From positions 248,001-312,000 of the forward strand of contig NZ_AP023065.1 in NCBI RefSeq assembly GCF_016593235.1: 64,000 bases of DNA, given 5' to 3'. Made by a program: the position numbers and the translations under genes. Within the stretch, counting starts at the first letter, position 1, and each line of letters starts with the position of its first letter. Below are positions 1 to 64,000 of this stretch, piece after piece. The notes under the pieces were generated by a model. The model was not told the DNA's origin and searched no databases. It saw nothing but the letters and a program-made list of their open reading frames with translations. This DNA comes from Nitratiruptor sp. YY09-18 (GTDB taxonomy: Bacteria > Campylobacterota > Campylobacteria > Campylobacterales > Nitratiruptoraceae).

Positions 1-126
1 TGCTCCAAAATCTCTCCAAGCAAATGGTGGGATAGAGAAGTTAAAGCGAAGGCTGTATGCGAGGAGGAGCGAAAAGAGTGAGAATAGTGCATCTGCTAGC
101 ATAAAGAAGATGATTCTTTTGGCCAT
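1..126 (-). CDS. PglF-like NDP-sugar 4,6-dehydratase, N-terminal fragment
   Basis: Only the first 42 codons are in the window; the gene runs off the left edge. It starts at ATG 126. The visible part is a hydrophobic, membrane-entering N-terminus followed by an LRF motif, as in the membrane-bound FlaA1/CapD/PglF dehydratases that make UDP-4-keto-6-deoxy-GlcNAc. It lies 8 bp downstream of a DegT-family aminotransferase that would use that product, which supports the call. The catalytic domain is not visible, so another membrane-bound sugar enzyme is possible. Confidence 0.55.
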   Translation of the reverse strand, partial: MAKRIIFFMLADALFSLFSLLLAYSLRFNFSIPPFAWRDFGA

Positions 127-134
127 TGTTGGCT

Positions 135-1217
135 TTAAAAAATTTCGCAAATCTTCTCGCATATCTTTGCTACCTGCTTTTTTGTAAGTTGTGTGCCGCT
201 TGGAAGACAGAGCCCTTTTGAGAATAACTGTTCACTTATTCTATTTCCATAGAATGGGAAATCTTTGCAAAGGGGCTGCATATGCATCGGCTTCCATAGC
301 GGGCGCGATTCTATCTCTTCATCTAAAAGATGTTCGTGGATACGGAGGGGTTCTGTTTCAAAAAGGGCAGTTGTAAGCCATCTATTGCCATAACTTCCAG
401 GAATTTCTGGCATGAACGTGGCTCTATTATCTAAAAACTCTCGGTACCAAGAAAAGATTTCTCTCTTTTTAGCAATCCTCTCATCCAATATTTCCATCTG
501 GGCTACACCGATTGCTGCAAGGATGTTGCTCAGGCGATAGTTGTATCCATAGGTTATATGTTCATACCACGGAAATCCTGGTTCTTTTGCTTGTGTAGCC
601 AAAAACCTTGCCTTTTGCATGAGCTTCTCATCTGCCCCCACAAGCACTCCTCCGCCACTAGTAGTGAGGATCTTGTTGCCATTAAAGGAGTAGACACCAA
701 AAATTCCAAAAGTTCCTGTATGTTTATTTTTGTAGGTAGCACCAAGTGATTCGGCTGCATCTTCGATAAGGTGAGCGCTATATTTTTGGCAAAGCTTTGC
801 AATCTCTTCTATGTTTGCGCTTTGGCCATAGAGATGTGTAACGATCACAGCTTTTGGACGCTCTTGCTTGAGTGCTTTTTCTAGTGCTTCTGGATCCATT
901 TGCCAGCTTGCATCACAATCTATGAGGATTGGTGTAGCTTTTTGATATAAAATCGGTGAGAGGGATGCTATGAAGGTAAAGTTGCTTACTGCTACTTTGT
1001 CACCTTCATCAATTCCAAGAGTGCGAAGGGCAAGATGTATTCCAGCAGTAGCATTGCAAAGAGCTAATGCATGGTGAGCTTTTGTGTACTTTTTAACCGC
1101 TTCTTCAAAACGATCTATAAATTCACCGACCGGAGCGATATAGTTGCTTGCAATAGCTTCTTGAATGTATGCGAGCTCTTTGCCGCTCATATGTGGTGGT
1201 GAGAGATAGATCTTCAT
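135..1217 (-). CDS. DegT/DnrJ/EryC1/StrS-family sugar aminotransferase (PglE/PseC-like)
   Basis: A PLP-dependent aminotransferase of 360 residues that would convert a 4-keto (or 3-keto) nucleotide sugar to the amino sugar for surface glycan or protein glycosylation. The PLP lysine is about Lys182 in SFNGNK, followed by a Gly-rich TSGGG turn. Asp153 in EDAAESLG would contact the pyridine nitrogen. I take ATG 1217 as the start; an in-frame TTG lies directly before it. The ATG shares its A with the TGA of the upstream dehydrogenase gene (TGATG), so translation is probably coupled. The PglF-like gene follows by 8 bp. The exact sugar substrate cannot be read from sequence. Confidence 0.85.
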   Translation of the reverse strand: MKIYLSPPHMSGKELAYIQEAIASNYIAPVGEFIDRFEEAVKKYTKAHHALALCNATAGIHLALRTLGIDEGDKVAVSNFTFIASLSPILYQKATPILIDCDASWQMDPEALEKALKQERPKAVIVTHLYGQSANIEEIAKLCQKYSAHLIEDAAESLGATYKNKHTGTFGIFGVYSFNGNKILTTSGGGVLVGADEKLMQKARFLATQAKEPGFPWYEHITYGYNYRLSNILAAIGVAQMEILDERIAKKREIFSWYREFLDNRATFMPEIPGSYGNRWLTTALFETEPLRIHEHLLDEEIESRPLWKPMHMQPLCKDFPFYGNRISEQLFSKGLCLPSGTQLTKKQVAKICEKICEIF

Positions 1218-2467
1218 CAAAGCCTTTTATCCACTAAATCTTTAGGCAGCATACCCTTAATATCAAACACCACGCTTGATTTCGGTATCTTTTGATAATC
1301 AAGCTTTCTAAACTGCTCATGGGCTACGGCTAAAACAATAGAGTCATACTCTGTAAAATCTGGCTCATTTGCTAAAAGCTCAAGACTGTATTCTCTTTTT
1401 ACTTCCTCTTTGTCTGCCCAAGGATCATATACATCTACTGCTATGCCAAAGTCTTGCAGCTCTTTTATGACATCAATCACTCTACTATTTCTAATATCTG
1501 GGCAGTTCTCTTTAAAAGTTATTCCCAGTACTAATGCTTTGCTCCCTTTTACTGTGTGCCCTTTATGGATGAGAAGTTTTACAACCTTATTGGCTACAAA
1601 GATACCCATCTCATCATTGGTCCTTCTACCAGCCAAGATGATTTGTGGATGGTATCCCACCTCTTTTGCTTTGTAGGCCAAGTAGTAAGGATCTACTCCA
1701 ATGCAGTGTCCTCCAACAAGTCCTGGGCGAAATGGGAGAAAATTCCATTTGGTTCCAGCTGCTTCAAGCACATCAAGTGTATCGATATTTAGTTTGTCAA
1801 AGATGAGAGCCAGTTCATTGACAAATGCTATATTGATATCTCTTTGTGCGTTTTCTATCACTTTTGCAGCTTCAGCTACTTTGATACTTGGTGCCAGATG
1901 TGTGCCAGCGGTGATGATACTTTTATAGAGCTCATCGATCTTTTTTGCAACTTCTGGTGTACTTCCGCTTGTTACTTTTTTAATTGTTGGAAGGCGATGC
2001 TCTTTATCTCCTGGATTGATTCTCTCTGGAGAGTAGCCACAGAAGAAATCTTCATTAAATTGTAATCCACTCTCACGCTCTAGCTCTGGTACACATACCT
2101 CTTCGGTACATCCTGGATAAACGGTAGATTCGTAGATAACAATATCACCTTTTTTCAATACTCTTCCAACAGTTCTACTAGCCATTATTAAAGGGGTAAG
2201 ATCTGGATTTTTATGCTCATCAATTGGAGTTGGAACAGTAACGATATAGATATTTGCTTCTTTTATATCTTCAATAGATGAAGTAAAGGAGAGGTTCTTT
2301 GCTTTTTGTAGTTCATCTTCACTTACTTCCAAAGTTCTATCGATTCCGTTTTTTAACTCTTCAATACGTTTGGCATTGATATCAAATCCAATAGTTTTAT
2401 ACTTTTTACCAAACTCTACTGCCAATGGCAGGCCTACGTAGCCAAGGCCGATGATGGCAAGCTTCAA
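1217..2467 (-). CDS. UDP-sugar 6-dehydrogenase (WbpA/TviB/Ugd family)
   Basis: An NAD-dependent nucleotide-sugar dehydrogenase of 416 residues that oxidises the C6 hydroxyl to a uronic acid for polysaccharide synthesis. The N-terminal Rossmann motif is GLGYVG (residues 7-12). The catalytic thiol is Cys255 in GGHCIGVDPYYL, and the ESTVYPGCTEE and GYSPERINPGD motifs are typical of the UDP-HexNAc (WbpA/TviB) branch. The start is TTG at 2467 behind an AAGGAGA Shine-Dalgarno, overlapping the TGA of the preceding small membrane gene. It forms an operon with the aminotransferase and dehydratase. UDP-glucose is the alternative substrate. Confidence 0.88.
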   Translation of the reverse strand: MKLAIIGLGYVGLPLAVEFGKKYKTIGFDINAKRIEELKNGIDRTLEVSEDELQKAKNLSFTSSIEDIKEANIYIVTVPTPIDEHKNPDLTPLIMASRTVGRVLKKGDIVIYESTVYPGCTEEVCVPELERESGLQFNEDFFCGYSPERINPGDKEHRLPTIKKVTSGSTPEVAKKIDELYKSIITAGTHLAPSIKVAEAAKVIENAQRDINIAFVNELALIFDKLNIDTLDVLEAAGTKWNFLPFRPGLVGGHCIGVDPYYLAYKAKEVGYHPQIILAGRRTNDEMGIFVANKVVKLLIHKGHTVKGSKALVLGITFKENCPDIRNSRVIDVIKELQDFGIAVDVYDPWADKEEVKREYSLELLANEPDFTEYDSIVLAVAHEQFRKLDYQKIPKSSVVFDIKGMLPKDLVDKRL

Positions 2468-2772
2468 AAACTCTCCTTGGGAAAAACTGTATGAAAGATG
2501 CGGTCTAGATCAAAGGGGCGGATATTTTTATTAAATCCAGCAATGTAGGGCAAAAACTCTAAGAAGAAATAAGCAAGGTGGAGCATCGGTAAAAAAATGA
2601 TAAGCATTGTTTTGAATGTGGAAGGCTTATGCCATTCGCGTATCCACTCAACTGCGCTCTTAACACCATAGAGAGCTAGCATCGCTTCAAAACTGATAAT
2701 AAAACCTAAAACCAAATATGTTAGAATGAAACTATATATAAAGAGATAGAGAAAAAACTCAAGGTTGCTCAT
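2464..2772 (-). CDS. Small membrane protein, unknown function
   Basis: I do not recognise this 102-residue protein. Residues about 5-35 form one long hydrophobic segment and residues about 55-75 a second, with a polar stretch (EWIREWHKPS) between them and a charged C-terminus. It is first in the minus-strand sugar-nucleotide operon and overlaps the dehydrogenase start by 4 bp, so a role in surface polysaccharide synthesis is possible by context only. Its start codon is the complement of the start of the divergent lipoprotein gene: both use one CATG at 2770-2773. Confidence 0.55.
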   Translation of the reverse strand: MSNLEFFLYLFIYSFILTYLVLGFIISFEAMLALYGVKSAVEWIREWHKPSTFKTMLIIFLPMLHLAYFFLEFLPYIAGFNKNIRPFDLDRIFHTVFPKESF

Positions 2773-3271
2773 GTACTCTCTTTTTTCTTACCATTATAGC
2801 AAAAGGTTACTGATACTCTTTATGGTAGCAGGACTTTTATTGAGTGGCTGTGTCTCAAAGCAGATACAAAGAAGTGAACCTGTGAGTTTCGTATTCAAAA
2901 CACCTGTACTCAAAATTGCAGCTAGTGGCTTTTTGCAAAAGGGGCGCATCATCAAACTCCAAGGATACGATGCAGGCCAGCCGATACTTGAACTCATTCT
3001 TGCTAAACGTGTCTGTATCAATAGCAAGTGTATGAGCTATGCAATGTTTAATAAGAGGGTGCTTTACCCTGCATATCCCCCCTTTATTATTCGCAATATT
3101 GTAACTGGCAAGCCAATATTCAATGGTCAAAACTTAGAAAAAAGAGGTGATGGGTTTGTGCAAGAGATAACCTCAAAGCAGTTTGCTATAATCTACCGCG
3201 TCAAAAAAGATGTAATATATTTTAAAGATAGGAAAAACCGTATTCTTATAAAGATAAAGGAGCTATATTGA
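2771..3271 (+). CDS. Putative lipoprotein, unknown function
   Basis: A protein of about 166 residues with a positively charged N-terminus, a hydrophobic run and a lipobox ending LLLSGC, so it is probably exported and lipid-modified at that Cys near residue 27. The rest is a small, mainly beta-rich polar domain with two further Cys close together (CINSKC). ATG 2771 is preferred over TTG 2765. It overlaps the endonuclease IV start by 4 bp. I do not recognise the family; similar small lipoproteins next to nfo are plausible in Campylobacterota. Confidence 0.65.
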
Positions 3272-4116
3272 GTAAATTTGTCGGGGCACATGTGAGTGCA
3301 AGCGGGGGTGTGGAGAATGCTCCAAAAAACGCGCAAAAAATTGGAGCAAAAGCATTTGCTCTCTTTACAAAAAATCAGCGCCAATGGAAGGCAAAACCAC
3401 TCTCGCAAGAGAGTATTGAAAAGTTCAATGAGTATCTTTATGAAGCAGGTATTCAAAAAAAGCATATTTTGCCTCACGATAGCTATCTCATCAATCTTGG
3501 ACATCCAGAGGATGAGAAGTGGAAAAAGAGTTTAGATGCATTTATCGATGAAGTGCAGCGTTGCGAGCAGCTAGGACTTGACAAACTCAATTTCCATCCT
3601 GGCAGCCATCTTAAAAAAATCAGCGAAGATGAGTGCTTGGATCGCATCAGCGAAGCTATGAATGAGGCGCTCAAACAAAGCAGCTCTGTTACGCTTGTTA
3701 TCGAAAATACAGCAGGACAGGGGAGTAACCTTGGGTATAAATTTGAACATCTGCGCTATCTCATTGACAAATCGATCGATAAATCTCGCGTAGGAGTCTG
3801 TCTCGATACTGCACATATGTTTGCTGCAGGTTACGATATCAGGACAAAAGAGGCTTATGAAAAGAGTATGCAAGAGTTTGATGAGATTGTAGGGTTTGCA
3901 TATCTCAAAGGGATGCATATCAATGATTCAAAGGCGAAGTTTGCAAGCCGCGTGGATCGCCACCACTCCCTTGGCAAGGGTGAAATTGGCCTGGAAGCCT
4001 TTCGCTATATAATGCAAGATGAGCGCATCAAAGATATCCCCTTGATTTTAGAAACGATTGATGATACTATCTGGGATAAAGAGATAGAACTTTTATATTC
4101 ATTTATGGAGAGTTAA
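3268..4116 (+). CDS. nfo: Endonuclease IV (AP endonuclease)
   Basis: A Zn-dependent AP endonuclease of 282 residues that cleaves 5' to abasic sites in base-excision repair. The TIM-barrel family signatures are present: GAHVSASGG at the N-terminus, [32 protein letters not shown] and the C-terminal ILET. These supply the trinuclear zinc ligands. Length is normal. The start is TTG, overlapping the stop of the lipoprotein gene (TTGA). Its own TAA shares an A with the ATG of the AAA ATPase gene, so the three genes are probably cotranscribed. Confidence 0.95.
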
Positions 4117-5846
4117 TGGAGTTTTTGAAAGATTTTGTAAAAGTCAAAAATGTCAAAGAGGCCAAAATTTTTCCTCACCTCAAAACCACAGAAGAAGAAG
4201 CAAAGATTTTGCAGTATATGACCCAAAAATATGTCAATGGTATCGATGAAATCAATGTCTATGATATGCTTACCACTCTCTATGGTGAAGAGAATCTGGT
4301 TCATCTCGATAAACTTGATTTAATCAAAAAACTGCTTGATCTTGGATGGGTAGTGCAGGCTGGATTTGGAGCTCTTAAATCGAGTGAATTTACAAAACTA
4401 GAGCTCCTCCATAGCGATATTGCTCTAAGTGTGCCATTTTTACGCCTGCTAGAAGAGGGAAATGTAGAGCTAGCACTCCCTGAGATCGCTCCATATAAAG
4501 ACCATTTGGAATATCTTGAAGACCAGTTTTTCCGTATCGAAATTTATCAAAAGATCGCGCAAGCAAGGCAAAATTATGGAGGAGACGCACCCACTATTAA
4601 TAGATTGCAAAACAAACTCAAACTCCTTGAAAACCGTATCGAAGAGCGCCTAGTAGTGACTAAAAACCCGATCGAAATTGAAAAGCTCTTTGAAGAGTAT
4701 GATTTAAGTGTAAAGGAGCGCATAATATTTTTAGCTCTTTTGAAAGAGGAGTATGCTGGTACCGAAGGGAATCTGCGGGAGATGAATACACTCATCGATC
4801 TCATTAGTTTTAATGAGTATGAGCGTATAGAAAATAGAACTCTTTTAGAAGAGCACAGCAAGCTTATTGCAAGTGGTCTTATCGATTACGATGAGATGCT
4901 CACTCCTTTTGGAGGTCTCTCTCGCAGCTTCTTCATTGTTGAAGATGTGATGCAACGCATTATCCATCCAGATAGAAAACGCAGCAAAAAACTCAAACTC
5001 CAAAATCTCATCAAAGATCAAGATATTTTTGAGCTCATCGAGCCAAAGACAACGCTTGAGGATGTAGTGCTCCACCCTCAAACACGCAAAACTCTCGATG
5101 CACTTTTGCGTCAGATGGATAGACGTGTGGCTGAGAGGCTTAAGAAGTGGGGTATAAAAGCCAAAAAAAGAGGAATTGATGCCCGTATAATCTTCTATGG
5201 ACCTCCGGGCACGGGAAAGACTCTCACGGCCCTCTCGCTTGCGCGTTCACTTAAAAAGCCGGTGCTCAGCTTTGACTGTTCTAAGATTCTTTCTATGTAT
5301 GTGGGAGAGAGTGAGAAGAATGTGCGCAAAGTCTTTGATACATATAAAGAGCTGAGCCAAAAGGCCAAAACAGAGCCTGTATTACTCCTCAATGAAGCAG
5401 ACCAGTTTTTGAGTGCTAGGAGTCAAGCCCCTGGAAGTAGTGCAGATAAAATGCATAACCAGATGCAAAATATCTTTTTGGAGCAGATTGAGAACTTTGA
5501 AGGGGTGCTCATTGCTACTACGAATCTTCTTGAGACCATTGATAGTGCATTTTCACGCCGTTTTAACTATAAAATAGAGTTCAAAAAGCCCTCTTTCCAA
5601 GAGAGAATCAAACTTTGGGAGAAGATGCTTCCACAAAAAGCGGAGTACGAGAAGGGGTTTGATATCAAAACCCTTGCGCAGTATGAGCTTACCGGAGGAC
5701 AGATAAATCTTGTTATCAAAAACACCGCCTACAAGGTAGCAGTCAAAGATGAACCACTCTTTACAATGCAAGATTTCATAGAAGAGATTGAAAAAGAGAA
5801 GATTTCAGCCTTTGGTGATGAGAAATCTCTAGGCTTTTTGCACTAG
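4116..5846 (+). CDS. AAA-family ATPase with large N-terminal domain
   Basis: A protein of 576 residues. About 340 helical residues of unknown fold precede a single AAA module. The P-loop is GPPGTGKT near residue 361 and Walker B is VLLLNEADQF near residue 420, with Asn where the first acidic residue is usually Asp. The region around SADKMHNQMQNIFLEQIENF and the arginine-finger motif SAFSRRF complete a classic AAA core. Partners and substrate are unknown; chaperone-like remodelling is the family expectation. It overlaps nfo by 1 bp and ends before the nuo promoter region. Confidence 0.8.
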   Translation: MEFLKDFVKVKNVKEAKIFPHLKTTEEEAKILQYMTQKYVNGIDEINVYDMLTTLYGEENLVHLDKLDLIKKLLDLGWVVQAGFGALKSSEFTKLELLHSDIALSVPFLRLLEEGNVELALPEIAPYKDHLEYLEDQFFRIEIYQKIAQARQNYGGDAPTINRLQNKLKLLENRIEERLVVTKNPIEIEKLFEEYDLSVKERIIFLALLKEEYAGTEGNLREMNTLIDLISFNEYERIENRTLLEEHSKLIASGLIDYDEMLTPFGGLSRSFFIVEDVMQRIIHPDRKRSKKLKLQNLIKDQDIFELIEPKTTLEDVVLHPQTRKTLDALLRQMDRRVAERLKKWGIKAKKRGIDARIIFYGPPGTGKTLTALSLARSLKKPVLSFDCSKILSMYVGESEKNVRKVFDTYKELSQKAKTEPVLLLNEADQFLSARSQAPGSSADKMHNQMQNIFLEQIENFEGVLIATTNLLETIDSAFSRRFNYKIEFKKPSFQERIKLWEKMLPQKAEYEKGFDIKTLAQYELTGGQINLVIKNTAYKVAVKDEPLFTMQDFIEEIEKEKISAFGDEKSLGFLH

Positions 5847-5923
5847 TCTTGTAACATTGTGAAACATAGATTCTTAACTTTTTATACTCCTTGAGAGTGG
5901 TAAAACTTATTTAAAATTCTTTT

Positions 5924-5932
5924 TGTTACACT
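5924..5932 (+). promoter_or_regulatory. Candidate promoter of the nuo operon (extended -10)
   Basis: TGTTACACT is an extended -10 (TGn + TACACT) behind a T-rich stretch, about 48 nt before the nuoA ATG. Campylobacterota sigma-70 promoters usually lack a clear -35, as here. A second weaker -10 (TATACT) lies at 5883-5888. Transcript mapping is lacking. Confidence 0.4.
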
Positions 5933-5979
5933 AGCCAAAGATTATGCTGGGTAATTGCCCAAATGTAAAAGGAGCATTG

Positions 5980-6372
5980 ATGATGACCCATATGAATGTG
6001 GCGCATCCCTATTTTGGTGCGTTTTTACTCTTCGTGATTACGGCGGTAGCTTTCATTGCTACGACCGCAGCAGCCCGCTTTGTCAGCCGCAATCTAGCAA
6101 AACTTGATACTGAAAAGCTCAAAGTTGCGATTTATGAGTGTGGTCCAGAGCCAGATAAACAGCCTAATCGCATCTCAGCGCAGTTTTATCTCATTGCGCT
6201 TCTCTTTATCCTCTTCGATGTTGAGATTATCTTTATGTTCCCTTGGGCAGTCGATTTCAAAATTTTGGGATGGTTCGGTTTTGCAGAGATGATTTTGTTT
6301 ATCCTCCTCTTGGCAATCGGTTTTGTATATGCATGGAAGAAAGGAGCACTTGAATGGCACAGCATCAAATGA
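5980..6372 (+). CDS. nuoA: NADH-quinone oxidoreductase subunit A
   Basis: A membrane subunit of complex I of about 130 residues with three transmembrane helices and the family motif YECGPEP, followed by the acidic helix [14 protein letters not shown] chose ATG 5980 (or ATG 5983) because AGGAG at 5970-5974 sits just before it; the longer reading frame from 5944 lacks a ribosome site. It is the first gene of the 14-gene nuo operon and overlaps nuoB by 19 bp. Confidence 0.93.
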
Positions 6373-6863
6373 ATTTAGGATCCAATGCAGGATTACCTGT
6401 AGCATTAACGACAGTAGACAAGCTCGTCAACTGGGGTCGTACAAACTCTTTGTGGGTTTTGACATATGGACTTGCATGTTGTGCGATTGAGATGATGGCA
6501 AGTGGTGCAAGTAGATACGATTTCGACCGTTTTGGTGTAATTTTTCGCGCGAGTCCTCGCCAATCTGATGTGATGATCGTTGCTGGAACCCTGACTAAAA
6601 AGCATGCTGAGTTTATTCGCAGACTTTATGACCAAATGGCAGAGCCTAAATGGGTCATCTCTATGGGAAGCTGTGCCAATACTGGTGGAATGTTTAATAC
6701 ATATGCGACAGTACAAGGTGTAGATAGGGTCATTCCGGTAGATATCTATCTTCCTGGATGTGCGCCAAGACCTGAGACGTTGCAGTATGCAGTTTTGCTT
6801 TTGCAAAAACAGTTGCGTAAAAGATCGATATTCCAAAAACAAAAACCAAAAAGGTTGGTGTGA
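6354..6863 (+). CDS. nuoB: NADH-quinone oxidoreductase subunit B
   Basis: The peripheral-arm subunit that carries the terminal [4Fe-4S] cluster N2 and hands electrons to quinone. It has 169 residues. The ligands are visible: adjacent Cys42-Cys43 in [10 protein letters not shown], Cys107 in MGSCANTGG and Cys136 in LPGCAPRPE. The start lies inside nuoA (19 bp overlap) and the end overlaps nuoC by 4 bp. Length is normal. Confidence 0.97.
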
Positions 6864-7654
6864 TGAGACCATACAGACCAAAAGATAATGTGCAGAAAAA
6901 ATCTTACTACACTGACAGGTTCTGGGTTGCTCCAAAGGTGGCTGAAGAGCCTGTAGAAGATGAGGTGTTTAGAGCCGACCTTGAGAGTGTGAAAAAAGTA
7001 GTTGATGTCAAAAACGCATATATCCAAAGAGGGCAGCTTGTCATTATTGTGGATGCAAAAGATAACGTAAAAACGCTCAAACATCTCAAAGAGGAGTGTG
7101 GATACGATGTGCTCAGCGAAATGAGTGCGATTGACTATCTAGTACGAGATGGTGAGTTTGAGATCTTTTATCAGCTTTTGGCTTTGAGCAAGCGTCGTCG
7201 CATTCGTGTGAAGTGTCGCATCAAAGAGAATGAGGCAATTGAGAGTGTTGAGCCGCTTTTTCGTAGTGCTGACTGGAGCGAAAGAGAGATGTATGATATG
7301 TTTGGAATTAAAGTGAACAACCATCCAAACCTCAAGCGTATCCTCATGCCAGATGACTGGGTAGGTCATCCGCTTCGCAAAACCTATCCACTCCATGGTG
7401 ATGAAGCTGCCCAATGGTATGAAGTTGATAAGATTTTTGGAAAAGAGTATCGCGATATAATCGGACCAGAGCAGCGCGATGCAGCATATATTAGCACGAC
7501 TGATACATGTAACTTTGCGCGCATCCATCATGAAGTGCCACGATGCGCTGATCCAAACAGCGAGCCGATCGATATGGATGTCTACAATGACGATGCACCG
7601 CTCGTTGAGACGTTTGACCTGAAAAAATCAAAAATCGTAGATAGAACGAGATAG
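6860..7654 (+). CDS. nuoC: NADH-quinone oxidoreductase subunit C
   Basis: A connecting subunit of the complex I hydrophilic arm, 264 residues. The 30-kDa-subunit signature is clear: [15 protein letters not shown] followed by [13 protein letters not shown] and HPLRKTYPL. About 60 extra N-terminal residues and a tail of about 60 residues make it longer than the minimal family. It overlaps nuoB by 4 bp (ATGA) and lies 8 bp before nuoD. It is separate from nuoD, not fused as in E. coli. Confidence 0.95.
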
Positions 7655-7662
7655 GGGCTACC

Positions 7663-8895
7663 ATGCAGCAAAGACATAGATTAAAGCCATATTTTGAAAA
7701 CCTCGTTTTTGAACGAGATGATAACAAGATGGTGGTCAACTTCGGGCCACAACACCCATCAGCTCACGGTCAGCTTCGACTTATTTTGGAGATGGACGGA
7801 GAGCAGATTACAAAAGCCTATCCAGATATCGGATATCTGCACCGTGGAATGGAGAAGATGGGTGAGAACATGATCTACAATGAGTTCTTGCCTACAACAG
7901 ACCGTATGGATTATATTGCAGCGACATCCAATAACTATGCTTTTGCGCTTGCAGTCGAGCGGCTTTTGGGTATTGAAGATAAAGTGCCTCGCAGAGCGAA
8001 AGTGATCCGTATGATGTTGCTTGAGCTCAACCGTATTATCTCTCATCTCTTTTGGCTTGCAACACATGCACTCGATGTTGGTGCAATGAGTGTGTTTTTG
8101 TACTGCTTTAGAGAGCGTGAGTATGCAATGGATTTGATGGAAGAGTATTGTGGTGCACGCCTTACACACAGTGCTGTGCGCATCGGAGGTGTTCCTCTTG
8201 ATCTACCAGAAGGGTGGCTTGAACATCTTAACTGGTTTTTAAATAAACTCCCAGAGCAGATCGAACTCTATGAAGGGCTCTTGACAGAAAACCGCATCTG
8301 GCGTATGCGTCTTGAAGAGGTTGGTGTTGTTCCACCAGAGATGGCTAAACAGTGGGCATGTAGCGGTATCATGCTCAGAGGGAGCGGCATTGAGTATGAT
8401 ATACGCAAAGAGGAGCCGTATGAACTCTATGATGAAGTAGATTTTGATATTCCAGTGAGCGATAGATGTGATAGCTATGGACGCTATCTTCTCTACATGG
8501 AAGAGATGCGCCAAAGTACTAGAATACTGCGCCAGCTCATTCCTATGTATAAAGAGACTGAGCCGTTTCTCATGGCACATGCTCCACAATATATTAGTGC
8601 ATCAAAAGAGGATATCATGACGCAAAACTACTCTTTGATGCAGCATTTTGTCCTCGTAACTCAGGGTATGAGACCACCTGTTGGGGAAGTCTATGCACCG
8701 ACTGAGTCACCAAAAGGGGAGCTTGGATTTTTTATTCGCAGTGAAGGTGAGCCGTACGCATATCGTATGAAAATTAGAGCACCAAGTTTTTGGCATACAG
8801 GAATTTTGCAAGATCTTCTACCAGGGCACTATTTGGCCGACGTAGTGACAATTATTGGTTCGACAAACATAGTTTTTGGTGAGATTGATAGATAA
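7663..8895 (+). CDS. nuoD: NADH-quinone oxidoreductase subunit D
   Basis: The 49-kDa subunit, which builds the quinone pocket together with NuoB. It has 410 residues. Motifs seen are [11 protein letters not shown] near the N-terminus (quinone-binding His), GYLHRGMEK, the DVGAMSVF region and the C-terminal [14 protein letters not shown] leading to FGEIDR. Length and order are normal. It follows nuoC by 8 bp. Confidence 0.97.
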
Positions 8896-8909
8896 AAGAA
8901 GGATATGCG

Positions 8910-9152
8910 ATGGTCAGATACGATTTAAGACATCTCCATGAAGATTTTTATGATCGAATGTTAGAGCTTTTGGATAAGAATGTCAAAAGTGGCGAAGTGG
9001 CAATATTCTTATTTGAAGTAGTTGTCAATGGCAAAAGCAATTTTGAAGCAGTACAAAAGAGTGCCGATGTGATTAAAGAGGCAGGATACGAACTGCTCAA
9101 TTCGCTCAAATTCAATGAAGTCGATTGGACAATAGTTGTGAGAAAAAAATAA
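8910..9152 (+). CDS. Small protein in the nuoE position
   Basis: An 80-residue acidic protein, far too short for canonical NuoE (about 160 residues) and with no Cys, so it cannot bind the N1a [2Fe-2S] cluster. Campylobacter species are known to carry two unrelated genes (Cj1575c and Cj1574c) in place of nuoE and nuoF, and this is probably the counterpart of the first. A role as a structural or docking subunit of the modified electron-input module is inferred from position between nuoD and the GltD-like fusion. Confidence 0.7.
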   Translation: MVRYDLRHLHEDFYDRMLELLDKNVKSGEVAIFLFEVVVNGKSNFEAVQKSADVIKEAGYELLNSLKFNEVDWTIVVRKK

Positions 9153-9164
9153 GAGGGTAGTCCT

Positions 9165-11207
9165 GTGAGTAAAGTATACTTTTCAAGCTGGAAAGATGAA
9201 TTGATTGATAATCGCGGCAAACCCAAAGAGGAGTGGGCCGAGTCAAAATACAACTTTCCGGTCAATTACAATATCGATGTAGCATCGAAAGCTTTCGTCG
9301 GGTGGGCTGGTTTGGCTCTCTTTGACGAAGATGTAGATGTGGCAAAACTGGCTACCGAATATGCTAAACAGTATCAAGTCTACTCTGAAGCTTGTGGGCG
9401 ATGTGCTCCAGGGAGATGGGGTGGACGCATTCTTTATGATCTTTTTGACAAGATTGCTCGCGGTGAAGGTGAAAAGAGCGATGTAGAGCATCTCAAAGAG
9501 GTCTCTCGTACTATGATGGAGACGAGCAAGTGTGAGATCGGGCGTACAGTTCCAAAGCCTCTTCTCGATATTTTGGAACATTTCGAAGATGAGATCAATG
9601 ATCTCATTGAAAACAAAAAGCCTTCAAAGTATTATCACAATCCAGAAATTAGCTACATAGCAAAAGTAACAGCTCCATGTATGGATGCATGTCCTGCCCA
9701 TGTAGATATCCCTGCATATATCGAAGGAGTACGTGATCTTCGCTATGATGATAGCCTTAAAGCTACGAGAAAAACTATGCCACTTGCCCATACATGTGGG
9801 CGTGTGTGTCCACACCCTTGTGAAGATGAGTGTCGCAGGGCAAATCTTGATGAGCCAATCTCCATAATGGAGCTCAAACGTATTGGAGCAGATTTTGAGG
9901 ATGAACATGGAATGTTTTGGCTCCATCCTCAAAAACAAAAACCCCTCACAGGTAAAAAAGTTGCAGTCATCGGTGCTGGACCTGCAGGACTCGCTGGAGC
10001 TTACTACCTTGGTCTTGAAGGTGTAGCATGTGATGTATATGAAGAGCTTCCTGTTCTTGGTGGAGAAGTGGCTGTTGGGGTACCAGAGTATCGCATGCCT
10101 GTCAAAAAATACAATAAAGATATAGAAGCAGTAAATTCTCTTGAGGGAGTACGTTTCATTACAGGAAAGCGTGTCACAGCAGATGATATGCGCAAATTTG
10201 AAAAAGAGTACGATGCGATTTTGGTTGCGACAGGTACGCGTATCAGTAAGAAGGTACGTGCAAAAAATGAGCGCCCCGAGATCAAAGGCTACTGGCCAGC
10301 TATAAATTTCCTTGATTGTGTGAATCTCTATGTAAAATATGGCATTCCAGTCCCAGAAGAGATCAGAAAACAGCAACATCTTGATAAAGAGTATGTAGAT
10401 CTTACTGGTAAAACCCTTGTATGTGTTGGTGGTGGTTTTACTTCTATGGACGTTGTGCGCTGTGCAGTACGTGCTAATGCAAAGAAGGTCATCATGCTCT
10501 ATCGCCGCGATGAAGCTACAATTATTCGCAATACAACATATGAAGAGTATCATGAGGCAGTAGAAGAGGGAGTGGAGTTTATCTTCTACTCTGCAGTTGA
10601 AGAGATCATAACTGATGAGAATGATAACCTCAAGGCTCTCAAAGTCAATCGCTTTGAACTTGTTCCTGACCCAGACGGTGGAAGACCGCAGCTCAAAAAG
10701 ATCGAAGGTGCAGACTTCATGATAGAATGCGACTACCTTGTGCCAGCAGTAAGTCAGAGTGCAGATCTTTCACATCTTCCAGAAGAGTGGGAGATAGAGC
10801 TCACAAGCTGGGGAACCATCAAAACTGATGGAAAAACCTATATGAGTTCGCGCGAAGGTGTCTTTGCTGCAGGTGATTGCGAGTATGGTCCTATGACAAT
10901 TGTCAATGCAGTTGGTCAGGCTAAAAGAGCAGCAAGCGTTATTACTCGCTATGTCCATACTGGTGAAGTGACGCTCACAGATGAAGAGATCATGGAAGAT
11001 CATCTTAGAGCCTTAAAAGTTTATGACAAAAATGAAAAAGTTAAGGGTTGGCTACCAGGACTTCCAAGACAGGTGAGCGAGAAGCTCACAGTTGAAGAGC
11101 GTAAGCATACCAATCTTGAAGTGAACCTTGGATTTACGCAAGAGCAGGCGATTGCAGAGGCGGAGCGCTGTATGCGTTGTTATTACATTGCAATGGTAGC
11201 GGTATAA
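9165..11207 (+). CDS. NuoF-position fusion: N3-like domain plus GltD-like FAD/NAD(P) oxidoreductase
   Basis: A 680-residue protein with GTG start. Residues about 70-145 resemble the C-terminal [4Fe-4S] (N3) domain of NuoF: Cys77 and Cys80 in CGRCAPG, and Cys123 in SKCEIG, but the third Cys of the usual CxxCxxC is Gly83. Residues about 165-230 form a GltD-type iron-sulfur domain (Cys172, 176, 211, 215, 219, 223). A first dinucleotide fold follows at VAVIGAGPAG (about 266-275, FAD) and a second at VCVGGGFTSMD (about 419-429) with YRRDE, a pattern that favours NADPH. The C-terminal AAGDCEYGP motif closes the FAD site. It probably feeds electrons into complex I from NAD(P)H or another donor in place of NuoEF. 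Confidence 0.8.
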   Translation: MSKVYFSSWKDELIDNRGKPKEEWAESKYNFPVNYNIDVASKAFVGWAGLALFDEDVDVAKLATEYAKQYQVYSEACGRCAPGRWGGRILYDLFDKIARGEGEKSDVEHLKEVSRTMMETSKCEIGRTVPKPLLDILEHFEDEINDLIENKKPSKYYHNPEISYIAKVTAPCMDACPAHVDIPAYIEGVRDLRYDDSLKATRKTMPLAHTCGRVCPHPCEDECRRANLDEPISIMELKRIGADFEDEHGMFWLHPQKQKPLTGKKVAVIGAGPAGLAGAYYLGLEGVACDVYEELPVLGGEVAVGVPEYRMPVKKYNKDIEAVNSLEGVRFITGKRVTADDMRKFEKEYDAILVATGTRISKKVRAKNERPEIKGYWPAINFLDCVNLYVKYGIPVPEEIRKQQHLDKEYVDLTGKTLVCVGGGFTSMDVVRCAVRANAKKVIMLYRRDEATIIRNTTYEEYHEAVEEGVEFIFYSAVEEIITDENDNLKALKVNRFELVPDPDGGRPQLKKIEGADFMIECDYLVPAVSQSADLSHLPEEWEIELTSWGTIKTDGKTYMSSREGVFAAGDCEYGPMTIVNAVGQAKRAASVITRYVHTGEVTLTDEEIMEDHLRALKVYDKNEKVKGWLPGLPRQVSEKLTVEERKHTNLEVNLGFTQEQAIAEAERCMRCYYIAMVAV

Positions 11208-11216
11208 AGGTAGGTA

Positions 11217-13493
11217 ATGGTTAAAATCTATATAGATGGCAAAGAGATACATGCAGATAAAAATGAGACAATTTTACAAGTAGCACGTAGAGAAGGAATA
11301 TATATCCCAACCATGTGTTATCTCTCAAAAGTCAAACCGATCGAATCGTGCCGTCTGTGCGTTGTGGAAGTAGAAGGGGTAGAAGGTTTTGTACTTAGCT
11401 GCCAGGCGCCAGTAGTACCTGGTATAAAAGTGACAACCAACTCCCAAGCCCTCTATGAGCATCGCCAAAATATTATGAAACTCTATGATGTAAACCACCC
11501 ATTAGAGTGCGGTGTATGTGATAAGAGCGGTGAGTGTGATTTGCAAAACAAAACACTTGAATTCGATGTGGATTCGCAAGAGTTTACAGCAAAAGATCAG
11601 TATCGACCGATTGCAAACTGGAAGTATATCCAGTATGATCCGAGCCTCTGTATTTTGTGTGAAAAGTGTGTGCATGTTTGTAATGAAGTAATAGGCGATG
11701 ATGCGATTGATATCTTCTTTGGTGGATACAAATCCCACATAATACCAAAAAACGCTCCCACGCTAGATTGTACATTCTGTGGTGAATGTATAGCAGTTTG
11801 TCCAGTAGGAGCGCTGATTAGTAGCGATTTCAAATACACTTCCAACGCTTGGGAACTTCGTCAAATTCCAGCTTCTTGCGCACACTGTAGTGCGGCATGC
11901 CATCTCTACTACAACGTCAAGCATAGCTCTATAGAAAACCCAGAACCAAAAATCTATAGAGTCAAAAATGAGTATGAATTTGAGACACTCTGTGGAGCTG
12001 GCAGATTTGGATTTGATTTTGAAAACCGCGAAGCAAAAAAAGATCAAGAGCAGTTTAACAGGGCGGTAGAGGCTTTCAAAAAGGCTGATGCTATTCGCTT
12101 TAGTTCATTTATTACTAATGAAGAGGCTTTGATTCTCCAAAAAATGAAGGAGAAGTTTGGCTATAAGCTTATTAATGAAGAGGCTAGAAACTACCAAAAA
12201 TTTCTCGAAAATTTTGCCAAGACCAGTGGGAAAACTCTCTATGATGCAAATTTGGAAACAATCGAAAAGAGCGATTTTATAATTCTTCTTGGAAGTTTTG
12301 CTTCTTCAGATAATCCCGCAGTGCGCTATGCATTTACAGTAGCACATAAAAGACGCAAAGCTGAAATTATTAATATGCATCCAGTCGAGGATGATCTGCT
12401 CAAACCAATTGTGACAAAGTTTATTAAATATGAAGTAGGAAGCGAAGAGGCAGCTCTGGGTATGCTTCTTGAAGCATTGAGTGATGAGAAGGCAAAAGAG
12501 GAGATTGGCAAAGAGTGGTTTGATGAGCTTGATATTGGGTATTTGAGTGCTGAATCAAATATTGGCGAAGAAGAGATTGAAGATATCATGCAGCGTTTAG
12601 CACGCAAGAAAAGACTCAGAGAAGATCGCTGCACACTCATTCTCGGTGAGGATCTCTACGCACATCCAAGGGCGCAGAATATAGCAAAACTTGCTGGACT
12701 CATCGATAGATTTACAGATTTTGATGTGATGATTATTCCACCAAAAACAAATAGTTTGGGAGTAGCACTTATCTGCGATCTTGATGATGAGCCAGGAGAG
12801 TACACAATCGGCTATAACGCACCTGGAGACTTTGTACTGAGCGCATTGGGTGATGGGGATCTCGATATGCCAGCACTCAACCAACAAGAGGGAACATTTA
12901 CAAATATAGATAAACGTGTTGTACCTACAAATGTTGCCTTACCATATAAAGGGTATGTACTCAATGATATAGCAAGAGCACTAGGAGTGAGTGATAAAGA
13001 GTATACCATCGAGTTTACCGAGGAGCTTCCACAAGAAAAAGGGTATAAGCCTCTAGCATTCGATGATCTACCAAATGAGTTTTTAAATGATGGGACAGAG
13101 CAAAGAGGCTACGTACTTGAGCCACAAAAAGTGAACTTGTCACGCAAAAATATAGAGCCAATAGCAGAGCTACCAGAGTTTAATGGCACAGTCGTCTATC
13201 GCTGTGAGCCTGTACTGCAGTTTAGCCCTTTTACCAACAAAGCACATCAGCTTGCATGGAGTTGTGATCTCATTGGTTCTGAGCAGTTTGCACTGGCTGC
13301 AAAACTAAAAGATGGAGAGGAGGTAGTAGTGCACTCTTCATATGGAAAAATCAAAAAAACTTTCAAAATCGATCCAAAACTCAAAGGAACTGTAGCATTA
13401 ATGGGGGTGAGTGATCTTGGTATGGACTATTTTGCAATGCAAGGAACGTATCGCTATGAAAGAGTAAAAATCACAAAGAGAGATGAGCAATGA
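11217..13493 (+). CDS. nuoG: NADH-quinone oxidoreductase subunit G, copy 1
   Basis: An iron-sulfur subunit of 758 residues. The N-terminal [2Fe-2S] domain has Cys in TMCYLS, SCRLC and SCQAP. The His-Cys [4Fe-4S] site is HPLECGVCDKSGECDLQN. The ferredoxin pair is CILCEKCVHVC and CTFCGECIAVCPVGA, and a further CAHCSAACH motif starts the molybdopterin-type domain. Residues 474-678 are encoded by the 617-bp block shared almost perfectly with copy 2, while the flanks and the C-terminal tail (about 80 residues) differ. It ends overlapping the copy 2 start by 4 bp. Confidence 0.93.
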   Translation: MVKIYIDGKEIHADKNETILQVARREGIYIPTMCYLSKVKPIESCRLCVVEVEGVEGFVLSCQAPVVPGIKVTTNSQALYEHRQNIMKLYDVNHPLECGVCDKSGECDLQNKTLEFDVDSQEFTAKDQYRPIANWKYIQYDPSLCILCEKCVHVCNEVIGDDAIDIFFGGYKSHIIPKNAPTLDCTFCGECIAVCPVGALISSDFKYTSNAWELRQIPASCAHCSAACHLYYNVKHSSIENPEPKIYRVKNEYEFETLCGAGRFGFDFENREAKKDQEQFNRAVEAFKKADAIRFSSFITNEEALILQKMKEKFGYKLINEEARNYQKFLENFAKTSGKTLYDANLETIEKSDFIILLGSFASSDNPAVRYAFTVAHKRRKAEIINMHPVEDDLLKPIVTKFIKYEVGSEEAALGMLLEALSDEKAKEEIGKEWFDELDIGYLSAESNIGEEEIEDIMQRLARKKRLREDRCTLILGEDLYAHPRAQNIAKLAGLIDRFTDFDVMIIPPKTNSLGVALICDLDDEPGEYTIGYNAPGDFVLSALGDGDLDMPALNQQEGTFTNIDKRVVPTNVALPYKGYVLNDIARALGVSDKEYTIEFTEELPQEKGYKPLAFDDLPNEFLNDGTEQRGYVLEPQKVNLSRKNIEPIAELPEFNGTVVYRCEPVLQFSPFTNKAHQLAWSCDLIGSEQFALAAKLKDGEEVVVHSSYGKIKKTFKIDPKLKGTVALMGVSDLGMDYFAMQGTYRYERVKITKRDEQ
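12636..13252 (+). repeat. 617-bp direct repeat, copy in nuoG1
   Basis: Identical to 15131-15747 except for one base (C at 13122, T at 15617; Pro to Ser). The offset is 2495 bp and the block is in the same codon phase in both genes. The bases just outside differ at both ends. Confidence 0.97.
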
Positions 13494-15976
13494 GTGAAAA
13501 AATCAAAATTACAATCGATGGCAAAGAGTGTGAAACGGTAGCTGGTGAATATGTGCTCAATGTAGCTCGTGCGAATGGCATTTTTATCCCAGCTATATGC
13601 TATTTGACAAATTGTTCACCTACACTAGCATGTAGGCTTTGTCTTGTAGAAGCTGATGGGAAGCAGGTATATGCTTGTAATGCCAAGGCAAAAGATGGTA
13701 TGAGCATTGTGACAGTCACAGAAAATATTATCAAAGAGCGCCGCGCTATTATGGAAGTCTATGATGTGAATCATCCGCTCGAGTGTGGCGTGTGTGACCA
13801 AAGTGGTGAATGTGAATTGCAAAACTATACGTTAGAGATGGGTGTCGATGAGCAGCATTATGCTATACGTGATACGTACCGTCCTGTAAAAGAGTGGAAT
13901 TTTATCCACTATGATTCATCTTTATGTATCGTTTGTGAGCGGTGTGTGACTGTCTGTAAGGATATGATTGGAGATGCAGCACTCAAAACAGTTCCAAGAG
14001 GTGGTGATCCGCTAGATAAATCTTGGAAAGAGCAGATGCCTAAAGATGCATATGCAATGTGGAATAAGCTGCAAAAATCGATTATCGGTGCAGTCGCTGG
14101 AGAGGAGCTTGATTGTACATGGTGTGGTGAGTGTATTAGCGTCTGTCCAGTTGGTGCGCTTGTGAGCGAAGACTACCACTACACCACAAATTCTTGGGAA
14201 CTCCATAAAATCCCAGCTTCTTGTGCACACTGTAGTGCAACATGCCATCTCTACTATGAAATGAAGCATACATCTATCGAAAATCCAGAGCCTAAGATCT
14301 ATCGCGTGACAAATGAATTTCACTATCAGCCTCTTTGTGGAGCTGGCAGATTTGGATTTGATTTTGAAAACCGCGAAGCAAAAAAAGATCAAGAGCAGTT
14401 TAATAGAGCGGTAGAAGCTTTCAAAAAGGCTGATACTATCCGCTTTAATTCATTCATTACCAATGAGGAAGCTCTCATTTTACAAAAACTCAAAGAAAAA
14501 TATGGCTACAAGCTTATCAATGAGGATGCGAAGGTTTATAAGAAATTCCTCGATAATTACGCCCAATATAGCGGAGCGAGCCTACCAAGCGCAGATATTA
14601 AAGATGTGCATAAAAGTGAATTTGTCATCAGTGTAGGTACAGCACTCAAGAGTGATAACCCACGCGCGCGCTTTGCATTTAATAATGCTGTGAAGATGAA
14701 TAAGGGTGGCGGAATCTACTTCCATCCAATCAAAGATCCTGTGATAGAGGCTCTTGGAAAAACTGTAGTACCGGTCTATCATAAACCCCTCCAGGAAGAG
14801 GCGGTGCTCTACTTTATCTTGCAAGAGTTTGGCTATGTAGAGAAGCTTCCTAAATATATGCAAGAGTATCTCAATAGTTTCGTAGTGACAAAAACAAAAG
14901 AGGTCGAAGAGACAATAAAAGAAAAAGTCAAAGAGACTGTCGAAGAGAAAGTTGTCGACGAAGAGACAGGTGAAGAAAAAGTTGTCACAAAAGAGGTAGA
15001 AAAACTCGTACCGAAAAAAGTAAAAAAAACAGTAGAGTATCAAACAAACAGACTCTATGAAGTGATTGGTGCTCCAGAAGATCTCAAAGAAAAACTTGCT
15101 AAAGTGCTCACAAAAGCACAGAAGAAATCTCTCATTCTCGGTGAGGATCTCTACGCACATCCAAGGGCGCAGAATATAGCAAAACTTGCTGGACTCATCG
15201 ATAGATTTACAGATTTTGATGTGATGATTATTCCACCAAAAACAAATAGTTTGGGAGTAGCACTTATCTGCGATCTTGATGATGAGCCAGGAGAGTACAC
15301 AATCGGCTATAACGCACCTGGAGACTTTGTACTGAGCGCATTGGGTGATGGGGATCTCGATATGCCAGCACTCAACCAACAAGAGGGAACATTTACAAAT
15401 ATAGATAAACGTGTTGTACCTACAAATGTTGCCTTACCATATAAAGGGTATGTACTCAATGATATAGCAAGAGCACTAGGAGTGAGTGATAAAGAGTATA
15501 CCATCGAGTTTACCGAGGAGCTTCCACAAGAAAAAGGGTATAAGCCTCTAGCATTCGATGATCTACCAAATGAGTTTTTAAATGATGGGACAGAGCAAAG
15601 AGGCTACGTACTTGAGTCACAAAAAGTGAACTTGTCACGCAAAAATATAGAGCCAATAGCAGAGCTACCAGAGTTTAATGGCACAGTCGTCTATCGCTGT
15701 GAGCCTGTACTGCAGTTTAGCCCTTTTACCAACAAAGCACATCAGCTAACAGAACATGCAAAACTGTATGCAAGTGAAACATTTATGCAAGAAAATGGCT
15801 TGCAAGAGGGTGATAAAGTAAATATTAAAAGAGATGATATTAATATAACGCTAGAAGTAGCGCTTGATGATAAAATTGGTTCAGGTGCATATATAGGGAC
15901 ATTTGATAAGAGTATCGATGTTGAGCCTTTCCAAAAAGGCTATAGATTTAAAGAAGTAACAATCCAAAAGGTGTGA
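13490..15976 (+). CDS. nuoG: NADH-quinone oxidoreductase subunit G, copy 2
   Basis: A second NuoG of 828 residues, tandem with copy 1. It keeps the same cluster ligands: CRLC near residue 50, HPLECGVCDQSGECELQN, CIVCERCVTVC, CTWCGECISVCPVGA and CAHCSATCH. It has an extra loop between the ferredoxin motifs and a Lys/Glu-rich insertion of about 50 residues (near residues 465-520) before the shared block. The C-terminal 75 residues do not match copy 1. Two NuoG-like subunits with different tails may serve two input routes or may both sit in one complex. It lies 1 bp before nuoH. Confidence 0.92.
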   Translation: MSEKIKITIDGKECETVAGEYVLNVARANGIFIPAICYLTNCSPTLACRLCLVEADGKQVYACNAKAKDGMSIVTVTENIIKERRAIMEVYDVNHPLECGVCDQSGECELQNYTLEMGVDEQHYAIRDTYRPVKEWNFIHYDSSLCIVCERCVTVCKDMIGDAALKTVPRGGDPLDKSWKEQMPKDAYAMWNKLQKSIIGAVAGEELDCTWCGECISVCPVGALVSEDYHYTTNSWELHKIPASCAHCSATCHLYYEMKHTSIENPEPKIYRVTNEFHYQPLCGAGRFGFDFENREAKKDQEQFNRAVEAFKKADTIRFNSFITNEEALILQKLKEKYGYKLINEDAKVYKKFLDNYAQYSGASLPSADIKDVHKSEFVISVGTALKSDNPRARFAFNNAVKMNKGGGIYFHPIKDPVIEALGKTVVPVYHKPLQEEAVLYFILQEFGYVEKLPKYMQEYLNSFVVTKTKEVEETIKEKVKETVEEKVVDEETGEEKVVTKEVEKLVPKKVKKTVEYQTNRLYEVIGAPEDLKEKLAKVLTKAQKKSLILGEDLYAHPRAQNIAKLAGLIDRFTDFDVMIIPPKTNSLGVALICDLDDEPGEYTIGYNAPGDFVLSALGDGDLDMPALNQQEGTFTNIDKRVVPTNVALPYKGYVLNDIARALGVSDKEYTIEFTEELPQEKGYKPLAFDDLPNEFLNDGTEQRGYVLESQKVNLSRKNIEPIAELPEFNGTVVYRCEPVLQFSPFTNKAHQLTEHAKLYASETFMQENGLQEGDKVNIKRDDINITLEVALDDKIGSGAYIGTFDKSIDVEPFQKGYRFKEVTIQKV
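15131..15747 (+). repeat. 617-bp direct repeat, copy in nuoG2
   Basis: Second copy of 12636-13252, with 616 of 617 bases identical. A separate 68-bp identical stretch pairs 11991-12058 with 14336-14403 at an offset of 2345. The 150-bp difference in offset matches the 50-codon insertion in nuoG2. Confidence 0.97.
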
Positions 15977-15977
15977 T

Positions 15978-16970
15978 ATGGATGCAGCATTTGTAATATC
16001 AACCATTATAAAGATCCTCATAGTTCTTGGACTCTTTTCAGCATTGGCTGGATTTGGGACATATGTAGAGCGTAAAGTCCTTGCATTCATGCAAAGACGT
16101 CTTGGACCTATGCATGTAGGGCCTTACGGACTTTTGCAGGTACTTGCTGATGGTATCAAACTCTTTACCAAAGAGGACTTTATACCACAAGGTGCTGTGC
16201 GTCCTATATTTATGATAGCACCTGTTATTACAGCTGCTACAGCCTTCATCGCTATGGCAGCTATCCCTATGTTTCCAGAATTTACAATTGGTGGTTATAC
16301 AGTTAGACCGATCATTTCAGATATCAATGTTGGCCTGCTCTTTGTTCTTGGTGTGATGGCTACAGGACTTTATGGTCCGCTCCTTGCAGGTATGGCTTCA
16401 GGCAACAAATGGAGTTTGCTTGGTGCTGCAAGGACTGCTATCCAGTATCTAAGCTACGAAGTTGTAACAGGTCTTTCAGTTCTAGCTCCTGTAATGATTG
16501 TTGGATCACTCTCACTTATCGATTTTAATAACTACCAAAGCGGTGGGGTAGCAGAGTGGATTGTATGGAAGCAGCCAATTGCATTTATTCTTTTCATGAT
16601 TGCTGGATTTGCAGAAACAAACAGAACACCATTTGACCTTTTGGAACACGAAGCTGAAGTGATTTCTGGCTACGCAACAGAGTATAGTGGTATGCGTTGG
16701 GGTATGTTTTTTATAGGTGAATATGCGAATATGTTTACTATTGGATTTTTGGCAAGTCTCATATTCTTAGGCGGATTTAACGATCTATGGTTTATCCCTG
16801 GAGCGGTCGCAATACTTCTCAAAGTGTTTTTCTTATTCTTTTTCTTCTTGTGGACTAGAGCATCTTGGCCACATGTAAGACCGGATCAGTTGATGTGGCT
16901 CTGTTGGAAAGTCTTGATGCCATTGGCAGTAATCAATGTGGTCATCACTGGTATAGTGATGATGTTTTAA
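15978..16970 (+). CDS. nuoH: NADH-quinone oxidoreductase subunit H
   Basis: A membrane subunit of 330 residues with about eight transmembrane helices. It links the quinone site to the proton-pumping arm. Family signatures are [19 protein letters not shown] near the N-terminus, [12 protein letters not shown], and the acidic loop [19 protein letters not shown]. It follows nuoG2 by 1 bp and precedes nuoI by 10 bp. Confidence 0.97.
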
Positions 16971-16980
16971 GGGGGAAGAG

Positions 16981-17592
16981 ATGAGTGGATTAGAGCAGTT
17001 TAAAGATAGAAACGTATCACAAAACTACTACAAAGTGAAAATAGAACCATATCCAAAAACTGGATGGGAAAAGTTCAAAAGAGTTCTCAAAAGAAGTGTG
17101 AAGCTTGAACTTTTTGTGGGACTGAAGATTACACTCATGGAGATGCTACGTTTCAATATTCACACAGTTCAATATCCAAAAGAGAAGCTTCCAATTGGAC
17201 CAAGATACCGTGCTGTGCATAAGCTCTTGCGTTTGCTAGAGAGCGGAACAGAAAGATGCATCGGATGTGGTCTTTGCGAAAAGATCTGCATCTCGAACTG
17301 CATACGTATCGATACAAAGGTAGATGAGCATGGCCGTAAAATTCCAACAGAATATACGATCAACTTCGGTCGCTGCATCTTCTGTGGATATTGTGCAGAA
17401 GTGTGTCCTGAGCTTGCGATTGTCCATGGTCAAGATTATGAAAATGCGAGTGAACAGCGAGCACACTTTGCACTCAAAGAGGATATGCTTACACCTCTTG
17501 ATAAACTCAAAGAGCAAAAAGAGTATCCAGGATTTGGTGCGCCAACGCCAGCAGCTGATAAACTAATCAAAAAAACGCCACTAGCGTATTAA
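16981..17592 (+). CDS. nuoI: NADH-quinone oxidoreductase subunit I
   Basis: A 2x[4Fe-4S] ferredoxin subunit of 203 residues (clusters N6a and N6b) that passes electrons from NuoG to NuoB. The two ligand sets are [11 protein letters not shown] and [13 protein letters not shown] basic N-terminal stretch of about 60 residues, with an amphipathic segment, would dock it on NuoH. Ribosome site and order are normal. Confidence 0.96.
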
Positions 17593-17600
17593 AAGGTGAT

Positions 17601-18164
17601 ATGATGGTAGAGGCTATAGCGTTTTATCTCTTTGCGATACTTACTATTGCAATGTTTACTATTACGGTCATGAGCAAGAATGCGCTCTATGCAATGAGCT
17701 CACTCGCAGCAGGTATGATCTTTATCTCTGCGTTTTTCTTCTTACTCGATGCAGACTTTTTGGGCGTTGTACAGATTATTGTATACAGTGGTGCTGTTAT
17801 GGCACTCTATGCTTTTGCAATGATGTTTATGGATACGACGAAGGATGTCAAAGAGAAAAATCCATCCAATAAGATTATCTTTTTCCTCAGCGGTATGGTG
17901 GCATTGTTGCTCGTTATTATCCTCTTGACACCTATGATTTCAGATAAAGTTCAAGCACTCTATCCAGTAAGTGATGAGATAGGAAACACAGAAGCTGTTG
18001 GTATTGTGCTCTTTACAAAATATCTCGTGCCTTTTGAGGTTGCTGCAATTATGCTTTTGGTAGCAATGATAGCTGGAATAATTCTTGCAAGTAAACGCAT
18101 GGATGAGAGTATTACACTCAAACTTGACCAAGAGATTGAACAAGAAGAAAAGGGTAAAGCATGA
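17601..18164 (+). CDS. nuoJ: NADH-quinone oxidoreductase subunit J
   Basis: A membrane subunit of 187 residues with five transmembrane helices. The third helix has the conserved VQIIVYSGAVMALYAFAMM segment, containing the pi-bulge of the proton path. The start is ATG 17601 behind AAGGTG (ATG 17604 is an alternative). The C-terminus is charged and cytoplasmic and overlaps nuoK by 4 bp. Confidence 0.95.
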   Translation: MMVEAIAFYLFAILTIAMFTITVMSKNALYAMSSLAAGMIFISAFFFLLDADFLGVVQIIVYSGAVMALYAFAMMFMDTTKDVKEKNPSNKIIFFLSGMVALLLVIILLTPMISDKVQALYPVSDEIGNTEAVGIVLFTKYLVPFEVAAIMLLVAMIAGIILASKRMDESITLKLDQEIEQEEKGKA

Positions 18165-18463
18165 TCACGCTCACACACTATCTCGTTCTTGCTGCACTTA
18201 TTTTTAGTATAGCTCTTGTGGGAATTCTTAGACGCAAAAACTTGCTTATGCTCTTTTTTGCGACAGAGATTGCACTCAACGCAGTCAATATTGCCCTCGC
18301 AGCATTTTCAAAATATAACGGTGATCTCACTGGTCAGCTCTTTGCCTTTTTTATCGTAGCTATAGCTGCAAGTGAAGTGGCAGTGGGACTTGGATTATTG
18401 ATCGTTTGGTATAAACGTCGTGGCAATATCGATCTTGATACACTACAATCTATGAATGGGTAA
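18161..18463 (+). CDS. nuoK: NADH-quinone oxidoreductase subunit K
   Basis: A 100-residue subunit with three transmembrane helices and the two buried glutamates expected for the proton channel: Glu in LLMLFFATEIALNAVNI and Glu in AIAASEVAVGLGL. Length is normal. It overlaps nuoJ by 4 bp. Confidence 0.96.
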   Translation: MITLTHYLVLAALIFSIALVGILRRKNLLMLFFATEIALNAVNIALAAFSKYNGDLTGQLFAFFIVAIAASEVAVGLGLLIVWYKRRGNIDLDTLQSMNG

Positions 18464-18472
18464 GGGATAGGC

Positions 18473-20362
18473 ATGGAAAAATATGTATTGACGACACTCT
18501 TCGCTCCCCTTGTTGGCTCACTCTTTGCAGCCATGTTTGGAATGCAGCCGAAGAGATTAATCACAGGGATTGTAACATCGCTGCTACTCTTTATCTCTTT
18601 TGTGAGTGCAGTAATTTTGCTCGTTCATATTGCAGGTACTGATGAGATTGTACGTGTTGAGCTTTTTGATTGGATAACTGTAGGATCGCTCAATATTCCT
18701 TTTGGTTTTGTGGCTGATTATGTTTCAGTCATTATGATGGTGACAGTGACACTTGTCTCTACCCTCGTGCACGTCTACTCCATCGGCTATATGGAACATG
18801 ATGAAGGGTTCAATAGATTTTTTAGCTATTTGAGTGCTTTCGTCTTCTCAATGCTCGTTCTTGTCATGAGTGATAATTTTGCAGGACTCTTCATCGGATG
18901 GGAGGGTGTTGGTCTTTGTTCATGGTTGCTTATTGGATTTTGGTACTACAAAAAAGATGAGCCAAGAGAAATCAACCCATCCATCAGTCCATCATGGGCA
19001 GCAAATGAAGCGTTTATTATGAACCGTATTGCCGATCTTGGTATGTTACTGGGTCTCTTCCTCATCTACTGGAGTGTAGGATCTTTGCAGTATGATGTAG
19101 TCTTTTCTCATGTAAATCTCTTTAATATTAGTGTTATTACACTTATGGGAATCTTCCTTTTCATAGGTGCAATGGGAAAATCTGCCCAGTTTCCACTCCA
19201 TACCTGGCTTGCAGATGCTATGGAGGGTCCAACTCCTGTGTCAGCACTTATCCACGCTGCTACAATGGTAACAGCTGGTGTATATTTGGTTATTAGAGCC
19301 TATCCTATCTATTCACAAATTCCTGATGTGGGATTATTTATAGCTTCTTTGGGTGCATTTGTTGCAGTATTTGCTGCATCTATGGCTCTTGTCAATACTG
19401 ACCTTAAAAGAATTATCGCCTACTCAACACTTTCACAGCTCGGATATATGTTCGTTGCTGCTGGCCTTGGTGCGTACTGGGTAGGTCTCTTTCACCTTAT
19501 GACGCATGCATTCTTTAAAGCGCTCCTCTTCTTGGGTGCAGGAAATGTTATGCATGCTATGCATGATGAGCTCAATATTTTCAAAATGGGTGGTCTTGGT
19601 AAAGTGATGAAGTGGACAGCAATAATGATGATCATTGCCTCACTTGCACTTGCAGGTATCTATCCATTCGCTGGATTTTTCTCAAAAGATAAGATTTTGG
19701 AAGTTGCATTTGATTCACATCATTATATCCTCTGGTTTATGCTATGGGTTGGTGCTGGTATGACAGCATTTTATAGCTTCCGCCTCATAATGCTCGTATT
19801 CTTTGGAGAAGAGCGCTATAAAAAGTATGGTTTCCATCCACACGAAGCTCACTGGTATATGCTGGCAGCCATGGCGCCACTTGCAATTTTGGCAATAGTT
19901 GCTGGTTTCTTTGAACATCCATTTGAGGAGTTTGTGACAAGATTGCTGCCTGAGTATCATTTCCATACACATGGCATTGCTATCGTTGCACTTATAGGAC
20001 TTACCACACTTATAGCACTCAGTGGTATTGCATTGGCAGTATATAAATACTCCCATGGTGGGTTCAGTGAGAAATGGAAAGAGACATTTATCTATAAACT
20101 GCTTTACAATCAATACTATATTCCGATTATTTATGAAAAACTCTTCACAAAACCGTATGCAGAGCTCAGCCGCATTGCATGGAAAGAGCTTGATATGCGT
20201 ATTGTCGATGCTACTGTCGATTTTGTTGCAGGTATTATTTACAAAACAGGTTTTGCTGGTAGAGTAGTACAAAGTGGTAACCTTTCCAAAATGCTACGTT
20301 GGATGGTTATAGGTCTATTGATCTTGTTAGTACTTGTAGTGCTTTATAGCCCGGTAAGGTAA
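18473..20362 (+). CDS. nuoL: NADH-quinone oxidoreductase subunit L
   Basis: The distal antiporter-like proton-pumping subunit, 629 residues with about 15-16 transmembrane helices including the long lateral helix at the C-terminus. Motifs are FIGWEGVGLCSWLLIGFWY, the pump lysine region GAMGKSAQFPLHTWLADAM and STLSQLGYMF. Length is normal. It is followed 11 bp later by nuoM. Confidence 0.97.
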   Translation: MEKYVLTTLFAPLVGSLFAAMFGMQPKRLITGIVTSLLLFISFVSAVILLVHIAGTDEIVRVELFDWITVGSLNIPFGFVADYVSVIMMVTVTLVSTLVHVYSIGYMEHDEGFNRFFSYLSAFVFSMLVLVMSDNFAGLFIGWEGVGLCSWLLIGFWYYKKDEPREINPSISPSWAANEAFIMNRIADLGMLLGLFLIYWSVGSLQYDVVFSHVNLFNISVITLMGIFLFIGAMGKSAQFPLHTWLADAMEGPTPVSALIHAATMVTAGVYLVIRAYPIYSQIPDVGLFIASLGAFVAVFAASMALVNTDLKRIIAYSTLSQLGYMFVAAGLGAYWVGLFHLMTHAFFKALLFLGAGNVMHAMHDELNIFKMGGLGKVMKWTAIMMIIASLALAGIYPFAGFFSKDKILEVAFDSHHYILWFMLWVGAGMTAFYSFRLIMLVFFGEERYKKYGFHPHEAHWYMLAAMAPLAILAIVAGFFEHPFEEFVTRLLPEYHFHTHGIAIVALIGLTTLIALSGIALAVYKYSHGGFSEKWKETFIYKLLYNQYYIPIIYEKLFTKPYAELSRIAWKELDMRIVDATVDFVAGIIYKTGFAGRVVQSGNLSKMLRWMVIGLLILLVLVVLYSPVR

Positions 20363-20373
20363 GGAGAGAGTTT

Positions 20374-21900
20374 ATGAATCACATTCTGTCACTATTAGTA
20401 TTCTTCCCATTATTAGCGGGACTGTTGGGTTTTATTGTCAAAAGAGACAATATACGTGTCTACGGTATCACTGTAGCAGCTGTAGAGTTCGCACTCTCAC
20501 TCTTTTTATGGATGATGTATGATAAGGGTGATGGTGCATTCCAATTTGTAGAGTTTATACCTCTTATCCCTAGCTATGGTATTAATTATCAGCTTGGAGT
20601 TGATGGTATATCGCTCTTTTTAGTAATTCTCTCTACATTTATTACCCTTATTGGATTTATCTCTCTTACTATTGAAAAGAATCTTAAAAATATGATCATC
20701 TCGTTGCTCTTTCTTGAGATGACAATGGTTGGGGTCTTTGTAGCTCTTGATGCAATAATCTTTTATATTTTTTGGGAACTCTCTCTTGTACCTATGCTCT
20801 ATATTATTGGTTATTGGGGTAGCGAACTGCGTGTATATGCAGCGATTAAATTCTTCCTCTATACTTTCTTTGGTTCACTCATCATGCTTGTTGGTATGCT
20901 TTTCTTAGCATATCTTTATTACCTTGCAACTGGAACGATAAGCTTTTCTATTCCTGATTGGCATCGACTCATTCTTCCATACGATTATCAAATCTGGCTT
21001 TTTTTGGCATTCTTCCTTGGTATGGCTATCAAGGTGCCAATGTTCCCATTCCATACATGGTTACCGTATGCCCATGGTCAAGCACCTACAATCGGTTCAG
21101 TGATATTGGCTGCAGTGCTTTTGAAAATGGGTACTTATGGATTTGTGAGATTTTCTTTGCCCATCTTCCCAGATGCTTCAATTGCACTCATCGGCCCAAT
21201 TGCCGTTCTGGCCATCATCATGGTCATCTATACAGCAATGGTAGCCTATGCGCAAGAAGATATGAAGCAAGTAATCGCATATAGCTCAATTTCACATATG
21301 GGTGTGATTATTCTGGGAACATTTGCTATGAACCTTGAAGGAATTGCAGGATCTATCTTTTTGATGATAAGCCACGGAATTGTCAGCGGGGCTCTATTTA
21401 TGCTTGTAGGAAACATCTATGATAGACGTCATACGAAGCTATTGAGTGAGTTTGGCGGTTTGGCAAAGGTGATGCCAAAATATGCGACAATCTATGGAAT
21501 CGTACTCATGGCTTCAGTAGGATTGCCGCTTACTATTGGATTCGTTGGTGAGTTTTTGAGCCTCATGGGGGTTTATAAAATTTCAGCTACTTATGCGTTT
21601 TTAGGTGGTATGGGTATTATTCTCGGTGCAGCATATATGTTAAGAGTCTATAAGTTGACCTTTTTTGGTCCAATTACAAAAGAGGAGAACAAAAAGCTTT
21701 TAGATCTTAATTGGAAAGAACTTACCTCTTTACTCTCTTTAGTCTTTGTAATTATTTGGCTTGGTGTTAATCCAAACCCGGTTCTTAAACCTATTAATAA
21801 TAGTGTCCATGATATGCTGGTATTGATGGAGAAAAAGGCAATTACACCAGAAGCAAAAGAGATCCTTAGCAGCAATACAGTTGAATTGGAGGCAAAATAA
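20374..21900 (+). CDS. nuoM: NADH-quinone oxidoreductase subunit M
   Basis: An antiporter-like proton-pumping subunit of 508 residues with about 14 helices. Signatures are [20 protein letters not shown] (channel Glu), [18 protein letters not shown] and [11 protein letters not shown]. Its TAA shares an A with the ATG of nuoN (TAATG), so translation is coupled. Confidence 0.97.
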
Positions 21901-23384
21901 TGGAGCCTATTAAAGTAAGTCTCGAATCTCTCAATCTTGCTACCCTCTACCCAATGCTCATAGCAGTGGCAGGTGGTATAACTATATTACTTGTTGATCT
22001 TATCAAAGAGAATTTGCACAAATCACTCTATGTGATGCTATCGATTCTCTTCTTAGCTTTAGATCTTGGAGCAATTTTTGGTGTACAGATCAACACACGC
22101 GGATTTTTTGATGTAATGCTTGTTGATGGTATAGCAGTTGTTGCTCAAGTTATTGTTGTTGCAGCATCTATGCTCTTTATTCCGCTAGCTCTTACGTCAA
22201 AGAGATTTCATGAGTTCTCTTTGCCAGAATTTTTTGCTCTCTTTTTGTTTATGGTAGCAGGTTTCCAATTCATGGTCGCAAGTGACAACCTCATTTTGAT
22301 TTTTGTTGGTTTGGAAACTGCAAGCCTTGCGCTCTATACACTCATTGCACTTCATAATAGAGAGAAATCATTTGAAGCAGCAATCAAATACTTTACAATG
22401 GGTGCACTCGCTGCAGGATTTTACGCATTTGGTGCAGCACTCTTCTATGGACTTACTGGTAGTGTAGAGATCTATAAAATTGCTGAAGTATTGGCAGCTA
22501 AAGGATTTGAACCAATCTGGGTAGTACTTGCTGCAACTGCATTCATGATAGCTGCACTAGGTTTTAAACTCTCCATGGTTCCATTTCATACATGGACGCC
22601 TGATGTGTACGAAGGCGCAAGTGCCGCACTCGCAGGATACATGTCTGTAGTTCCAAAAATAGCTGGTTTTGTTGTGGCAATGAGACTTTTTGAATTTCTC
22701 ATTCATGCTGATATTACTTGGGTAAGAGATATACTCTATTTAGCTGTAGTCGTAACTATGACATTTGCAAACATCGTAGCATTGGTGCAAAAAGATGTAA
22801 AACGCATGCTCGCATACAGCTCCATCTCTCACGCTGGATTTGTAATGGCTGCTATTATGATAGGTACAACACAAGCAAATAGTGGTCTTTTCTTGTATTG
22901 GATTCTCTTCTTGTTTACAAACCTTGGGGCATTTACAATGCTTTGGATCTCTCGTCATAAAATCAACCCTTGGAGCACGAGATATGATCATCCATATGAG
23001 AAGTTCTCAGGTCTTGTACAGGTAATGCCTGTAGCAGCTACTATTATGGCTATTTTTATGCTCAGCCTCGCTGGTGTACCGCCATTTAGTCTCTTTTGGG
23101 GTAAACTCTATATAATGGGTGCTGCGATCAATGCAGGATATATTATCCTTGCAATAATTATGGCAATCAATAGTGCGATTAGCGCTTACTACTATCTCAA
23201 ACTTATTGTCTATATGTTCTTGCGCGATCCAGAATCTGATCATCAAGTGATCTACTTTAAAAATGCATCTTTGTCATTACGTACTATTGTGGGACTCTCC
23301 GCGCTCCTTACGATCTTTTCAATATTTTTCGTTTCACCAATTTTAGAGTATATCACTACAGCAGTGAGAGTTAGCGGCTATTAA
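21900..23384 (+). CDS. nuoN: NADH-quinone oxidoreductase subunit N
   Basis: The third antiporter-like subunit, 494 residues, about 14 helices. Motifs are [38 protein letters not shown] and [12 protein letters not shown]. It is the last gene of the nuo operon. Its stop overlaps the stop of miaA on the other strand by 4 bp (TTAA), leaving no room for a separate terminator. Confidence 0.97.
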
Positions 23385-24274
23385 TCTGCTAGCTCTTTTG
23401 CTACTTCTTCTTTAAGCTCACTAGGGAGCAGAGAGGTTTTTTGCTTAAATTGCGTTTTGTTAAATGTTATTTGCCTTTTTGCAAGCTGGGCAGTATGGAT
23501 TGATATTTTTTCTATGAGCTCTTGGATTGATCGAATTTTGCCATCTAGATAATCGAGTGTCTCTTTGATCCCTATCGCTTTCATTGGATGTGGTTGTCTT
23601 GTATAGCGCTTCTCTAAATATGCAATCTCATTTATGAGTCCTGCTTCTACCATTTTCTTTGTGCGTTCAAATATTCGTTGGCGCAGCAAGTCTCTTTGTA
23701 TTACTATCTCAAAAATAGGTATTGATGCGATGCGTTTTGGTGGATGAAGTTGGAAGTAGCGAGATGGCGGAGTATTTGTTGCAAAATAAATCTCAAGTGC
23801 TTTTTGCACTCTATAAGTATCTGTTGAGTTGAGTTTTTGTGCAGTAATCGGGTCAATATTTTGTAAAAATGTGTAGCCTTGCCTTTTTTTAATGAGATTT
23901 TGCACTTTATAAATAATTTCTTGTGATATATGTGGCATCGGTGAGATGCCATCGAGGAGGGATTTTAGATAGAAACTGCTACCTCCAACAAGTATTAAAT
24001 TTTTCTTTTCTTTTAACGACTCCTCTTTTGCTTCTTTGTAAATATCAATAAATCTCGCAACACTAAAATGTTCATTGGGATAGAGTATATCTATCCCAAA
24101 ATGTTTTACTCTCTTAAGTTCTTCTTTATTTGGTTTGGCTGAAACAATATCGATCTCTTTATAGATTGAGAGACTATCAATGGAGAGAATATTGGCATGA
24201 AAATTTTCAGCCAACTGAAGCGCTAATGCACTCTTGCCACTTGCGGTAGGACCTATGATTGCTATCTCTTTCAT
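23381..24274 (-). CDS. miaA: tRNA dimethylallyltransferase
   Basis: Transfers a dimethylallyl group to N6 of A37 in tRNAs that read UNN codons. It has 297 residues from ATG 24274, which puts the P-loop GPTASGKS at residues 8-15 as in the family. The reading frame continues 54 codons upstream, but that extension lacks family features. Other signatures are [15 protein letters not shown] (substrate Asp), GGSSFYL and the late QLAKRQITF. It is convergent with nuoN and divergent from the prenyltransferase gene. Confidence 0.94.
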
Positions 24275-24280
24275 AGGCAA

Positions 24281-24286
24281 ATTATA
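24281..24286 (-). promoter_or_regulatory. Candidate miaA -10 element
   Basis: TATAAT read on the minus strand, ending 6 nt before the miaA ATG. If used, transcription would begin at or next to the ATG and the mRNA would be nearly leaderless. It could also be coincidence in an AT-rich spacer. Confidence 0.35.
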
Positions 24287-24296
24287 CTCATTTTTG

Positions 24297-24302
24297 TATA
24301 AT
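24297..24302 (+). promoter_or_regulatory. -10 element of the UbiA-family prenyltransferase gene
   Basis: TATAAT preceded by TG at one-base offset, 26 nt before the ATG at 24329 and followed by the Shine-Dalgarno GAAGGTGGG. It is on the opposite strand to the candidate miaA -10, 10 bp away. Confidence 0.55.
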
Positions 24303-24328
24303 GTGAAAACTTCTTTGAAGGTGGGTAG

Positions 24329-25189
24329 ATGGGAAATTTTAGCAAACTGTTGCGAGATTTTAATGAATTTGTAATGTTTAAGCATACAATTTTTAGCCTT
24401 CCCTTTATCTTCATTGCGATGATAGTAGCAGCTCATGGATGGTTTGGTTGGAGACTCTTCTTTTTAGGGCTGTTGGCTACAATATTTGCTCGCAATTTCG
24501 CTATGGCAGTCAATCGCTACCTCGATCGTGATATTGACGCTCTCAATCCCCGCACTGCTTCGAGACCTAGTGTAGATGGACGCATATCATTAAAGCAGCA
24601 AAAACTCTTCATCATCATTAATGCAATAGGCTTTATCGTGATAGCATATCTCATTAACGATTTGGCTTTTTGTCTCTCATTTCCTTTTTTAGTTGTCCTT
24701 GGTGGCTATAGCTACTTTAAGAGGTTTAGTGAGACTGCTCATCTTATCCTTGGTCTTGCTCTTGGTCTTGCACCGATTGCAGGTGTGGTGGCAGTACAAG
24801 GGCAGATTACTCTATGGAGTATATTTTTAGCTATTGGAGTGATGTTTTGGGTGGCTGGATTTGATCTGCTCTACTCACTTCAAGATATTGAATTTGATAA
24901 AAAGATGGGTCTTTACTCCATTCCTTCTCGCTTTGGAAGCGAATGTACACTCTTTCTCTCTACGCTCTTTCATGCACTTGCAGTACTTTTTTGGCTCTTT
25001 TTTGCTCTTACTGCAAAACTCGGGTTTTTTGGATACATTGCAGTAGTTGTGGCGGCTATAATGCTTTATTATGAGCATAGGATTGTGAGAAAAGATTTTA
25101 GCAAAATTGATAGAGCATTCTTCACTGTAAATGGCTATCTAGGAATAATCTTTCTTATTTTAATCATTCTTGATACTATAGCGCGTTAA
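24329..25189 (+). CDS. mqnP: UbiA-family polyprenyltransferase (MqnP-like)
   Basis: An integral membrane prenyltransferase of 286 residues with about eight to nine helices. Both Mg-diphosphate motifs are present: NRYLDRDIDALNPRT near residue 66 and DLLYSLQDIEFDKKMGL near residue 180. Campylobacterota make menaquinone by the futalosine route, where a UbiA homolog (MqnP) attaches the isoprenoid chain. That is the likely role, since complex I and SQR in this window need menaquinone. Annotation as 4-hydroxybenzoate polyprenyltransferase would be the generic alternative. Confidence 0.85.
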   Translation: MGNFSKLLRDFNEFVMFKHTIFSLPFIFIAMIVAAHGWFGWRLFFLGLLATIFARNFAMAVNRYLDRDIDALNPRTASRPSVDGRISLKQQKLFIIINAIGFIVIAYLINDLAFCLSFPFLVVLGGYSYFKRFSETAHLILGLALGLAPIAGVVAVQGQITLWSIFLAIGVMFWVAGFDLLYSLQDIEFDKKMGLYSIPSRFGSECTLFLSTLFHALAVLFWLFFALTAKLGFFGYIAVVVAAIMLYYEHRIVRKDFSKIDRAFFTVNGYLGIIFLILIILDTIAR

Positions 25190-25798
25190 AAGCTCCAATA
25201 CCTCCTCATCGCTTACATCATACCATCTCTCATATGCATCTGCTACTGCAAAAAAGGGATGAGGGGTATAGAGTGTAACCACTTCATCAGCGAGTTGCTT
25301 TAGCACTGCAACAGCTTGAGGCGAAGCGGTAGGAACTGCTACGACTATCTTTTTTACTGGAAGTTTGTGCAGCATCTTTACTGCTGCAATCATTGTTGAT
25401 CCCATTGCGACACCATCGTCAGTAAGTATGACTATTTTATTAGTCAAATCTTTGAGAGGCTTTCCAGATCGCAGTACTTTTATGCGGTGGGCGATTTCAG
25501 CTTCTTGGCGCTCTATTTCTCTATAGATATCATCTTGCGTCACGCCTTGTAATGCCTGCTCATTGATAAATATTGTTCCATCTTCACAAATAGCACCATA
25601 TCCACTCTCAGTTGTCCAAGGGTATTGCAGTTTTCTACAAAAGAGCATATCAAAATCACTATGGAGATATTTTGCTACTTCCAATCCTACTTCTACGCCA
25701 CCTCTTGGAATCGCCAATACAATGACATCGGGATTATTACGATACTTCTCCAAAGCTTTTGCTAGTTTTTGGCCTGCATCTGCACGGTCTTTGAACAT
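25160..25798 (-). CDS. Phosphoribosyltransferase-family protein (COG1926 type)
   Basis: A 212-residue type I PRTase fold. The PRPP-binding loop is VILTDDGVAMGSTM near residue 120, and the N-terminal AIPRGGVEVG motif is typical of the uncharacterised COG1926 group. I chose ATG 25798 because AGGAG lies 6 nt before it; the frame extends to 25828 without a ribosome site. Substrate is unknown. The 3' end overlaps the prenyltransferase gene by 30 bp on the other strand. Confidence 0.8.
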   Translation of the reverse strand: MFKDRADAGQKLAKALEKYRNNPDVIVLAIPRGGVEVGLEVAKYLHSDFDMLFCRKLQYPWTTESGYGAICEDGTIFINEQALQGVTQDDIYREIERQEAEIAHRIKVLRSGKPLKDLTNKIVILTDDGVAMGSTMIAAVKMLHKLPVKKIVVAVPTASPQAVAVLKQLADEVVTLYTPHPFFAVADAYERWYDVSDEEVLELLTRYSIKND

Positions 25799-25812
25799 TC
25801 TTGCTCCTAGTG

Positions 25813-25840
25813 TTGCATTTTCTATCAATTATGGTATAAT
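25813..25840 (+). promoter_or_regulatory. tRNA-Arg promoter
   Basis: TTGCAT at 25813-25818 and TATAAT at 25835-25840 with a 16-bp spacer, 14 nt before the mature tRNA 5' end. It overlaps the 5' region of the divergent phosphoribosyltransferase gene. Confidence 0.65.
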
Positions 25841-25854
25841 TCCAATCAAATCTT

Positions 25855-25931
25855 GCGCCCGTAGCTCAGCTGGATAGAGCATCAGATTGCGGTTCTGAAG
25901 GCCCCAGGTTCGAATCCTGGCGGGCGCGCCA
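25855..25931 (+). tRNA. tRNA-Arg (anticodon GCG)
   Basis: A 77-nt cloverleaf. The acceptor stem GCGCCCG pairs with CGGGCGC, the anticodon stem TCAGA pairs with TCTGA, and the loop TTGCGGT gives anticodon GCG (reads CGC and CGT). The T arm is CCAGG-TTCGAAT-CCTGG, and the 3' CCA is encoded. Confidence 0.96.
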
Positions 25932-26092
25932 CTTTTAACCTGCAACTACCAAACACCAAAACTCCATTGAGCAAAGCAAAGGATACTGAAGACTCCCAAG
26001 ACTATTATAGCAATACTAAACAGGATTAGCTAAGGGCTGATGATTGTGTGTAAAATTTTGCTAGATCTCTATAGGAAAACGGAGGTATGAAG

Positions 26093-26168
26093 TGGTGGCC
26101 AGGGGCGGAATCGAACCGCCGACACAGGGATTTTCAGTCCCTTGCTCTACCGACTGAGCTACCTGGCC
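26093..26168 (-). tRNA. tRNA-Phe (anticodon GAA)
   Basis: A 76-nt cloverleaf on the minus strand. The acceptor GGCCAGG pairs with CCTGGCC, the anticodon arm is AGGGA-CTGAAAA-TCCCT with anticodon GAA, the T arm is GGCGG-TTCGATT-CCGCC, and CCA is encoded. The 161 bases between the two tRNAs hold no gene I can support. Confidence 0.96.
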
Positions 26169-26184
26169 GCTGATGTTGAATGAA

Positions 26185-26190
26185 ATTATA
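26185..26190 (-). promoter_or_regulatory. tRNA-Phe -10 element
   Basis: TATAAT on the minus strand, 16 nt before the mature tRNA-Phe 5' end and downstream of the murD stop, so the tRNA has its own promoter in the murD-tRNA gap. Confidence 0.55.
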
Positions 26191-26207
26191 CCTCAAAATT
26201 TTAAAAA

Positions 26208-27389
26208 TTAGCTTAAAACATACTGTTTGAATAACTCTCCACGCTCTTTGTAGCTGCTGAATTGATCGAGGCTGGCGCATGCTGGCGAGAGGAGGGCAAC
26301 ACTCTCTTTTGTATGCACTTTTTTTATCTCATTGACAGCAATATCTAGAGATCCAGCATATGTGCATGCAATGCCATAGTACTGTGCAAGCTCTACAATC
26401 TCTTTTGCAGCCTTACCAATGGCATAGATATGGACATTGTGGAGATGCTCAAAAAGAGGTGAGAGATCTACCCCTTTGCTATCACCGCCAAGTATAAGGT
26501 GGATTTTTTTATCACGGTAGCGCTTGAGTGCCTGCATGGTAGCATCGATATTGGTAGCTTTACTATCATCCACCCAAAGTCTCCCCTCACTATCATAAAA
26601 CTCTTCCAATTTATGTGCATCTTGTCTAAAACTGTTGATAGCTTCATAATCACAGATATCAAAAACAATCTTTTGTACACTCAAAGCTAAAAGTGCATCG
26701 AGTAAAAATGGTTCATCAAGGGCTATCTTTGTCCTATCAATCTCCATCTTTGCGGCCAAGTCTTTACTATTTTCATATCCAATAACAAGGGCTTTTGATG
26801 GAGTGGAAGCATACTTTTGTGGAACTATTGCCACATCACCCTCACGCATATTGCTCAAAGGCTTTAGTTTCGCCTGCTCATACGCCTCCATGGATCCATG
26901 CCAGCTCAGATGATCAGGAGTGATTGGAAGGAGGAGGTAGATATTTGGCTTTGCGATTTTGGTGTAGTGGAGCGTGAAAGAACTTGTCTCAAGTATCCAA
27001 AATTTTGCATTGCTATCAAGCTTTGCAAGAGGTGTGCCTACATTTCCACCCATTTGCGCCTTTTTTTGTTGTAAGAGGTGATAAGTCATCTTCGTTGTGG
27101 TAGTTTTGCCATTTGTTCCACTAATCCATATGCTTGCGGGCATAACATTTGCAAAGTAGTCATACTCGCTTATGAGATTGCGAGATTTTTGGATGAGTGG
27201 ATGGGATGGTGGGATACCGGGACTTGGAATTTGCAAAGTCGATTTGCTAGGATCAAATTGATTGGCCGGATAGTGCCAAAATCCTTGCTCATCTAAATAT
27301 GCAGTGGAAATATCTTCAAAGAAAGCTGCTTTGCTCATGATCTGTGCAAGAGCTTGTGTAGTTTTGCCGCTTCCAAATAGAGCTATCAT
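26208..27389 (-). CDS. murD: UDP-N-acetylmuramoylalanine--D-glutamate ligase
   Basis: A cytoplasmic Mur ligase of 393 residues that adds D-Glu to UDP-MurNAc-L-Ala. Motifs are the P-loop ISGTNGKTTTTKM near residue 90, the ETSSFTL segment, PDHLSWHGSMEAY, and the third-domain LILGGDSKGVDL. The N-terminal domain is short, as in Campylobacterota MurD. It overlaps the mraY stop (TGATG) and is followed by tRNA-Phe. Confidence 0.95.
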   Translation of the reverse strand: MIALFGSGKTTQALAQIMSKAAFFEDISTAYLDEQGFWHYPANQFDPSKSTLQIPSPGIPPSHPLIQKSRNLISEYDYFANVMPASIWISGTNGKTTTTKMTYHLLQQKKAQMGGNVGTPLAKLDSNAKFWILETSSFTLHYTKIAKPNIYLLLPITPDHLSWHGSMEAYEQAKLKPLSNMREGDVAIVPQKYASTPSKALVIGYENSKDLAAKMEIDRTKIALDEPFLLDALLALSVQKIVFDICDYEAINSFRQDAHKLEEFYDSEGRLWVDDSKATNIDATMQALKRYRDKKIHLILGGDSKGVDLSPLFEHLHNVHIYAIGKAAKEIVELAQYYGIACTYAGSLDIAVNEIKKVHTKESVALLSPACASLDQFSSYKERGELFKQYVLS

Positions 27390-28453
27390 CAGCGTATCTT
27401 TAAGGTTATAAGAGCAATGAGATTAGAAATGAGCGCTATAATCCAAAAGCGCACAATGATTTTACTCTCATTCCAGTTTTTCTGTTCAAAATGATGATGG
27501 ATCGGTGCCATCAAAAAGACCCGCTTTCCTCGCAACTTGAAGCTTGATACCTGGATAATGACACTGAGAGCTTCCATGACAAAAACAAGTCCAATGAGGA
27601 TAAGGAGTATTTCACTCTTTGTAATGACTGCCATGTAACCGATAAAAGCTCCAAGAGGTAGACTCCCGCTATCTCCCATGAATACTTGCGCTGGATGGCA
27701 GTTGTACCACAAAAACCCGATGAGGGCTCCTGCATATGCAGCCGCAATGACTACAACTTCACCAACCCCTATGATCTTAGGAAGTAGAAGGTAGTGGCTA
27801 AGCACTGCGTTACCTGTCATATACGTAATGATTCCAAGTGTTGCAAGAGCAAAGATGGATGGAACAGTTGCAAGTCCATCAAGACCATCAGTGAGATTGA
27901 CAGCATTGGATGTTGCTACGATAACCAATGTCCAAAAAATCACCGCGCCAATATCCATATCAAAAAGAGGATATTTGTAAAATGGTATATAGAATGAACT
28001 AGGCAATTGAGCAATGTAGTATAAAATGAGTGATACTACAAGAGCTGCTAGAATTTGCAGAGCAAATTTACCTTTTGCAGAGAGACCGCTTGTATTAGAC
28101 TTTTTGATTACTTTGCCAAAATCATCTATGAGTCCTATACCTAGATAGAGAATAATTACCACAAAAGCACCAAAAACATAAGGGTTGTGCAAATCTACAG
28201 TAAAAATAGAGGCTATAAGAGCGCATGTAGTAAAGACAAGACCTCCCATTGTAGGAGTTTGCGCCTTTTTTTGATGATGTTCTGGAGCAAGTGAGTAGAT
28301 TGGCTGGTAGGAGTTTTTGGCGATTGCCCATTTGATGAATTTTGGCATAAGCCAAATTGTCAGAATAAAGGCTATAAAGAAGGCAAATCCTGCTCTGACA
28401 GTAATATATTGAAAAAGATTTATATGGAAAAATTGATAGAGCAGATAGAGCAT
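27389..28453 (-). CDS. mraY: Phospho-N-acetylmuramoyl-pentapeptide transferase
   Basis: A membrane enzyme of 354 residues with about ten helices that makes lipid I from UDP-MurNAc-pentapeptide and undecaprenyl phosphate. Signatures are [27 protein letters not shown], the [10 protein letters not shown] catalytic Asp cluster, [11 protein letters not shown] and the MAPIHHHFE histidine motif. It is the promoter-proximal gene of mraY-murD. Confidence 0.97.
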
Positions 28454-28531
28454 TAAAACTTTCCTTAATATTTATATTATTTGAAGACAAATATTACTAA
28501 AATTTTGTTAAATAATGGATAAAGGAGAGTT

Positions 28532-29275
28532 ATGCGATTTAGTGGAAAAAATGTGTTGGTAACGGGGGCAAGTAGAGGAATTGGTGCTGCAATTGCAAAA
28601 AGACTTGCTGCATATGGGCTCAAGGTATGGATCAACTACAGAAGCAATGCTGAGCTAGCAGATAAACTCAAAGCTGAAATCGAGCAAAATGGTGGCGAGG
28701 CAGCAGTTATTGGATTTGATGTGAGTAATGAGAAGGCTTTTGTTGAGGGAATCAAGACTATAGTAGATAGTGATGGAGAACTTAGCTACTTAGTTAACAA
28801 TGCTGGGATTACCAAAGATAAGCTTGCAATGCGTATGAGTGTAGAGGATTTTGAAGAGGTACTTCGAGCAAACCTTACTAGCGCTTTTATAGGGTGTCGA
28901 GAAGCAATCAAAGTGATGGGTAAGAAGCGATTTGGAAGTGTAGTCAATATCGCTTCAATAGTGGGTGAGACAGGCAATGCCGGACAAGTCAATTATAGTG
29001 CGAGCAAAGGTGGTATGATCGCTATGACAAAATCTTTTGCACAAGAGGGAGCTGCGCGCAATATCCGCTTCAATGCCATAACTCCTGGATTTATAGCTAC
29101 TGACATGACAGAGACACTCAAAGATGAGATAAAAGATGCATATATTGCCAAGATTCCACTCAAGCGCTTTGGTAATCCTGATGAGGTAGCCAAGACTGTA
29201 GCTTTTTTGCTCAGTGATGGTGCAGGATATATCACAGGCGAGACTATTAAAGTCAACGGCGGAATGTATATGTGA
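28532..29275 (+). CDS. fabG: 3-oxoacyl-ACP reductase
   Basis: An NADPH-dependent SDR of 247 residues for fatty-acid elongation. The cofactor motif is TGASRGIGAAIA at about residues 12-23, with NNAG in the middle. The active-site triad is Ser in NIASIVGETGNAGQ with YSASKGG. The C-terminal ITGETIKVNGGMYM is diagnostic of FabG. AAGGAGAG lies just before the ATG, and TAAAAT at 28498-28503 is a possible -10. Confidence 0.95.
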   Translation: MRFSGKNVLVTGASRGIGAAIAKRLAAYGLKVWINYRSNAELADKLKAEIEQNGGEAAVIGFDVSNEKAFVEGIKTIVDSDGELSYLVNNAGITKDKLAMRMSVEDFEEVLRANLTSAFIGCREAIKVMGKKRFGSVVNIASIVGETGNAGQVNYSASKGGMIAMTKSFAQEGAARNIRFNAITPGFIATDMTETLKDEIKDAYIAKIPLKRFGNPDEVAKTVAFLLSDGAGYITGETIKVNGGMYM

Positions 29276-29333
29276 GCAATGACAAAAGTCGAAGACTTTT
29301 AGGATGGCAACTGCTTGCCATCCGTGTCATTGC
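29276..29333 (+). repeat. Nested inverted repeat predicted to fold as a three-way junction
   Basis: It begins right after the fabG stop. The outer stem is GCAATGACA (29276-29284) with TGTCATTGC (29325-29333), 9 bp. Inside are two hairpins: AAAGTC-GAA-GACTTT (29285-29299) and GGATGGCAA-CTGC-TTGCCATCC (29302-29323), all perfectly paired. The right arm reads TGTCATTGCGAAAGC, which recalls widespread REP-like repeats. It may be a REP-type element, an RNA processing site or a termination aid; there is no T tract. Confidence 0.8.
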
Positions 29334-29394
29334 GAAAGCTAGCGACTATATGCGAGTACGAAACAACTCTCTAATATGCAATTAAATCTTTTTT

Positions 29395-29403
29395 TGTTAA
29401 AAT
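29395..29403 (+). promoter_or_regulatory. Candidate acpP promoter
   Basis: Extended -10 TGTTAAAAT directly after a run of T, 29 nt before the acpP ATG. AAGGAG at 29422-29427 follows as ribosome site. Confidence 0.45.
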
Positions 29404-29432
29404 TGGCTGACCAAATTATATAAGGAGTCATG

Positions 29433-29669
29433 ATGGCAGACATTTTCGAACAGGTAAAAGAGGTTGTAGTAGAGCAACTCAATGCTAACCCTGATGAGGT
29501 TAAACCAGAGTCAAGATTTGTAGAAGATCTTGGTGCAGATAGCCTCGATGTTGTCGAACTTGTAATGGCATTGGAAGAGAAATTCGGTATCGAGATTCCT
29601 GATGAGGATGCTGAAAAGATTCAAACAGTAGCAGACGCTGTAAAATATATCGAAGATCACAAGTCTTAA
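29433..29669 (+). CDS. acpP: Acyl carrier protein
   Basis: The acidic 78-residue carrier of growing acyl chains. The phosphopantetheine attaches to Ser37 in [11 protein letters not shown] chose ATG 29433 because AAGGAG lies 5 nt before it; ATG 29430 is too close. It sits between fabG and fabF in the usual order. Confidence 0.97.
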
Positions 29670-29700
29670 GAGCGGGCGTGATGCCTGGCTCGATATTTTT
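29670..29700 (+). terminator. Hairpin with T run between acpP and fabF (attenuator-like)
   Basis: GAGC-GGGC at 29670-29677 pairs with GCCT-GGCTC at 29683-29691, with one bulged G and one G-T pair around a 5-nt loop. TTTTT follows at 29696-29700. It starts at the base after the acpP stop. As fabF continues downstream without a clear promoter, partial termination may keep acpP mRNA in excess of fabF mRNA. Confidence 0.5.
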
Positions 29701-29748
29701 CAGAGTTGTTGCGGCAATTTTGAGGAATATCTAGCCGAAGGAGAAGTT

Positions 29749-30972
29749 TTGAGAAGAGTTGTAGTCACCGGTCTTGGCATGATAAATTCTTTAGGACACG
29801 ATCGCAAAAGCGCTTTTGACGCAATTGTTGCAGGAGAAACAGGCGTCGATACAATTACCCTCTTTGATCCCTCAAACCAATCAGTCAAAATTGCAGCTGA
29901 GGTAAAAAATTTTGATCCTACCACTGTCATGGATCCAAAAGATGTGAAAAAAGCTGATAGATTTATCCAGCTTGGTATCAAAGCTGCCCGTGAAGCGATT
30001 GAAGATGCTGGGATCGATGAGAGTGTTGAGCGTGAGCGTTTTGGTGTTAGCTCGGCTTCAGGGATCGGTGGACTTACAACAATCGAAAAAAATGCAGTTA
30101 TTTGCAATACAAGAGGCCCAAGACGTATCAGCCCATTCTTTATTCCTTCGGCATTAGCGAATATGTTGGGCGGATTTGTCTCAATTGAACACAAGCTCAA
30201 AGGTCCAAACCTCTCAAGTGTTACTGCATGTGCCGCTGGAACTCATGCTATTACTGAAGCTGCAAAAACTATTATGCTTGGTGGTGCAGACCGTATGCTT
30301 GTTGTCGGGGCAGAGGCTGCAATCTGTCCTATTGGTATAGGTGGGTTTGCAGCTATGAAAGCACTCTCAACATACAATGATGACCCAAAACATGCTTCAC
30401 GTCCATTTGATGCAAAGAGAAACGGTTTTGTAATGGGTGAAGGAAGTGGTGCACTTGTGCTTGAAGAGTATGAGGCTGCAAAAGCTAGAGGTGCAAAAAT
30501 TTACGGCGAACTTATAGGCTTTGGTGAGAGTGGTGATGCAAACCATATCACAACACCAGCCCCAGAAGGCGAGGGTGCATATAGAGCCATGAGAGCAGCC
30601 TTGCAGATGGCAAATATTGATCGAGTCGATTATATCAATGCTCATGGAACAAGTACAAAATATAACGACTGGTATGAGACAATGGCTATCAAAAAGGCTT
30701 TTGGCGGCAAAGAAAACTGCCCGCCGGTGAGCTCTACAAAAGGGCAGACGGCCCATTGTCTCGGTGCTGCAGGTTCGATTGAAGCAGTAATTACACTTAT
30801 GGCAATGGAGCAAGGAGTTATCCCTCCTACAATCAACTATGAAGAGCCAGATCCAGATTGTGATCTAGACTATGTACCAAATGAGGCGCGCAAGGCCAAG
30901 ATCGATGTGGCTATGAGCAACTCTTTTGGATTTGGCGGAACAAACGGCGTAGTAATCTTCAAGAAGGTATAA
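29749..30972 (+). CDS. fabF: 3-oxoacyl-ACP synthase II
   Basis: A condensing enzyme of 407 residues that elongates acyl-ACP with malonyl-ACP. The Cys-His-His triad is in [20 protein letters not shown] and [12 protein letters not shown]. The C-terminal [10 protein letters not shown] is typical. The start is TTG 29749, giving the expected [11 protein letters not shown]-terminus, with AAGGAG 5 nt before it. It lies 79 bp after acpP and 1 bp before accA. Confidence 0.96.
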
Positions 30973-30973
30973 G

Positions 30974-31909
30974 TTGGCTACATATCTTGATTTTGAGAAA
31001 AAACTCCAAGAGATTGAGAAGCAACTCGATGCAGCTAAAGCCAGAGGTGATAATGCTGCAATCGAAATATTGCAAAAGGACCTCGAAAAAGAGGTAGCCA
31101 AAACATATAAAAATCTTAGCGAGTACCAAAAACTCCAACTTGCTCGCCACCCAGACCGTCCTTACGCACTTGATTATGTTCGCCTTATTATGGATGATTA
31201 CTATGAGATTCATGGGGATAGATGTTTTCGTGATGATCCTGCAATTCTTTGCTTTCTTGGATACATCGATGGTAAGCGCACTATGCTCATAGGTGAGCAA
31301 AAAGGGAGAGGCACCAAAAACAAACTCAAAAGAAATTTCGGTATGCCCCATCCTGAAGGATATCGCAAAGCTTTAAGAGCTGCAAAGCTGGCTGAGAAGT
31401 TTGGTATTCCTGTATTGATGCTCATCGACACTCCAGGTGCCTATCCTGGGATCGGTGCAGAAGAGCGGGGGCAGAGTGAGGCGATAGCAAGAAATCTCTT
31501 TGAATTTAGCAGGCTCAATATTCCAACTATCTCGATAGTCATTGGAGAAGGTGGAAGTGGTGGCGCACTAGCTATTGGTGTGGCTGATAAACTTGCAATG
31601 ATGCGTTACTCAGTCTTTAGTGTTATCTCTCCAGAAGGGTGTGCAGCAATTCTTTGGAATGATCCCAGCAAAGTAGAGCAGGCAACAAAGGCTCTCAAAA
31701 TCACAGCCGAAGATCTTGAAAAACTTGGACTCATCGATGATATTATTGATGAACCTATTATGGGAGCTCACAGAGACAAAGAGGGTGCTGCGCAGGTTCT
31801 CAAAGAGTACTACCTCAAAACTCTTGCCGAGCTAGAAGCTATGGATCCAAGCGAGAGGCTAGAGAAGCGTTATGAAAAATTGATGAGTATGGGGAGATTC
31901 AAAGAGTAA
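30974..31909 (+). CDS. accA: Acetyl-CoA carboxylase carboxyltransferase subunit alpha
   Basis: A 311-residue subunit that moves the carboxyl group from biotin to acetyl-CoA as malonyl-CoA is made. It has the N-terminal helical region ([14 protein letters not shown]) and the crotonase-like core with [27 protein letters not shown] and [12 protein letters not shown]. The start is TTG 30974, 1 bp after fabF, whose 3' end contains the AAGGT ribosome site. A 9-bp perfect hairpin begins at its stop codon. Confidence 0.97.
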
Positions 31910-31928
31910 GACCTCTTTGGAGGTCTTA
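31907..31928. terminator. Perfect hairpin between convergent accA and ydcH-like genes
   Basis: TAAGACCTC (31907-31915) pairs perfectly with GAGGTCTTA (31920-31928) around TTTG. It contains the accA TAA and the last codons of the minus-strand gene, so it can serve both directions. No T tract follows directly; the nearest on plus is 12 nt away. Confidence 0.6.
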
Positions 31929-32156
31929 GAGGTTGTGCTCTTTTTTGTACTGCATAACTATCGCGTATGCTTCATCTTTGAGCCGAAGTTTTTCAAGTTT
32001 GAGTTTTTCAAGCTCTTCTTGCTCCATGTGTTCACGACCCTCTTCTACTTCATGCACGATTCTTTTTAGTTCATCATGCTTCTCAATGATTTTATCGAAA
32101 TGAGGATTTTCCTGTCTAATTTTTTTGATCAATTCCTGTGGAAACTCTTCTAGCAT
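31926..32156 (-). CDS. YdcH-family (DUF465) small helical protein
   Basis: A 76-residue, highly charged protein predicted to be two antiparallel helices: an N-terminal HFDKIIEKHDELKRIVHEVE helix and a C-terminal EELEKLKLEKLRLKDE helix. That is the DUF465 pattern; the biochemical function of the family is unknown. A strong AAAGGAG ribosome site precedes it. It is convergent with accA and downstream of argJ. Confidence 0.75.
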   Translation of the reverse strand: MLEEFPQELIKKIRQENPHFDKIIEKHDELKRIVHEVEEGREHMEQEELEKLKLEKLRLKDEAYAIVMQYKKEHNL

Positions 32157-32188
32157 TACTAGCTCCTTTTTTCTTTTGATTGTAACAT

Positions 32189-33367
32189 TTAGGTTCTGTA
32201 TTCTGCATTAATTTTGACATACTCATAGCCCAAATCGCATCCATAAGCAGTAAAACTGCCATCTCCTATGCCAAGGTCACAAGTAATTTTGAACTCATCT
32301 TTTTGCATAACTGCATGCGCTTTTGCCTCTTGCTCTTTATCGAAAAGAATCGTGCCTCTATCATAGACTAAAATATCTTCAAAGGATATTTGTAAGAGCT
32401 TCTCATCGCACATTACGCCACTTGCACCGATTGTGGAAGCAATGCGTCCCCAGTTTGGATCTTCTCCAAAGAGAGCAGTTTTAACTAGTAGCGAATTTGT
32501 CAAAGCCTTTGCTGCCTTTTTAGCCTCTTCTTTGCTTTTTGCACCCTTAACTTCAAAAGCTACAAGCTTTGATGCACCTTCGCCATCTTTGACTATTTGG
32601 AGAGCAAGGTGGTGCATAATTGTGCGCAGTGCAAAATCAAAAGCCTCTTTATCGTATACGCTGCTAAGTCCATTTGCAAGCAAAAAGACTGAGTCGTTTG
32701 TAGATGTATCTCCATCCACACTAATTGCATTGAAAGAGTAATCAAGGTTTTTATATAAAAGCTCATGCATCTCACTCTGCGGCACATTTGCATCAGTGAC
32801 GATGAAGCAAAGCATCGTTGCTAGCTGCGGGTTTATCATACCTGCACCCTTTGCTGCAGCTGCTATATGAAAACTCTTGCTATTTTCAAGCTTTACTTCA
32901 TAGCCGATATATTTTGGGAATGAGTCAGTTGTCATGATCGCTTTGGCAAAATTTTCGCTATTTTTAGAGCTCAAGTCAAACTTGCTCAAAGCAGCGATGA
33001 TTTTTTCTTTTGGGAGTCTCACTCCTATGACACCAGTTGAGCTCATGAGAGGGTTTTGCGCACAAGTAGGGAGGTGTGAAAGAATCTCTTCGATATCTTC
33101 AACCCCAGCCTCTCCAGTGAGAGCATTTGCATTTTTGGAATTTGCGAGGATAAAGTTGGTTTGTGTGATATTGTGTTTTTGAAAATGTTTGATAGGGGCT
33201 GCTTGGAATCGGTTGGATGTAAAGACAGCTGCAATATCACATGGAGCAGTTGAGTAGATAAACCCTATATCAAGACCATCAGGTTTGAGTCCAGCATAAA
33301 CACCATCGCAAAATATACCCTCTACATGAGCGAAGGGGTTTTTGAGAGGTATGAGTTGGAATTGCAT
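32189..33367 (-). CDS. argJ: Bifunctional ornithine acetyltransferase / N-acetylglutamate synthase
   Basis: The ArgJ enzyme of 392 residues recycles acetyl from N-acetylornithine to glutamate in arginine synthesis. The autoprocessing site is the Thr in LATMLCF after [10 protein letters not shown]; it becomes the catalytic nucleophile of the beta chain. Other signatures are [21 protein letters not shown] and the late GEDPNWGRI. Length and motifs are complete. Confidence 0.95.
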
Positions 33368-33401
33368 TTTTTCTCCCTATGTGGAGAAGAGAGGATCGAG
33401 C

Positions 33402-33602
33402 TTATGAAAGCTCGAAATTTTTCTTCTTAAGGATACGAAGGCCTTTTGCAGATACTTTGATCTTCTTGCGTGTACCATCTGGAAGTGTTACGCGCACAGT
33501 TCGCATATTTGGAAGAAATCTTCTTTTTGTTTTGTTGTTTGCGTGGCTGACATTGTGTCCACTCATAGGCTTTTTACCGGTAATCTGACACTTCTTGGAC
33601 AT
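33402..33602 (-). CDS. rpmB: 50S ribosomal protein L28
   Basis: A 66-residue basic ribosomal protein. The N-terminus [20 protein letters not shown] and the RRFLPNM segment are diagnostic. I chose ATG 33602, preceded by AAGGTG; the frame runs 10 codons further upstream without a ribosome site. Only the first of the zinc-ribbon Cys positions is left, so it is the C-minus form. Confidence 0.96.
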
Positions 33603-33631
33603 TGTGACACCTTTTATCAAATTTGATTGCA

Positions 33632-33637
33632 ATTATA
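33632..33637 (-). promoter_or_regulatory. rpmB -10 element
   Basis: TATAAT on the minus strand, 29 nt before the rpmB ATG. Confidence 0.55.
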
Positions 33638-33693
33638 GCGATTTATACTGAAGAATAACTTAATTTAAAGTTTGTTTTAGCTTTTGCTTTTGC

Positions 33694-33699
33694 TATAAT
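33694..33699 (+). promoter_or_regulatory. rpe -10 element
   Basis: TATAAT preceded by TGC, after alternating T-rich tracts, 27 nt before the rpe ATG. Confidence 0.6.
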
Positions 33700-33726
33700 T
33701 ATACCAATTTTATCTAAAGGGTATCT

Positions 33727-34365
33727 ATGCTCGTAGCACCAAGTATTCTTAGCGCAGATTTTGGTATTTTGGCTAAAGAGGTTGTAAGTATATGCGAGGC
33801 TGGTGCAGATTTGGTGCATGTAGATGTGATGGATGGTCACTTTGTACCAAATATGACAATAGGTCCCGTTGTTGCTAAAGCTGTTGCCCAGAGTGCTACA
33901 AAGCCGCTGGATGTTCATCTCATGGTTACAAATAATACCTTTTTCGTCGATCTCTTTGCACCTCTTAAGCCCAAGTATATCTCTTTTCATTATGAGAGCG
34001 AAAACCACCACCACCGCTTAGCACAAAAGATTAGAGACTATGGTATCTCTCCTTCAATCGTGATCAATCCAGCAACTCCTGTAAATGTTTTGGAAGAGAT
34101 CGTAAAATATGTGGATATGGTGCTTTTGATGAGTGTCAATCCTGGATTTGGTGGTCAAAAATTTATACCAATCTATGACAAAATCAAACAGACTAAAGAG
34201 CTTATAGAAAAGTACAACCCCTCTTGTCTCATAGAAGTTGATGGAGGAGTGAGCGATCAAAATATCGAGCAGCTTAAAGATGCTGGTGTGGATATAGTGG
34301 TTGCAGGAAGCTACGTCTTTGGCCATAAAGATTATGCAGCAGCTATCAAGAGTCTAAAGGTCTAG
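33727..34365 (+). CDS. rpe: Ribulose-phosphate 3-epimerase
   Basis: A TIM-barrel epimerase of 212 residues that interconverts ribulose-5-P and xylulose-5-P. Motifs are APSILSADFG, the metal-site VDVMDGHFVPNMTIGP, LDVHLMV, VNPGFGGQKF and the catalytic Asp in EVDGGV. Length is normal. trpF begins 1 bp after its stop. Confidence 0.97.
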   Translation: MLVAPSILSADFGILAKEVVSICEAGADLVHVDVMDGHFVPNMTIGPVVAKAVAQSATKPLDVHLMVTNNTFFVDLFAPLKPKYISFHYESENHHHRLAQKIRDYGISPSIVINPATPVNVLEEIVKYVDMVLLMSVNPGFGGQKFIPIYDKIKQTKELIEKYNPSCLIEVDGGVSDQNIEQLKDAGVDIVVAGSYVFGHKDYAAAIKSLKV

Positions 34366-34366
34366 T

Positions 34367-34957
34367 TTGCGCGTCAAAATCTGTGGAATTACAAATATCG
34401 AAGATGCTTTAGTGGCCATAGAAGCTGGCGCTGATGCTTTGGGTTTTGTCTTTTATGAAAAGTCTCCTCGCTTCATTACTCCACAAAAGGCCAAGGAGAT
34501 AGTCTCACAACTTCCACCTTTTGTAGAACGTGTAGGGCTTTTTGTCAATGAGGAGCCGTCACAAATTGATGAGATATGCATAAAGTGCAATATGAGTCTA
34601 GCGCAGATTCATTTTGATGTAGATGAGGAGTTTTTAGCACGCCTTCACACAAAAGCACTTCCAGTAGTGCGTGCACAAGAGCCACAAGATATTTTAAAAT
34701 TTACAAATAGATATCGTTTAGTAGATGCCTATGTACCTGAATTCGGCGGAGCAGGAAAGAGGGTGGCATTGGAGTGGTTTGCGGGAGTTGATTGCTCCAA
34801 AATCATTCTTGCTGGAGGTTTGACGCCAGAAAATGTAGCTGATGTGAAACCTTATGGATTTTATGGGGTAGATGTAAGTAGCGGTGTCGAAGTGCAAAAA
34901 GGCAAGAAAGACCCTGTAAAAGTGCGGCAATTTATTCAGAAGGCAAAATTTGAATAA
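34367..34957 (+). CDS. trpF: Phosphoribosylanthranilate isomerase
   Basis: A TIM-barrel of 196 residues in tryptophan synthesis. The catalytic Cys is in KICGITN at residues 4-10. GADALGFVFYEKSPR and the phosphate site VDVSSGVE are also present. TTG 34367 is the start, one base after the rpe TAG. No other trp gene is nearby, so it is a scattered pathway gene. It overlaps the exonuclease gene by 8 bp. Confidence 0.94.
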   Translation: MRVKICGITNIEDALVAIEAGADALGFVFYEKSPRFITPQKAKEIVSQLPPFVERVGLFVNEEPSQIDEICIKCNMSLAQIHFDVDEEFLARLHTKALPVVRAQEPQDILKFTNRYRLVDAYVPEFGGAGKRVALEWFAGVDCSKIILAGGLTPENVADVKPYGFYGVDVSSGVEVQKGKKDPVKVRQFIQKAKFE

Positions 34958-35819
34958 ATTAGAAAAACTTGCCCAAAAACTTATCAGGCGCTCCTATCCA
35001 AAAGAGCAGTTTCTAGGAATTTTGCAAAATCTCTTTGGAATGTTTGAAGATCCAGAGATAATCTATCAAACTCTTATCGCACGAGGATTTCCTCTTGCTG
35101 AAAAAAATGGCAAAGTCTATCTCAAAACCGCAAAGACTCCATACAAAAATCAAGAGTTCACTGTTGTGGACATTGAGACGAGTGGCAGTAAGCCAGAGTA
35201 TGCTCAAGTTATAGAGATAGGCGCCATAAAATTCAGAGGTGACAAGGTTATTGATCGCTTTGAGAGTTTTATCTATGCTGATGAGATACCAGAATATATC
35301 TCTAAGCTTACAGGCATTATACAAACAGATCTTGAAAATGCTCCTTTGCAAAAAGAGGTGCTCAAGCAGTTCAAGGAGTTTTTAGGCGATAGTGTCTTTG
35401 TGGCTCATAATGTGCATTTTGATTATAACTTCATATCAAGCAAGCTTGAGCAGCTAGGATTTGGAAAACTTGCAAACAGGAGACTCTGCTCGATCGATCT
35501 AGCAAAAAAGACTATAGAGAGTGAGCGCTATGGACTTGAGTATCTCAATGAGAGCCTTGGAATTAATACAGCAGTGAGTCACAGAGCCTATGCAGATGCA
35601 CTGACAGCTTGGAAAGTGATGCAAAAGGCACTCCAGCATATTCCAAATGATATAAGAACTACTGAAGATCTTATCCATTTTAGTAAAAAGGCAAAATCCA
35701 AAAGACTACCTTCGCAGCAAAATGTCAATAAGCTTTGCTCCAAGAAGGTCACCCCAGTTGTTGACAGCTGTTCTGAACATATCGAGGAATCTGTCAACAG
35801 TGATAATAAGAGCAATTGA
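34950..35819 (+). CDS. DnaQ-type 3'-5' exonuclease
   Basis: A 289-residue protein with a short helical N-terminus of about 65 residues and a DEDDh exonuclease domain: Exo I DIETSG near residue 73, Exo II HNVHFDYNFI near residue 155, and Exo III HRAYADALTAW near residue 212. It resembles epsilon-like proofreading or repair exonucleases. The start is TTG. The last 38 codons lie antisense to the end of the symporter gene, and this tail looks low in structure. Confidence 0.85.
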   Translation: MNKLEKLAQKLIRRSYPKEQFLGILQNLFGMFEDPEIIYQTLIARGFPLAEKNGKVYLKTAKTPYKNQEFTVVDIETSGSKPEYAQVIEIGAIKFRGDKVIDRFESFIYADEIPEYISKLTGIIQTDLENAPLQKEVLKQFKEFLGDSVFVAHNVHFDYNFISSKLEQLGFGKLANRRLCSIDLAKKTIESERYGLEYLNESLGINTAVSHRAYADALTAWKVMQKALQHIPNDIRTTEDLIHFSKKAKSKRLPSQQNVNKLCSKKVTPVVDSCSEHIEESVNSDNKSN

Positions 35820-36908
35820 TTCTACAGGTAGTCCAACGCTATCTAACACCATCGTCATCATAATAAGTCCAGCTCCTGGGATCCCAGCAGCTCCGATAGA
35901 AGCAAATGTAACAGTGATAAATATAGTAATCTGCTGTGCCAATGAGAGATCAACACCGCTGATATTTGCAATAAATAAAACTGCAATCGATTCATAGAGT
36001 GCTGTCCCATCCATATTGATTGTAGCTCCAAGAGGGAGGACAAATCCGGCCACCTTTTTGCTTACACCCCCTTTTTCTTCGGCTACTTCAAGACTTACAG
36101 GGAGAGTAGCAGAGCTAGAAGCGGTGGAAAATGCGATGAGAGGAGCCTCCTTAATCTGCAAAAAGTAGCGATAGGGATTGAATCTACCAACAAAATATCC
36201 GATTGCTGGCAGTGTGATAAGAGCATGGAGGAGGAGTGCGAGGAGGACTGTGAGCACATAGCTATAGAGCTCGAATATTGGCTCAAGCCCATTTTTGGCA
36301 ACTGTGGCAGCTATGAGAAAAAAGACACCAATAGGAGTGAGGCTAATGACCCATTTAGCAAGAATCATCATAGTATCGTTGATGCTATCAAAGAGCATAT
36401 AGAGACTCTGGCGCTTTGATGGATCAATGAAGAGGGCGGCCACGGCAAAAAGGATTGTAAAAAATATGATTGGCAAAATTGCTCCGCGGCTGAGTACTTC
36501 AAAAATATTTGCTGGGATGAATGAGAGGAGAAAATCTTCTATTGAGAGATCTTTTTTCTCTATCGAGATATTTTGAGGGAGCTGGAGGAGATGTTCACCT
36601 GCACCAGGATTGAGGATGTGAAAAATTACAATTCCTAAAATCACAGCCAATGCAGTGGTAGTAAGGTAGTATAAAAATGCCTTAATTCCGATAGATTTGA
36701 GCTCCTCTTTGCCACTGAGAGAAGCAATTGCTACAAATATAGAAGCAAACACCAAAGGAATGATGAGCATCTTGAGGAGTTTGAGGTAAATATCACCAAT
36801 AACTTTGAGATCGAGCGATGGTGTAGGAAAAAAGTAGCCAAATGCAATACCTGCAAAAATGGCTAAGAGAGTGAGATTTTCTATGCTAAGAAGCTTCTTA
36901 ATAGCCAT
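35706..36908 (-). CDS. Dicarboxylate/amino acid:cation symporter (DAACS)
   Basis: A membrane symporter of 400 residues in the GltP/DctA family, with about eight helices and two reentrant loops. Signatures are the serine-rich STASSSATLPVS, the cation-site GATINMDGTALYE and GIPGAGL. The substrate (glutamate, aspartate or C4-dicarboxylate) cannot be decided. Its start overlaps the end of the deformylase-like gene by 28 bp, so it is probably last in the sqr operon. Its C-terminal 38 codons overlap the exonuclease gene on the other strand. Confidence 0.88.
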   Translation of the reverse strand: MAIKKLLSIENLTLLAIFAGIAFGYFFPTPSLDLKVIGDIYLKLLKMLIIPLVFASIFVAIASLSGKEELKSIGIKAFLYYLTTTALAVILGIVIFHILNPGAGEHLLQLPQNISIEKKDLSIEDFLLSFIPANIFEVLSRGAILPIIFFTILFAVAALFIDPSKRQSLYMLFDSINDTMMILAKWVISLTPIGVFFLIAATVAKNGLEPIFELYSYVLTVLLALLLHALITLPAIGYFVGRFNPYRYFLQIKEAPLIAFSTASSSATLPVSLEVAEEKGGVSKKVAGFVLPLGATINMDGTALYESIAVLFIANISGVDLSLAQQITIFITVTFASIGAAGIPGAGLIMMTMVLDSVGLPVESIALIITVDRFLDMFRTAVNNWGDLLGAKLIDILLRR

Positions 36909-37678
36909 GAACCTCCATAGAGTAAGAGAATTACTGCTACATAGAGTGCACTTGTTCCAAAAACATTAGCACCCTGGCAAGATGTACAATTTTTGTATTT
37001 TGTAGTCTCATATTTTGCATATAATGCAAAAACTATAATCCATACAATCTCAATAACAAAGAGCAGCGTATTATATGTGAGCACAAACTTTGCAAAATTT
37101 GCAAAAATGGCCAAAATTAAGAAAATAGAATGTCCAACCAAAAAGAGTCGAAGTGCTGTTAAGATTTTATCTTTAATAAAGTAGGTAGGACAGGTATCTC
37201 CGTAGCTGCCATACTCTTTGAAAAATTTCTTTTGCTCTTTTTTTGAGAGCTTATCAAATAGGTAACCACCAAATACCATATCGATTTTTCGCTGTAAAAG
37301 TACTGCTTCATCATCTTTAGCAATGTAAAATTTTTGCTTTCCCTGGGTATCTTCATACATTATTTTTATAACAGGGTAGCGGTTGACGGTTACTTCAATA
37401 TTTGGTAAACTCTCATCACTCTCCGTTGAAGCAAAATATTTCCCCTCTTTGCCATAAATGGTAGGGTTTATCATGACTTCATAATCATTGTCTTTTTTTA
37501 GTACGATGATTCGTAATGGCACTCCAATTTGAATAGCTGCAAGGGCTTTTAAATTGTTTTCTTCTATTGTTTTTTTCATCTCTTCAATAATTTCTTGTAG
37601 TTTTGGATCTTTAAAGTCTCTTACAAGTCCAGAAATTTGCAAAAGAGTATGATCAGGGTATGTAAGAATTTTAGCCAT
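36881..37678 (-). CDS. Degenerate peptide-deformylase fold fused to membrane domain
   Basis: A 265-residue protein. Residues 1-150 follow the peptide deformylase pattern from end to end, including ALAAIQIGVP (motif I, 45-54), NRYPVIKIMYEDTQGK and FDKLS. The metal ligands are gone: motif II EGCLS is ESDES (86-90, Cys to Asp88), and motif III QHEIDHL is QRKIDMV (129-135; both His and the catalytic Glu replaced). Residues about 172-265 hold three predicted transmembrane helices, with a CTSC pair (Cys231, Cys234) between the second and third. It cannot be an active deformylase by the known mechanism. It sits downstream of sqr and a 58-aa gene. Confidence 0.75.
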   Translation of the reverse strand: MAKILTYPDHTLLQISGLVRDFKDPKLQEIIEEMKKTIEENNLKALAAIQIGVPLRIIVLKKDNDYEVMINPTIYGKEGKYFASTESDESLPNIEVTVNRYPVIKIMYEDTQGKQKFYIAKDDEAVLLQRKIDMVFGGYLFDKLSKKEQKKFFKEYGSYGDTCPTYFIKDKILTALRLFLVGHSIFLILAIFANFAKFVLTYNTLLFVIEIVWIIVFALYAKYETTKYKNCTSCQGANVFGTSALYVAVILLLYGGSWLLRSFLA

Positions 37679-37695
37679 TATGATCCTTTGGTTGG

Positions 37696-37712
37696 AAGGG
37701 GCAGAGCCCCTT
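37696..37712 (-). terminator. GC-rich hairpin after the 58-aa gene
   Basis: AAGGGGC pairs perfectly with GCCCCTT around a 3-nt loop (37696-37712). It lies just after the stop of the 58-aa gene and before the deformylase-like gene. There is no T tract, so it may act as a partial terminator or an mRNA stabiliser within the sqr operon. Confidence 0.5.
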
Positions 37713-37716
37713 ATGT

Positions 37717-37893
37717 TTAGTGGTGAGATTTAGAAACGACTGCCAACATTTTGAGGTTGATGATGATAAATCGGATAAACTGCCAGATTTTGCATGTTCT
37801 TAGGAATCGTTGAAAAGGCCCTGGAATCATAGTTCCGTATGTTTTATCATCATATGGTGTAATGTTCTTTTGTATATCTTTGTAATCTGCCAT
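37717..37893 (-). CDS. 58-aa protein next to SQR, unknown function
   Basis: A short gene with GGAG 5 nt before ATG 37893, and 15 bp after the sqr stop. The first half is polar (starts MADYKDIQKN). The second half, from RFLRTCKIWQ, is a basic and hydrophobic segment (FIRFIIINLKML) that could lie on or in the membrane, ending in SKSHH. One Cys is present (Cys34). Family unknown to me. SQR is a monotopic membrane enzyme, so a helper or anchor for SQR is an inference from position. Confidence 0.7.
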   Translation of the reverse strand: MADYKDIQKNITPYDDKTYGTMIPGPFQRFLRTCKIWQFIRFIIINLKMLAVVSKSHH

Positions 37894-37908
37894 TGTTTCT
37901 CCTTTTTC

Positions 37909-39384
37909 TTATTCAGGGATGAGTGTCCATCCTGGTTTGAGTTGTGCTTTCCACATAAACATGTAGTGCAAGATATGCTTGATCCAGTGACCTGCAAGAC
38001 CGATCTCACCAAAAGTGTATTCTGGATCTCGTCCGGTTCCTGGGAATCTGTCATAATCTGGTACAACTGGATAAACAGTCAATGCTACTGCTGAACCATT
38101 CCAGATACTTTTACCAGTTGAAGCCACACACGCTGCACCCATTTCTGCCATAGATGCGTGGTGACCTTTTTCTTTAACCTCCTCAAGGCTATATTTTCCT
38201 TCGATCACATCACACACTGTTCGTGCGACAGTTTTACCGATGATTCCTGAAGGCATACCGGTTCTTGGAGGTGCCGGAGTTATTGGTGTACCGTTGACAG
38301 ATTTTGCAGGTTTAGAAATTGGGTGAGGAGGTGCAAATGCGATACCCACTGCAAACATATTTGCGTAATCTGGGTTTTGATAATATTTTGGCCAGTCGCT
38401 TGCTTTCCATTCTTCAAAAGGTTTTGGAGTATAGTCTGCATCAACTTTCATAAAGCCATTTGGCATAAAGACTTTATCAGTAATGTCATTGCCAGCTTTG
38501 TCGTATGCTTTAAGACCTACCCCGCTAAATGGAGGGATGAGCATTGCAAAATCAAATGTCTCTTCGCCTTCTGTTCCATCAAGAAGTTCGTACTGGAGTT
38601 TTCCTTTTTGTACCTCTTTGACGTGTGCTCCTGTGATCCAGTCAACACCTCGTTCCGCAAAGAGTGATTCAGCGAGTACTTTAGAGCTTACAATATGTCC
38701 ACCCCATTTGATATGAAGACCTGCAACTCCGAAGTCGCCAAGGAACTGCTCATTTGAGATCCATTTGATTTCCGCTTTATCTCGAACACCTGCTTCTCTG
38801 AGTTCATGCTCGATGTTGAAGATATACTCAAACGCAGCACCTTGGCATGTACACATACCATGTCCGGTTCCAATGAGGAATTTAACTTTCTCCCCTTTTT
38901 TCATACGCTCAATTGCATTTTGAAAATGGGTATTTGCTTCTGCAGCGTGGAGGTAAGTACATACCGAAAGCGAGTTGCCTTCATCTGGTCCTAGTCCCGG
39001 AGTTGCAGCGAAGTTGAGTTTCGGACCGGTTGCATTGATGAGGTAGTCATACTCTACCTCTTCAGTCTCTCCTTTTTTGTTTGGATCAGTATATTCAACA
39101 GTCACAAATGGTCTGTCACTCCCCTCTTTGCCTTCTGGGTGGATAGAGACCGCTTTTGCCTGTTTGAAATCGATTCCAGCTTTTTTGTATACAGGAGCCA
39201 ATTCAAACACTACATCTTCTGGGCTCATTTCGCCAACGCCTACCCAGATGTTAGATGGGATCCAGTTCCATTTACTGTTTGGAGATACTACTACTACTTC
39301 ATGTTTATCGCCAAGCCAATGCTTTGCAAAAGTAGCAGCAGTATGTCCAGATACACCTGCACCAAGTACAACAATTCTTGCCAT
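37909..39384 (-). CDS. sqr: Sulfide:quinone oxidoreductase
   Basis: A FAD enzyme of 491 residues that oxidises sulfide to polysulfide or sulfur and reduces menaquinone at the periplasmic membrane face. The FAD motif VVLGAGVSGH is at residues 5-14, followed by WNWIPSNIWVGVG. Candidate redox Cys are Cys142 (SVCTY), Cys178 and Cys180 (GMCTCQG) and Cys419 (GAACVAST). It is longer than the classic type I enzyme, so it belongs to one of the longer SQR types found in Campylobacterota; I do not assign the type. It leads an operon with a 58-aa gene, a deformylase-like gene and a symporter. Confidence 0.85.
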   Translation of the reverse strand: MARIVVLGAGVSGHTAATFAKHWLGDKHEVVVVSPNSKWNWIPSNIWVGVGEMSPEDVVFELAPVYKKAGIDFKQAKAVSIHPEGKEGSDRPFVTVEYTDPNKKGETEEVEYDYLINATGPKLNFAATPGLGPDEGNSLSVCTYLHAAEANTHFQNAIERMKKGEKVKFLIGTGHGMCTCQGAAFEYIFNIEHELREAGVRDKAEIKWISNEQFLGDFGVAGLHIKWGGHIVSSKVLAESLFAERGVDWITGAHVKEVQKGKLQYELLDGTEGEETFDFAMLIPPFSGVGLKAYDKAGNDITDKVFMPNGFMKVDADYTPKPFEEWKASDWPKYYQNPDYANMFAVGIAFAPPHPISKPAKSVNGTPITPAPPRTGMPSGIIGKTVARTVCDVIEGKYSLEEVKEKGHHASMAEMGAACVASTGKSIWNGSAVALTVYPVVPDYDRFPGTGRDPEYTFGEIGLAGHWIKHILHYMFMWKAQLKPGWTLIPE

Positions 39385-39416
39385 ATTTGCCCCTTTAAAA
39401 ATTTTGTAACCGATAT

Positions 39417-39422
39417 ATTATA
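39417..39422 (-). promoter_or_regulatory. sqr -10 element
   Basis: TATAAT on the minus strand, 32 nt before the sqr ATG. The 124-bp gap before it is extremely AT-rich, with an ATTATT/AATAAT inverted repeat near 39442-39460. Confidence 0.55.
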
Positions 39423-39508
39423 TTCCGATTGAGTTTAAAAAATTATTATAAAAAAAATAATCTATCCAAATCACATAAGGATAAATTAACGTTATTATAA
39501 TTATTAGT

Positions 39509-40045
39509 CTACCTTATACTATTAATATATTCGTTTTTAAAAGCTACATATCTTGTAGCACTTGCGTAGAGTTCTTCTACCTCTTGGTCTGTAAGTTGGC
39601 GTACAACTTTTGCAGGTGAGCCGAGAATGAGAGATCGAGGAGGGAAGTTTTTGCCACCAGTAACAAGAGCTCCAGCACCTACAATAGACTCTTTGCCAAT
39701 TACCGCACCATCAAGAATGGTGGCATTCATACCAATGAGACAGGCATCTTCTATAGTACACCCATGGAGCATTACTCTATGGCCAATTGTCACATCATTT
39801 CCTATGATTGTAGGATATCCATCACTCATATCAGGTTTTTTGTAGTGTGTTACATGTATCATCGTAAGATCTTGGATGTTGGTACGATCACCTATTTTGA
39901 TAGAGTGGACATCACCACGGATAACGCAACCAAACCATATAGAGACATCCTCACCACAGGTCACATTACCTATAACGGTAGCGCCAGGTGCTACCCATGA
40001 ATCTTTTCCAAATTTTGGAAACCATTTTTTATAATGCAATAGCAT
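39509..40045 (-). CDS. Gamma-class carbonic anhydrase-like hexapeptide protein
   Basis: A left-handed beta-helix protein of 178 residues. The Zn ligand positions of the gamma carbonic anhydrase/YrdA group are kept: His64 in IHVTH, His89 in GHR and His94 in LHGC. Hexapeptide repeats run through residues about 15-150, with a C-terminal helix. It overlaps the ppk stop (TGATG). Whether it hydrates CO2 is not certain, as many members are inactive in assays. Confidence 0.85.
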   Translation of the reverse strand: MLLHYKKWFPKFGKDSWVAPGATVIGNVTCGEDVSIWFGCVIRGDVHSIKIGDRTNIQDLTMIHVTHYKKPDMSDGYPTIIGNDVTIGHRVMLHGCTIEDACLIGMNATILDGAVIGKESIVGAGALVTGGKNFPPRSLILGSPAKVVRQLTDQEVEELYASATRYVAFKNEYINSIR

Positions 40046-42138
40046 CAGCTCTCCTTGAGTAATCTACGGGCTAACCGTTTTGCTTTGTTTGTTGTATTTT
40101 TGTGGTGGGAGTTATACAAAAGCTTCACATACTCTTCCATAATTAGTTGTGAATTGATTTTTGGTCTGTTTGGTTCTGGTTTTACTTTTTGATATTCTCC
40201 ATTTGGCAGAAGTTCTCTGGCCTTGACATTGTCTTTGAGTTGAATTTGGAGTATTTCGTAGAGTTTATCGGCTATCTCCTCATCATATATTGGTGACATA
40301 AGCTCTATGCGTCGTTCGAGATTTCTTGGCATCCAGTCTGCACTAGAGATGAAGATATTTGGAGAAGAGTGCTTGAAGTAAAAGATTCGTGCATGTTCAA
40401 GATATTTGCCAACAATCGATATGACGTGGATATTTTCACTTACCCCTTTTATACCTGGACGCAAGCAGCAAATACCTCTCACAATCAGTTCGATCTTTAC
40501 TTCTGCCATACTAGCTTTATACAAGGCTACTATCACATCAGGGTCTACAAGTGAGTTCATCTTAGCAATTATGTGTCCCTGTGATCCCTTTTTGCGCTCT
40601 TCATCAATCAATTGTAAGAGTTTTGATTTTATTTGGAATGGCGACATATAGAGGGTGTTAAGTTTAGTTTTTTTACTAAATCCTGTGAGGAAATGGAAAA
40701 ATCTTGTAGCATCTTCTGTAAACTCTTTTTGAGATGTAAAATAAGATACATCTGTATAGATGCGTGCTGTCGTAGGGTTGTAATTTCCCGTAGCGAGATG
40801 GACAAATTGTTTGAGTCTGTCGCCATCCTTTTTGATCACTTGCGCAATCTTTGCATGGACTTTAAATCCAGGGATTCCAAATATTACATGGGCCCCTGCT
40901 TTTTCGAGCTCCTTTGCCCAAATGAGGTTATTCTCTTCATCAAAGCGAGCCTTGAGTTCAACCATTGCAGTAACCTGTTTACCACTCTCAGCTGCATTGA
41001 TGAGAGCACGTACAATGGGGGAGTTCTTACCAACACGGTAGAGTGTCATACGAATCGCAAGCACTTCTGGATCTTTGCTAGCCTCTTTGATGAATCTCAC
41101 TACCGGATCAAAACTCTCATATGGATGATAGAGCATCACATTTTCATGCTCTATAACTGACATAATGGAATCTGCAGTATCAAGTGGCGGTAAGATTTTT
41201 GGAGTAAAAGGCTCAAAGAGTAGATGAGCAAAGTTTTTGTTGTTCACAATCTCCCATAAAGCACCAAGATTGATAGGGATTTTGTAACTGTATATATCTT
41301 CTGGGTCTACATTGAGGTGTTCAATGAGGAAATTTATGAGATCTTCATCTGCACCCTCGCCAATTTCAAGACGTACAATTTCACCTTTGCGTCTTAGTTT
41401 CAGTCCCTCTTCTAAAAGTTCCATAAAATCATCTGCTTCTTCCTCTTCGATTTCTATATCAGCATTACGTGTGACACGAAAAGGTGTACTTGCGACGATT
41501 TTATAGCCGGGGAAGAGGGCGGTAAGATGTGCCTGAACAATTGTTTCAATCGGAATATATGTATTTTCGATCTGTACAAATCGCGGAAGTACACGAGGGA
41601 TTCTCACTAAACCAAACTTTACTTCATGCGGATCGGCACTATCAATAAGTTTTAGAGCAAGTGCAAAGCTGAGGTTGTTAAGGTGTGGAAAAGGATGTGT
41701 AGCATCCACTGCAATAGGAACTATAACAGGGTAGAGATTATTATAAAAGTAGTCGTTGATCTGTTTTTTGGTATTGCTATCAAGTTCATCATAAGAGGTA
41801 ATTTTGAGTCCCTCTTTTTCAAGGGCAGCAACAATTTCAAAATATGTCTCATGGAGAGTGACTTTTTCTTTGTGAAGATACTCACGTATGGCTTTGAGTT
41901 GCTGTAGAGGTGTCATTTTGTCAGGACCGGTTACACGAATGCGGTATTTGAAGAGTTTTTTGAGCCCTGCAACGCGAATCATATAAAATTCATCAAGATT
42001 TGTTCCATAAATTGCAATGAATTTGAGGCGTTCAAGCAAAGGATTGGTTTTATCTTGTGCTTCTTCTAAAACGCGTGTATTGAATTTGAGCCAAGAGAGC
42101 TCTCTGTTGATATAGAGTTTTGGGTCTTTGAGATTCAT
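40045..42138 (-). CDS. ppk: Polyphosphate kinase 1
   Basis: Makes inorganic polyphosphate from ATP. It has 697 residues with all PPK1 domains. Signatures are the N-terminal [45 protein letters not shown], the phosphohistidine regions [10 protein letters not shown] and [17 protein letters not shown], and [15 protein letters not shown]. Length is normal. It is cotranscribed with the gamma carbonic anhydrase-like gene and divergent from a beta carbonic anhydrase gene. Confidence 0.96.
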
Positions 42139-42206
42139 AAGCCACCTTTGAGAGTAGTAAGAAAAATTTTAACAAATATTGACTAAAATCAATCAAAAGG
42201 TGTGAC

Positions 42207-42842
42207 ATGCATATCAAAAAGTTTATTCAAAATTATCAGGAATTCAAAAAGATACACTTCAAAAAATATGAAAAGCTTTTTGAGGAGTTAGCTGCAAAAG
42301 GGCAAAGCCCAAAAACCCTCTTTATTGGATGTAGTGATTCACGTGTCGTTCCAGATCTCATTACAGGTGCAAAGCCTGGAGATCTTTTCGTTTTTCGTAA
42401 TATTGGCAATTTTGTTCCGCCTTTCAAGCCAGATAATGACTTCCATGCTACAGCAAGTGCTATTGAGTATGCAGTAAGTGTTTTAAACGTAAGTGATATT
42501 ATTATATGTGGGCATAGCCATTGTGGCGCTTGTGAAAGTCTCTATAAAGATATCCCTCAAACAGTAGAGCTAATACATATAAAAAAGTGGCTTGAAATTG
42601 GTGAGCCTGCTAAACGTATTGCTATAGATACGGTAGGGATAGATGATAAAGAGCTCTTATTGCGAACGACAGAGAAGGCATCGATCCTTGTGCAACTCCA
42701 AAATCTCCTAACATACCCGGCAGTGAAGAAGAGAGTAGAAGCTCATGAGCTTTTTTTGCATGGATGGTATTATAAGATTGAATCAAGTGAGATAGAGTAT
42801 TTTGATGAAGAGGTGGGAGATTTCAAGCCTATAGAGCCTTGA
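42207..42842 (+). CDS. Beta-class carbonic anhydrase
   Basis: A Zn enzyme of 211 residues that interconverts CO2 and bicarbonate. Zn ligands are Cys42 (CSDSR with Asp44), His103 and Cys106 in [20 protein letters not shown] is also typical. The position 68 bp from the divergent ppk gene gives a cluster with two carbonic anhydrases, in keeping with an autotroph that fixes CO2. Its 3' end overlaps uvrB by 14 bp. Confidence 0.93.
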
Positions 42843-44859
42843 TCTTTTCGATCTCGTCTCTAAGCCGCGCAGCCTCTTCAAACTCAAGCTTTTGTGCCGC
42901 TTCATGCATAGCTTTGCGTAGCTCCTTGATGATTTTCTCTTTCTCTTTTGGAGGGAGTTTATCGGTTTTTCTCTTCCGCTCATAGAGTTTGTCAAGATCT
43001 TCGCTCTTGAGGTTTTCATCAAGGCGTCGCTTGACAGTTTTTGGAATAATACCATGAACTTCATTGTACTCTTTTTGCTTTTGGCGTCTCTTGATTGTAG
43101 TTTTGATAGCACGATACATGGAGCCGGTGATCTGATCTTTGATTTTTTCAAGCTCTTCAAGCGAGTCGACTTTTTGATGCTGTTTGATTTTGTCTGCAAA
43201 CATTATCACGCGACCGTGAGCATTTCTAGCAGCTCTTCCCATAGTCTGTATGAGACTTGTTTCACTGCGCAAAAAACCCTCTTTGTCAGCATCCATAATG
43301 GCTACGAGACTTACTTCTGGCAGATCCAGCCCTTCTCGCAAGAGGTTGATACCTATAAGTACGTCAAAATCTCCTCTACGTAAACCGCGGATAATCTGAT
43401 TGCGTTCAATCGCGTCTATTTCTGAGTGCATATATTTGACCTTGATACCAAGGTCAGCATAAAATTTGGTCAAATCTTCTGCCATTTTTTTTGTAAGTGT
43501 TGTTACAAGTACCCTGTTGCCTTGAGCTACCTCTTTCTTGATTTCATCATGGAGGATTTCTACTTGATTGGAGCTTGGTGCAACTTCTACGAGTGGATCA
43601 AGAAGTCCGGTAGGACGGATGATTTGGTGTGCTACAGTAGCGCTGAGTTGAAGCTCGAGTTCTCCTGGAGTGGCAGAGACAAAGAGGTAGTGGGGAGCTT
43701 TGTTGATAAATTCATCAAATTTTAAAGGTCTGTTATCCAGTGCACTTGGGAGTCTAAAACCATATTCTACCAATACTTCTTTACGGCTTCTATCTCCGGC
43801 ATACATTCCACGAAACTGCGGGAGACTAACATGTGACTCATCAACTATGACAAGATAGGGCTTACCCATTGCTTCAAAGTAGTCTAAAAGTGAGTAGGGA
43901 GTCTCTCCCGGTTTTTTGCCTGTGAGGTGACGTGAGTAGTTTTCTATTCCCTTGCAAGTCCCTGTAGTCTCTAGCATCTCTAGGTCAAACTCCGTGCGCT
44001 GTTTCAGACGTTGATACTCTAAGAGTTTCTCCTCTTTTTTGAAAAACTTTAGTCTCTCTTCGAGCTCTTTTTCTATCGATTTAATAGCTTCTGCAAGACG
44101 ATTTTGTCCTACAATAAATTGACTTGCAGAGTAGAGAGTAAATGAATCAATGTCATCAATACGCTCATTTGTGAGTGGATCAAATGTATAAATTGACTCT
44201 ATCTCATCACCAAAGAATTCAACCCGTACAGCTTTATCTTCAAAGTATGCTGGATAGATGTCCACCACATCACCGCGGACACGGAAATCTCCTCTATCAA
44301 AAAATTTATCATTACGCTTATATCCCATCTCCAAAAGGCGAAAGAGGAGTTCTCTTTGGCCAATCTCGTTGCCTACTTCAAATCTGAATACCATCTTGCG
44401 ATATTCATGCGGGTTACCAAGACCGTAGTTTGCACTCACTGAGGCTACAACTATGACATCATCGTACTCAAGCAAGCTTGCTGTGGCACTGAGACGTAGG
44501 CGCTCTAACTCATCATTGATGGAGCTATCTTTTTCAATAAAGAGATCTTGACGCGGGAGATAAGCTTCTGGCTGATAATAGTCATAATAGCTGATGAAAT
44601 ACTCCACATGGTTTTTTGGAAAAAAGTGCTTAAATTCGCTATAGAGTTGAGCTGCAAGAGTCTTGTTGTGTGTCATAATGAGTGTAGGCATCTGCAGGTT
44701 TTCAATAATTTTTGCCATTGTATATGTTTTGCCACTCCCGGTAACTCCAAGGAGTGTTTGGTAGCGATTGCCATCTTTGATAGAGAGAGTAAGTTTTTCT
44801 ATTGCCTGGGGTTGATCTCCTGCAGGCTGCATATCTGTTACCATTTGAAACTTTGCCAA
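42829..44859 (-). CDS. uvrB: Excinuclease ABC subunit B
   Basis: The 676-residue DNA-damage verification helicase of nucleotide excision repair. Motifs are [13 protein letters not shown] (P-loop), the hairpin [42 protein letters not shown] and [11 protein letters not shown]. The C-terminal UVR coiled coil ([20 protein letters not shown]) binds UvrC. The start is TTG 44859, with AAGAGGT before it. Confidence 0.97.
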
Positions 44860-44892
44860 TTTAAAACCTCTTTTATAAAATTTTGCTAAAAT

Positions 44893-44898
44893 TATACT
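44893..44898 (+). promoter_or_regulatory. -10 element before the coiled-coil gene
   Basis: TATACT, 29 nt before ATG 44928, in the AT-rich divergent spacer with uvrB. AAGAGGTG is the ribosome site. Confidence 0.45.
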
Positions 44899-44927
44899 AA
44901 ATTTAAATTAAACTTAAAAGAGGTGTA

Positions 44928-45155
44928 ATGGAGCACATTGATTTGATGGAGAAACTGAGTGAAAAGATAGAAGAGCTTCTATTAAAATATGAAACACTCA
45001 AAAATGAGAATGAAACTTTGCGCAAAGATTATGTAACATGCAAAGCTCAAAGTGAAGAGAAAGACAAAGAGATCGAACGCTTGCGTGAAGAGTTGGCGCA
45101 AAAAAATCGTGAAATTGATGAAATTATCAAAAAAATAGAGACACTGGTAGGATAG
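44928..45155 (+). CDS. Small coiled-coil protein (ZapB-like by length and composition)
   Basis: A 75-residue protein that is almost one continuous coiled coil (heptads from residue 5 to 72, rich in Glu and Lys, with one Cys). Length and pattern recall cell-division ZapB, and the next gene looks ZapA-like, but this is a weak analogy and not a family match. It ends 1 bp before the next gene, so the two are probably cotranscribed. Confidence 0.65.
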   Translation: MEHIDLMEKLSEKIEELLLKYETLKNENETLRKDYVTCKAQSEEKDKEIERLREELAQKNREIDEIIKKIETLVG

Positions 45156-45156
45156 T

Positions 45157-45372
45157 GTGAAACGTGTAACTATCAAGATAGAGGGCAAAGAGTATGATAT
45201 CAATCTCAAAAATGACTTTGCCCAAGCTTTGGAGACGGAGCTAGAAAAGGAGCTCCCTCCTTATGAGAATAATTCGATTAAAGAACTCCTCCAAGCTTAC
45301 CTCAAAAAGTGCTACGACTGCTATGTGTTAGAGCAAAAACTGCAAAAACTTCTCAAAAAATTTCCAAATTAA
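45157..45372 (+). CDS. Small ZapA-like protein
   Basis: A 71-residue protein with GTG start. The N-terminus VTIKIEGKEYDI is a short beta hairpin like the start of ZapA, followed by helices with two close Cys (KKCYDCYV). ZapA promotes FtsZ bundling. The pairing with a coiled-coil gene fits a division role, but the similarity is short and the call tentative. Confidence 0.55.
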   Translation: MKRVTIKIEGKEYDINLKNDFAQALETELEKELPPYENNSIKELLQAYLKKCYDCYVLEQKLQKLLKKFPN

Positions 45373-45395
45373 CTAAAAAATAATTTTGGTTGTAC

Positions 45396-45422
45396 GATAA
45401 TGTGAATTGCAGGATGACCTGC
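45396..45422 (+). promoter_or_regulatory. Pseudopilin promoter and 5'-end hairpin
   Basis: GATAAT at 45396-45401 preceded by TGTAC is a possible -10. The expected start of transcription falls at about 45408, immediately before the hairpin GCAGG-ATGA-CCTGC (45409-45422), which would cap the mRNA. AAAGGAG precedes ATG 45450. Confidence 0.4.
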
Positions 45423-45449
45423 GAGAAAATTTCATTCAAAGGAGACGTC

Positions 45450-45962
45450 ATGAGACGTGGTGGTTTTACTATGATCGAGTTGATCTTCGTGATCGTAATC
45501 TTGGGTATTTTGGCAGCAGTTGCATTGCCAAAGTTCATCGGTGTGACAAGCCAGGCAAAAGCTGGTAAAGCACAAGCATTTGTTGGAACAATGAACAGAA
45601 CAGTCTTTCCAACACTATGGAGTAAAGCAATGGCTACTGGTACAGATGGTGATATCACTCAGCTCAAGAATGCATCTGGTTCTGCAATGACATTGGCTGA
45701 TCTTAAAGATTACATAGATTTACCAGACAAGCTTCAAGATACTTCAGGTACACCATTGAAAAATAGTTCAACTGCATTGTCAAATGCATGTGGTAATGGT
45801 AGTGGTGGTAGTTTACCTCAATTTGGTCAATATGACATTGGTAACGCGCAAGTTCCTATTTACTGCTTTGAAGGGAATGCTACAAATGCACCATTCTTGA
45901 CATTTGATGCAAGTAATGTAGCAGAACCAAATACAACTATTCCTTCTAACTATCTCATGTAA
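45450..45962 (+). CDS. Type II/IV pseudopilin 1
   Basis: A 170-residue prepilin-like protein with a very short leader MRRGG and a cleavage site G/FTMIEL followed by the hydrophobic helix FVIVILGILAAVALPKF. The soluble domain has a pair of Cys (ACGNG, YCFEG) likely to form a disulfide. I chose ATG 45450 with AAAGGAG before it; the frame is open 20 codons upstream. It leads a run of three pseudopilin genes before priA. It could serve a type II secretion system or a type IV pilus; no assembly ATPase is in view. Confidence 0.85.
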   Translation: MRRGGFTMIELIFVIVILGILAAVALPKFIGVTSQAKAGKAQAFVGTMNRTVFPTLWSKAMATGTDGDITQLKNASGSAMTLADLKDYIDLPDKLQDTSGTPLKNSSTALSNACGNGSGGSLPQFGQYDIGNAQVPIYCFEGNATNAPFLTFDASNVAEPNTTIPSNYLM

Positions 45963-46010
45963 TCATGTTATGAAGGCTTCTTTGGCCTTCATAACTATAA
46001 TATAAAAAAA

Positions 46011-46463
46011 ATGAAAAAAGCTTTTTCACTTCTAGAAATTATTTTTGTCTTACTTATATTAGGAATATTGGCTGCTATATCTATACCAGTCTATTTTCAG
46101 ATGCAAGCACAATCTGCACAAACAGTAGCAAAAGCTTTTGCAGCAACTCTCACACGCACAACCGGCCATACGCTATGGGCAAAATCTATCTTTGCAGGTG
46201 GTGAGGGAAGTCTTAAAAGTGATAATGACAATAATCCATCGACCTTTTATGGAAATAATTTAAATCTCTACATTACAATACCGCAATATTTCGATAAAAG
46301 TTCGGTAAATTTTGACAATTGTGCTAAAGTAGGTGAAGTTGCACAGCCTTTTATAGCAAAAAATGTGGAAAAAGGCGGTGAATATAATATTTTCTGTCGT
46401 GATGGTAACAAAACAGATGCGCCTAAATTTGTCTCTTCAAAACAAAGCAGCTATAATTTCTAG
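46011..46463 (+). CDS. Pseudopilin 2
   Basis: A 150-residue prepilin-like protein. The N-terminus is MKKAFSLLEI; the residue before the Phe is Ala in place of Gly, with Glu5 of the mature protein kept. The hydrophobic helix is IIFVLLILGILAAISIPV. The C-terminal domain shares the layout of pseudopilin 1, with two Cys (NCAKVG, FCRDGN), so the two are probably old duplicates. No good Shine-Dalgarno is seen. The gene is 48 bp after pseudopilin 1. Confidence 0.8.
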   Translation: MKKAFSLLEIIFVLLILGILAAISIPVYFQMQAQSAQTVAKAFAATLTRTTGHTLWAKSIFAGGEGSLKSDNDNNPSTFYGNNLNLYITIPQYFDKSSVNFDNCAKVGEVAQPFIAKNVEKGGEYNIFCRDGNKTDAPKFVSSKQSSYNF

Positions 46464-46464
46464 T

Positions 46465-46878
46465 ATGAAACGAGCATTTACATTAATAGAACTACTCTTT
46501 GTAATCTTAGCAATTGGTATTTTGGCCTCAATTGCAATTCCAAAATTTACTGGTGCTCTCAATGAAGCGAAGCTTGCCGAAGTCAAATCTACCGTCACTG
46601 CTGTTCGCAGTGGATTGCAGGTGTATAAAAACAAGCATATTCTTCTTGGTCAATCTCCTTATCCAAATGATCTGAGCGGAAGTAGTGGGCTTTTTGAAAA
46701 AGTGCTACCACATCCTGTTGCTCAAGATACGCAAAAGGGATGGGAAAAGGTCTCAAATACTTTATATAAATACCATTTAGATGGCAATATTATAGCTTTT
46801 ACATATAACCCAACCAACGGAAGCTTTGATTGTGACCAAAACCAATCAACTATTTCAGGAATTTGCAACAACTTTTGA
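46465..46878 (+). CDS. Pseudopilin 3 (GspG-like)
   Basis: A 137-residue prepilin-like protein from ATG 46465. The N-terminus is MKRAFTLIELLFVILAIG, again with Ala at -1. The mature part has EAKLAEVKSTVTAVRSGLQVYKN, a pattern like GspG-type major pseudopilins, and two Cys near the C-terminus. It begins one base after the stop of pseudopilin 2, and its TGA overlaps the ATG of priA. Confidence 0.82.
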   Translation: MKRAFTLIELLFVILAIGILASIAIPKFTGALNEAKLAEVKSTVTAVRSGLQVYKNKHILLGQSPYPNDLSGSSGLFEKVLPHPVAQDTQKGWEKVSNTLYKYHLDGNIIAFTYNPTNGSFDCDQNQSTISGICNNF

Positions 46879-48704
46879 TGTACTATGAAGTAGCTATTCG
46901 CAACCGTCCTCTCACACTTACTTACACATCAACCAAATCCTTATCTCCTGGGCAAATATGTCTCGTGCCTCTTGCTAAGCGAAGAGTGGAAGCGGTGGTT
47001 TTATATGAAGTGGATAAACCAGAGTTTGATTGTTATGAGATAGAAGAGATATCAGAGCACTACTTCTCGCCTATGCAGTTCGATTTTGCCAAATTTATTT
47101 CACAATACTACGTAGCACACATCTCTGAAGCACTCTCGCTTTTTGTACCGTTTAAAAAAAATGTATCGCTTGCAAATAATAGCGAACTAAACCTTCCACC
47201 ATGCAAGCTCTCACCCAAGCAGCTAGAAGCCCTTGCATTTATCCAAAAACATCCTGTATCTTTGCTTTTTGGACAAACGGGAAGTGGAAAGACAGAGATC
47301 TATATAGAGTATTTTAAAAAAATCATCCAAGAGGGAAAAGAGGCGATATTTTTGATGCCAGAGATCGCTCTGACTCCTCAGATGCAAAAGAGACTTGAAG
47401 AGGTTTTTGGCAAGAGTGTGGTTGTTTGGCATAGCAAACTCACAAAAAAGAAACGCCAAGAAAATTTAGAGAAGATCTATAGAAAAGAAGCCAAAATCAT
47501 AGCGGGCCCTCGCAGCGCACTCTTTTTACCACTGCAAAATCTTGGCCTCATAGTTGTGGATGAAGAGCATGATGAGAGCTACAAAGCCCAAAGTCGTCCG
47601 CATATCAATGCAAAAGATATTGCAGTCTATATGGGAAAAAAGCTTAAAATCCCTGTGGTTTTAGGAAGCGCGACCCCAAGTGTTACGAGCTATTATCGTT
47701 ATCCCTCTTTTGAGTTATCAAGATTTAAGGAAGCAAAAAAGGAGTTTATTTTTGATAATGGAAGAGGGATTAGTGAGACGATTCTTCAAAATCTCAAAAC
47801 TGTTTTAGAGAACAACAAGCAAGCACTCATTTTTCTTCCGACTAGAGCACATTTTAAATATCTTGTATGCCAAGAGTGTGGAGAAGCTGTAAAGTGCCCC
47901 TACTGTGATGTAGGGATGAGCTTGCACTTTGATAAGAATGCGCTAGTGTGCCACTACTGTGAGTTTAGTGAGCCAATATTGCAGCAGTGTCCGAAGTGCA
48001 GAAGCGAAAACCTCAGTGCAAAGAGACTGGGGACAGCTGAAGTAGTAAATGAACTCAAACTTCTGCTCCCTGATGCCAAGATTGCACAATTTGATCGTGA
48101 TACGATTACCACCCAGCGAAAACTCGAATCTACCCTCAAAGCTTTTGCCAAAAAAGAGATAGATATTCTCGTTGGAACGCAAATGCTCTCAAAAGGGCAT
48201 GACTATCCCGATGTAGCTCTAAGTGTCATCATGGATATAGACTATGTGCTTGCACAAGCTGATTACAAAGCAAGAGAGAGAGCGATAGCACTATTGCTTC
48301 AAATTGCAGGACGTGCCGGGCGTCAAAGTGATGCAAGAGTCATAGTGCAGACTAAAAATCGTGATTTTTTTGCTAGCTATTTAGACTATAAGAAATTTTT
48401 GGTTGATGAGATAAAACTTCGTAAAGATCGCTATCCACCTTTTGTAAGACTTGCACAGCTCAATTTCGCTCACAAATCGAAAAAAAAAGCAGCTGAAGCA
48501 ATGCAGGAGGTGCTTGTGCGTTTGCAAAAGTTTGAAGAAGTTGAGATAGTAGGATCTGGACCTAATATAATAGAGAAAATTGCCAATAAATACCGCTACC
48601 ACATACTGCTGCGTAGCAAATCTACTAAAAAACTCCTTGAAGCAATCTACGCTAGCCGCAATGAGCTATGTGATGTGGATATGGATCCGGTACAGATTGG
48701 TTAG
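46878..48704 (+). CDS. priA: Primosomal helicase PriA
   Basis: A 608-residue helicase that restarts stalled replication forks. After an N-terminal DNA-binding domain come the P-loop [11 protein letters not shown] near residue 131, [11 protein letters not shown] (DEEH box), GSATPS, and a zinc-binding region with eight Cys ([13 protein letters not shown], then CHYC and CPKC). The late [10 protein letters not shown] closes motif VI. I chose ATG 46878, which overlaps the preceding stop; a TTG at 46863 is possible. It is shorter than E. coli PriA, as usual in Campylobacterota. Confidence 0.95.
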
Positions 48705-48705
48705 G

Positions 48706-48711
48706 TATAAT
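48706..48711 (+). promoter_or_regulatory. ispG -10 element
   Basis: TATAAT starting 1 bp after the priA stop and 19 nt before the ispG start. It would allow expression independent of the pilin-priA transcript. Confidence 0.45.
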
Positions 48712-48730
48712 AAAGAAAAAATTTGAGGGA

Positions 48731-49786
48731 ATGATGGAGCGCTATCCAACAAAGAAGATCTATGTAGGTGATGTGGCTATTGGAGGGGATGCGCCAATCT
48801 CAGTGCAATCGATGACATATAGCCGCACTGCAAATATTGAAGCTACAGTTGAACAGATCAATAGGCTCCATTTTGCAGGTGCTGATATTGTGAGAGTTGC
48901 AGTGCCAGAGATGGAAGATGCTCTCGCTCTGGCTGAGATTAAAGAGAGAACTTCTTTGCCACTCGTTGCAGATATCCACTTCAACTACAAGCTTGCACTC
49001 GTAGCTGCTGAAGTAGTAGACTGTATACGTATCAATCCAGGAAATATTGGCAGCAAAGAGCGTATCAAAGAGGTGGTAAAAGCTTGTAAAGAGCGGGGAA
49101 TCTCTATCCGCATAGGTGTCAATGCAGGAAGTTTAGAAAAAGATATAGAAGCAAAATATGGTGCAACAGCCGAAGCGATGGTGCAAAGTGCGCTTTATCA
49201 TATCAAGCTTTTAGAGGACCTCGATTTTACAGATATCAAAGTAAGTATGAAAGCAAGTGATGTGGGACGTACTGTAGAGGCTTATCGTAAACTTCGTCCC
49301 CTTGTACCGTATCCATTTCATTTGGGTGTTACAGAAGCTGGAACAATTTTTCATGCAACTATTAAAAGTGCAATAGGTATCGGCTCACTACTTCTTGATG
49401 GTATAGGCGATACCATCCGCGTCTCTATCACAGGAGAGCTTGAAAAAGAGATAGAGGTAGGACGAGCTATTATAAAAGATGCCGGAAGGGCAAAAGAGGG
49501 GCTTAATATCATAAGCTGCCCTACATGTGGCAGGATTGAAGCAGATCTTGTCAAGGCTGTTGCAGAGGTTGAAGAGAAAACGAAGCATATTAAAAAACCT
49601 CTCAATGTCTCAGTTATGGGATGTGTTGTTAATGCTATTGGTGAAGCCAAGCATGCTGATGTTGCTATTGCATATGGCAAAGGGAGCGGGTTGGTTATGG
49701 TAAAAGGTGAAGTAGTAGCAAAGCTACCAGAAGAGCAACTTGTAGAGAAATTTTTACAAGAAGTAGAAAAATTAGCAAGAGAGTAA
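48731..49786 (+). CDS. ispG: 4-hydroxy-3-methylbut-2-enyl diphosphate synthase
   Basis: A [4Fe-4S] enzyme of 351 residues in the MEP isoprenoid pathway, which would feed the menaquinone side chain and undecaprenol. Cluster ligands are in SCPTCGR and [10 protein letters not shown]; the N-terminal [14 protein letters not shown] and GVNAGSLE are typical. ATG 48731 or ATG 48734 may be the start. It lies 1 bp before dnaB. Confidence 0.96.
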
Positions 49787-49787
49787 G

Positions 49788-51197
49788 ATGGAGAGTTTAT
49801 ACAATCTGGATATAGAACGAGCAGTTTTAAGTTCGATTCTCTTTGATCCTTCAATTTATGAAGATGTAGCAGCAGTACTCGAGCCAGAGGATTTTTATCA
49901 TCCCTTTCACCAAAAAGTCTTTGCGGTAATGCAAGAGCTTGAGCGTGAAGATCAGCCTATAGATGAAGTATTTGTCAAAGAGAAGTTAGAACATAAAAAT
50001 GCTTTCGATGAGGCAGCTTTTTTAGAGATTCTTGCGGCTAATCCTCTTTCAAATACTGCTGCTTATGTCAAAGAGATAAAAGAGAAGGCTCTTAAGCGAG
50101 AACTCCTTCATCTTGCAACAGAGATAAAGAAAGTAACTGTAGAGCAAGATCTGCCAGTTGTGGATGTTATCGATGAGGTGCAGTCAAAACTCTATGCAAT
50201 CACTACAGAGACCAGCTCCCAAGATTTTAAGACCAGCTCACAGGTGATGAAAGATACCCTCCAGCATCTACTCAAGATGAAAGAGAAGGGCAACTCTATC
50301 CTCATTGGCCTCGACACTGGTTTTCATGAGCTCAATCTCAAGACTGCAGGATTTAGCCCGGGAGACCTCATCATCATAGCTGCAAGACCATCAATGGGAA
50401 AAACAGCCTTTAGTCTCAATATCGCTCAATCGGTGCTTGATCAAAACAAAGGTGTCGTCTTTTTCTCTTTAGAGATGCCTGCAGAGCAGTTGATGCTCAG
50501 AATGCTCAGCGCAAAATCTGCCATACCTTTGCAAAGATTGAGGGTGGGAAATCTCAACGATATTGAGTGGGCAGAAATTAGCAGGCTAAGTGACTATTAT
50601 GAAAAGAAAAAGCTCTTCATCGATGATGAGGGGAATCTCAATGTTCATCAGCTTCGTGCCAAATTACGGAAGCTTAAATCCCAACATCCCGAGATTGAAC
50701 TTGCAATTGTCGACTACTTGCAGCTTATGAGTGGAAGTGGTACAAGAGATAGACATCTAGAAATTAGTGAAATTAGTCGTAGTTTGAAACTTTTAGCCAG
50801 AGAGTTACAAATTCCTATCATAGCTCTTTCACAGCTCAACCGCTCTCTTGAGAGCCGCCCAGACAAACGACCAATGCTCAGTGACCTGCGTGAATCTGGA
50901 GCGATTGAGCAAGATGCCGATGTAATTTTGTTTGTCTATCGTGATGATGTCTATAAGCTCAAAGAAGCGAAACAGAAAATCAAAGAGGCACAGGCAAAAG
51001 GTGAGAAGATCGATATGCAGCTTGAAGAGAAAAAGGTAGAAGAAGCTGAGATAATCATAGGAAAACAGCGTAACGGTCCAACAGGGGTGGTCAAGCTCTG
51101 GTTCCACAAAGATTATGTGAAGTTTGCCGAAGAAGCTGCTGAGACAGTGAGAGAGTTTGAGATGAGAGAGACAAATATCGAGATCCCACCTATTTAA
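49788..51197 (+). CDS. dnaB: Replicative DNA helicase
   Basis: A 469-residue hexameric helicase. The N-terminal primase-binding domain (residues about 1-100) starts with IERAVLSSILFDP. The RecA-like core has ARPSMGKTAFSLN (P-loop), FFSLEMP, IVDYLQLM, ALSQLNRSLESRP and DADVILFVYRD. An extra charged segment of about 30 residues (KEAKQKIKEAQAKGEK) lies in the C-terminal region, as in Helicobacter and Campylobacter homologs. It shares its last A with the comEC start (TAATG). Confidence 0.97.
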   Translation: MESLYNLDIERAVLSSILFDPSIYEDVAAVLEPEDFYHPFHQKVFAVMQELEREDQPIDEVFVKEKLEHKNAFDEAAFLEILAANPLSNTAAYVKEIKEKALKRELLHLATEIKKVTVEQDLPVVDVIDEVQSKLYAITTETSSQDFKTSSQVMKDTLQHLLKMKEKGNSILIGLDTGFHELNLKTAGFSPGDLIIIAARPSMGKTAFSLNIAQSVLDQNKGVVFFSLEMPAEQLMLRMLSAKSAIPLQRLRVGNLNDIEWAEISRLSDYYEKKKLFIDDEGNLNVHQLRAKLRKLKSQHPEIELAIVDYLQLMSGSGTRDRHLEISEISRSLKLLARELQIPIIALSQLNRSLESRPDKRPMLSDLRESGAIEQDADVILFVYRDDVYKLKEAKQKIKEAQAKGEKIDMQLEEKKVEEAEIIIGKQRNGPTGVVKLWFHKDYVKFAEEAAETVREFEMRETNIEIPPI

Positions 51198-52423
51198 TGG
51201 ATCCAAAGCCTCTCTTTCTTAGTTTCAAAGAGCGACTCATAGCTCTTTTGCTACTAATTTCTGTAGCTTTAGCTTCCCTCTATTTTACTTTCCAAAACTA
51301 TCAACACTTTTTACATACACGCTACATTAAAGCTCTCGTCATCAACCAATACCCAAAGGGTAAGAAGCAGATTTTCAAGCTCAAAGCCAAAGATGGAGCC
51401 ATTTTTTATAGTTCTACCCATGAGAATTTAAAAGATCTGCGCGATAGATGGATTCTCTTTCGCAAATTTAGTAAAAAGATTACCTTTTTAGATTACCTGC
51501 GAGGTTTCTACTATCCTGGCTACATTCTCAAGGTCTTGCCAAAAGATACTAAGTATAGTTTCAAAGAGAAGATTTTTGCTCAACACGAACGCGCTGCGCT
51601 CCAAGAGATGTTTGGAGCCCTTTTCTTGGCTACGAGTATGAACAAAGAGACGCGCCAAAAAATTGCTCGCTTTGGGATTTCACACCTCTTTGCAATTAGC
51701 GGTTTTCATCTAGGTCTTTTGGCCTTATTGATTTTTGTAGTTTTGGGATCTATTCTTAAGCCTCTTTGGCAAAGAGTTGTGCCATATTGGCAGATGCATA
51801 CATTTTTGATGAGTGTTGTTTTGGTTTTGGCTGGGGCTTATATGAGTTTTTTGGGATTTTTGCCCTCTGTTGTGCGCTCTTTTGTGATGCTGCTCTTTGG
51901 ATACTTTATCATACACCGTTACTTGCGGCTTTTGAGTTTTGAGACACTTTTGTGGGCAGTACTACTTATACTTGCTCTCTTTCCCCATTTTCTCTTCTCG
52001 ATCGGTTTTTGGCTCTCTGTAGCAGGAGTTTTCTACATCTACCTCTTTTTGCACCACTTTTCACATATAAATAGATTAGCTATTGTTATTTTGCTCAATT
52101 TGTATCTTTTTACAGCAATTTTGCCTCTATCTGCAGCAATTTTTGGGCAGTGGAGTGTTGTAATGCTTTTAGCACCTCTCTTGACGTTTCTTTTTACTCT
52201 CTTTTATCCTCTTGCTTTGTTCTTACATATCATTGGATTGGGTCACTCTCTAGATTTTGTAGGATATCTTTTTACTCTCAAGAGTGAAGTGATGCATATT
52301 GCACTGCCTCTTTGGCAGCTTGCAATCTATCTACTGTTGAGTATTTTTGCAGTTTTGCACAGATTTATTTTCTTTGGTGCTTTGCTCTTTGGATTGATAG
52401 TAGTTGTGCAGCATGTAGCATAA
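51197..52423 (+). CDS. comEC: ComEC/Rec2-family DNA uptake channel (short form)
   Basis: A membrane protein of 408 residues with about ten helices. The core competence motif GISHLFAISGFHLGLL is at about residue 155, and GFLPSVVRSFVM follows. It lacks the C-terminal metallo-beta-lactamase domain of the long ComEC proteins, which is normal for Campylobacterota. It would carry single-stranded DNA across the inner membrane. It begins at the dnaB stop and its 3' end overlaps the yihY-like gene by 93 bp on the other strand. Confidence 0.88.
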   Translation: MDPKPLFLSFKERLIALLLLISVALASLYFTFQNYQHFLHTRYIKALVINQYPKGKKQIFKLKAKDGAIFYSSTHENLKDLRDRWILFRKFSKKITFLDYLRGFYYPGYILKVLPKDTKYSFKEKIFAQHERAALQEMFGALFLATSMNKETRQKIARFGISHLFAISGFHLGLLALLIFVVLGSILKPLWQRVVPYWQMHTFLMSVVLVLAGAYMSFLGFLPSVVRSFVMLLFGYFIIHRYLRLLSFETLLWAVLLILALFPHFLFSIGFWLSVAGVFYIYLFLHHFSHINRLAIVILLNLYLFTAILPLSAAIFGQWSVVMLLAPLLTFLFTLFYPLALFLHIIGLGHSLDFVGYLFTLKSEVMHIALPLWQLAIYLLLSIFAVLHRFIFFGALLFGLIVVVQHVA

Positions 52424-53170
52424 ACGAAGTCCATACAAAAATATAATCCACGAAATATAAATCCATAAAAAGAAAAACAAAATAGCACTAAAAGAGCCAT
52501 AAATCGTAGTGTAAGTTTTTGAATAGAACACATAGTATATAAAAAGAGCTTTGCCAATATTCCAAATAAGAGAAGAGATAAAAGAGGAGATGAGAGCAGC
52601 TTTGATATTGACATATTCGCTAGAGCTGATTTTATACATGATAAAAAAGAGAAACCAGATAATGAGATAGGGAAAAAGAGCCAAAAAGTTAATACCACTT
52701 GTGTAACTGCTGCTATTAAGCAGAGTTTGGATTTTAGCTGAGAGATAAAATGAGAGAGCTAAAGCCAATGGAGCCAATGTTACGAGCGTCCAATAGATTG
52801 TGATTGACTCCCAGAATCCTCGCGGTTTAGTTTTGAAGATTTTGTTAATGATATATTCGTAGTTTTGGAAAAACATAAGTGAAGCAAAAAGTACAAATGC
52901 AAAACCGATGAGTCCCAGTTTGTTGCTATTTTGCAAAAAAGTATCTATGTAGTTTGAGAATGTCTCGTGCTGCGTTGGCATGAGATTTGAAAAGATAAAC
53001 TCTTTGATTTTGAGATAGTGTTTTTGAAAAGATGGCAGCTTTATAAAGAGAGAAAATGAGACGAGCAGAAGAGGAATGATCGAAAATATTGTATGAAAGC
53101 TCAAAGAAGAAGCATACATTGATATATCTGGGTCATAAAACTCTTTTATTCTCTGCCAAATAGTGTACAT
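52331..53170 (-). CDS. YihY/virulence factor BrkB family membrane protein
   Basis: A 279-residue inner-membrane protein with about six helices. The family pattern is seen in ASSLSFHTIFSIIPLLL near the N-terminus, and GSFSAILFFFLWIYISWIIF before the C-terminus. It was once thought to be RNase BN, which is not supported; function remains unknown. The C-terminal 30 codons are antisense to comEC and encode a polar tail. Confidence 0.85.
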   Translation of the reverse strand: MYTIWQRIKEFYDPDISMYASSLSFHTIFSIIPLLLVSFSLFIKLPSFQKHYLKIKEFIFSNLMPTQHETFSNYIDTFLQNSNKLGLIGFAFVLFASLMFFQNYEYIINKIFKTKPRGFWESITIYWTLVTLAPLALALSFYLSAKIQTLLNSSSYTSGINFLALFPYLIIWFLFFIMYKISSSEYVNIKAALISSFISSLIWNIGKALFIYYVFYSKTYTTIYGSFSAILFFFLWIYISWIIFLYGLRLCYMLHNYYQSKEQSTKENKSVQNCKNTQQ

Positions 53171-53205
53171 ATTTTTCCATTAACTCCATATTAACAGCTG
53201 CTATA

Positions 53206-53211
53206 TATAAT
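53206..53211 (+). promoter_or_regulatory. -10 element of the PqqD/ATP-grasp operon
   Basis: TATAAT, 18 nt before ATG 53230, inside an inverted repeat GCTAT-ATATA-ATAGC (53200-53214) that could be an operator. GGAGGAAG is a strong ribosome site. Confidence 0.5.
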
Positions 53212-53229
53212 AGCACAAAAGGAGGAAGT

Positions 53230-53466
53230 ATGCTGATAAATGAGTTACACATTGATCAAAACAATATCGCTTTTGTCCCATCACTTGGCATTACATTTGA
53301 GCTTAATGAGACTGGCAAAGAGATTATTGATTTATTGAAAGAGATCAAGACAAAAGATGAAATTGTGCATGAACTTGCACAAAAATATGAAAAGGATTGG
53401 AGAGAGGTCTATATCGATGTGGAGGATTTTCTCCTCAAGCTCAAACTTTTTGGATTGTATCAATGA
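53230..53466 (+). CDS. PqqD-like small protein (possible RiPP recognition element fold)
   Basis: A 78-residue protein with the PqqD-family layout: an N-terminal beta region (HIDQNNIAFVPSLGITFELN), then LNETGKEIIDLLKE and TKDEIVHELAQKYEKD, and a last helix VEDFLLKLKLFGLY. PqqD-type domains bind leader peptides for modifying enzymes. No PQQ gene is nearby. It overlaps the ATP-grasp gene by 4 bp, so the two probably work together. I see no precursor peptide gene in the operon. Confidence 0.75.
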   Translation: MLINELHIDQNNIAFVPSLGITFELNETGKEIIDLLKEIKTKDEIVHELAQKYEKDWREVYIDVEDFLLKLKLFGLYQ

Positions 53467-54470
53467 AAATAGCAATTAGTGGACTCAATAACACAGACAA
53501 TCCTGCTCCAGGGATGGGAGTTGCCAAAGGCTTACAAAAAGAAAATAATCTCATTGGTCTAGCTTATGATCCAAATGAGCCAGGGATTTACCAGGATATT
53601 TTTGAACATGTCTACCTCATGCCCTATCCATCTTTTGGTATAGAGACATTTTTGGAACGTATAGAGTATATCAAGCAAAAAAGCGGCATAGAGGTCTATA
53701 TTCCTAATCTTGATGCAGAGTTGCCACTATGCATAAAACATCAACAAAAGTTTGAAGATTTAGGTATTGCTACGCTTTTACCAACCATCAAGCAGTTTGA
53801 TCTACGCCAAAAATCTTCCTTGGCAGATTTGGCAAAAGAGCTCAATGTCAAATATCCAGATACTTTCATTATCAATAGTATTGATGATCTTGTTGCGGTT
53901 ACAAAAGAGTTGGGCTTTCCTTGTATGATCAAGGGCAACTACTACAAAGCTTATAAAGTTCACAACCTAGATGAAGCTATTGAAAAATTTTACACAATAT
54001 CGAATGAATGGGGATTTCCGCTACTGTTGCAGCAAATTGTAGCAGGTGAAGAGATAAATTTTGTAGGAGTAAGCAGCAGCGAGCTTTATGGAGGATTTGC
54101 CATAAAAAAACTCCAAATGACAGATCTTGGAAAAGTCTGGAGTGCGGTAACAATCAAAAATAAAAAATTGATAGATTTGGCTTACAACTTTGTGGAGTAT
54201 AGTGGATGGAGAGGAGCTTTTGAGTTAGAAGTTTTGGCAGGAGGAGATGAGATCTATCTCATCGAAATCAATCCGCGTTTTCCAGCCTGGGTCGGGTTTG
54301 GTGTAGACATTGGACTCAACCTTCCAAAGCTTTATATAGATATTATGTTAGGAAAAAAACCGCAAAAACTGCTGGATTATCCTGAAGGAAAACTGTACAT
54401 GCGCTATGTGAGTGAGGCGGTAAGTGATTTTTCCACACTTGCATCACTAATTAAAAACAAGGAGCTTTGA
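53463..54470 (+). CDS. ATP-grasp ligase
   Basis: A 335-residue enzyme of the carbamoyl-phosphate-synthase-like ATP-grasp fold. The N-terminal pre-ATP-grasp domain begins KIAISGLNNTDNP. The central domain has GFPCMIKGNYYKAYKV (ATP Lys) and LLLQQIVAGEEINFVG, and the Mg site is LIEINPRFPAW. It would activate a carboxylate by acyl phosphate and join it to an amine. Substrate unknown. ATG 53463 overlaps the stop of the PqqD-like gene. The stop overlaps the next start (TGATG). Confidence 0.85.
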   Translation: MKIAISGLNNTDNPAPGMGVAKGLQKENNLIGLAYDPNEPGIYQDIFEHVYLMPYPSFGIETFLERIEYIKQKSGIEVYIPNLDAELPLCIKHQQKFEDLGIATLLPTIKQFDLRQKSSLADLAKELNVKYPDTFIINSIDDLVAVTKELGFPCMIKGNYYKAYKVHNLDEAIEKFYTISNEWGFPLLLQQIVAGEEINFVGVSSSELYGGFAIKKLQMTDLGKVWSAVTIKNKKLIDLAYNFVEYSGWRGAFELEVLAGGDEIYLIEINPRFPAWVGFGVDIGLNLPKLYIDIMLGKKPQKLLDYPEGKLYMRYVSEAVSDFSTLASLIKNKEL

Positions 54471-55795
54471 TGTACCAAAAACCAACGATTAATCGAATAG
54501 ATTTTAGTGCAACAAAACATGGAAATTATGGTAATCCATACAGATCTCAAAAAATAAAAAGTGAAATTGATGGATTTAATGTCAATGAACTTGTAGCAAA
54601 TTTTGGCTCTCCTCTTTTTGTTTTTAGCAAAAAAGAGATAGAGAAAAAGTATGATGCATTCAAAGACGCATTTGTTTCCCGCTATCCAGAAGTAGAGTTT
54701 TATTGGAGTTACAAAACGAACTATCTTGGAGCTATCTGTAAAACATTTCACGATCTTGGAAGTAAGGCAGAAGTTGTCAGTGCTTTTGAATATGATAAAG
54801 CTAGAAGCTTAGGGGTAGAGGGAAGAGATATTATTTTTAATGGTCCATATAAACCAAAAGAAGCTCTCAAAAAGGCAGTGCTTGAAGGAGCAAAAATCCA
54901 CATAGATCACTGGCATGAGATCAATGATTTAGAAGATATTGCCACAGAGCTTGGCAAAGAGATTCCAGTAGCAATTCGCTGCAATATGGATACAGGTATC
55001 TATCCTGCATGGAGTCGCTTTGGATTTAATATCGATAACGGCGAAGCATATGATGCAATTGAGAGAATCTATAAAGGTCAAAAACTTATTCTTACTGGTT
55101 TGCATACACATATTGGAACTTTTATGCTTGCAGCTAATGCATACCAAGTAGCTGTAACAAAACTTATGCAACTTAGAAAAAGGGTACAAGAGGATTTTGG
55201 ATACAGTATAGAATATATCGATATTGGTGGAGGATTTGCTAGTAAAAACCGCCTCAAAGGTATATATCAGCCACCTGAAGTTGTTGTTCCGACACCTGAT
55301 GAATATGCTGAAGCAATTGTTGATGCGATTTATGAAAATGCTGATGATAGATTGCCAAAACTCTATCTTGAAACGGGACGTGCTCTTATAGATGAGGCTG
55401 GATATCTTCTTACATCTGTTTTTGCTTCAAAAAGACTTCCAGATGGAAAAGTCTCTTATATTTTAGATGCTGGAGTTAATCTCCTCTATACATCATTTTG
55501 GTACAATTTTGACATTTTTCTTGACAAAAAACATGAAGGTTTGAATGAACCAAGCCAACTTAATGGTCCACTTTGTATGAATATTGACGTTATCGCAGAT
55601 AATATTATGTTGCCTCCTCTCCAAAGAGGTGATGTGCTTACTATCTGGCCTGTGGGGGCTTATACCATTACGCAATCGATGCAATTTATTCAATACAGAC
55701 CGCGTGTTATTATGATAGACAAAGAACCAATTTTGATACGTGAAAGTGATGATTTAGCATATGTCAGTGAAAAAGAAATTAGCGATATTTTTTAA
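54470..55795 (+). CDS. PLP-dependent decarboxylase (diaminopimelate/ornithine decarboxylase fold III)
   Basis: A 441-residue alanine-racemase-fold decarboxylase. The PLP Lys is in FYWSYKTNYLGA near residue 82, followed by GSKAEVVSAFEYDKA. The barrel has HTHIGT and DIGGGFASK. The phosphate site is LETGRALIDEAGYL, and the second-domain Cys is in GPLCMNIDV. It resembles LysA, but the motifs depart from canonical DAP decarboxylase, so another amino acid or a peptide-bound residue may be the substrate. GGAG 5 nt before ATG 54470 fixes the start. It overlaps the next gene by 35 bp. Confidence 0.85.
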   Translation: MYQKPTINRIDFSATKHGNYGNPYRSQKIKSEIDGFNVNELVANFGSPLFVFSKKEIEKKYDAFKDAFVSRYPEVEFYWSYKTNYLGAICKTFHDLGSKAEVVSAFEYDKARSLGVEGRDIIFNGPYKPKEALKKAVLEGAKIHIDHWHEINDLEDIATELGKEIPVAIRCNMDTGIYPAWSRFGFNIDNGEAYDAIERIYKGQKLILTGLHTHIGTFMLAANAYQVAVTKLMQLRKRVQEDFGYSIEYIDIGGGFASKNRLKGIYQPPEVVVPTPDEYAEAIVDAIYENADDRLPKLYLETGRALIDEAGYLLTSVFASKRLPDGKVSYILDAGVNLLYTSFWYNFDIFLDKKHEGLNEPSQLNGPLCMNIDVIADNIMLPPLQRGDVLTIWPVGAYTITQSMQFIQYRPRVIMIDKEPILIRESDDLAYVSEKEISDIF

Positions 55796-57788
55796 ACCTT
55801 ATAGCGCAATACTTTTCCTCAATGATCCAAAAGCTGGTATGCTTTTGGCTCTTTTGAGTTTTTTGCTTCCGAGTGTAGGGGCATTGGGGCTTGTAGCACT
55901 AGTTGCCACTATACTTTTTGCTGAGTTTGTTAATATGCGCGAAGAATATTTGCGCTATGGTTTTTATCTTTATAATTCCCTTTTGGTTGGTTTTGGTATT
56001 GGCTTTTTTTACCAAATATCAATTTTGAGCATTATTCTGACTATATTGCTCGCTATTTTTACATTTTTGCTTTCATTTAGTCTCAATCGTATATTTATAA
56101 AATATGGAATCCCTATCCTCTCGCTTCCCTTTAGTTTAGTAAGTATTCTATTTTTCCTCGCAAGTCTCAAATATACAACCCTCTTAACAAATCTTTTAGA
56201 CAGGCAGCCACTATTTGATATTGCTTTACCTTTTGAATATTTTTTTAAAACGGTAGGGGAGATCTTTTTCCTTCCATATAATATTGTGGGTTTTGTTGTC
56301 TCCCTTCTTATCCTTTGGTTTTCTCGTATACTCTTTTTCTTGATGTTTGCTGGATTTGGAGTTGGAGTGGCTGTCCACTCACTTTTTGTCCAAACATCTG
56401 AGGCGCTTTGGTCTTTATATAATTTCAATTTTTTATTGATAGCAATGGCTTTAGGCGGTATCTTCTTAATACCACATATAAAAAACTATGTTTTAGCTCT
56501 TATAGCTGTGGCTTTGAGTGTCTTTATCAGCGATGCAATGCAGGTCTTTTTTAATCTTTTTAATATCCCTGTCTATACTATTCCATTCAATATTATTGTC
56601 ATTCTCTTTGTTTTCTTGCTCTATACGATGGGATATCGACTGTTTGCATATATTATTAAAAGAACACCAGAAGAGACTTTGGAATACTATTTGGCTAACA
56701 CATTGCGTTTTGGTGCAAATAGTCGAAAGATATCTTTGCCATTTTTGGGAGAGTGGAGTGTCTACCAAGCTTTTGATGGTGAGTGGACCCATAGAGGAGA
56801 CTGGAAATATGCCTATGATTTTATAAAAATTCAAGATGGCAAAAGTTATGCAGGAAGTGGTGTCTCTTTACAAGAGTATTATGCATATGGTCAAGATGTT
56901 GTAGCTCCTGTCAACGGGTATATTGTCGATATACGAGATGATTTACCAGATAATCCTATAGGTGTAGTTGATCGTATACATAATTGGGGAAATTTCATTA
57001 TAATCAAAAGCGATGAGGGATTTTTTGTGGAGATCTCTCATCTCATGCAACACTCGATCAAAGTGCGTATAGGTGAATATGTTAAATCTGGTCAAATGAT
57101 AGCAAAGTGTGGCAACTCGGGATACTCTCCAGAGCCCCACATACACATACAAGTCCAAGAATATCAATTTCTTGGAGCACGGACGCTCCCTTTTGTATTT
57201 GATCAATATATACAAAAGAGTAAGCTTATATTTCATGGTTTACCTCGCGAAAAAGAGCTTATAGAAAACGTTTCAAAAGATAGAGCACTTTTTGATAAAC
57301 TCAGTTTTGTACTTGATGAAAAATATACTTATGAAGTGATGGGAGAAGGAGATAAAAAAGAGAGCTACTCTTTTACAGTCAAAATGAATGATTTGGGAGA
57401 ATTTTATTTTTATGACGGAGAGAATAGAGCCTATTTTGCGATGAATGAAAAAATGTTTTATTTTTATGATTATAAAGGAAAAGAGAGCTATCTTAAACAC
57501 CTTTATCTCATTGCTCCTCGAATACCTTTTATTGCCAAAAGGGTAGAATTTATCGACTTTATTCCTCTATCATTATATGCGAAGGGATTTAAAAAAATAT
57601 GTTTGGAATTTGTCGTTTCGTTTTGTCATAGATTGGGACGCTTTGCACAGGTATACTACAAAGATCGTCTAGAGCAAAAAAGTGATTATGGAATGGTAAA
57701 ATTCTCATTCTATAATAAAGGTTTTGAGGAGATCTCTTATGGCCAAACAGTTTTGAGGAGAAAGATCGATGAGAATAGTTCTATTTAG
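55761..57788 (+). CDS. Urea-transporter-like channel fused to M23 peptidase domain
   Basis: A 675-residue protein. Residues about 15-300 hold ten or so helices that match the urea-transporter layout (LFLNDPKAGMLLALLSF, then YLYNSLLVGFGIGFF, repeated in the second half). Residues about 325-480 form an M23 metallopeptidase: THRGDWKYAYDF (His and Asp ligands), VEISHLM and EPHIHIQVQ (final His pair). A C-terminal beta region of about 190 residues follows. The peptidase would probably face the periplasm. The start lies 35 bp inside the decarboxylase gene. Urea transport itself is not shown. Confidence 0.75.
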   Translation: MSVKKKLAIFFKPYSAILFLNDPKAGMLLALLSFLLPSVGALGLVALVATILFAEFVNMREEYLRYGFYLYNSLLVGFGIGFFYQISILSIILTILLAIFTFLLSFSLNRIFIKYGIPILSLPFSLVSILFFLASLKYTTLLTNLLDRQPLFDIALPFEYFFKTVGEIFFLPYNIVGFVVSLLILWFSRILFFLMFAGFGVGVAVHSLFVQTSEALWSLYNFNFLLIAMALGGIFLIPHIKNYVLALIAVALSVFISDAMQVFFNLFNIPVYTIPFNIIVILFVFLLYTMGYRLFAYIIKRTPEETLEYYLANTLRFGANSRKISLPFLGEWSVYQAFDGEWTHRGDWKYAYDFIKIQDGKSYAGSGVSLQEYYAYGQDVVAPVNGYIVDIRDDLPDNPIGVVDRIHNWGNFIIIKSDEGFFVEISHLMQHSIKVRIGEYVKSGQMIAKCGNSGYSPEPHIHIQVQEYQFLGARTLPFVFDQYIQKSKLIFHGLPREKELIENVSKDRALFDKLSFVLDEKYTYEVMGEGDKKESYSFTVKMNDLGEFYFYDGENRAYFAMNEKMFYFYDYKGKESYLKHLYLIAPRIPFIAKRVEFIDFIPLSLYAKGFKKICLEFVVSFCHRLGRFAQVYYKDRLEQKSDYGMVKFSFYNKGFEEISYGQTVLRRKIDENSSI

Positions 57789-58380
57789 TTTATTATGTGT
57801 AGTAATTCTTACTGCTGCAAATTTTGAAAAATCTTTGCAAGAGTCTTATCGGTATGAGGCATTACAAGATTATAAAAAAGCTATTGAGGTTTTGATTCCA
57901 AATTACAAAAGGAGCTCAAGAGACTACTTTCTCAATCTTCGTTTGGGTTGGCTTACATATAAACTCAAACAATATGCTAATGCAAAAGAGTACTACTCCA
58001 AAGCAGCGATGATCAAGCCGCAATCATTTGAGCCAAAACTTGGTCTAATGAGAGTATTGTTAGCCCAAGGGGACAACGAAGGCGTCATTGAATATGGAAA
58101 TGCAATATTGAAAGAAGATACATATAACTACTATGCAAATCTCTATATTGCCTATGCGATGTTAGGGAAAAATGATCTACTTACTGTTCAAAAAATTGCT
58201 CGAAAGATACTACGACACTATCCAACAGATCAAAACTTTTTGTTGATTTTGGCCAAGACATATCAAACGAGTAATCCTCAACAAGCAAAGACTCTTTATA
58301 GAATAATATTGCGATACTACCCCACGAATATTGCTGCAAGAGAATATCTCTATGAAACTGCTCCTTCTAGCACAAAGTAA
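57769..58380 (+). CDS. Secreted TPR-repeat protein
   Basis: A 203-residue protein with a signal peptide (MRIVLFSLLCVVILTAANF) and about four TPR-like helix pairs, for example YFLNLRLGWLTYKLKQYANA and LANLYIAYAM-like units, ending in YPTNIAAREYL. It is probably a periplasmic or outer-membrane scaffold for the other gene products. It overlaps the M23 fusion gene by 20 bp and the regulator gene by 29 bp. Confidence 0.8.
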   Translation: MRIVLFSLLCVVILTAANFEKSLQESYRYEALQDYKKAIEVLIPNYKRSSRDYFLNLRLGWLTYKLKQYANAKEYYSKAAMIKPQSFEPKLGLMRVLLAQGDNEGVIEYGNAILKEDTYNYYANLYIAYAMLGKNDLLTVQKIARKILRHYPTDQNFLLILAKTYQTSNPQQAKTLYRIILRYYPTNIAAREYLYETAPSSTK

Positions 58381-58948
58381 TTTAGCACAACTCGATATCA
58401 AATATGATCATGTTGTAGATATTGAGGGATTGGAACAAAAAAGTTTCATACAAAAATATGATCTCTTATTGGCCGATTTTGCCTTTTTTGGCACGATTTC
58501 TCAGTATAAAAATCTATTTTCTTATATTATACTCCTCACAAATATGTGTGATGAGCAATCGTATGCAAGAGCTTTGCAAATTGCTGATGATTGTATACTT
58601 TGGCAAGAGAGCAAAAAAATAGAAGCAAGAATATCTTACTATCAAAAAAAATTATATAACCTTCAAAATGCGATCTTTTCATATAGAGACTTGCGATTTG
58701 ATGTAAAAAGGGGCGAACTGTTTAAAGGAAGAGATCATATAGCTCTAAGCAATGCACAAAAAGAGCTTCTGCTTTTGCTTTTGAAAAATATGGGAAGTTA
58801 TGTACAAAAGCATACTATATTGCAAGAGTGTGACTCTATCAATAGTGAAAATTCCATAAAAGTCTTAATTGCAAAGCTAAGGGGTCTTGGTTTTACAATT
58901 GAGAGTCAACCATCTCAAGGCTATAAAATTGTAAAGGAGAAGAGGTGA
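58352..58948 (+). CDS. Orphan OmpR/PhoB-type regulator with degenerate receiver
   Basis: A 198-residue protein. Residues 1-95 have the outline of a response-regulator receiver (YDLLLADFAFFG near the phospho-Asp position, FSYIILLTN near the conserved Thr), but the acidic pocket at the N-terminus and the conserved Lys are not evident. Residues about 110-198 form a winged helix: LSNAQKELLLLLLKNMGSYV, then SENSIKVLIAKLRG and SQPSQGYKIVK. No histidine kinase is near. It may regulate the operon without phosphorylation. ATG 58352 overlaps the TPR gene. Confidence 0.75.
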   Translation: MKLLLLAQSNLAQLDIKYDHVVDIEGLEQKSFIQKYDLLLADFAFFGTISQYKNLFSYIILLTNMCDEQSYARALQIADDCILWQESKKIEARISYYQKKLYNLQNAIFSYRDLRFDVKRGELFKGRDHIALSNAQKELLLLLLKNMGSYVQKHTILQECDSINSENSIKVLIAKLRGLGFTIESQPSQGYKIVKEKR

Positions 58949-59766
58949 AAAAGTTATCAATAGTATCATTTATGGCAGCTTCTTTGCTAGCAGGTGATAT
59001 TGTTCTTCCATATGGAGGATATATTGCATACACTGGGAATACAAAAAGAGATAGTGCGTATTTAGCAGGGGTGTTTTTGAGTCATAGCACAAAAAAATAT
59101 GCGTTAGATGTGGATTTAGAGTATATGAGAATTTCATATGATGGAGGTATACCTACATATAAGCAAAAGAGTGCAGCACTTCTTTATCACTATTATCAAG
59201 GAGAACATATAGTATATGAAATTGGAATGAATAATATTTTCACTGACCAAGGTAACAATGATGATTATCAAAAAGTTTTCACAGCTGGCATACTTTACTA
59301 TGATTATTTGCATTACAATTATGGTGTAAACCTCCATTATAGCAGCTATGATGGTTTTCATGTTTGGCAAGTATCTCCAAAAGTCGGTATAAATTTTGGT
59401 GATTATAAATCTCAAATTGGCTCTTTCTACGCCCAAGTACAATATAACTACATAAATATCAGTGAAGATTGGGCAGCTCTAAAAGATAACTACTCCAATG
59501 CAGATATTAAGCTTACCAATTTTAATGGGAGTTTTACAACAACAGCCCAAGCGAGTTTTGGTAAAAATGCCTACAAAGTAGCAAAAGAGGGATTTGTTGT
59601 ATTTAATTTAGGTGAAGAGTATCATACTAGTTATGGGTTATCTGTTGCAAAAGCATTAAGTAAAAACAGTTCTCTAAAAATCCAAGGCACACGAGCGAGA
59701 TTTTATGAGCAAAACAAAAAGGCCCATAGCAATATATTTGTAGTGAGCTATACAAGAGCTTTTTAA
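58945..59766 (+). CDS. Putative outer-membrane beta-barrel protein
   Basis: A 273-residue protein with a signal peptide (MKKLSIVSFMAASLLAG) and alternating aromatic/polar strands such as YALDVDLEYMRISY and LHYNYGVNLHYSSYDG, ending in a Tyr-Thr-Arg-Ala-Phe strand as in outer-membrane barrels with a terminal Phe. I count about 12 candidate strands. It is last in the seven-gene operon and overlaps the regulator by 4 bp. It may be a porin or receptor; substrate unknown. Confidence 0.75.
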   Translation: MKKLSIVSFMAASLLAGDIVLPYGGYIAYTGNTKRDSAYLAGVFLSHSTKKYALDVDLEYMRISYDGGIPTYKQKSAALLYHYYQGEHIVYEIGMNNIFTDQGNNDDYQKVFTAGILYYDYLHYNYGVNLHYSSYDGFHVWQVSPKVGINFGDYKSQIGSFYAQVQYNYINISEDWAALKDNYSNADIKLTNFNGSFTTTAQASFGKNAYKVAKEGFVVFNLGEEYHTSYGLSVAKALSKNSSLKIQGTRARFYEQNKKAHSNIFVVSYTRAF

Positions 59767-59773
59767 GCTCTTT

Positions 59774-61153
59774 TTATAGCCCCATTTTTCCAGGATTGAG
59801 TATATTATTGGGATCGAAGGCCTTTTTGATAGCACGGAAGAGACCCAGCTCAGCTTCACTAAATGCCATTTTCATGAATGGAGCCTTGCTCAGACCTATA
59901 CCATGTTCGCCACTGAGTGTTCCACCTATTTCTATTGTCATTTTAAAAATTTCTTCAATCGCTTTATACCCTATCTCTACCTGCTTTGGATCACTCCCGT
60001 CAACCATCACATTAGTATGAACATTGCCATCACCTGTATGTCCAAAACAGGGAATTTTGACATCGTATTTTTTGCTAATTTTTTCTACCTCTTCAAGGTA
60101 ACGCGGCAACTCACTTCTTGGAACTGTAACATCCTCGTTAATTTTTTTTGAACCATAAATAGTAATAGATTGGCTTGCGTTGCGTCTAGCAAACCAAATA
60201 TCAGCTGCCTCTTGTTCATCTTTTGCTATGCGAAATGCAGTTGCGCCGTTCTCTTTGAAAAATTTTTCTAAAAGCCCTATTTGATAATCGATCTCCTCTT
60301 CCACATTACCGTCAATATCACTGATCAAAATTGCACCGGCATCTACTGGCAGGCCTTTGTGAAATTTTTCTTCTACCGCACGGATTGTGAGGTTGTCCAA
60401 AAACTCCATAGCTACAGGATTTGCACCCCCAGCTAGTGATTTATAGACTGCATTCATGGCATCAGTGACTGTTGGAAATACTCCCATGACAGTTTTAGTA
60501 AGTTTTGGTTTGGAGAGAAGCTTGAGGGTAATTTCAGTAATAACTGCAAGTGTTCCCTCACTTGCTATCAAAATACCAGCAATATTGTAACCTGCCACAT
60601 CTTTGATAGTCTTTTTCCCAGCTCTAATAATATCTCCATTTGGCAACACTGCACGCAATGCCATTACATAATCTTTGGTGATACCATATTTGGCTGCTCG
60701 CATACCACCGGCATTTTCTGCTACATTCCCTCCAATAGTAGAGTAGTCTTGACTAGCTGGGTCCGGTGGATAAAACAGACCGTGTTTTTCTGCTTCACGC
60801 TGCAGCTCTTTGTTAATTACCCCAGGTTGCACAACTGCTACCATATTTTTGGTATCAATCTCTAAGATTTTATTCATATGTTTTTCAACTGCCAAAACTA
60901 TGCCACCACTTACAGGAAGGGCACCTCCAGTAAAACCGCTGCCAGCTCCTCTAGGAACAACTGGGATTTTGTGTTCGTTACAGTAGCGCAGAACCTGGCT
61001 TACATCATCTTCATTACGTGGGAAGACTACTGCATCTGGCATAAAATGCTCTCTTGTGGCATCATAGGAGTAGGCAAGCTGATGGGCTCTATCAGCTTTG
61101 ACATTCTCTTTACCGAGGATTTTTTGCAATGCTTTGATATGTTCTTGCATCAT
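59774..61153 (-). CDS. glcD: FAD-linked glycolate/D-lactate oxidase subunit
   Basis: A 459-residue VAO-family flavoprotein that would oxidise glycolate or D-lactate. The PP-loop FAD motif is VPRGAGSGFTGGALPVSGG near residue 57, followed by GGNVAENAGGMRAAKYG. The C-terminal GTLSGEHGIGLSKAPFM and NPNNILNPGKM-like end are typical of GlcD. ATG 61153 or 61150 may be the start; it overlaps the PgbA-like stop. GlcE and GlcF genes are not seen here. Confidence 0.88.
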   Translation of the reverse strand: MMQEHIKALQKILGKENVKADRAHQLAYSYDATREHFMPDAVVFPRNEDDVSQVLRYCNEHKIPVVPRGAGSGFTGGALPVSGGIVLAVEKHMNKILEIDTKNMVAVVQPGVINKELQREAEKHGLFYPPDPASQDYSTIGGNVAENAGGMRAAKYGITKDYVMALRAVLPNGDIIRAGKKTIKDVAGYNIAGILIASEGTLAVITEITLKLLSKPKLTKTVMGVFPTVTDAMNAVYKSLAGGANPVAMEFLDNLTIRAVEEKFHKGLPVDAGAILISDIDGNVEEEIDYQIGLLEKFFKENGATAFRIAKDEQEAADIWFARRNASQSITIYGSKKINEDVTVPRSELPRYLEEVEKISKKYDVKIPCFGHTGDGNVHTNVMVDGSDPKQVEIGYKAIEEIFKMTIEIGGTLSGEHGIGLSKAPFMKMAFSEAELGLFRAIKKAFDPNNILNPGKMGL

Positions 61154-61830
61154 CGCTCCAACTTTTTGTAGTAATCAAAATAGTTTTGGATTTCGCTGCC
61201 ACCAAAAAAATCAAACAAAGATGTTTGGATTTTTTTCAGTCTATTGTAAAAAGGAAGTTTTACATTTTTCCCCTCTGCTCTCATTGGGAGGGTTCCTATT
61301 TTTTTGAAACTGTAACAGTCGACTATATCGGTTTGGTTCTTTTGGACAATATAGAGTTTTGCAAGAGCGAACTTATTGCAAAAGTTTTTGAAATCATTAT
61401 AGTCAGGTGCTGGATCTTTTGCTTTTGAGAGTTCGGTAGCAAAGAGATCTGGATGGATAATCTTTTCATCCACTTGGTTTGCAACTTCTTGATAGCTTTT
61501 GAGATTTGGGGCTATAATAGTTGCTCTGTCGTAGAGATATCCAAGAATTACTCTATCTCCTGTTTGGGGCTTTGTCAGAGGCGTAGGGAGTGCTTCTTGC
61601 GCCAGAGCATCAAAGACTTCAAATTTGATAGTATCAGGAGCCACTAAAATAGCACGAGCTACGATGGATGAATGCATGGAATCATAATCATGAATTACAA
61701 TACCACTAGTTCCTAGAGGTAGGTTAACTCTTTGTATAGTTGCTTTAGATTTATACGCATTTGTGATAGTTGTAGAAGTGGCAGCAAATGCTGTAAAAAC
61801 TATCAAAAGAAGAGTTACAAGCTTTTTCAA
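61150..61830 (-). CDS. PgbA-like exported protein (plasminogen-binding N-terminal domain)
   Basis: A 226-residue protein from TTG 61830 with AGGAG 6 nt before it, which gives a clean signal peptide (MKKLVTLLLIVFTAFA). The longer frame to 61887 has no ribosome site. The region ATIQRVNLPLGTSGIVIHDY matches what I recall of the N-terminal domain of Helicobacter PgbA and its Campylobacter relatives. In a free-living organism plasminogen binding is unlikely to be the real role. Later it has paired Cys (NFCNKF, VDCYSF). It is upstream of glcD with 4 bp overlap. Confidence 0.75.
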   Translation of the reverse strand: MKKLVTLLLIVFTAFAATSTTITNAYKSKATIQRVNLPLGTSGIVIHDYDSMHSSIVARAILVAPDTIKFEVFDALAQEALPTPLTKPQTGDRVILGYLYDRATIIAPNLKSYQEVANQVDEKIIHPDLFATELSKAKDPAPDYNDFKNFCNKFALAKLYIVQKNQTDIVDCYSFKKIGTLPMRAEGKNVKLPFYNRLKKIQTSLFDFFGGSEIQNYFDYYKKLER

Positions 61831-61977
61831 TAGAGCTCCTTCGAAATTTTTTTTAATGATACCAAAGTTTCGATAAATTAGCTCCATAAAATGCTAGAAA
61901 AGTAGCAATGATTTAAGTAATTTTTAGGTAAAATTTATCCCTTTTAAAAACAAAAATTCATCAAGGTAGTAAGGGCA

Positions 61978-63156
61978 ATGCGAAAGATACTTTTACTTTC
62001 TCTTTTTGTAGTGCTTCTCTTTGCTGGCAAAATCCGCTATGAACACTGGAAGCAGGGGCAGACTCTTTTAGGATTTTTAGATGCTCATGGGATCAACGCA
62101 AAGCTGTATTACAATCTAGATGGAGAAGACAAAGAGCTTGCCAGCGAAATCCGTGCCGGTGTCAAGTTTATTGCTGATTATAATGGGACGCAACTCTTAC
62201 AAGCGCTCATTCCTATCAATGAAGAACTGCAGATCCATATCTTTCGTAAAAATGGAGGGTACGCCCTAGATCTCATACCTATACACTACCAAAAAATTCA
62301 TGATAAGTTTGGGTTAGCAATTCATTCTAGTCCCTATAATGCAATAGTGCATAACACAAAAAATTTGCGCTTAGCACATGAGTTTGTAGCAGCATTTAAA
62401 CATACTGTTGATTTTACGAGGCTGCACAAAGGCGACAAAATTGCTGCAATATATGATCAAAAAGTGCGCTTAGGCGACTTTTTTGGGATGCCAACACTCT
62501 ATGCAGCAATGGTGCAACGTGACAAGAGGCGCTATTTTGTATTCAATTTTGAAGAGAGATTTTATGACGAGAAGGGACAAGAACTTGAGAGATTCCTTCT
62601 TGTGCGGCCAATTCCTGGAGCGCGAATAACTTCTAGATTTACTCTCAAGCGATGGCATCCAGTCTTGCATCGCTATAGAGCGCATTTAGGGGTCGATTTT
62701 GGAGCAAGACGAGGGACTCCCATACGTGCATCAGGAAATGGGCGTGTGGTGTTTTGTGGGCGTAAAGGGGGATATGGAAACTGTATCATCATCGATCATG
62801 GGCAAGGCTATAAAACTCTCTATGCACACATGTCGCGATTTCGCCATGGAATGCGAAGAGGCAAACATGTCAAACAGGGACAAATTATAGGCTATGTAGG
62901 TAGCACAGGTCTTAGTACTGGGCCGCATCTGCATTTTGGTCTATATAAAAACAATCGTGCAATCAATCCTTTGCGCGTAGTGAGGATTGCCAAGAGCCGT
63001 TTGAGTGGAAAGAAGCTGAGAAAATTTAAAAAAATCGTAGCAAAGTATAAAAAAGAGCTCATTGAGTGCGCCAAGAGAGAATGCAAACCTATCGTAATAG
63101 AAAAAGTTGAGCAAAGCAGCTGCCAATTGCAAGGAGGGGAAAATGCAAAAGGATGA
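61978..63156 (+). CDS. M23 peptidoglycan DD-endopeptidase (Pgp3/Csd-like)
   Basis: A 392-residue secreted LytM-domain endopeptidase that trims peptidoglycan cross-links and shapes the cell. It has a signal peptide (MRKILLLSLFVVLLFAG), an N-terminal domain of about 190 residues with an inhibitory or binding role, and the M23 domain with HLGVDFGARRGTPI (Zn His and Asp), YAHMSRF and GPHLHFGLYKN. The C-terminal basic tail (SGKKLRKFKKIVAKYKKE) holds Cys. It overlaps mgtE by 14 bp. Confidence 0.9.
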   Translation: MRKILLLSLFVVLLFAGKIRYEHWKQGQTLLGFLDAHGINAKLYYNLDGEDKELASEIRAGVKFIADYNGTQLLQALIPINEELQIHIFRKNGGYALDLIPIHYQKIHDKFGLAIHSSPYNAIVHNTKNLRLAHEFVAAFKHTVDFTRLHKGDKIAAIYDQKVRLGDFFGMPTLYAAMVQRDKRRYFVFNFEERFYDEKGQELERFLLVRPIPGARITSRFTLKRWHPVLHRYRAHLGVDFGARRGTPIRASGNGRVVFCGRKGGYGNCIIIDHGQGYKTLYAHMSRFRHGMRRGKHVKQGQIIGYVGSTGLSTGPHLHFGLYKNNRAINPLRVVRIAKSRLSGKKLRKFKKIVAKYKKELIECAKRECKPIVIEKVEQSSCQLQGGENAKG

Positions 63157-64000
63157 GGTCTTAAAAATACGCCATGTATTAGAGAGTGAAATAAAGAGTG
63201 GGGATATATCGCTTCATCCAACAGAGATCGCAACGTATTTGAAATATCTCTATAACAATGACAAGTTTGAGTTTTACGAGACACTCAAAAAGCTGCCAGA
63301 AGATGTTTTGGGTGAAGTGCTTTTGGAACTCCCAGAAAACATCAAAGATGATGCTATTGAGCATCTCTCAGCCCAAAAGCTTGCAAAGGCGATAGAAGAG
63401 CTCGATAGTGATGATGCAGTGGATCTTGTCAAGGATATCGAGGATGTTGATGAAGAGCTTGAGCAAGAGGTCCTTGATAACCTTGACAAAGAGTACAAAG
63501 AGGAGATCGAAGAGCTTAGTAGTTATGATGAGGCGCATGCTGGTGCATACATGCAAACAGAGGTCTTCAAAGCTTATGAAGATGAGACTATCAAAGATGC
63601 ACTAGAGCGCTTACGTCAACTCAAATCTCAAGGCGAGCTCTCAAATGTCCATCAGGTCTATGTTGTAGATAGCGATGAAAAACTCAAAGCCATTATTCCT
63701 CTTGATGATTTGATTCTATACGATTTTGATACGAAACTCGCTGATATTATCAAAGATAAAAAGTATGAGCCAATTGCAGTGAGAGTTGATGAACCAATAT
63801 CTGATCTTATTAAAAAATTTGAAGACTATGATCTTTCTGTAGTAGCTGTCGTCGATGATCAAGGAAGACTTCTTGGTCGTATTACATCAGATGATGTTAT
63901 CGACCTCGTAGAAGACCAGGCAACTGAACAGATCTATAACTTGGCTGGTGTTGAAGATGAGGTTGAAGAAGAGGGCGATATCAAAGAGGTTACAAAAAAG
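63143..64000 (+). CDS. mgtE: Magnesium transporter MgtE, N-terminal part
   Basis: The window ends inside this gene: 286 codons are present and open. AAGGAGGGG precedes ATG 63143. The N domain (superhelical, acidic) runs to about residue 130, with LKKLPEDVLGEVLLELPE. Two CBS motifs follow (YMQTEVFKAYEDETIKDAL, then YEPIAVRVDEPISDLI). These domains sense cytoplasmic Mg and gate the pore. The membrane domain lies beyond the right edge. Confidence 0.93.
   Translation, partial: MQKDEVLKIRHVLESEIKSGDISLHPTEIATYLKYLYNNDKFEFYETLKKLPEDVLGEVLLELPENIKDDAIEHLSAQKLAKAIEELDSDDAVDLVKDIEDVDEELEQEVLDNLDKEYKEEIEELSSYDEAHAGAYMQTEVFKAYEDETIKDALERLRQLKSQGELSNVHQVYVVDSDEKLKAIIPLDDLILYDFDTKLADIIKDKKYEPIAVRVDEPISDLIKKFEDYDLSVVAVVDDQGRLLGRITSDDVIDLVEDQATEQIYNLAGVEDEVEEEGDIKEVTKK

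Follow-up and report, generated by a model that had tools for sequence, protein, structure and literature searches.

A horizontally mobile and apparently undescribed six-gene module pairing a PqqD-like protein, an ATP-grasp ligase and a PLP decarboxylase with a channel-peptidase fusion

The window analyzed here, a 64,000-nucleotide stretch of the 1.76-Mb genome of Nitratiruptor sp. YY09-18 (contig NZ_AP023065.1, positions 248,001-312,000), contains seven open reading frames at 53230-59766, all on the plus strand. The first encodes a 78-aa PqqD/RRE-like protein (53230-53466), followed by a 335-aa ATP-grasp ligase of the CPSase-like/PRK12767 group (53463-54470), a 442-aa PLP decarboxylase of the alanine-racemase fold (54467-55795; Pfam Orn/DAP/Arg decarboxylase, 1e-30) and a fusion protein (55761-57788) in which a UT-type channel (residues ~9-290; PF03253, 1e-59) is joined to a Peptidase_M23 domain (~330-490; 3e-12) and a C-terminal beta domain (491-675). 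The remaining three genes encode a 203-aa TPR protein with an N-terminal signal-like sequence (57769-58380), an OmpR-type regulator with a degenerate receiver and a weak winged-helix match (58331-58948; PF00486, 9e-5), and a 273-aa predicted outer-membrane beta-barrel (58945-59766) that matches no family in Pfam or NCBIfam. Adjacent genes overlap by 4, 4, 35, 20, 29 and 4 bp in this order, the TPR/regulator overlap of 29 bp applying to an alternative ATG start at 58352 and growing to 50 bp with the TTG at 58331. Seven mostly overlapping genes had been described here in an initial annotation, whose coordinates and domain calls were confirmed. All seven proteins stay below the NCBIfam equivalog cut-offs, and a role in anti-phage defence was rejected because none of the seven matches a PADLOC model. 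Elsewhere in the window, a second, secreted M23 peptidase is encoded ~2 kb downstream (61978-63156), outside the conserved module, and three neighboring upstream reading frames (45390-46878) have N-termini resembling those of type IV pilins (MIELIFVIVILGILA and the like).

When 84,980 species genomes were scanned, 226 relatives of the fusion protein were recovered. The best 80 of these 226 include copies from Campylobacterota, Aquificota, Calditrichota, Ignavibacteriota, Bacteroidota (Kapaibacterium), Verrucomicrobiota, Gemmatimonadetes, Firestonebacteria, Vulcanimicrobiota and, within Pseudomonadota, Thiotrichaceae, Thiomargarita and Francisella SYW-9, with the proviso that many carriers are metagenome bins whose single taxon labels may reflect misbinning (e.g. 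Gracilibacteria L100 and Mariprofundaceae L091); the copy in L100 indeed clusters with Campylobacterota in trees. Profile searches placed the genes for the PqqD-like protein, the ligase and the decarboxylase directly upstream of the fusion gene in 71 of the 73 loci with enough upstream DNA. Two loci lack this trio: in L109 the fusion gene is solitary (9974-12067), and in L067 it is accompanied by the TPR protein and regulator only (9977-12010). Of 46 loci, the TPR protein was found in 44, the barrel in 42 and the regulator in 24; neither TPR protein nor barrel follows in Francisella L110. The first four genes keep a constant order wherever they are present, and the barrel gene may stand before the PqqD-like gene, after the fusion gene, or last. 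Beside the module in L051 (12588-14554) and L056 (12639-14542), two tandem barrel genes lie on the opposite strand.

Among 298 Campylobacterota genomes, the fusion occurs in 15, including two broken copies, and the ligase and decarboxylase, scored at thresholds set so that paralogues drop out, are present in all of these 15 and confined to them. Larger stretches from 14 of the 15 carriers show the same gene set within unrelated flanks, and beyond a histidine kinase the differing flanks of the compared loci hold no conserved neighbor that would reveal the function; a glcD-type gene downstream is common to the window and another Nitratiruptor sp. (L049). Such recurrence of order and content in dozens of loci across about ten phyla is far above chance, and the conserved linkage excludes the scattering that would have spoken against a joint system. 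The regulator, which the initial annotation had regarded as built in, is on these counts accessory, leaving a core of six genes.

These genes also share their history. Correlations of pairwise distances between the first four proteins range from 0.90 to 0.94, and maximum-likelihood trees of the fusion protein, decarboxylase and ligase have well-supported clades in common while recording whole-module transfers. For example, the window's copy clusters with Nautiliaceae-type copies, those of a genome of the same family (G056) cluster with Hydrogenimonas instead, and the Francisella SYW-9 copies fall within or beside the Sulfurimonas/Sulfurovum group. No plasmid-borne copies of the module were found. 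Moreover, the module decays as a block in two genomes: in one (G223) five of the seven genes are broken while every flanking gene aligns in one piece, and in another (G052) regulator, kinase, decarboxylase and fusion gene are broken between intact flanks, as expected of a unit with one joint function. At L047 (4996-10973) and L046 (2404-10430), several frameshifts or stops interrupt the module between intact flanking genes, which points to a recent loss of function. Taken together, the six genes form a self-contained, horizontally mobile and apparently undescribed module.

Upstream of the operon lies a direct-repeat box, CATTAAC-TCCA-TATTAAC (CATTAACTCCATATTAAC; 53178-53195, plus strand), with the 11-bp period of OmpR/PhoB-type sites, followed 10 bp later by a putative -10 element (TATAAT, 53206-53211, plus strand) and then by a ribosome-binding site (AGGAGG, 53220-53225). 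In relatives, the repeat YATTAAC-N4-YATTAAC is mostly found 52-63 nt before the first gene and ~10-13 nt before a TATAAT-like hexamer, and many of them have such a hexamer at similar spacing. At least 12 of 14 positions match in 23 of 32 relatives with a regulator versus 5 of 42 in which no regulator is visible, counts that are descriptive only, as the motif was defined after viewing the same sequences and some of the 42 loci are cut by contig ends. Within the 1.76-Mb genome the exact box occurs once, at the operon, and one-mismatch matches do not exceed the control. The single promoter claimed at first is plausible in its TATAAT element, although counts of sigma-70 patterns in the region equal those in shuffled sequence. 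Regulator-bearing loci are nearly all from Campylobacterota, and about a dozen have a histidine kinase beside the regulator; an intact receiver joined to an OmpR domain is present in L094 and a kinase in L073, whereas the window's receiver is degenerate and has no adjacent kinase. We propose that in this genome the resident OmpR-type regulator may control the operon through the direct-repeat box.

The PqqD-like assignment stands (PF05402, E = 6e-12): the nearest solved structure is TbiB1, a lasso-peptide RRE, so that the small protein displays the RRE fold expected in a RiPP cluster, although it scores under every NCBIfam PqqD equivalog cut-off. Its partner, the ATP-grasp ligase, carries an EINPRF motif that is invariant among relatives. 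This membership of the PqqD family, closest to lasso-peptide RREs, and the presence of a dedicated peptidase, features shared with the PQQ, mycofactocin and lasso-peptide pathways, would suit a RiPP-type cofactor or signal whose precursor is encoded elsewhere, bound by the RRE, modified, and excised by the M23 domain. Unlike those pathways, the module comes with no radical-SAM enzyme, cyclase or other classical RiPP tailoring enzyme, and a search of flanks and gaps at more than 70 loci, which a distant precursor would escape, yielded no conserved small or precursor reading frame. The lack of a precursor in cis leaves a ribosomal origin of the substrate unsupported; a classical RiPP cluster was rejected on this ground, and the wider RiPP-type reading we regard as unlikely. 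Of the peptide-like product first suggested, the amide-ligase and decarboxylase chemistry remains in favor. Another likeness is the butirosin side-chain pathway, where a small protein (BtrI), a ligase (BtrJ) and a fold-III decarboxylase (BtrK) act on a tethered amino acid. BtrJ is itself an ATP-grasp enzyme. Whereas BtrI is an acyl carrier, the module's PqqD-like protein is not, and the module adds membrane and envelope parts and lacks aminoglycoside genes.

For the decarboxylase, the claim that it is not LysA held: all 18 genomes tested encode a separate LysA scoring 513-554 bits against TIGR01048 (cut-off 297.9), compared with 214-232 bits for the intact system enzymes, and all 18 also encode two other members of the family, one long and SpeA-like, the other more distant. 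The catalytic set, K83 (PLP lysine), H215 (stacking), E302 (pyridine) and C370 (catalytic), is invariant in 80 of 80 members, as is W345. In the same 80, the DAP-binding arginine and glutamate are missing, the LysA arginine being replaced by T342 and the CESGD motif by CMNID, whereas the nine LysA compared retain arginine and CESGD. Bit scores, the separate LysA and the pocket residues together led us to reject both LysA and a polyamine decarboxylase. The nearest solved structure is FigC, an N-citrylornithine decarboxylase, at 246 bits, ahead of DAP decarboxylases at 210 bits. FigC/FslC, SbnH, AcsE, MccE and BtrK belong to clade 2 of the study from which the specificity residues were taken (PMC7857480); the module enzyme shares with them the fold, the catalytic K/H/E/C and the loss of DAP- and polyamine-binding residues, and its M371, the methionine after the catalytic cysteine, T342 and Y346 agree with FigC. 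It differs in that the FigC citrate contacts H357, R387 and N389 are replaced by I373 and Q403 (80/80) and M405 (78/80; M/L), in its score under the NCBIfam cut-off (218 versus 500 bits), and in having an ATP-grasp partner in place of an NIS synthetase. An N-citrylornithine decarboxylase was rejected because these contacts are replaced, which also implies that the acyl partner is not citrate. By its residues, the enzyme therefore belongs to neither the LysA nor the FigC class, and a single pocket fixed across many phyla implies a single substrate. Since MccE acts on a modified peptide and BtrK on carrier-bound glutamate (PMC7857480), a conjugate is the favored substrate, and the module enzyme may likewise decarboxylate a conjugated amino acid.

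The fusion protein is modeled at a mean pLDDT of 93, its UT part folding like dvUT (TMt 0.8) and its M23 part like LytM-type enzymes. To our knowledge, no peptidase has been seen before as part of a channel of the urea family, and no counterpart of this passive channel joined to a protease was found. The putative zinc and catalytic residues H344, D353, H427, H460 and H462 are invariant in 69 of 69 members. M23 enzymes of known function are mostly wall hydrolases that work outside the cytoplasm. UT subunits have ten helices and, in solved structures, a pore constriction of ~2-2.5 Å (PMC10541013). An even number of helices puts both ends of the UT part on one side of the membrane, and loop charges (net ~+6 for the canonical 'in' segments, ~0 for 'out') make that side the cytoplasm; some members (L107, L116), moreover, carry long hydrophilic N-tails without a signal sequence. 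We consider it probable, on topology and the positive-inside rule, that the M23 domain faces the cytoplasm. The fusion first described is real; the envelope placement of its peptidase is disfavored.

This topology bears on a second alternative, peptidoglycan remodeling or salvage, in which a periplasmic M23 domain would act on muropeptides while ligase and decarboxylase rework DAP fragments imported through the channel. An intact M23 site in a LytM-type wall-hydrolase fold and a decarboxylase distantly related to DAP decarboxylases are in keeping with it. A cytoplasmic M23 domain makes muropeptide cleavage unlikely, however, and the N-tails of L107 and L116, the DAP-binding residues missing throughout and UT pores too narrow for muropeptides all weigh the same way, so that we hold this reading to be quite improbable. 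The narrow constriction (PMC10541013) also means that only a urea-sized molecule, rather than a peptide, would pass.

A third alternative is uptake and assimilation of urea or small amines with M23 as a regulatory domain, for which the UT fold and the conserved mid-pore residues speak. The dvUT filter residues compared comprise Q24, E187 and a mid-pore set, part of them taken from PMC4357013. The module channel resembles dvUT and mammalian UT-B (TMt ~0.8) in its ten helices and in its mid-pore residues, with F19, N72, S121, F124 and F276 kept in 69 of 69 members and T273 in 67 of 69. It departs from them in its fusion to M23 and a beta domain, in the equivalents of the pore-mouth residues Q24 and E187, which vary among members, and in having no adjacent urease. 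No convincing urease was found in the 15 carrier genomes, the only matches being of 35-50 residues within frames of ~400 aa; urea nutrition was rejected for this reason, and the alternative as a whole has little probability.

The last two core proteins support the initial view that the system reaches the envelope, as TPR and barrel proteins of relatives have signal-like N-termini and the final reading frame is modeled as a 14-strand barrel (mean pLDDT 94) that folds like FadL, OmpG and CymA (TM ~0.6). Three loci from Verrucomicrobiota encode a barrel fused to a second TPR domain (L123, 5995-7590; L124, 5200-6597; L127, 12024-13547), which supports the TPR protein and the barrel as probable physical partners. 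Secreted TPR proteins likewise work with outer-membrane barrels in the exporters PgaA, BcsC and PelB; the module differs in its small barrel of 14 strands and 273 aa and in having no polysaccharide synthase. The barrel further counts against a rhizoferrin-like route to a small siderophore or metallophore with an ATP-grasp enzyme replacing the NIS synthetase, a very improbable reading for which the rhizoferrin enzyme FigC, as nearest solved relative sharing M371, T342 and Y346, is the argument, and against which stand the replaced citrate contacts, Fur boxes that are not enriched upstream (3 of 74 versus 1.9 expected) and a barrel without plug, unlike 22-strand TonB-dependent receptors; the changed citrate residues and missing Fur-box enrichment led us to reject a citrate siderophore.

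We favor, with somewhat less than even confidence, a reading in which the six-gene module makes and releases an amide-linked, decarboxylated amino-acid conjugate. Parts, co-inheritance, catalytic residues and the private decarboxylase pocket are observed, and from them we infer an order of reactions, a direction of flow and a product as follows. The PqqD/RRE-like protein would present the ATP-grasp ligase with an acceptor, either a peptide or another acyl donor; the ligase would form an amide through the side chain of an amino acid, leaving its alpha-amino and alpha-carboxyl groups free. The PLP decarboxylase would then strip that carboxyl to give an amine tail, a chemistry suggested by fold and pocket and comparable to that of FigC, SbnH, MccE and BtrK. 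At the mouth of the fused UT-type channel, the M23 domain, if it faces the cytoplasm as its topology predicts, may hydrolyze the conjugate, and the channel would pass a small neutral product outwards to the periplasm. Finally, the barrel and the TPR protein, the latter in the periplasm, may jointly move the product over the outer membrane.

If so, the module could represent a new class of biosynthesis-and-release system spanning about ten phyla, a step we take more tentatively still, in which RRE/PqqD, ATP-grasp and conjugate-specific decarboxylase make a compound, the M23-UT fusion cuts and vents it, and TPR protein and barrel provide the exit. That it matches no named pathway (PQQ, LysA and standard RiPP clusters included) is borne out, as no family library has a name for it and the searchable literature, outside which most subscription papers lie, contains no report naming this gene set. 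An intact, ordered module with invariant active sites over about ten phyla must serve something specific, likely the making of an unfamiliar metabolite used by vent and sulfur-oxidizing chemolithotrophs, among others. Because the decarboxylase pocket is invariant and the distribution all-or-nothing, its product is directly amenable to metabolomics.

Apart from the module, a plasmid of Thermus thermophilus encodes an M23 protein (L148, 7641-8600) that has a multi-helix N-terminus and is unusually near to the M23 part of the system only; its gene lies near a type III CRISPR locus.
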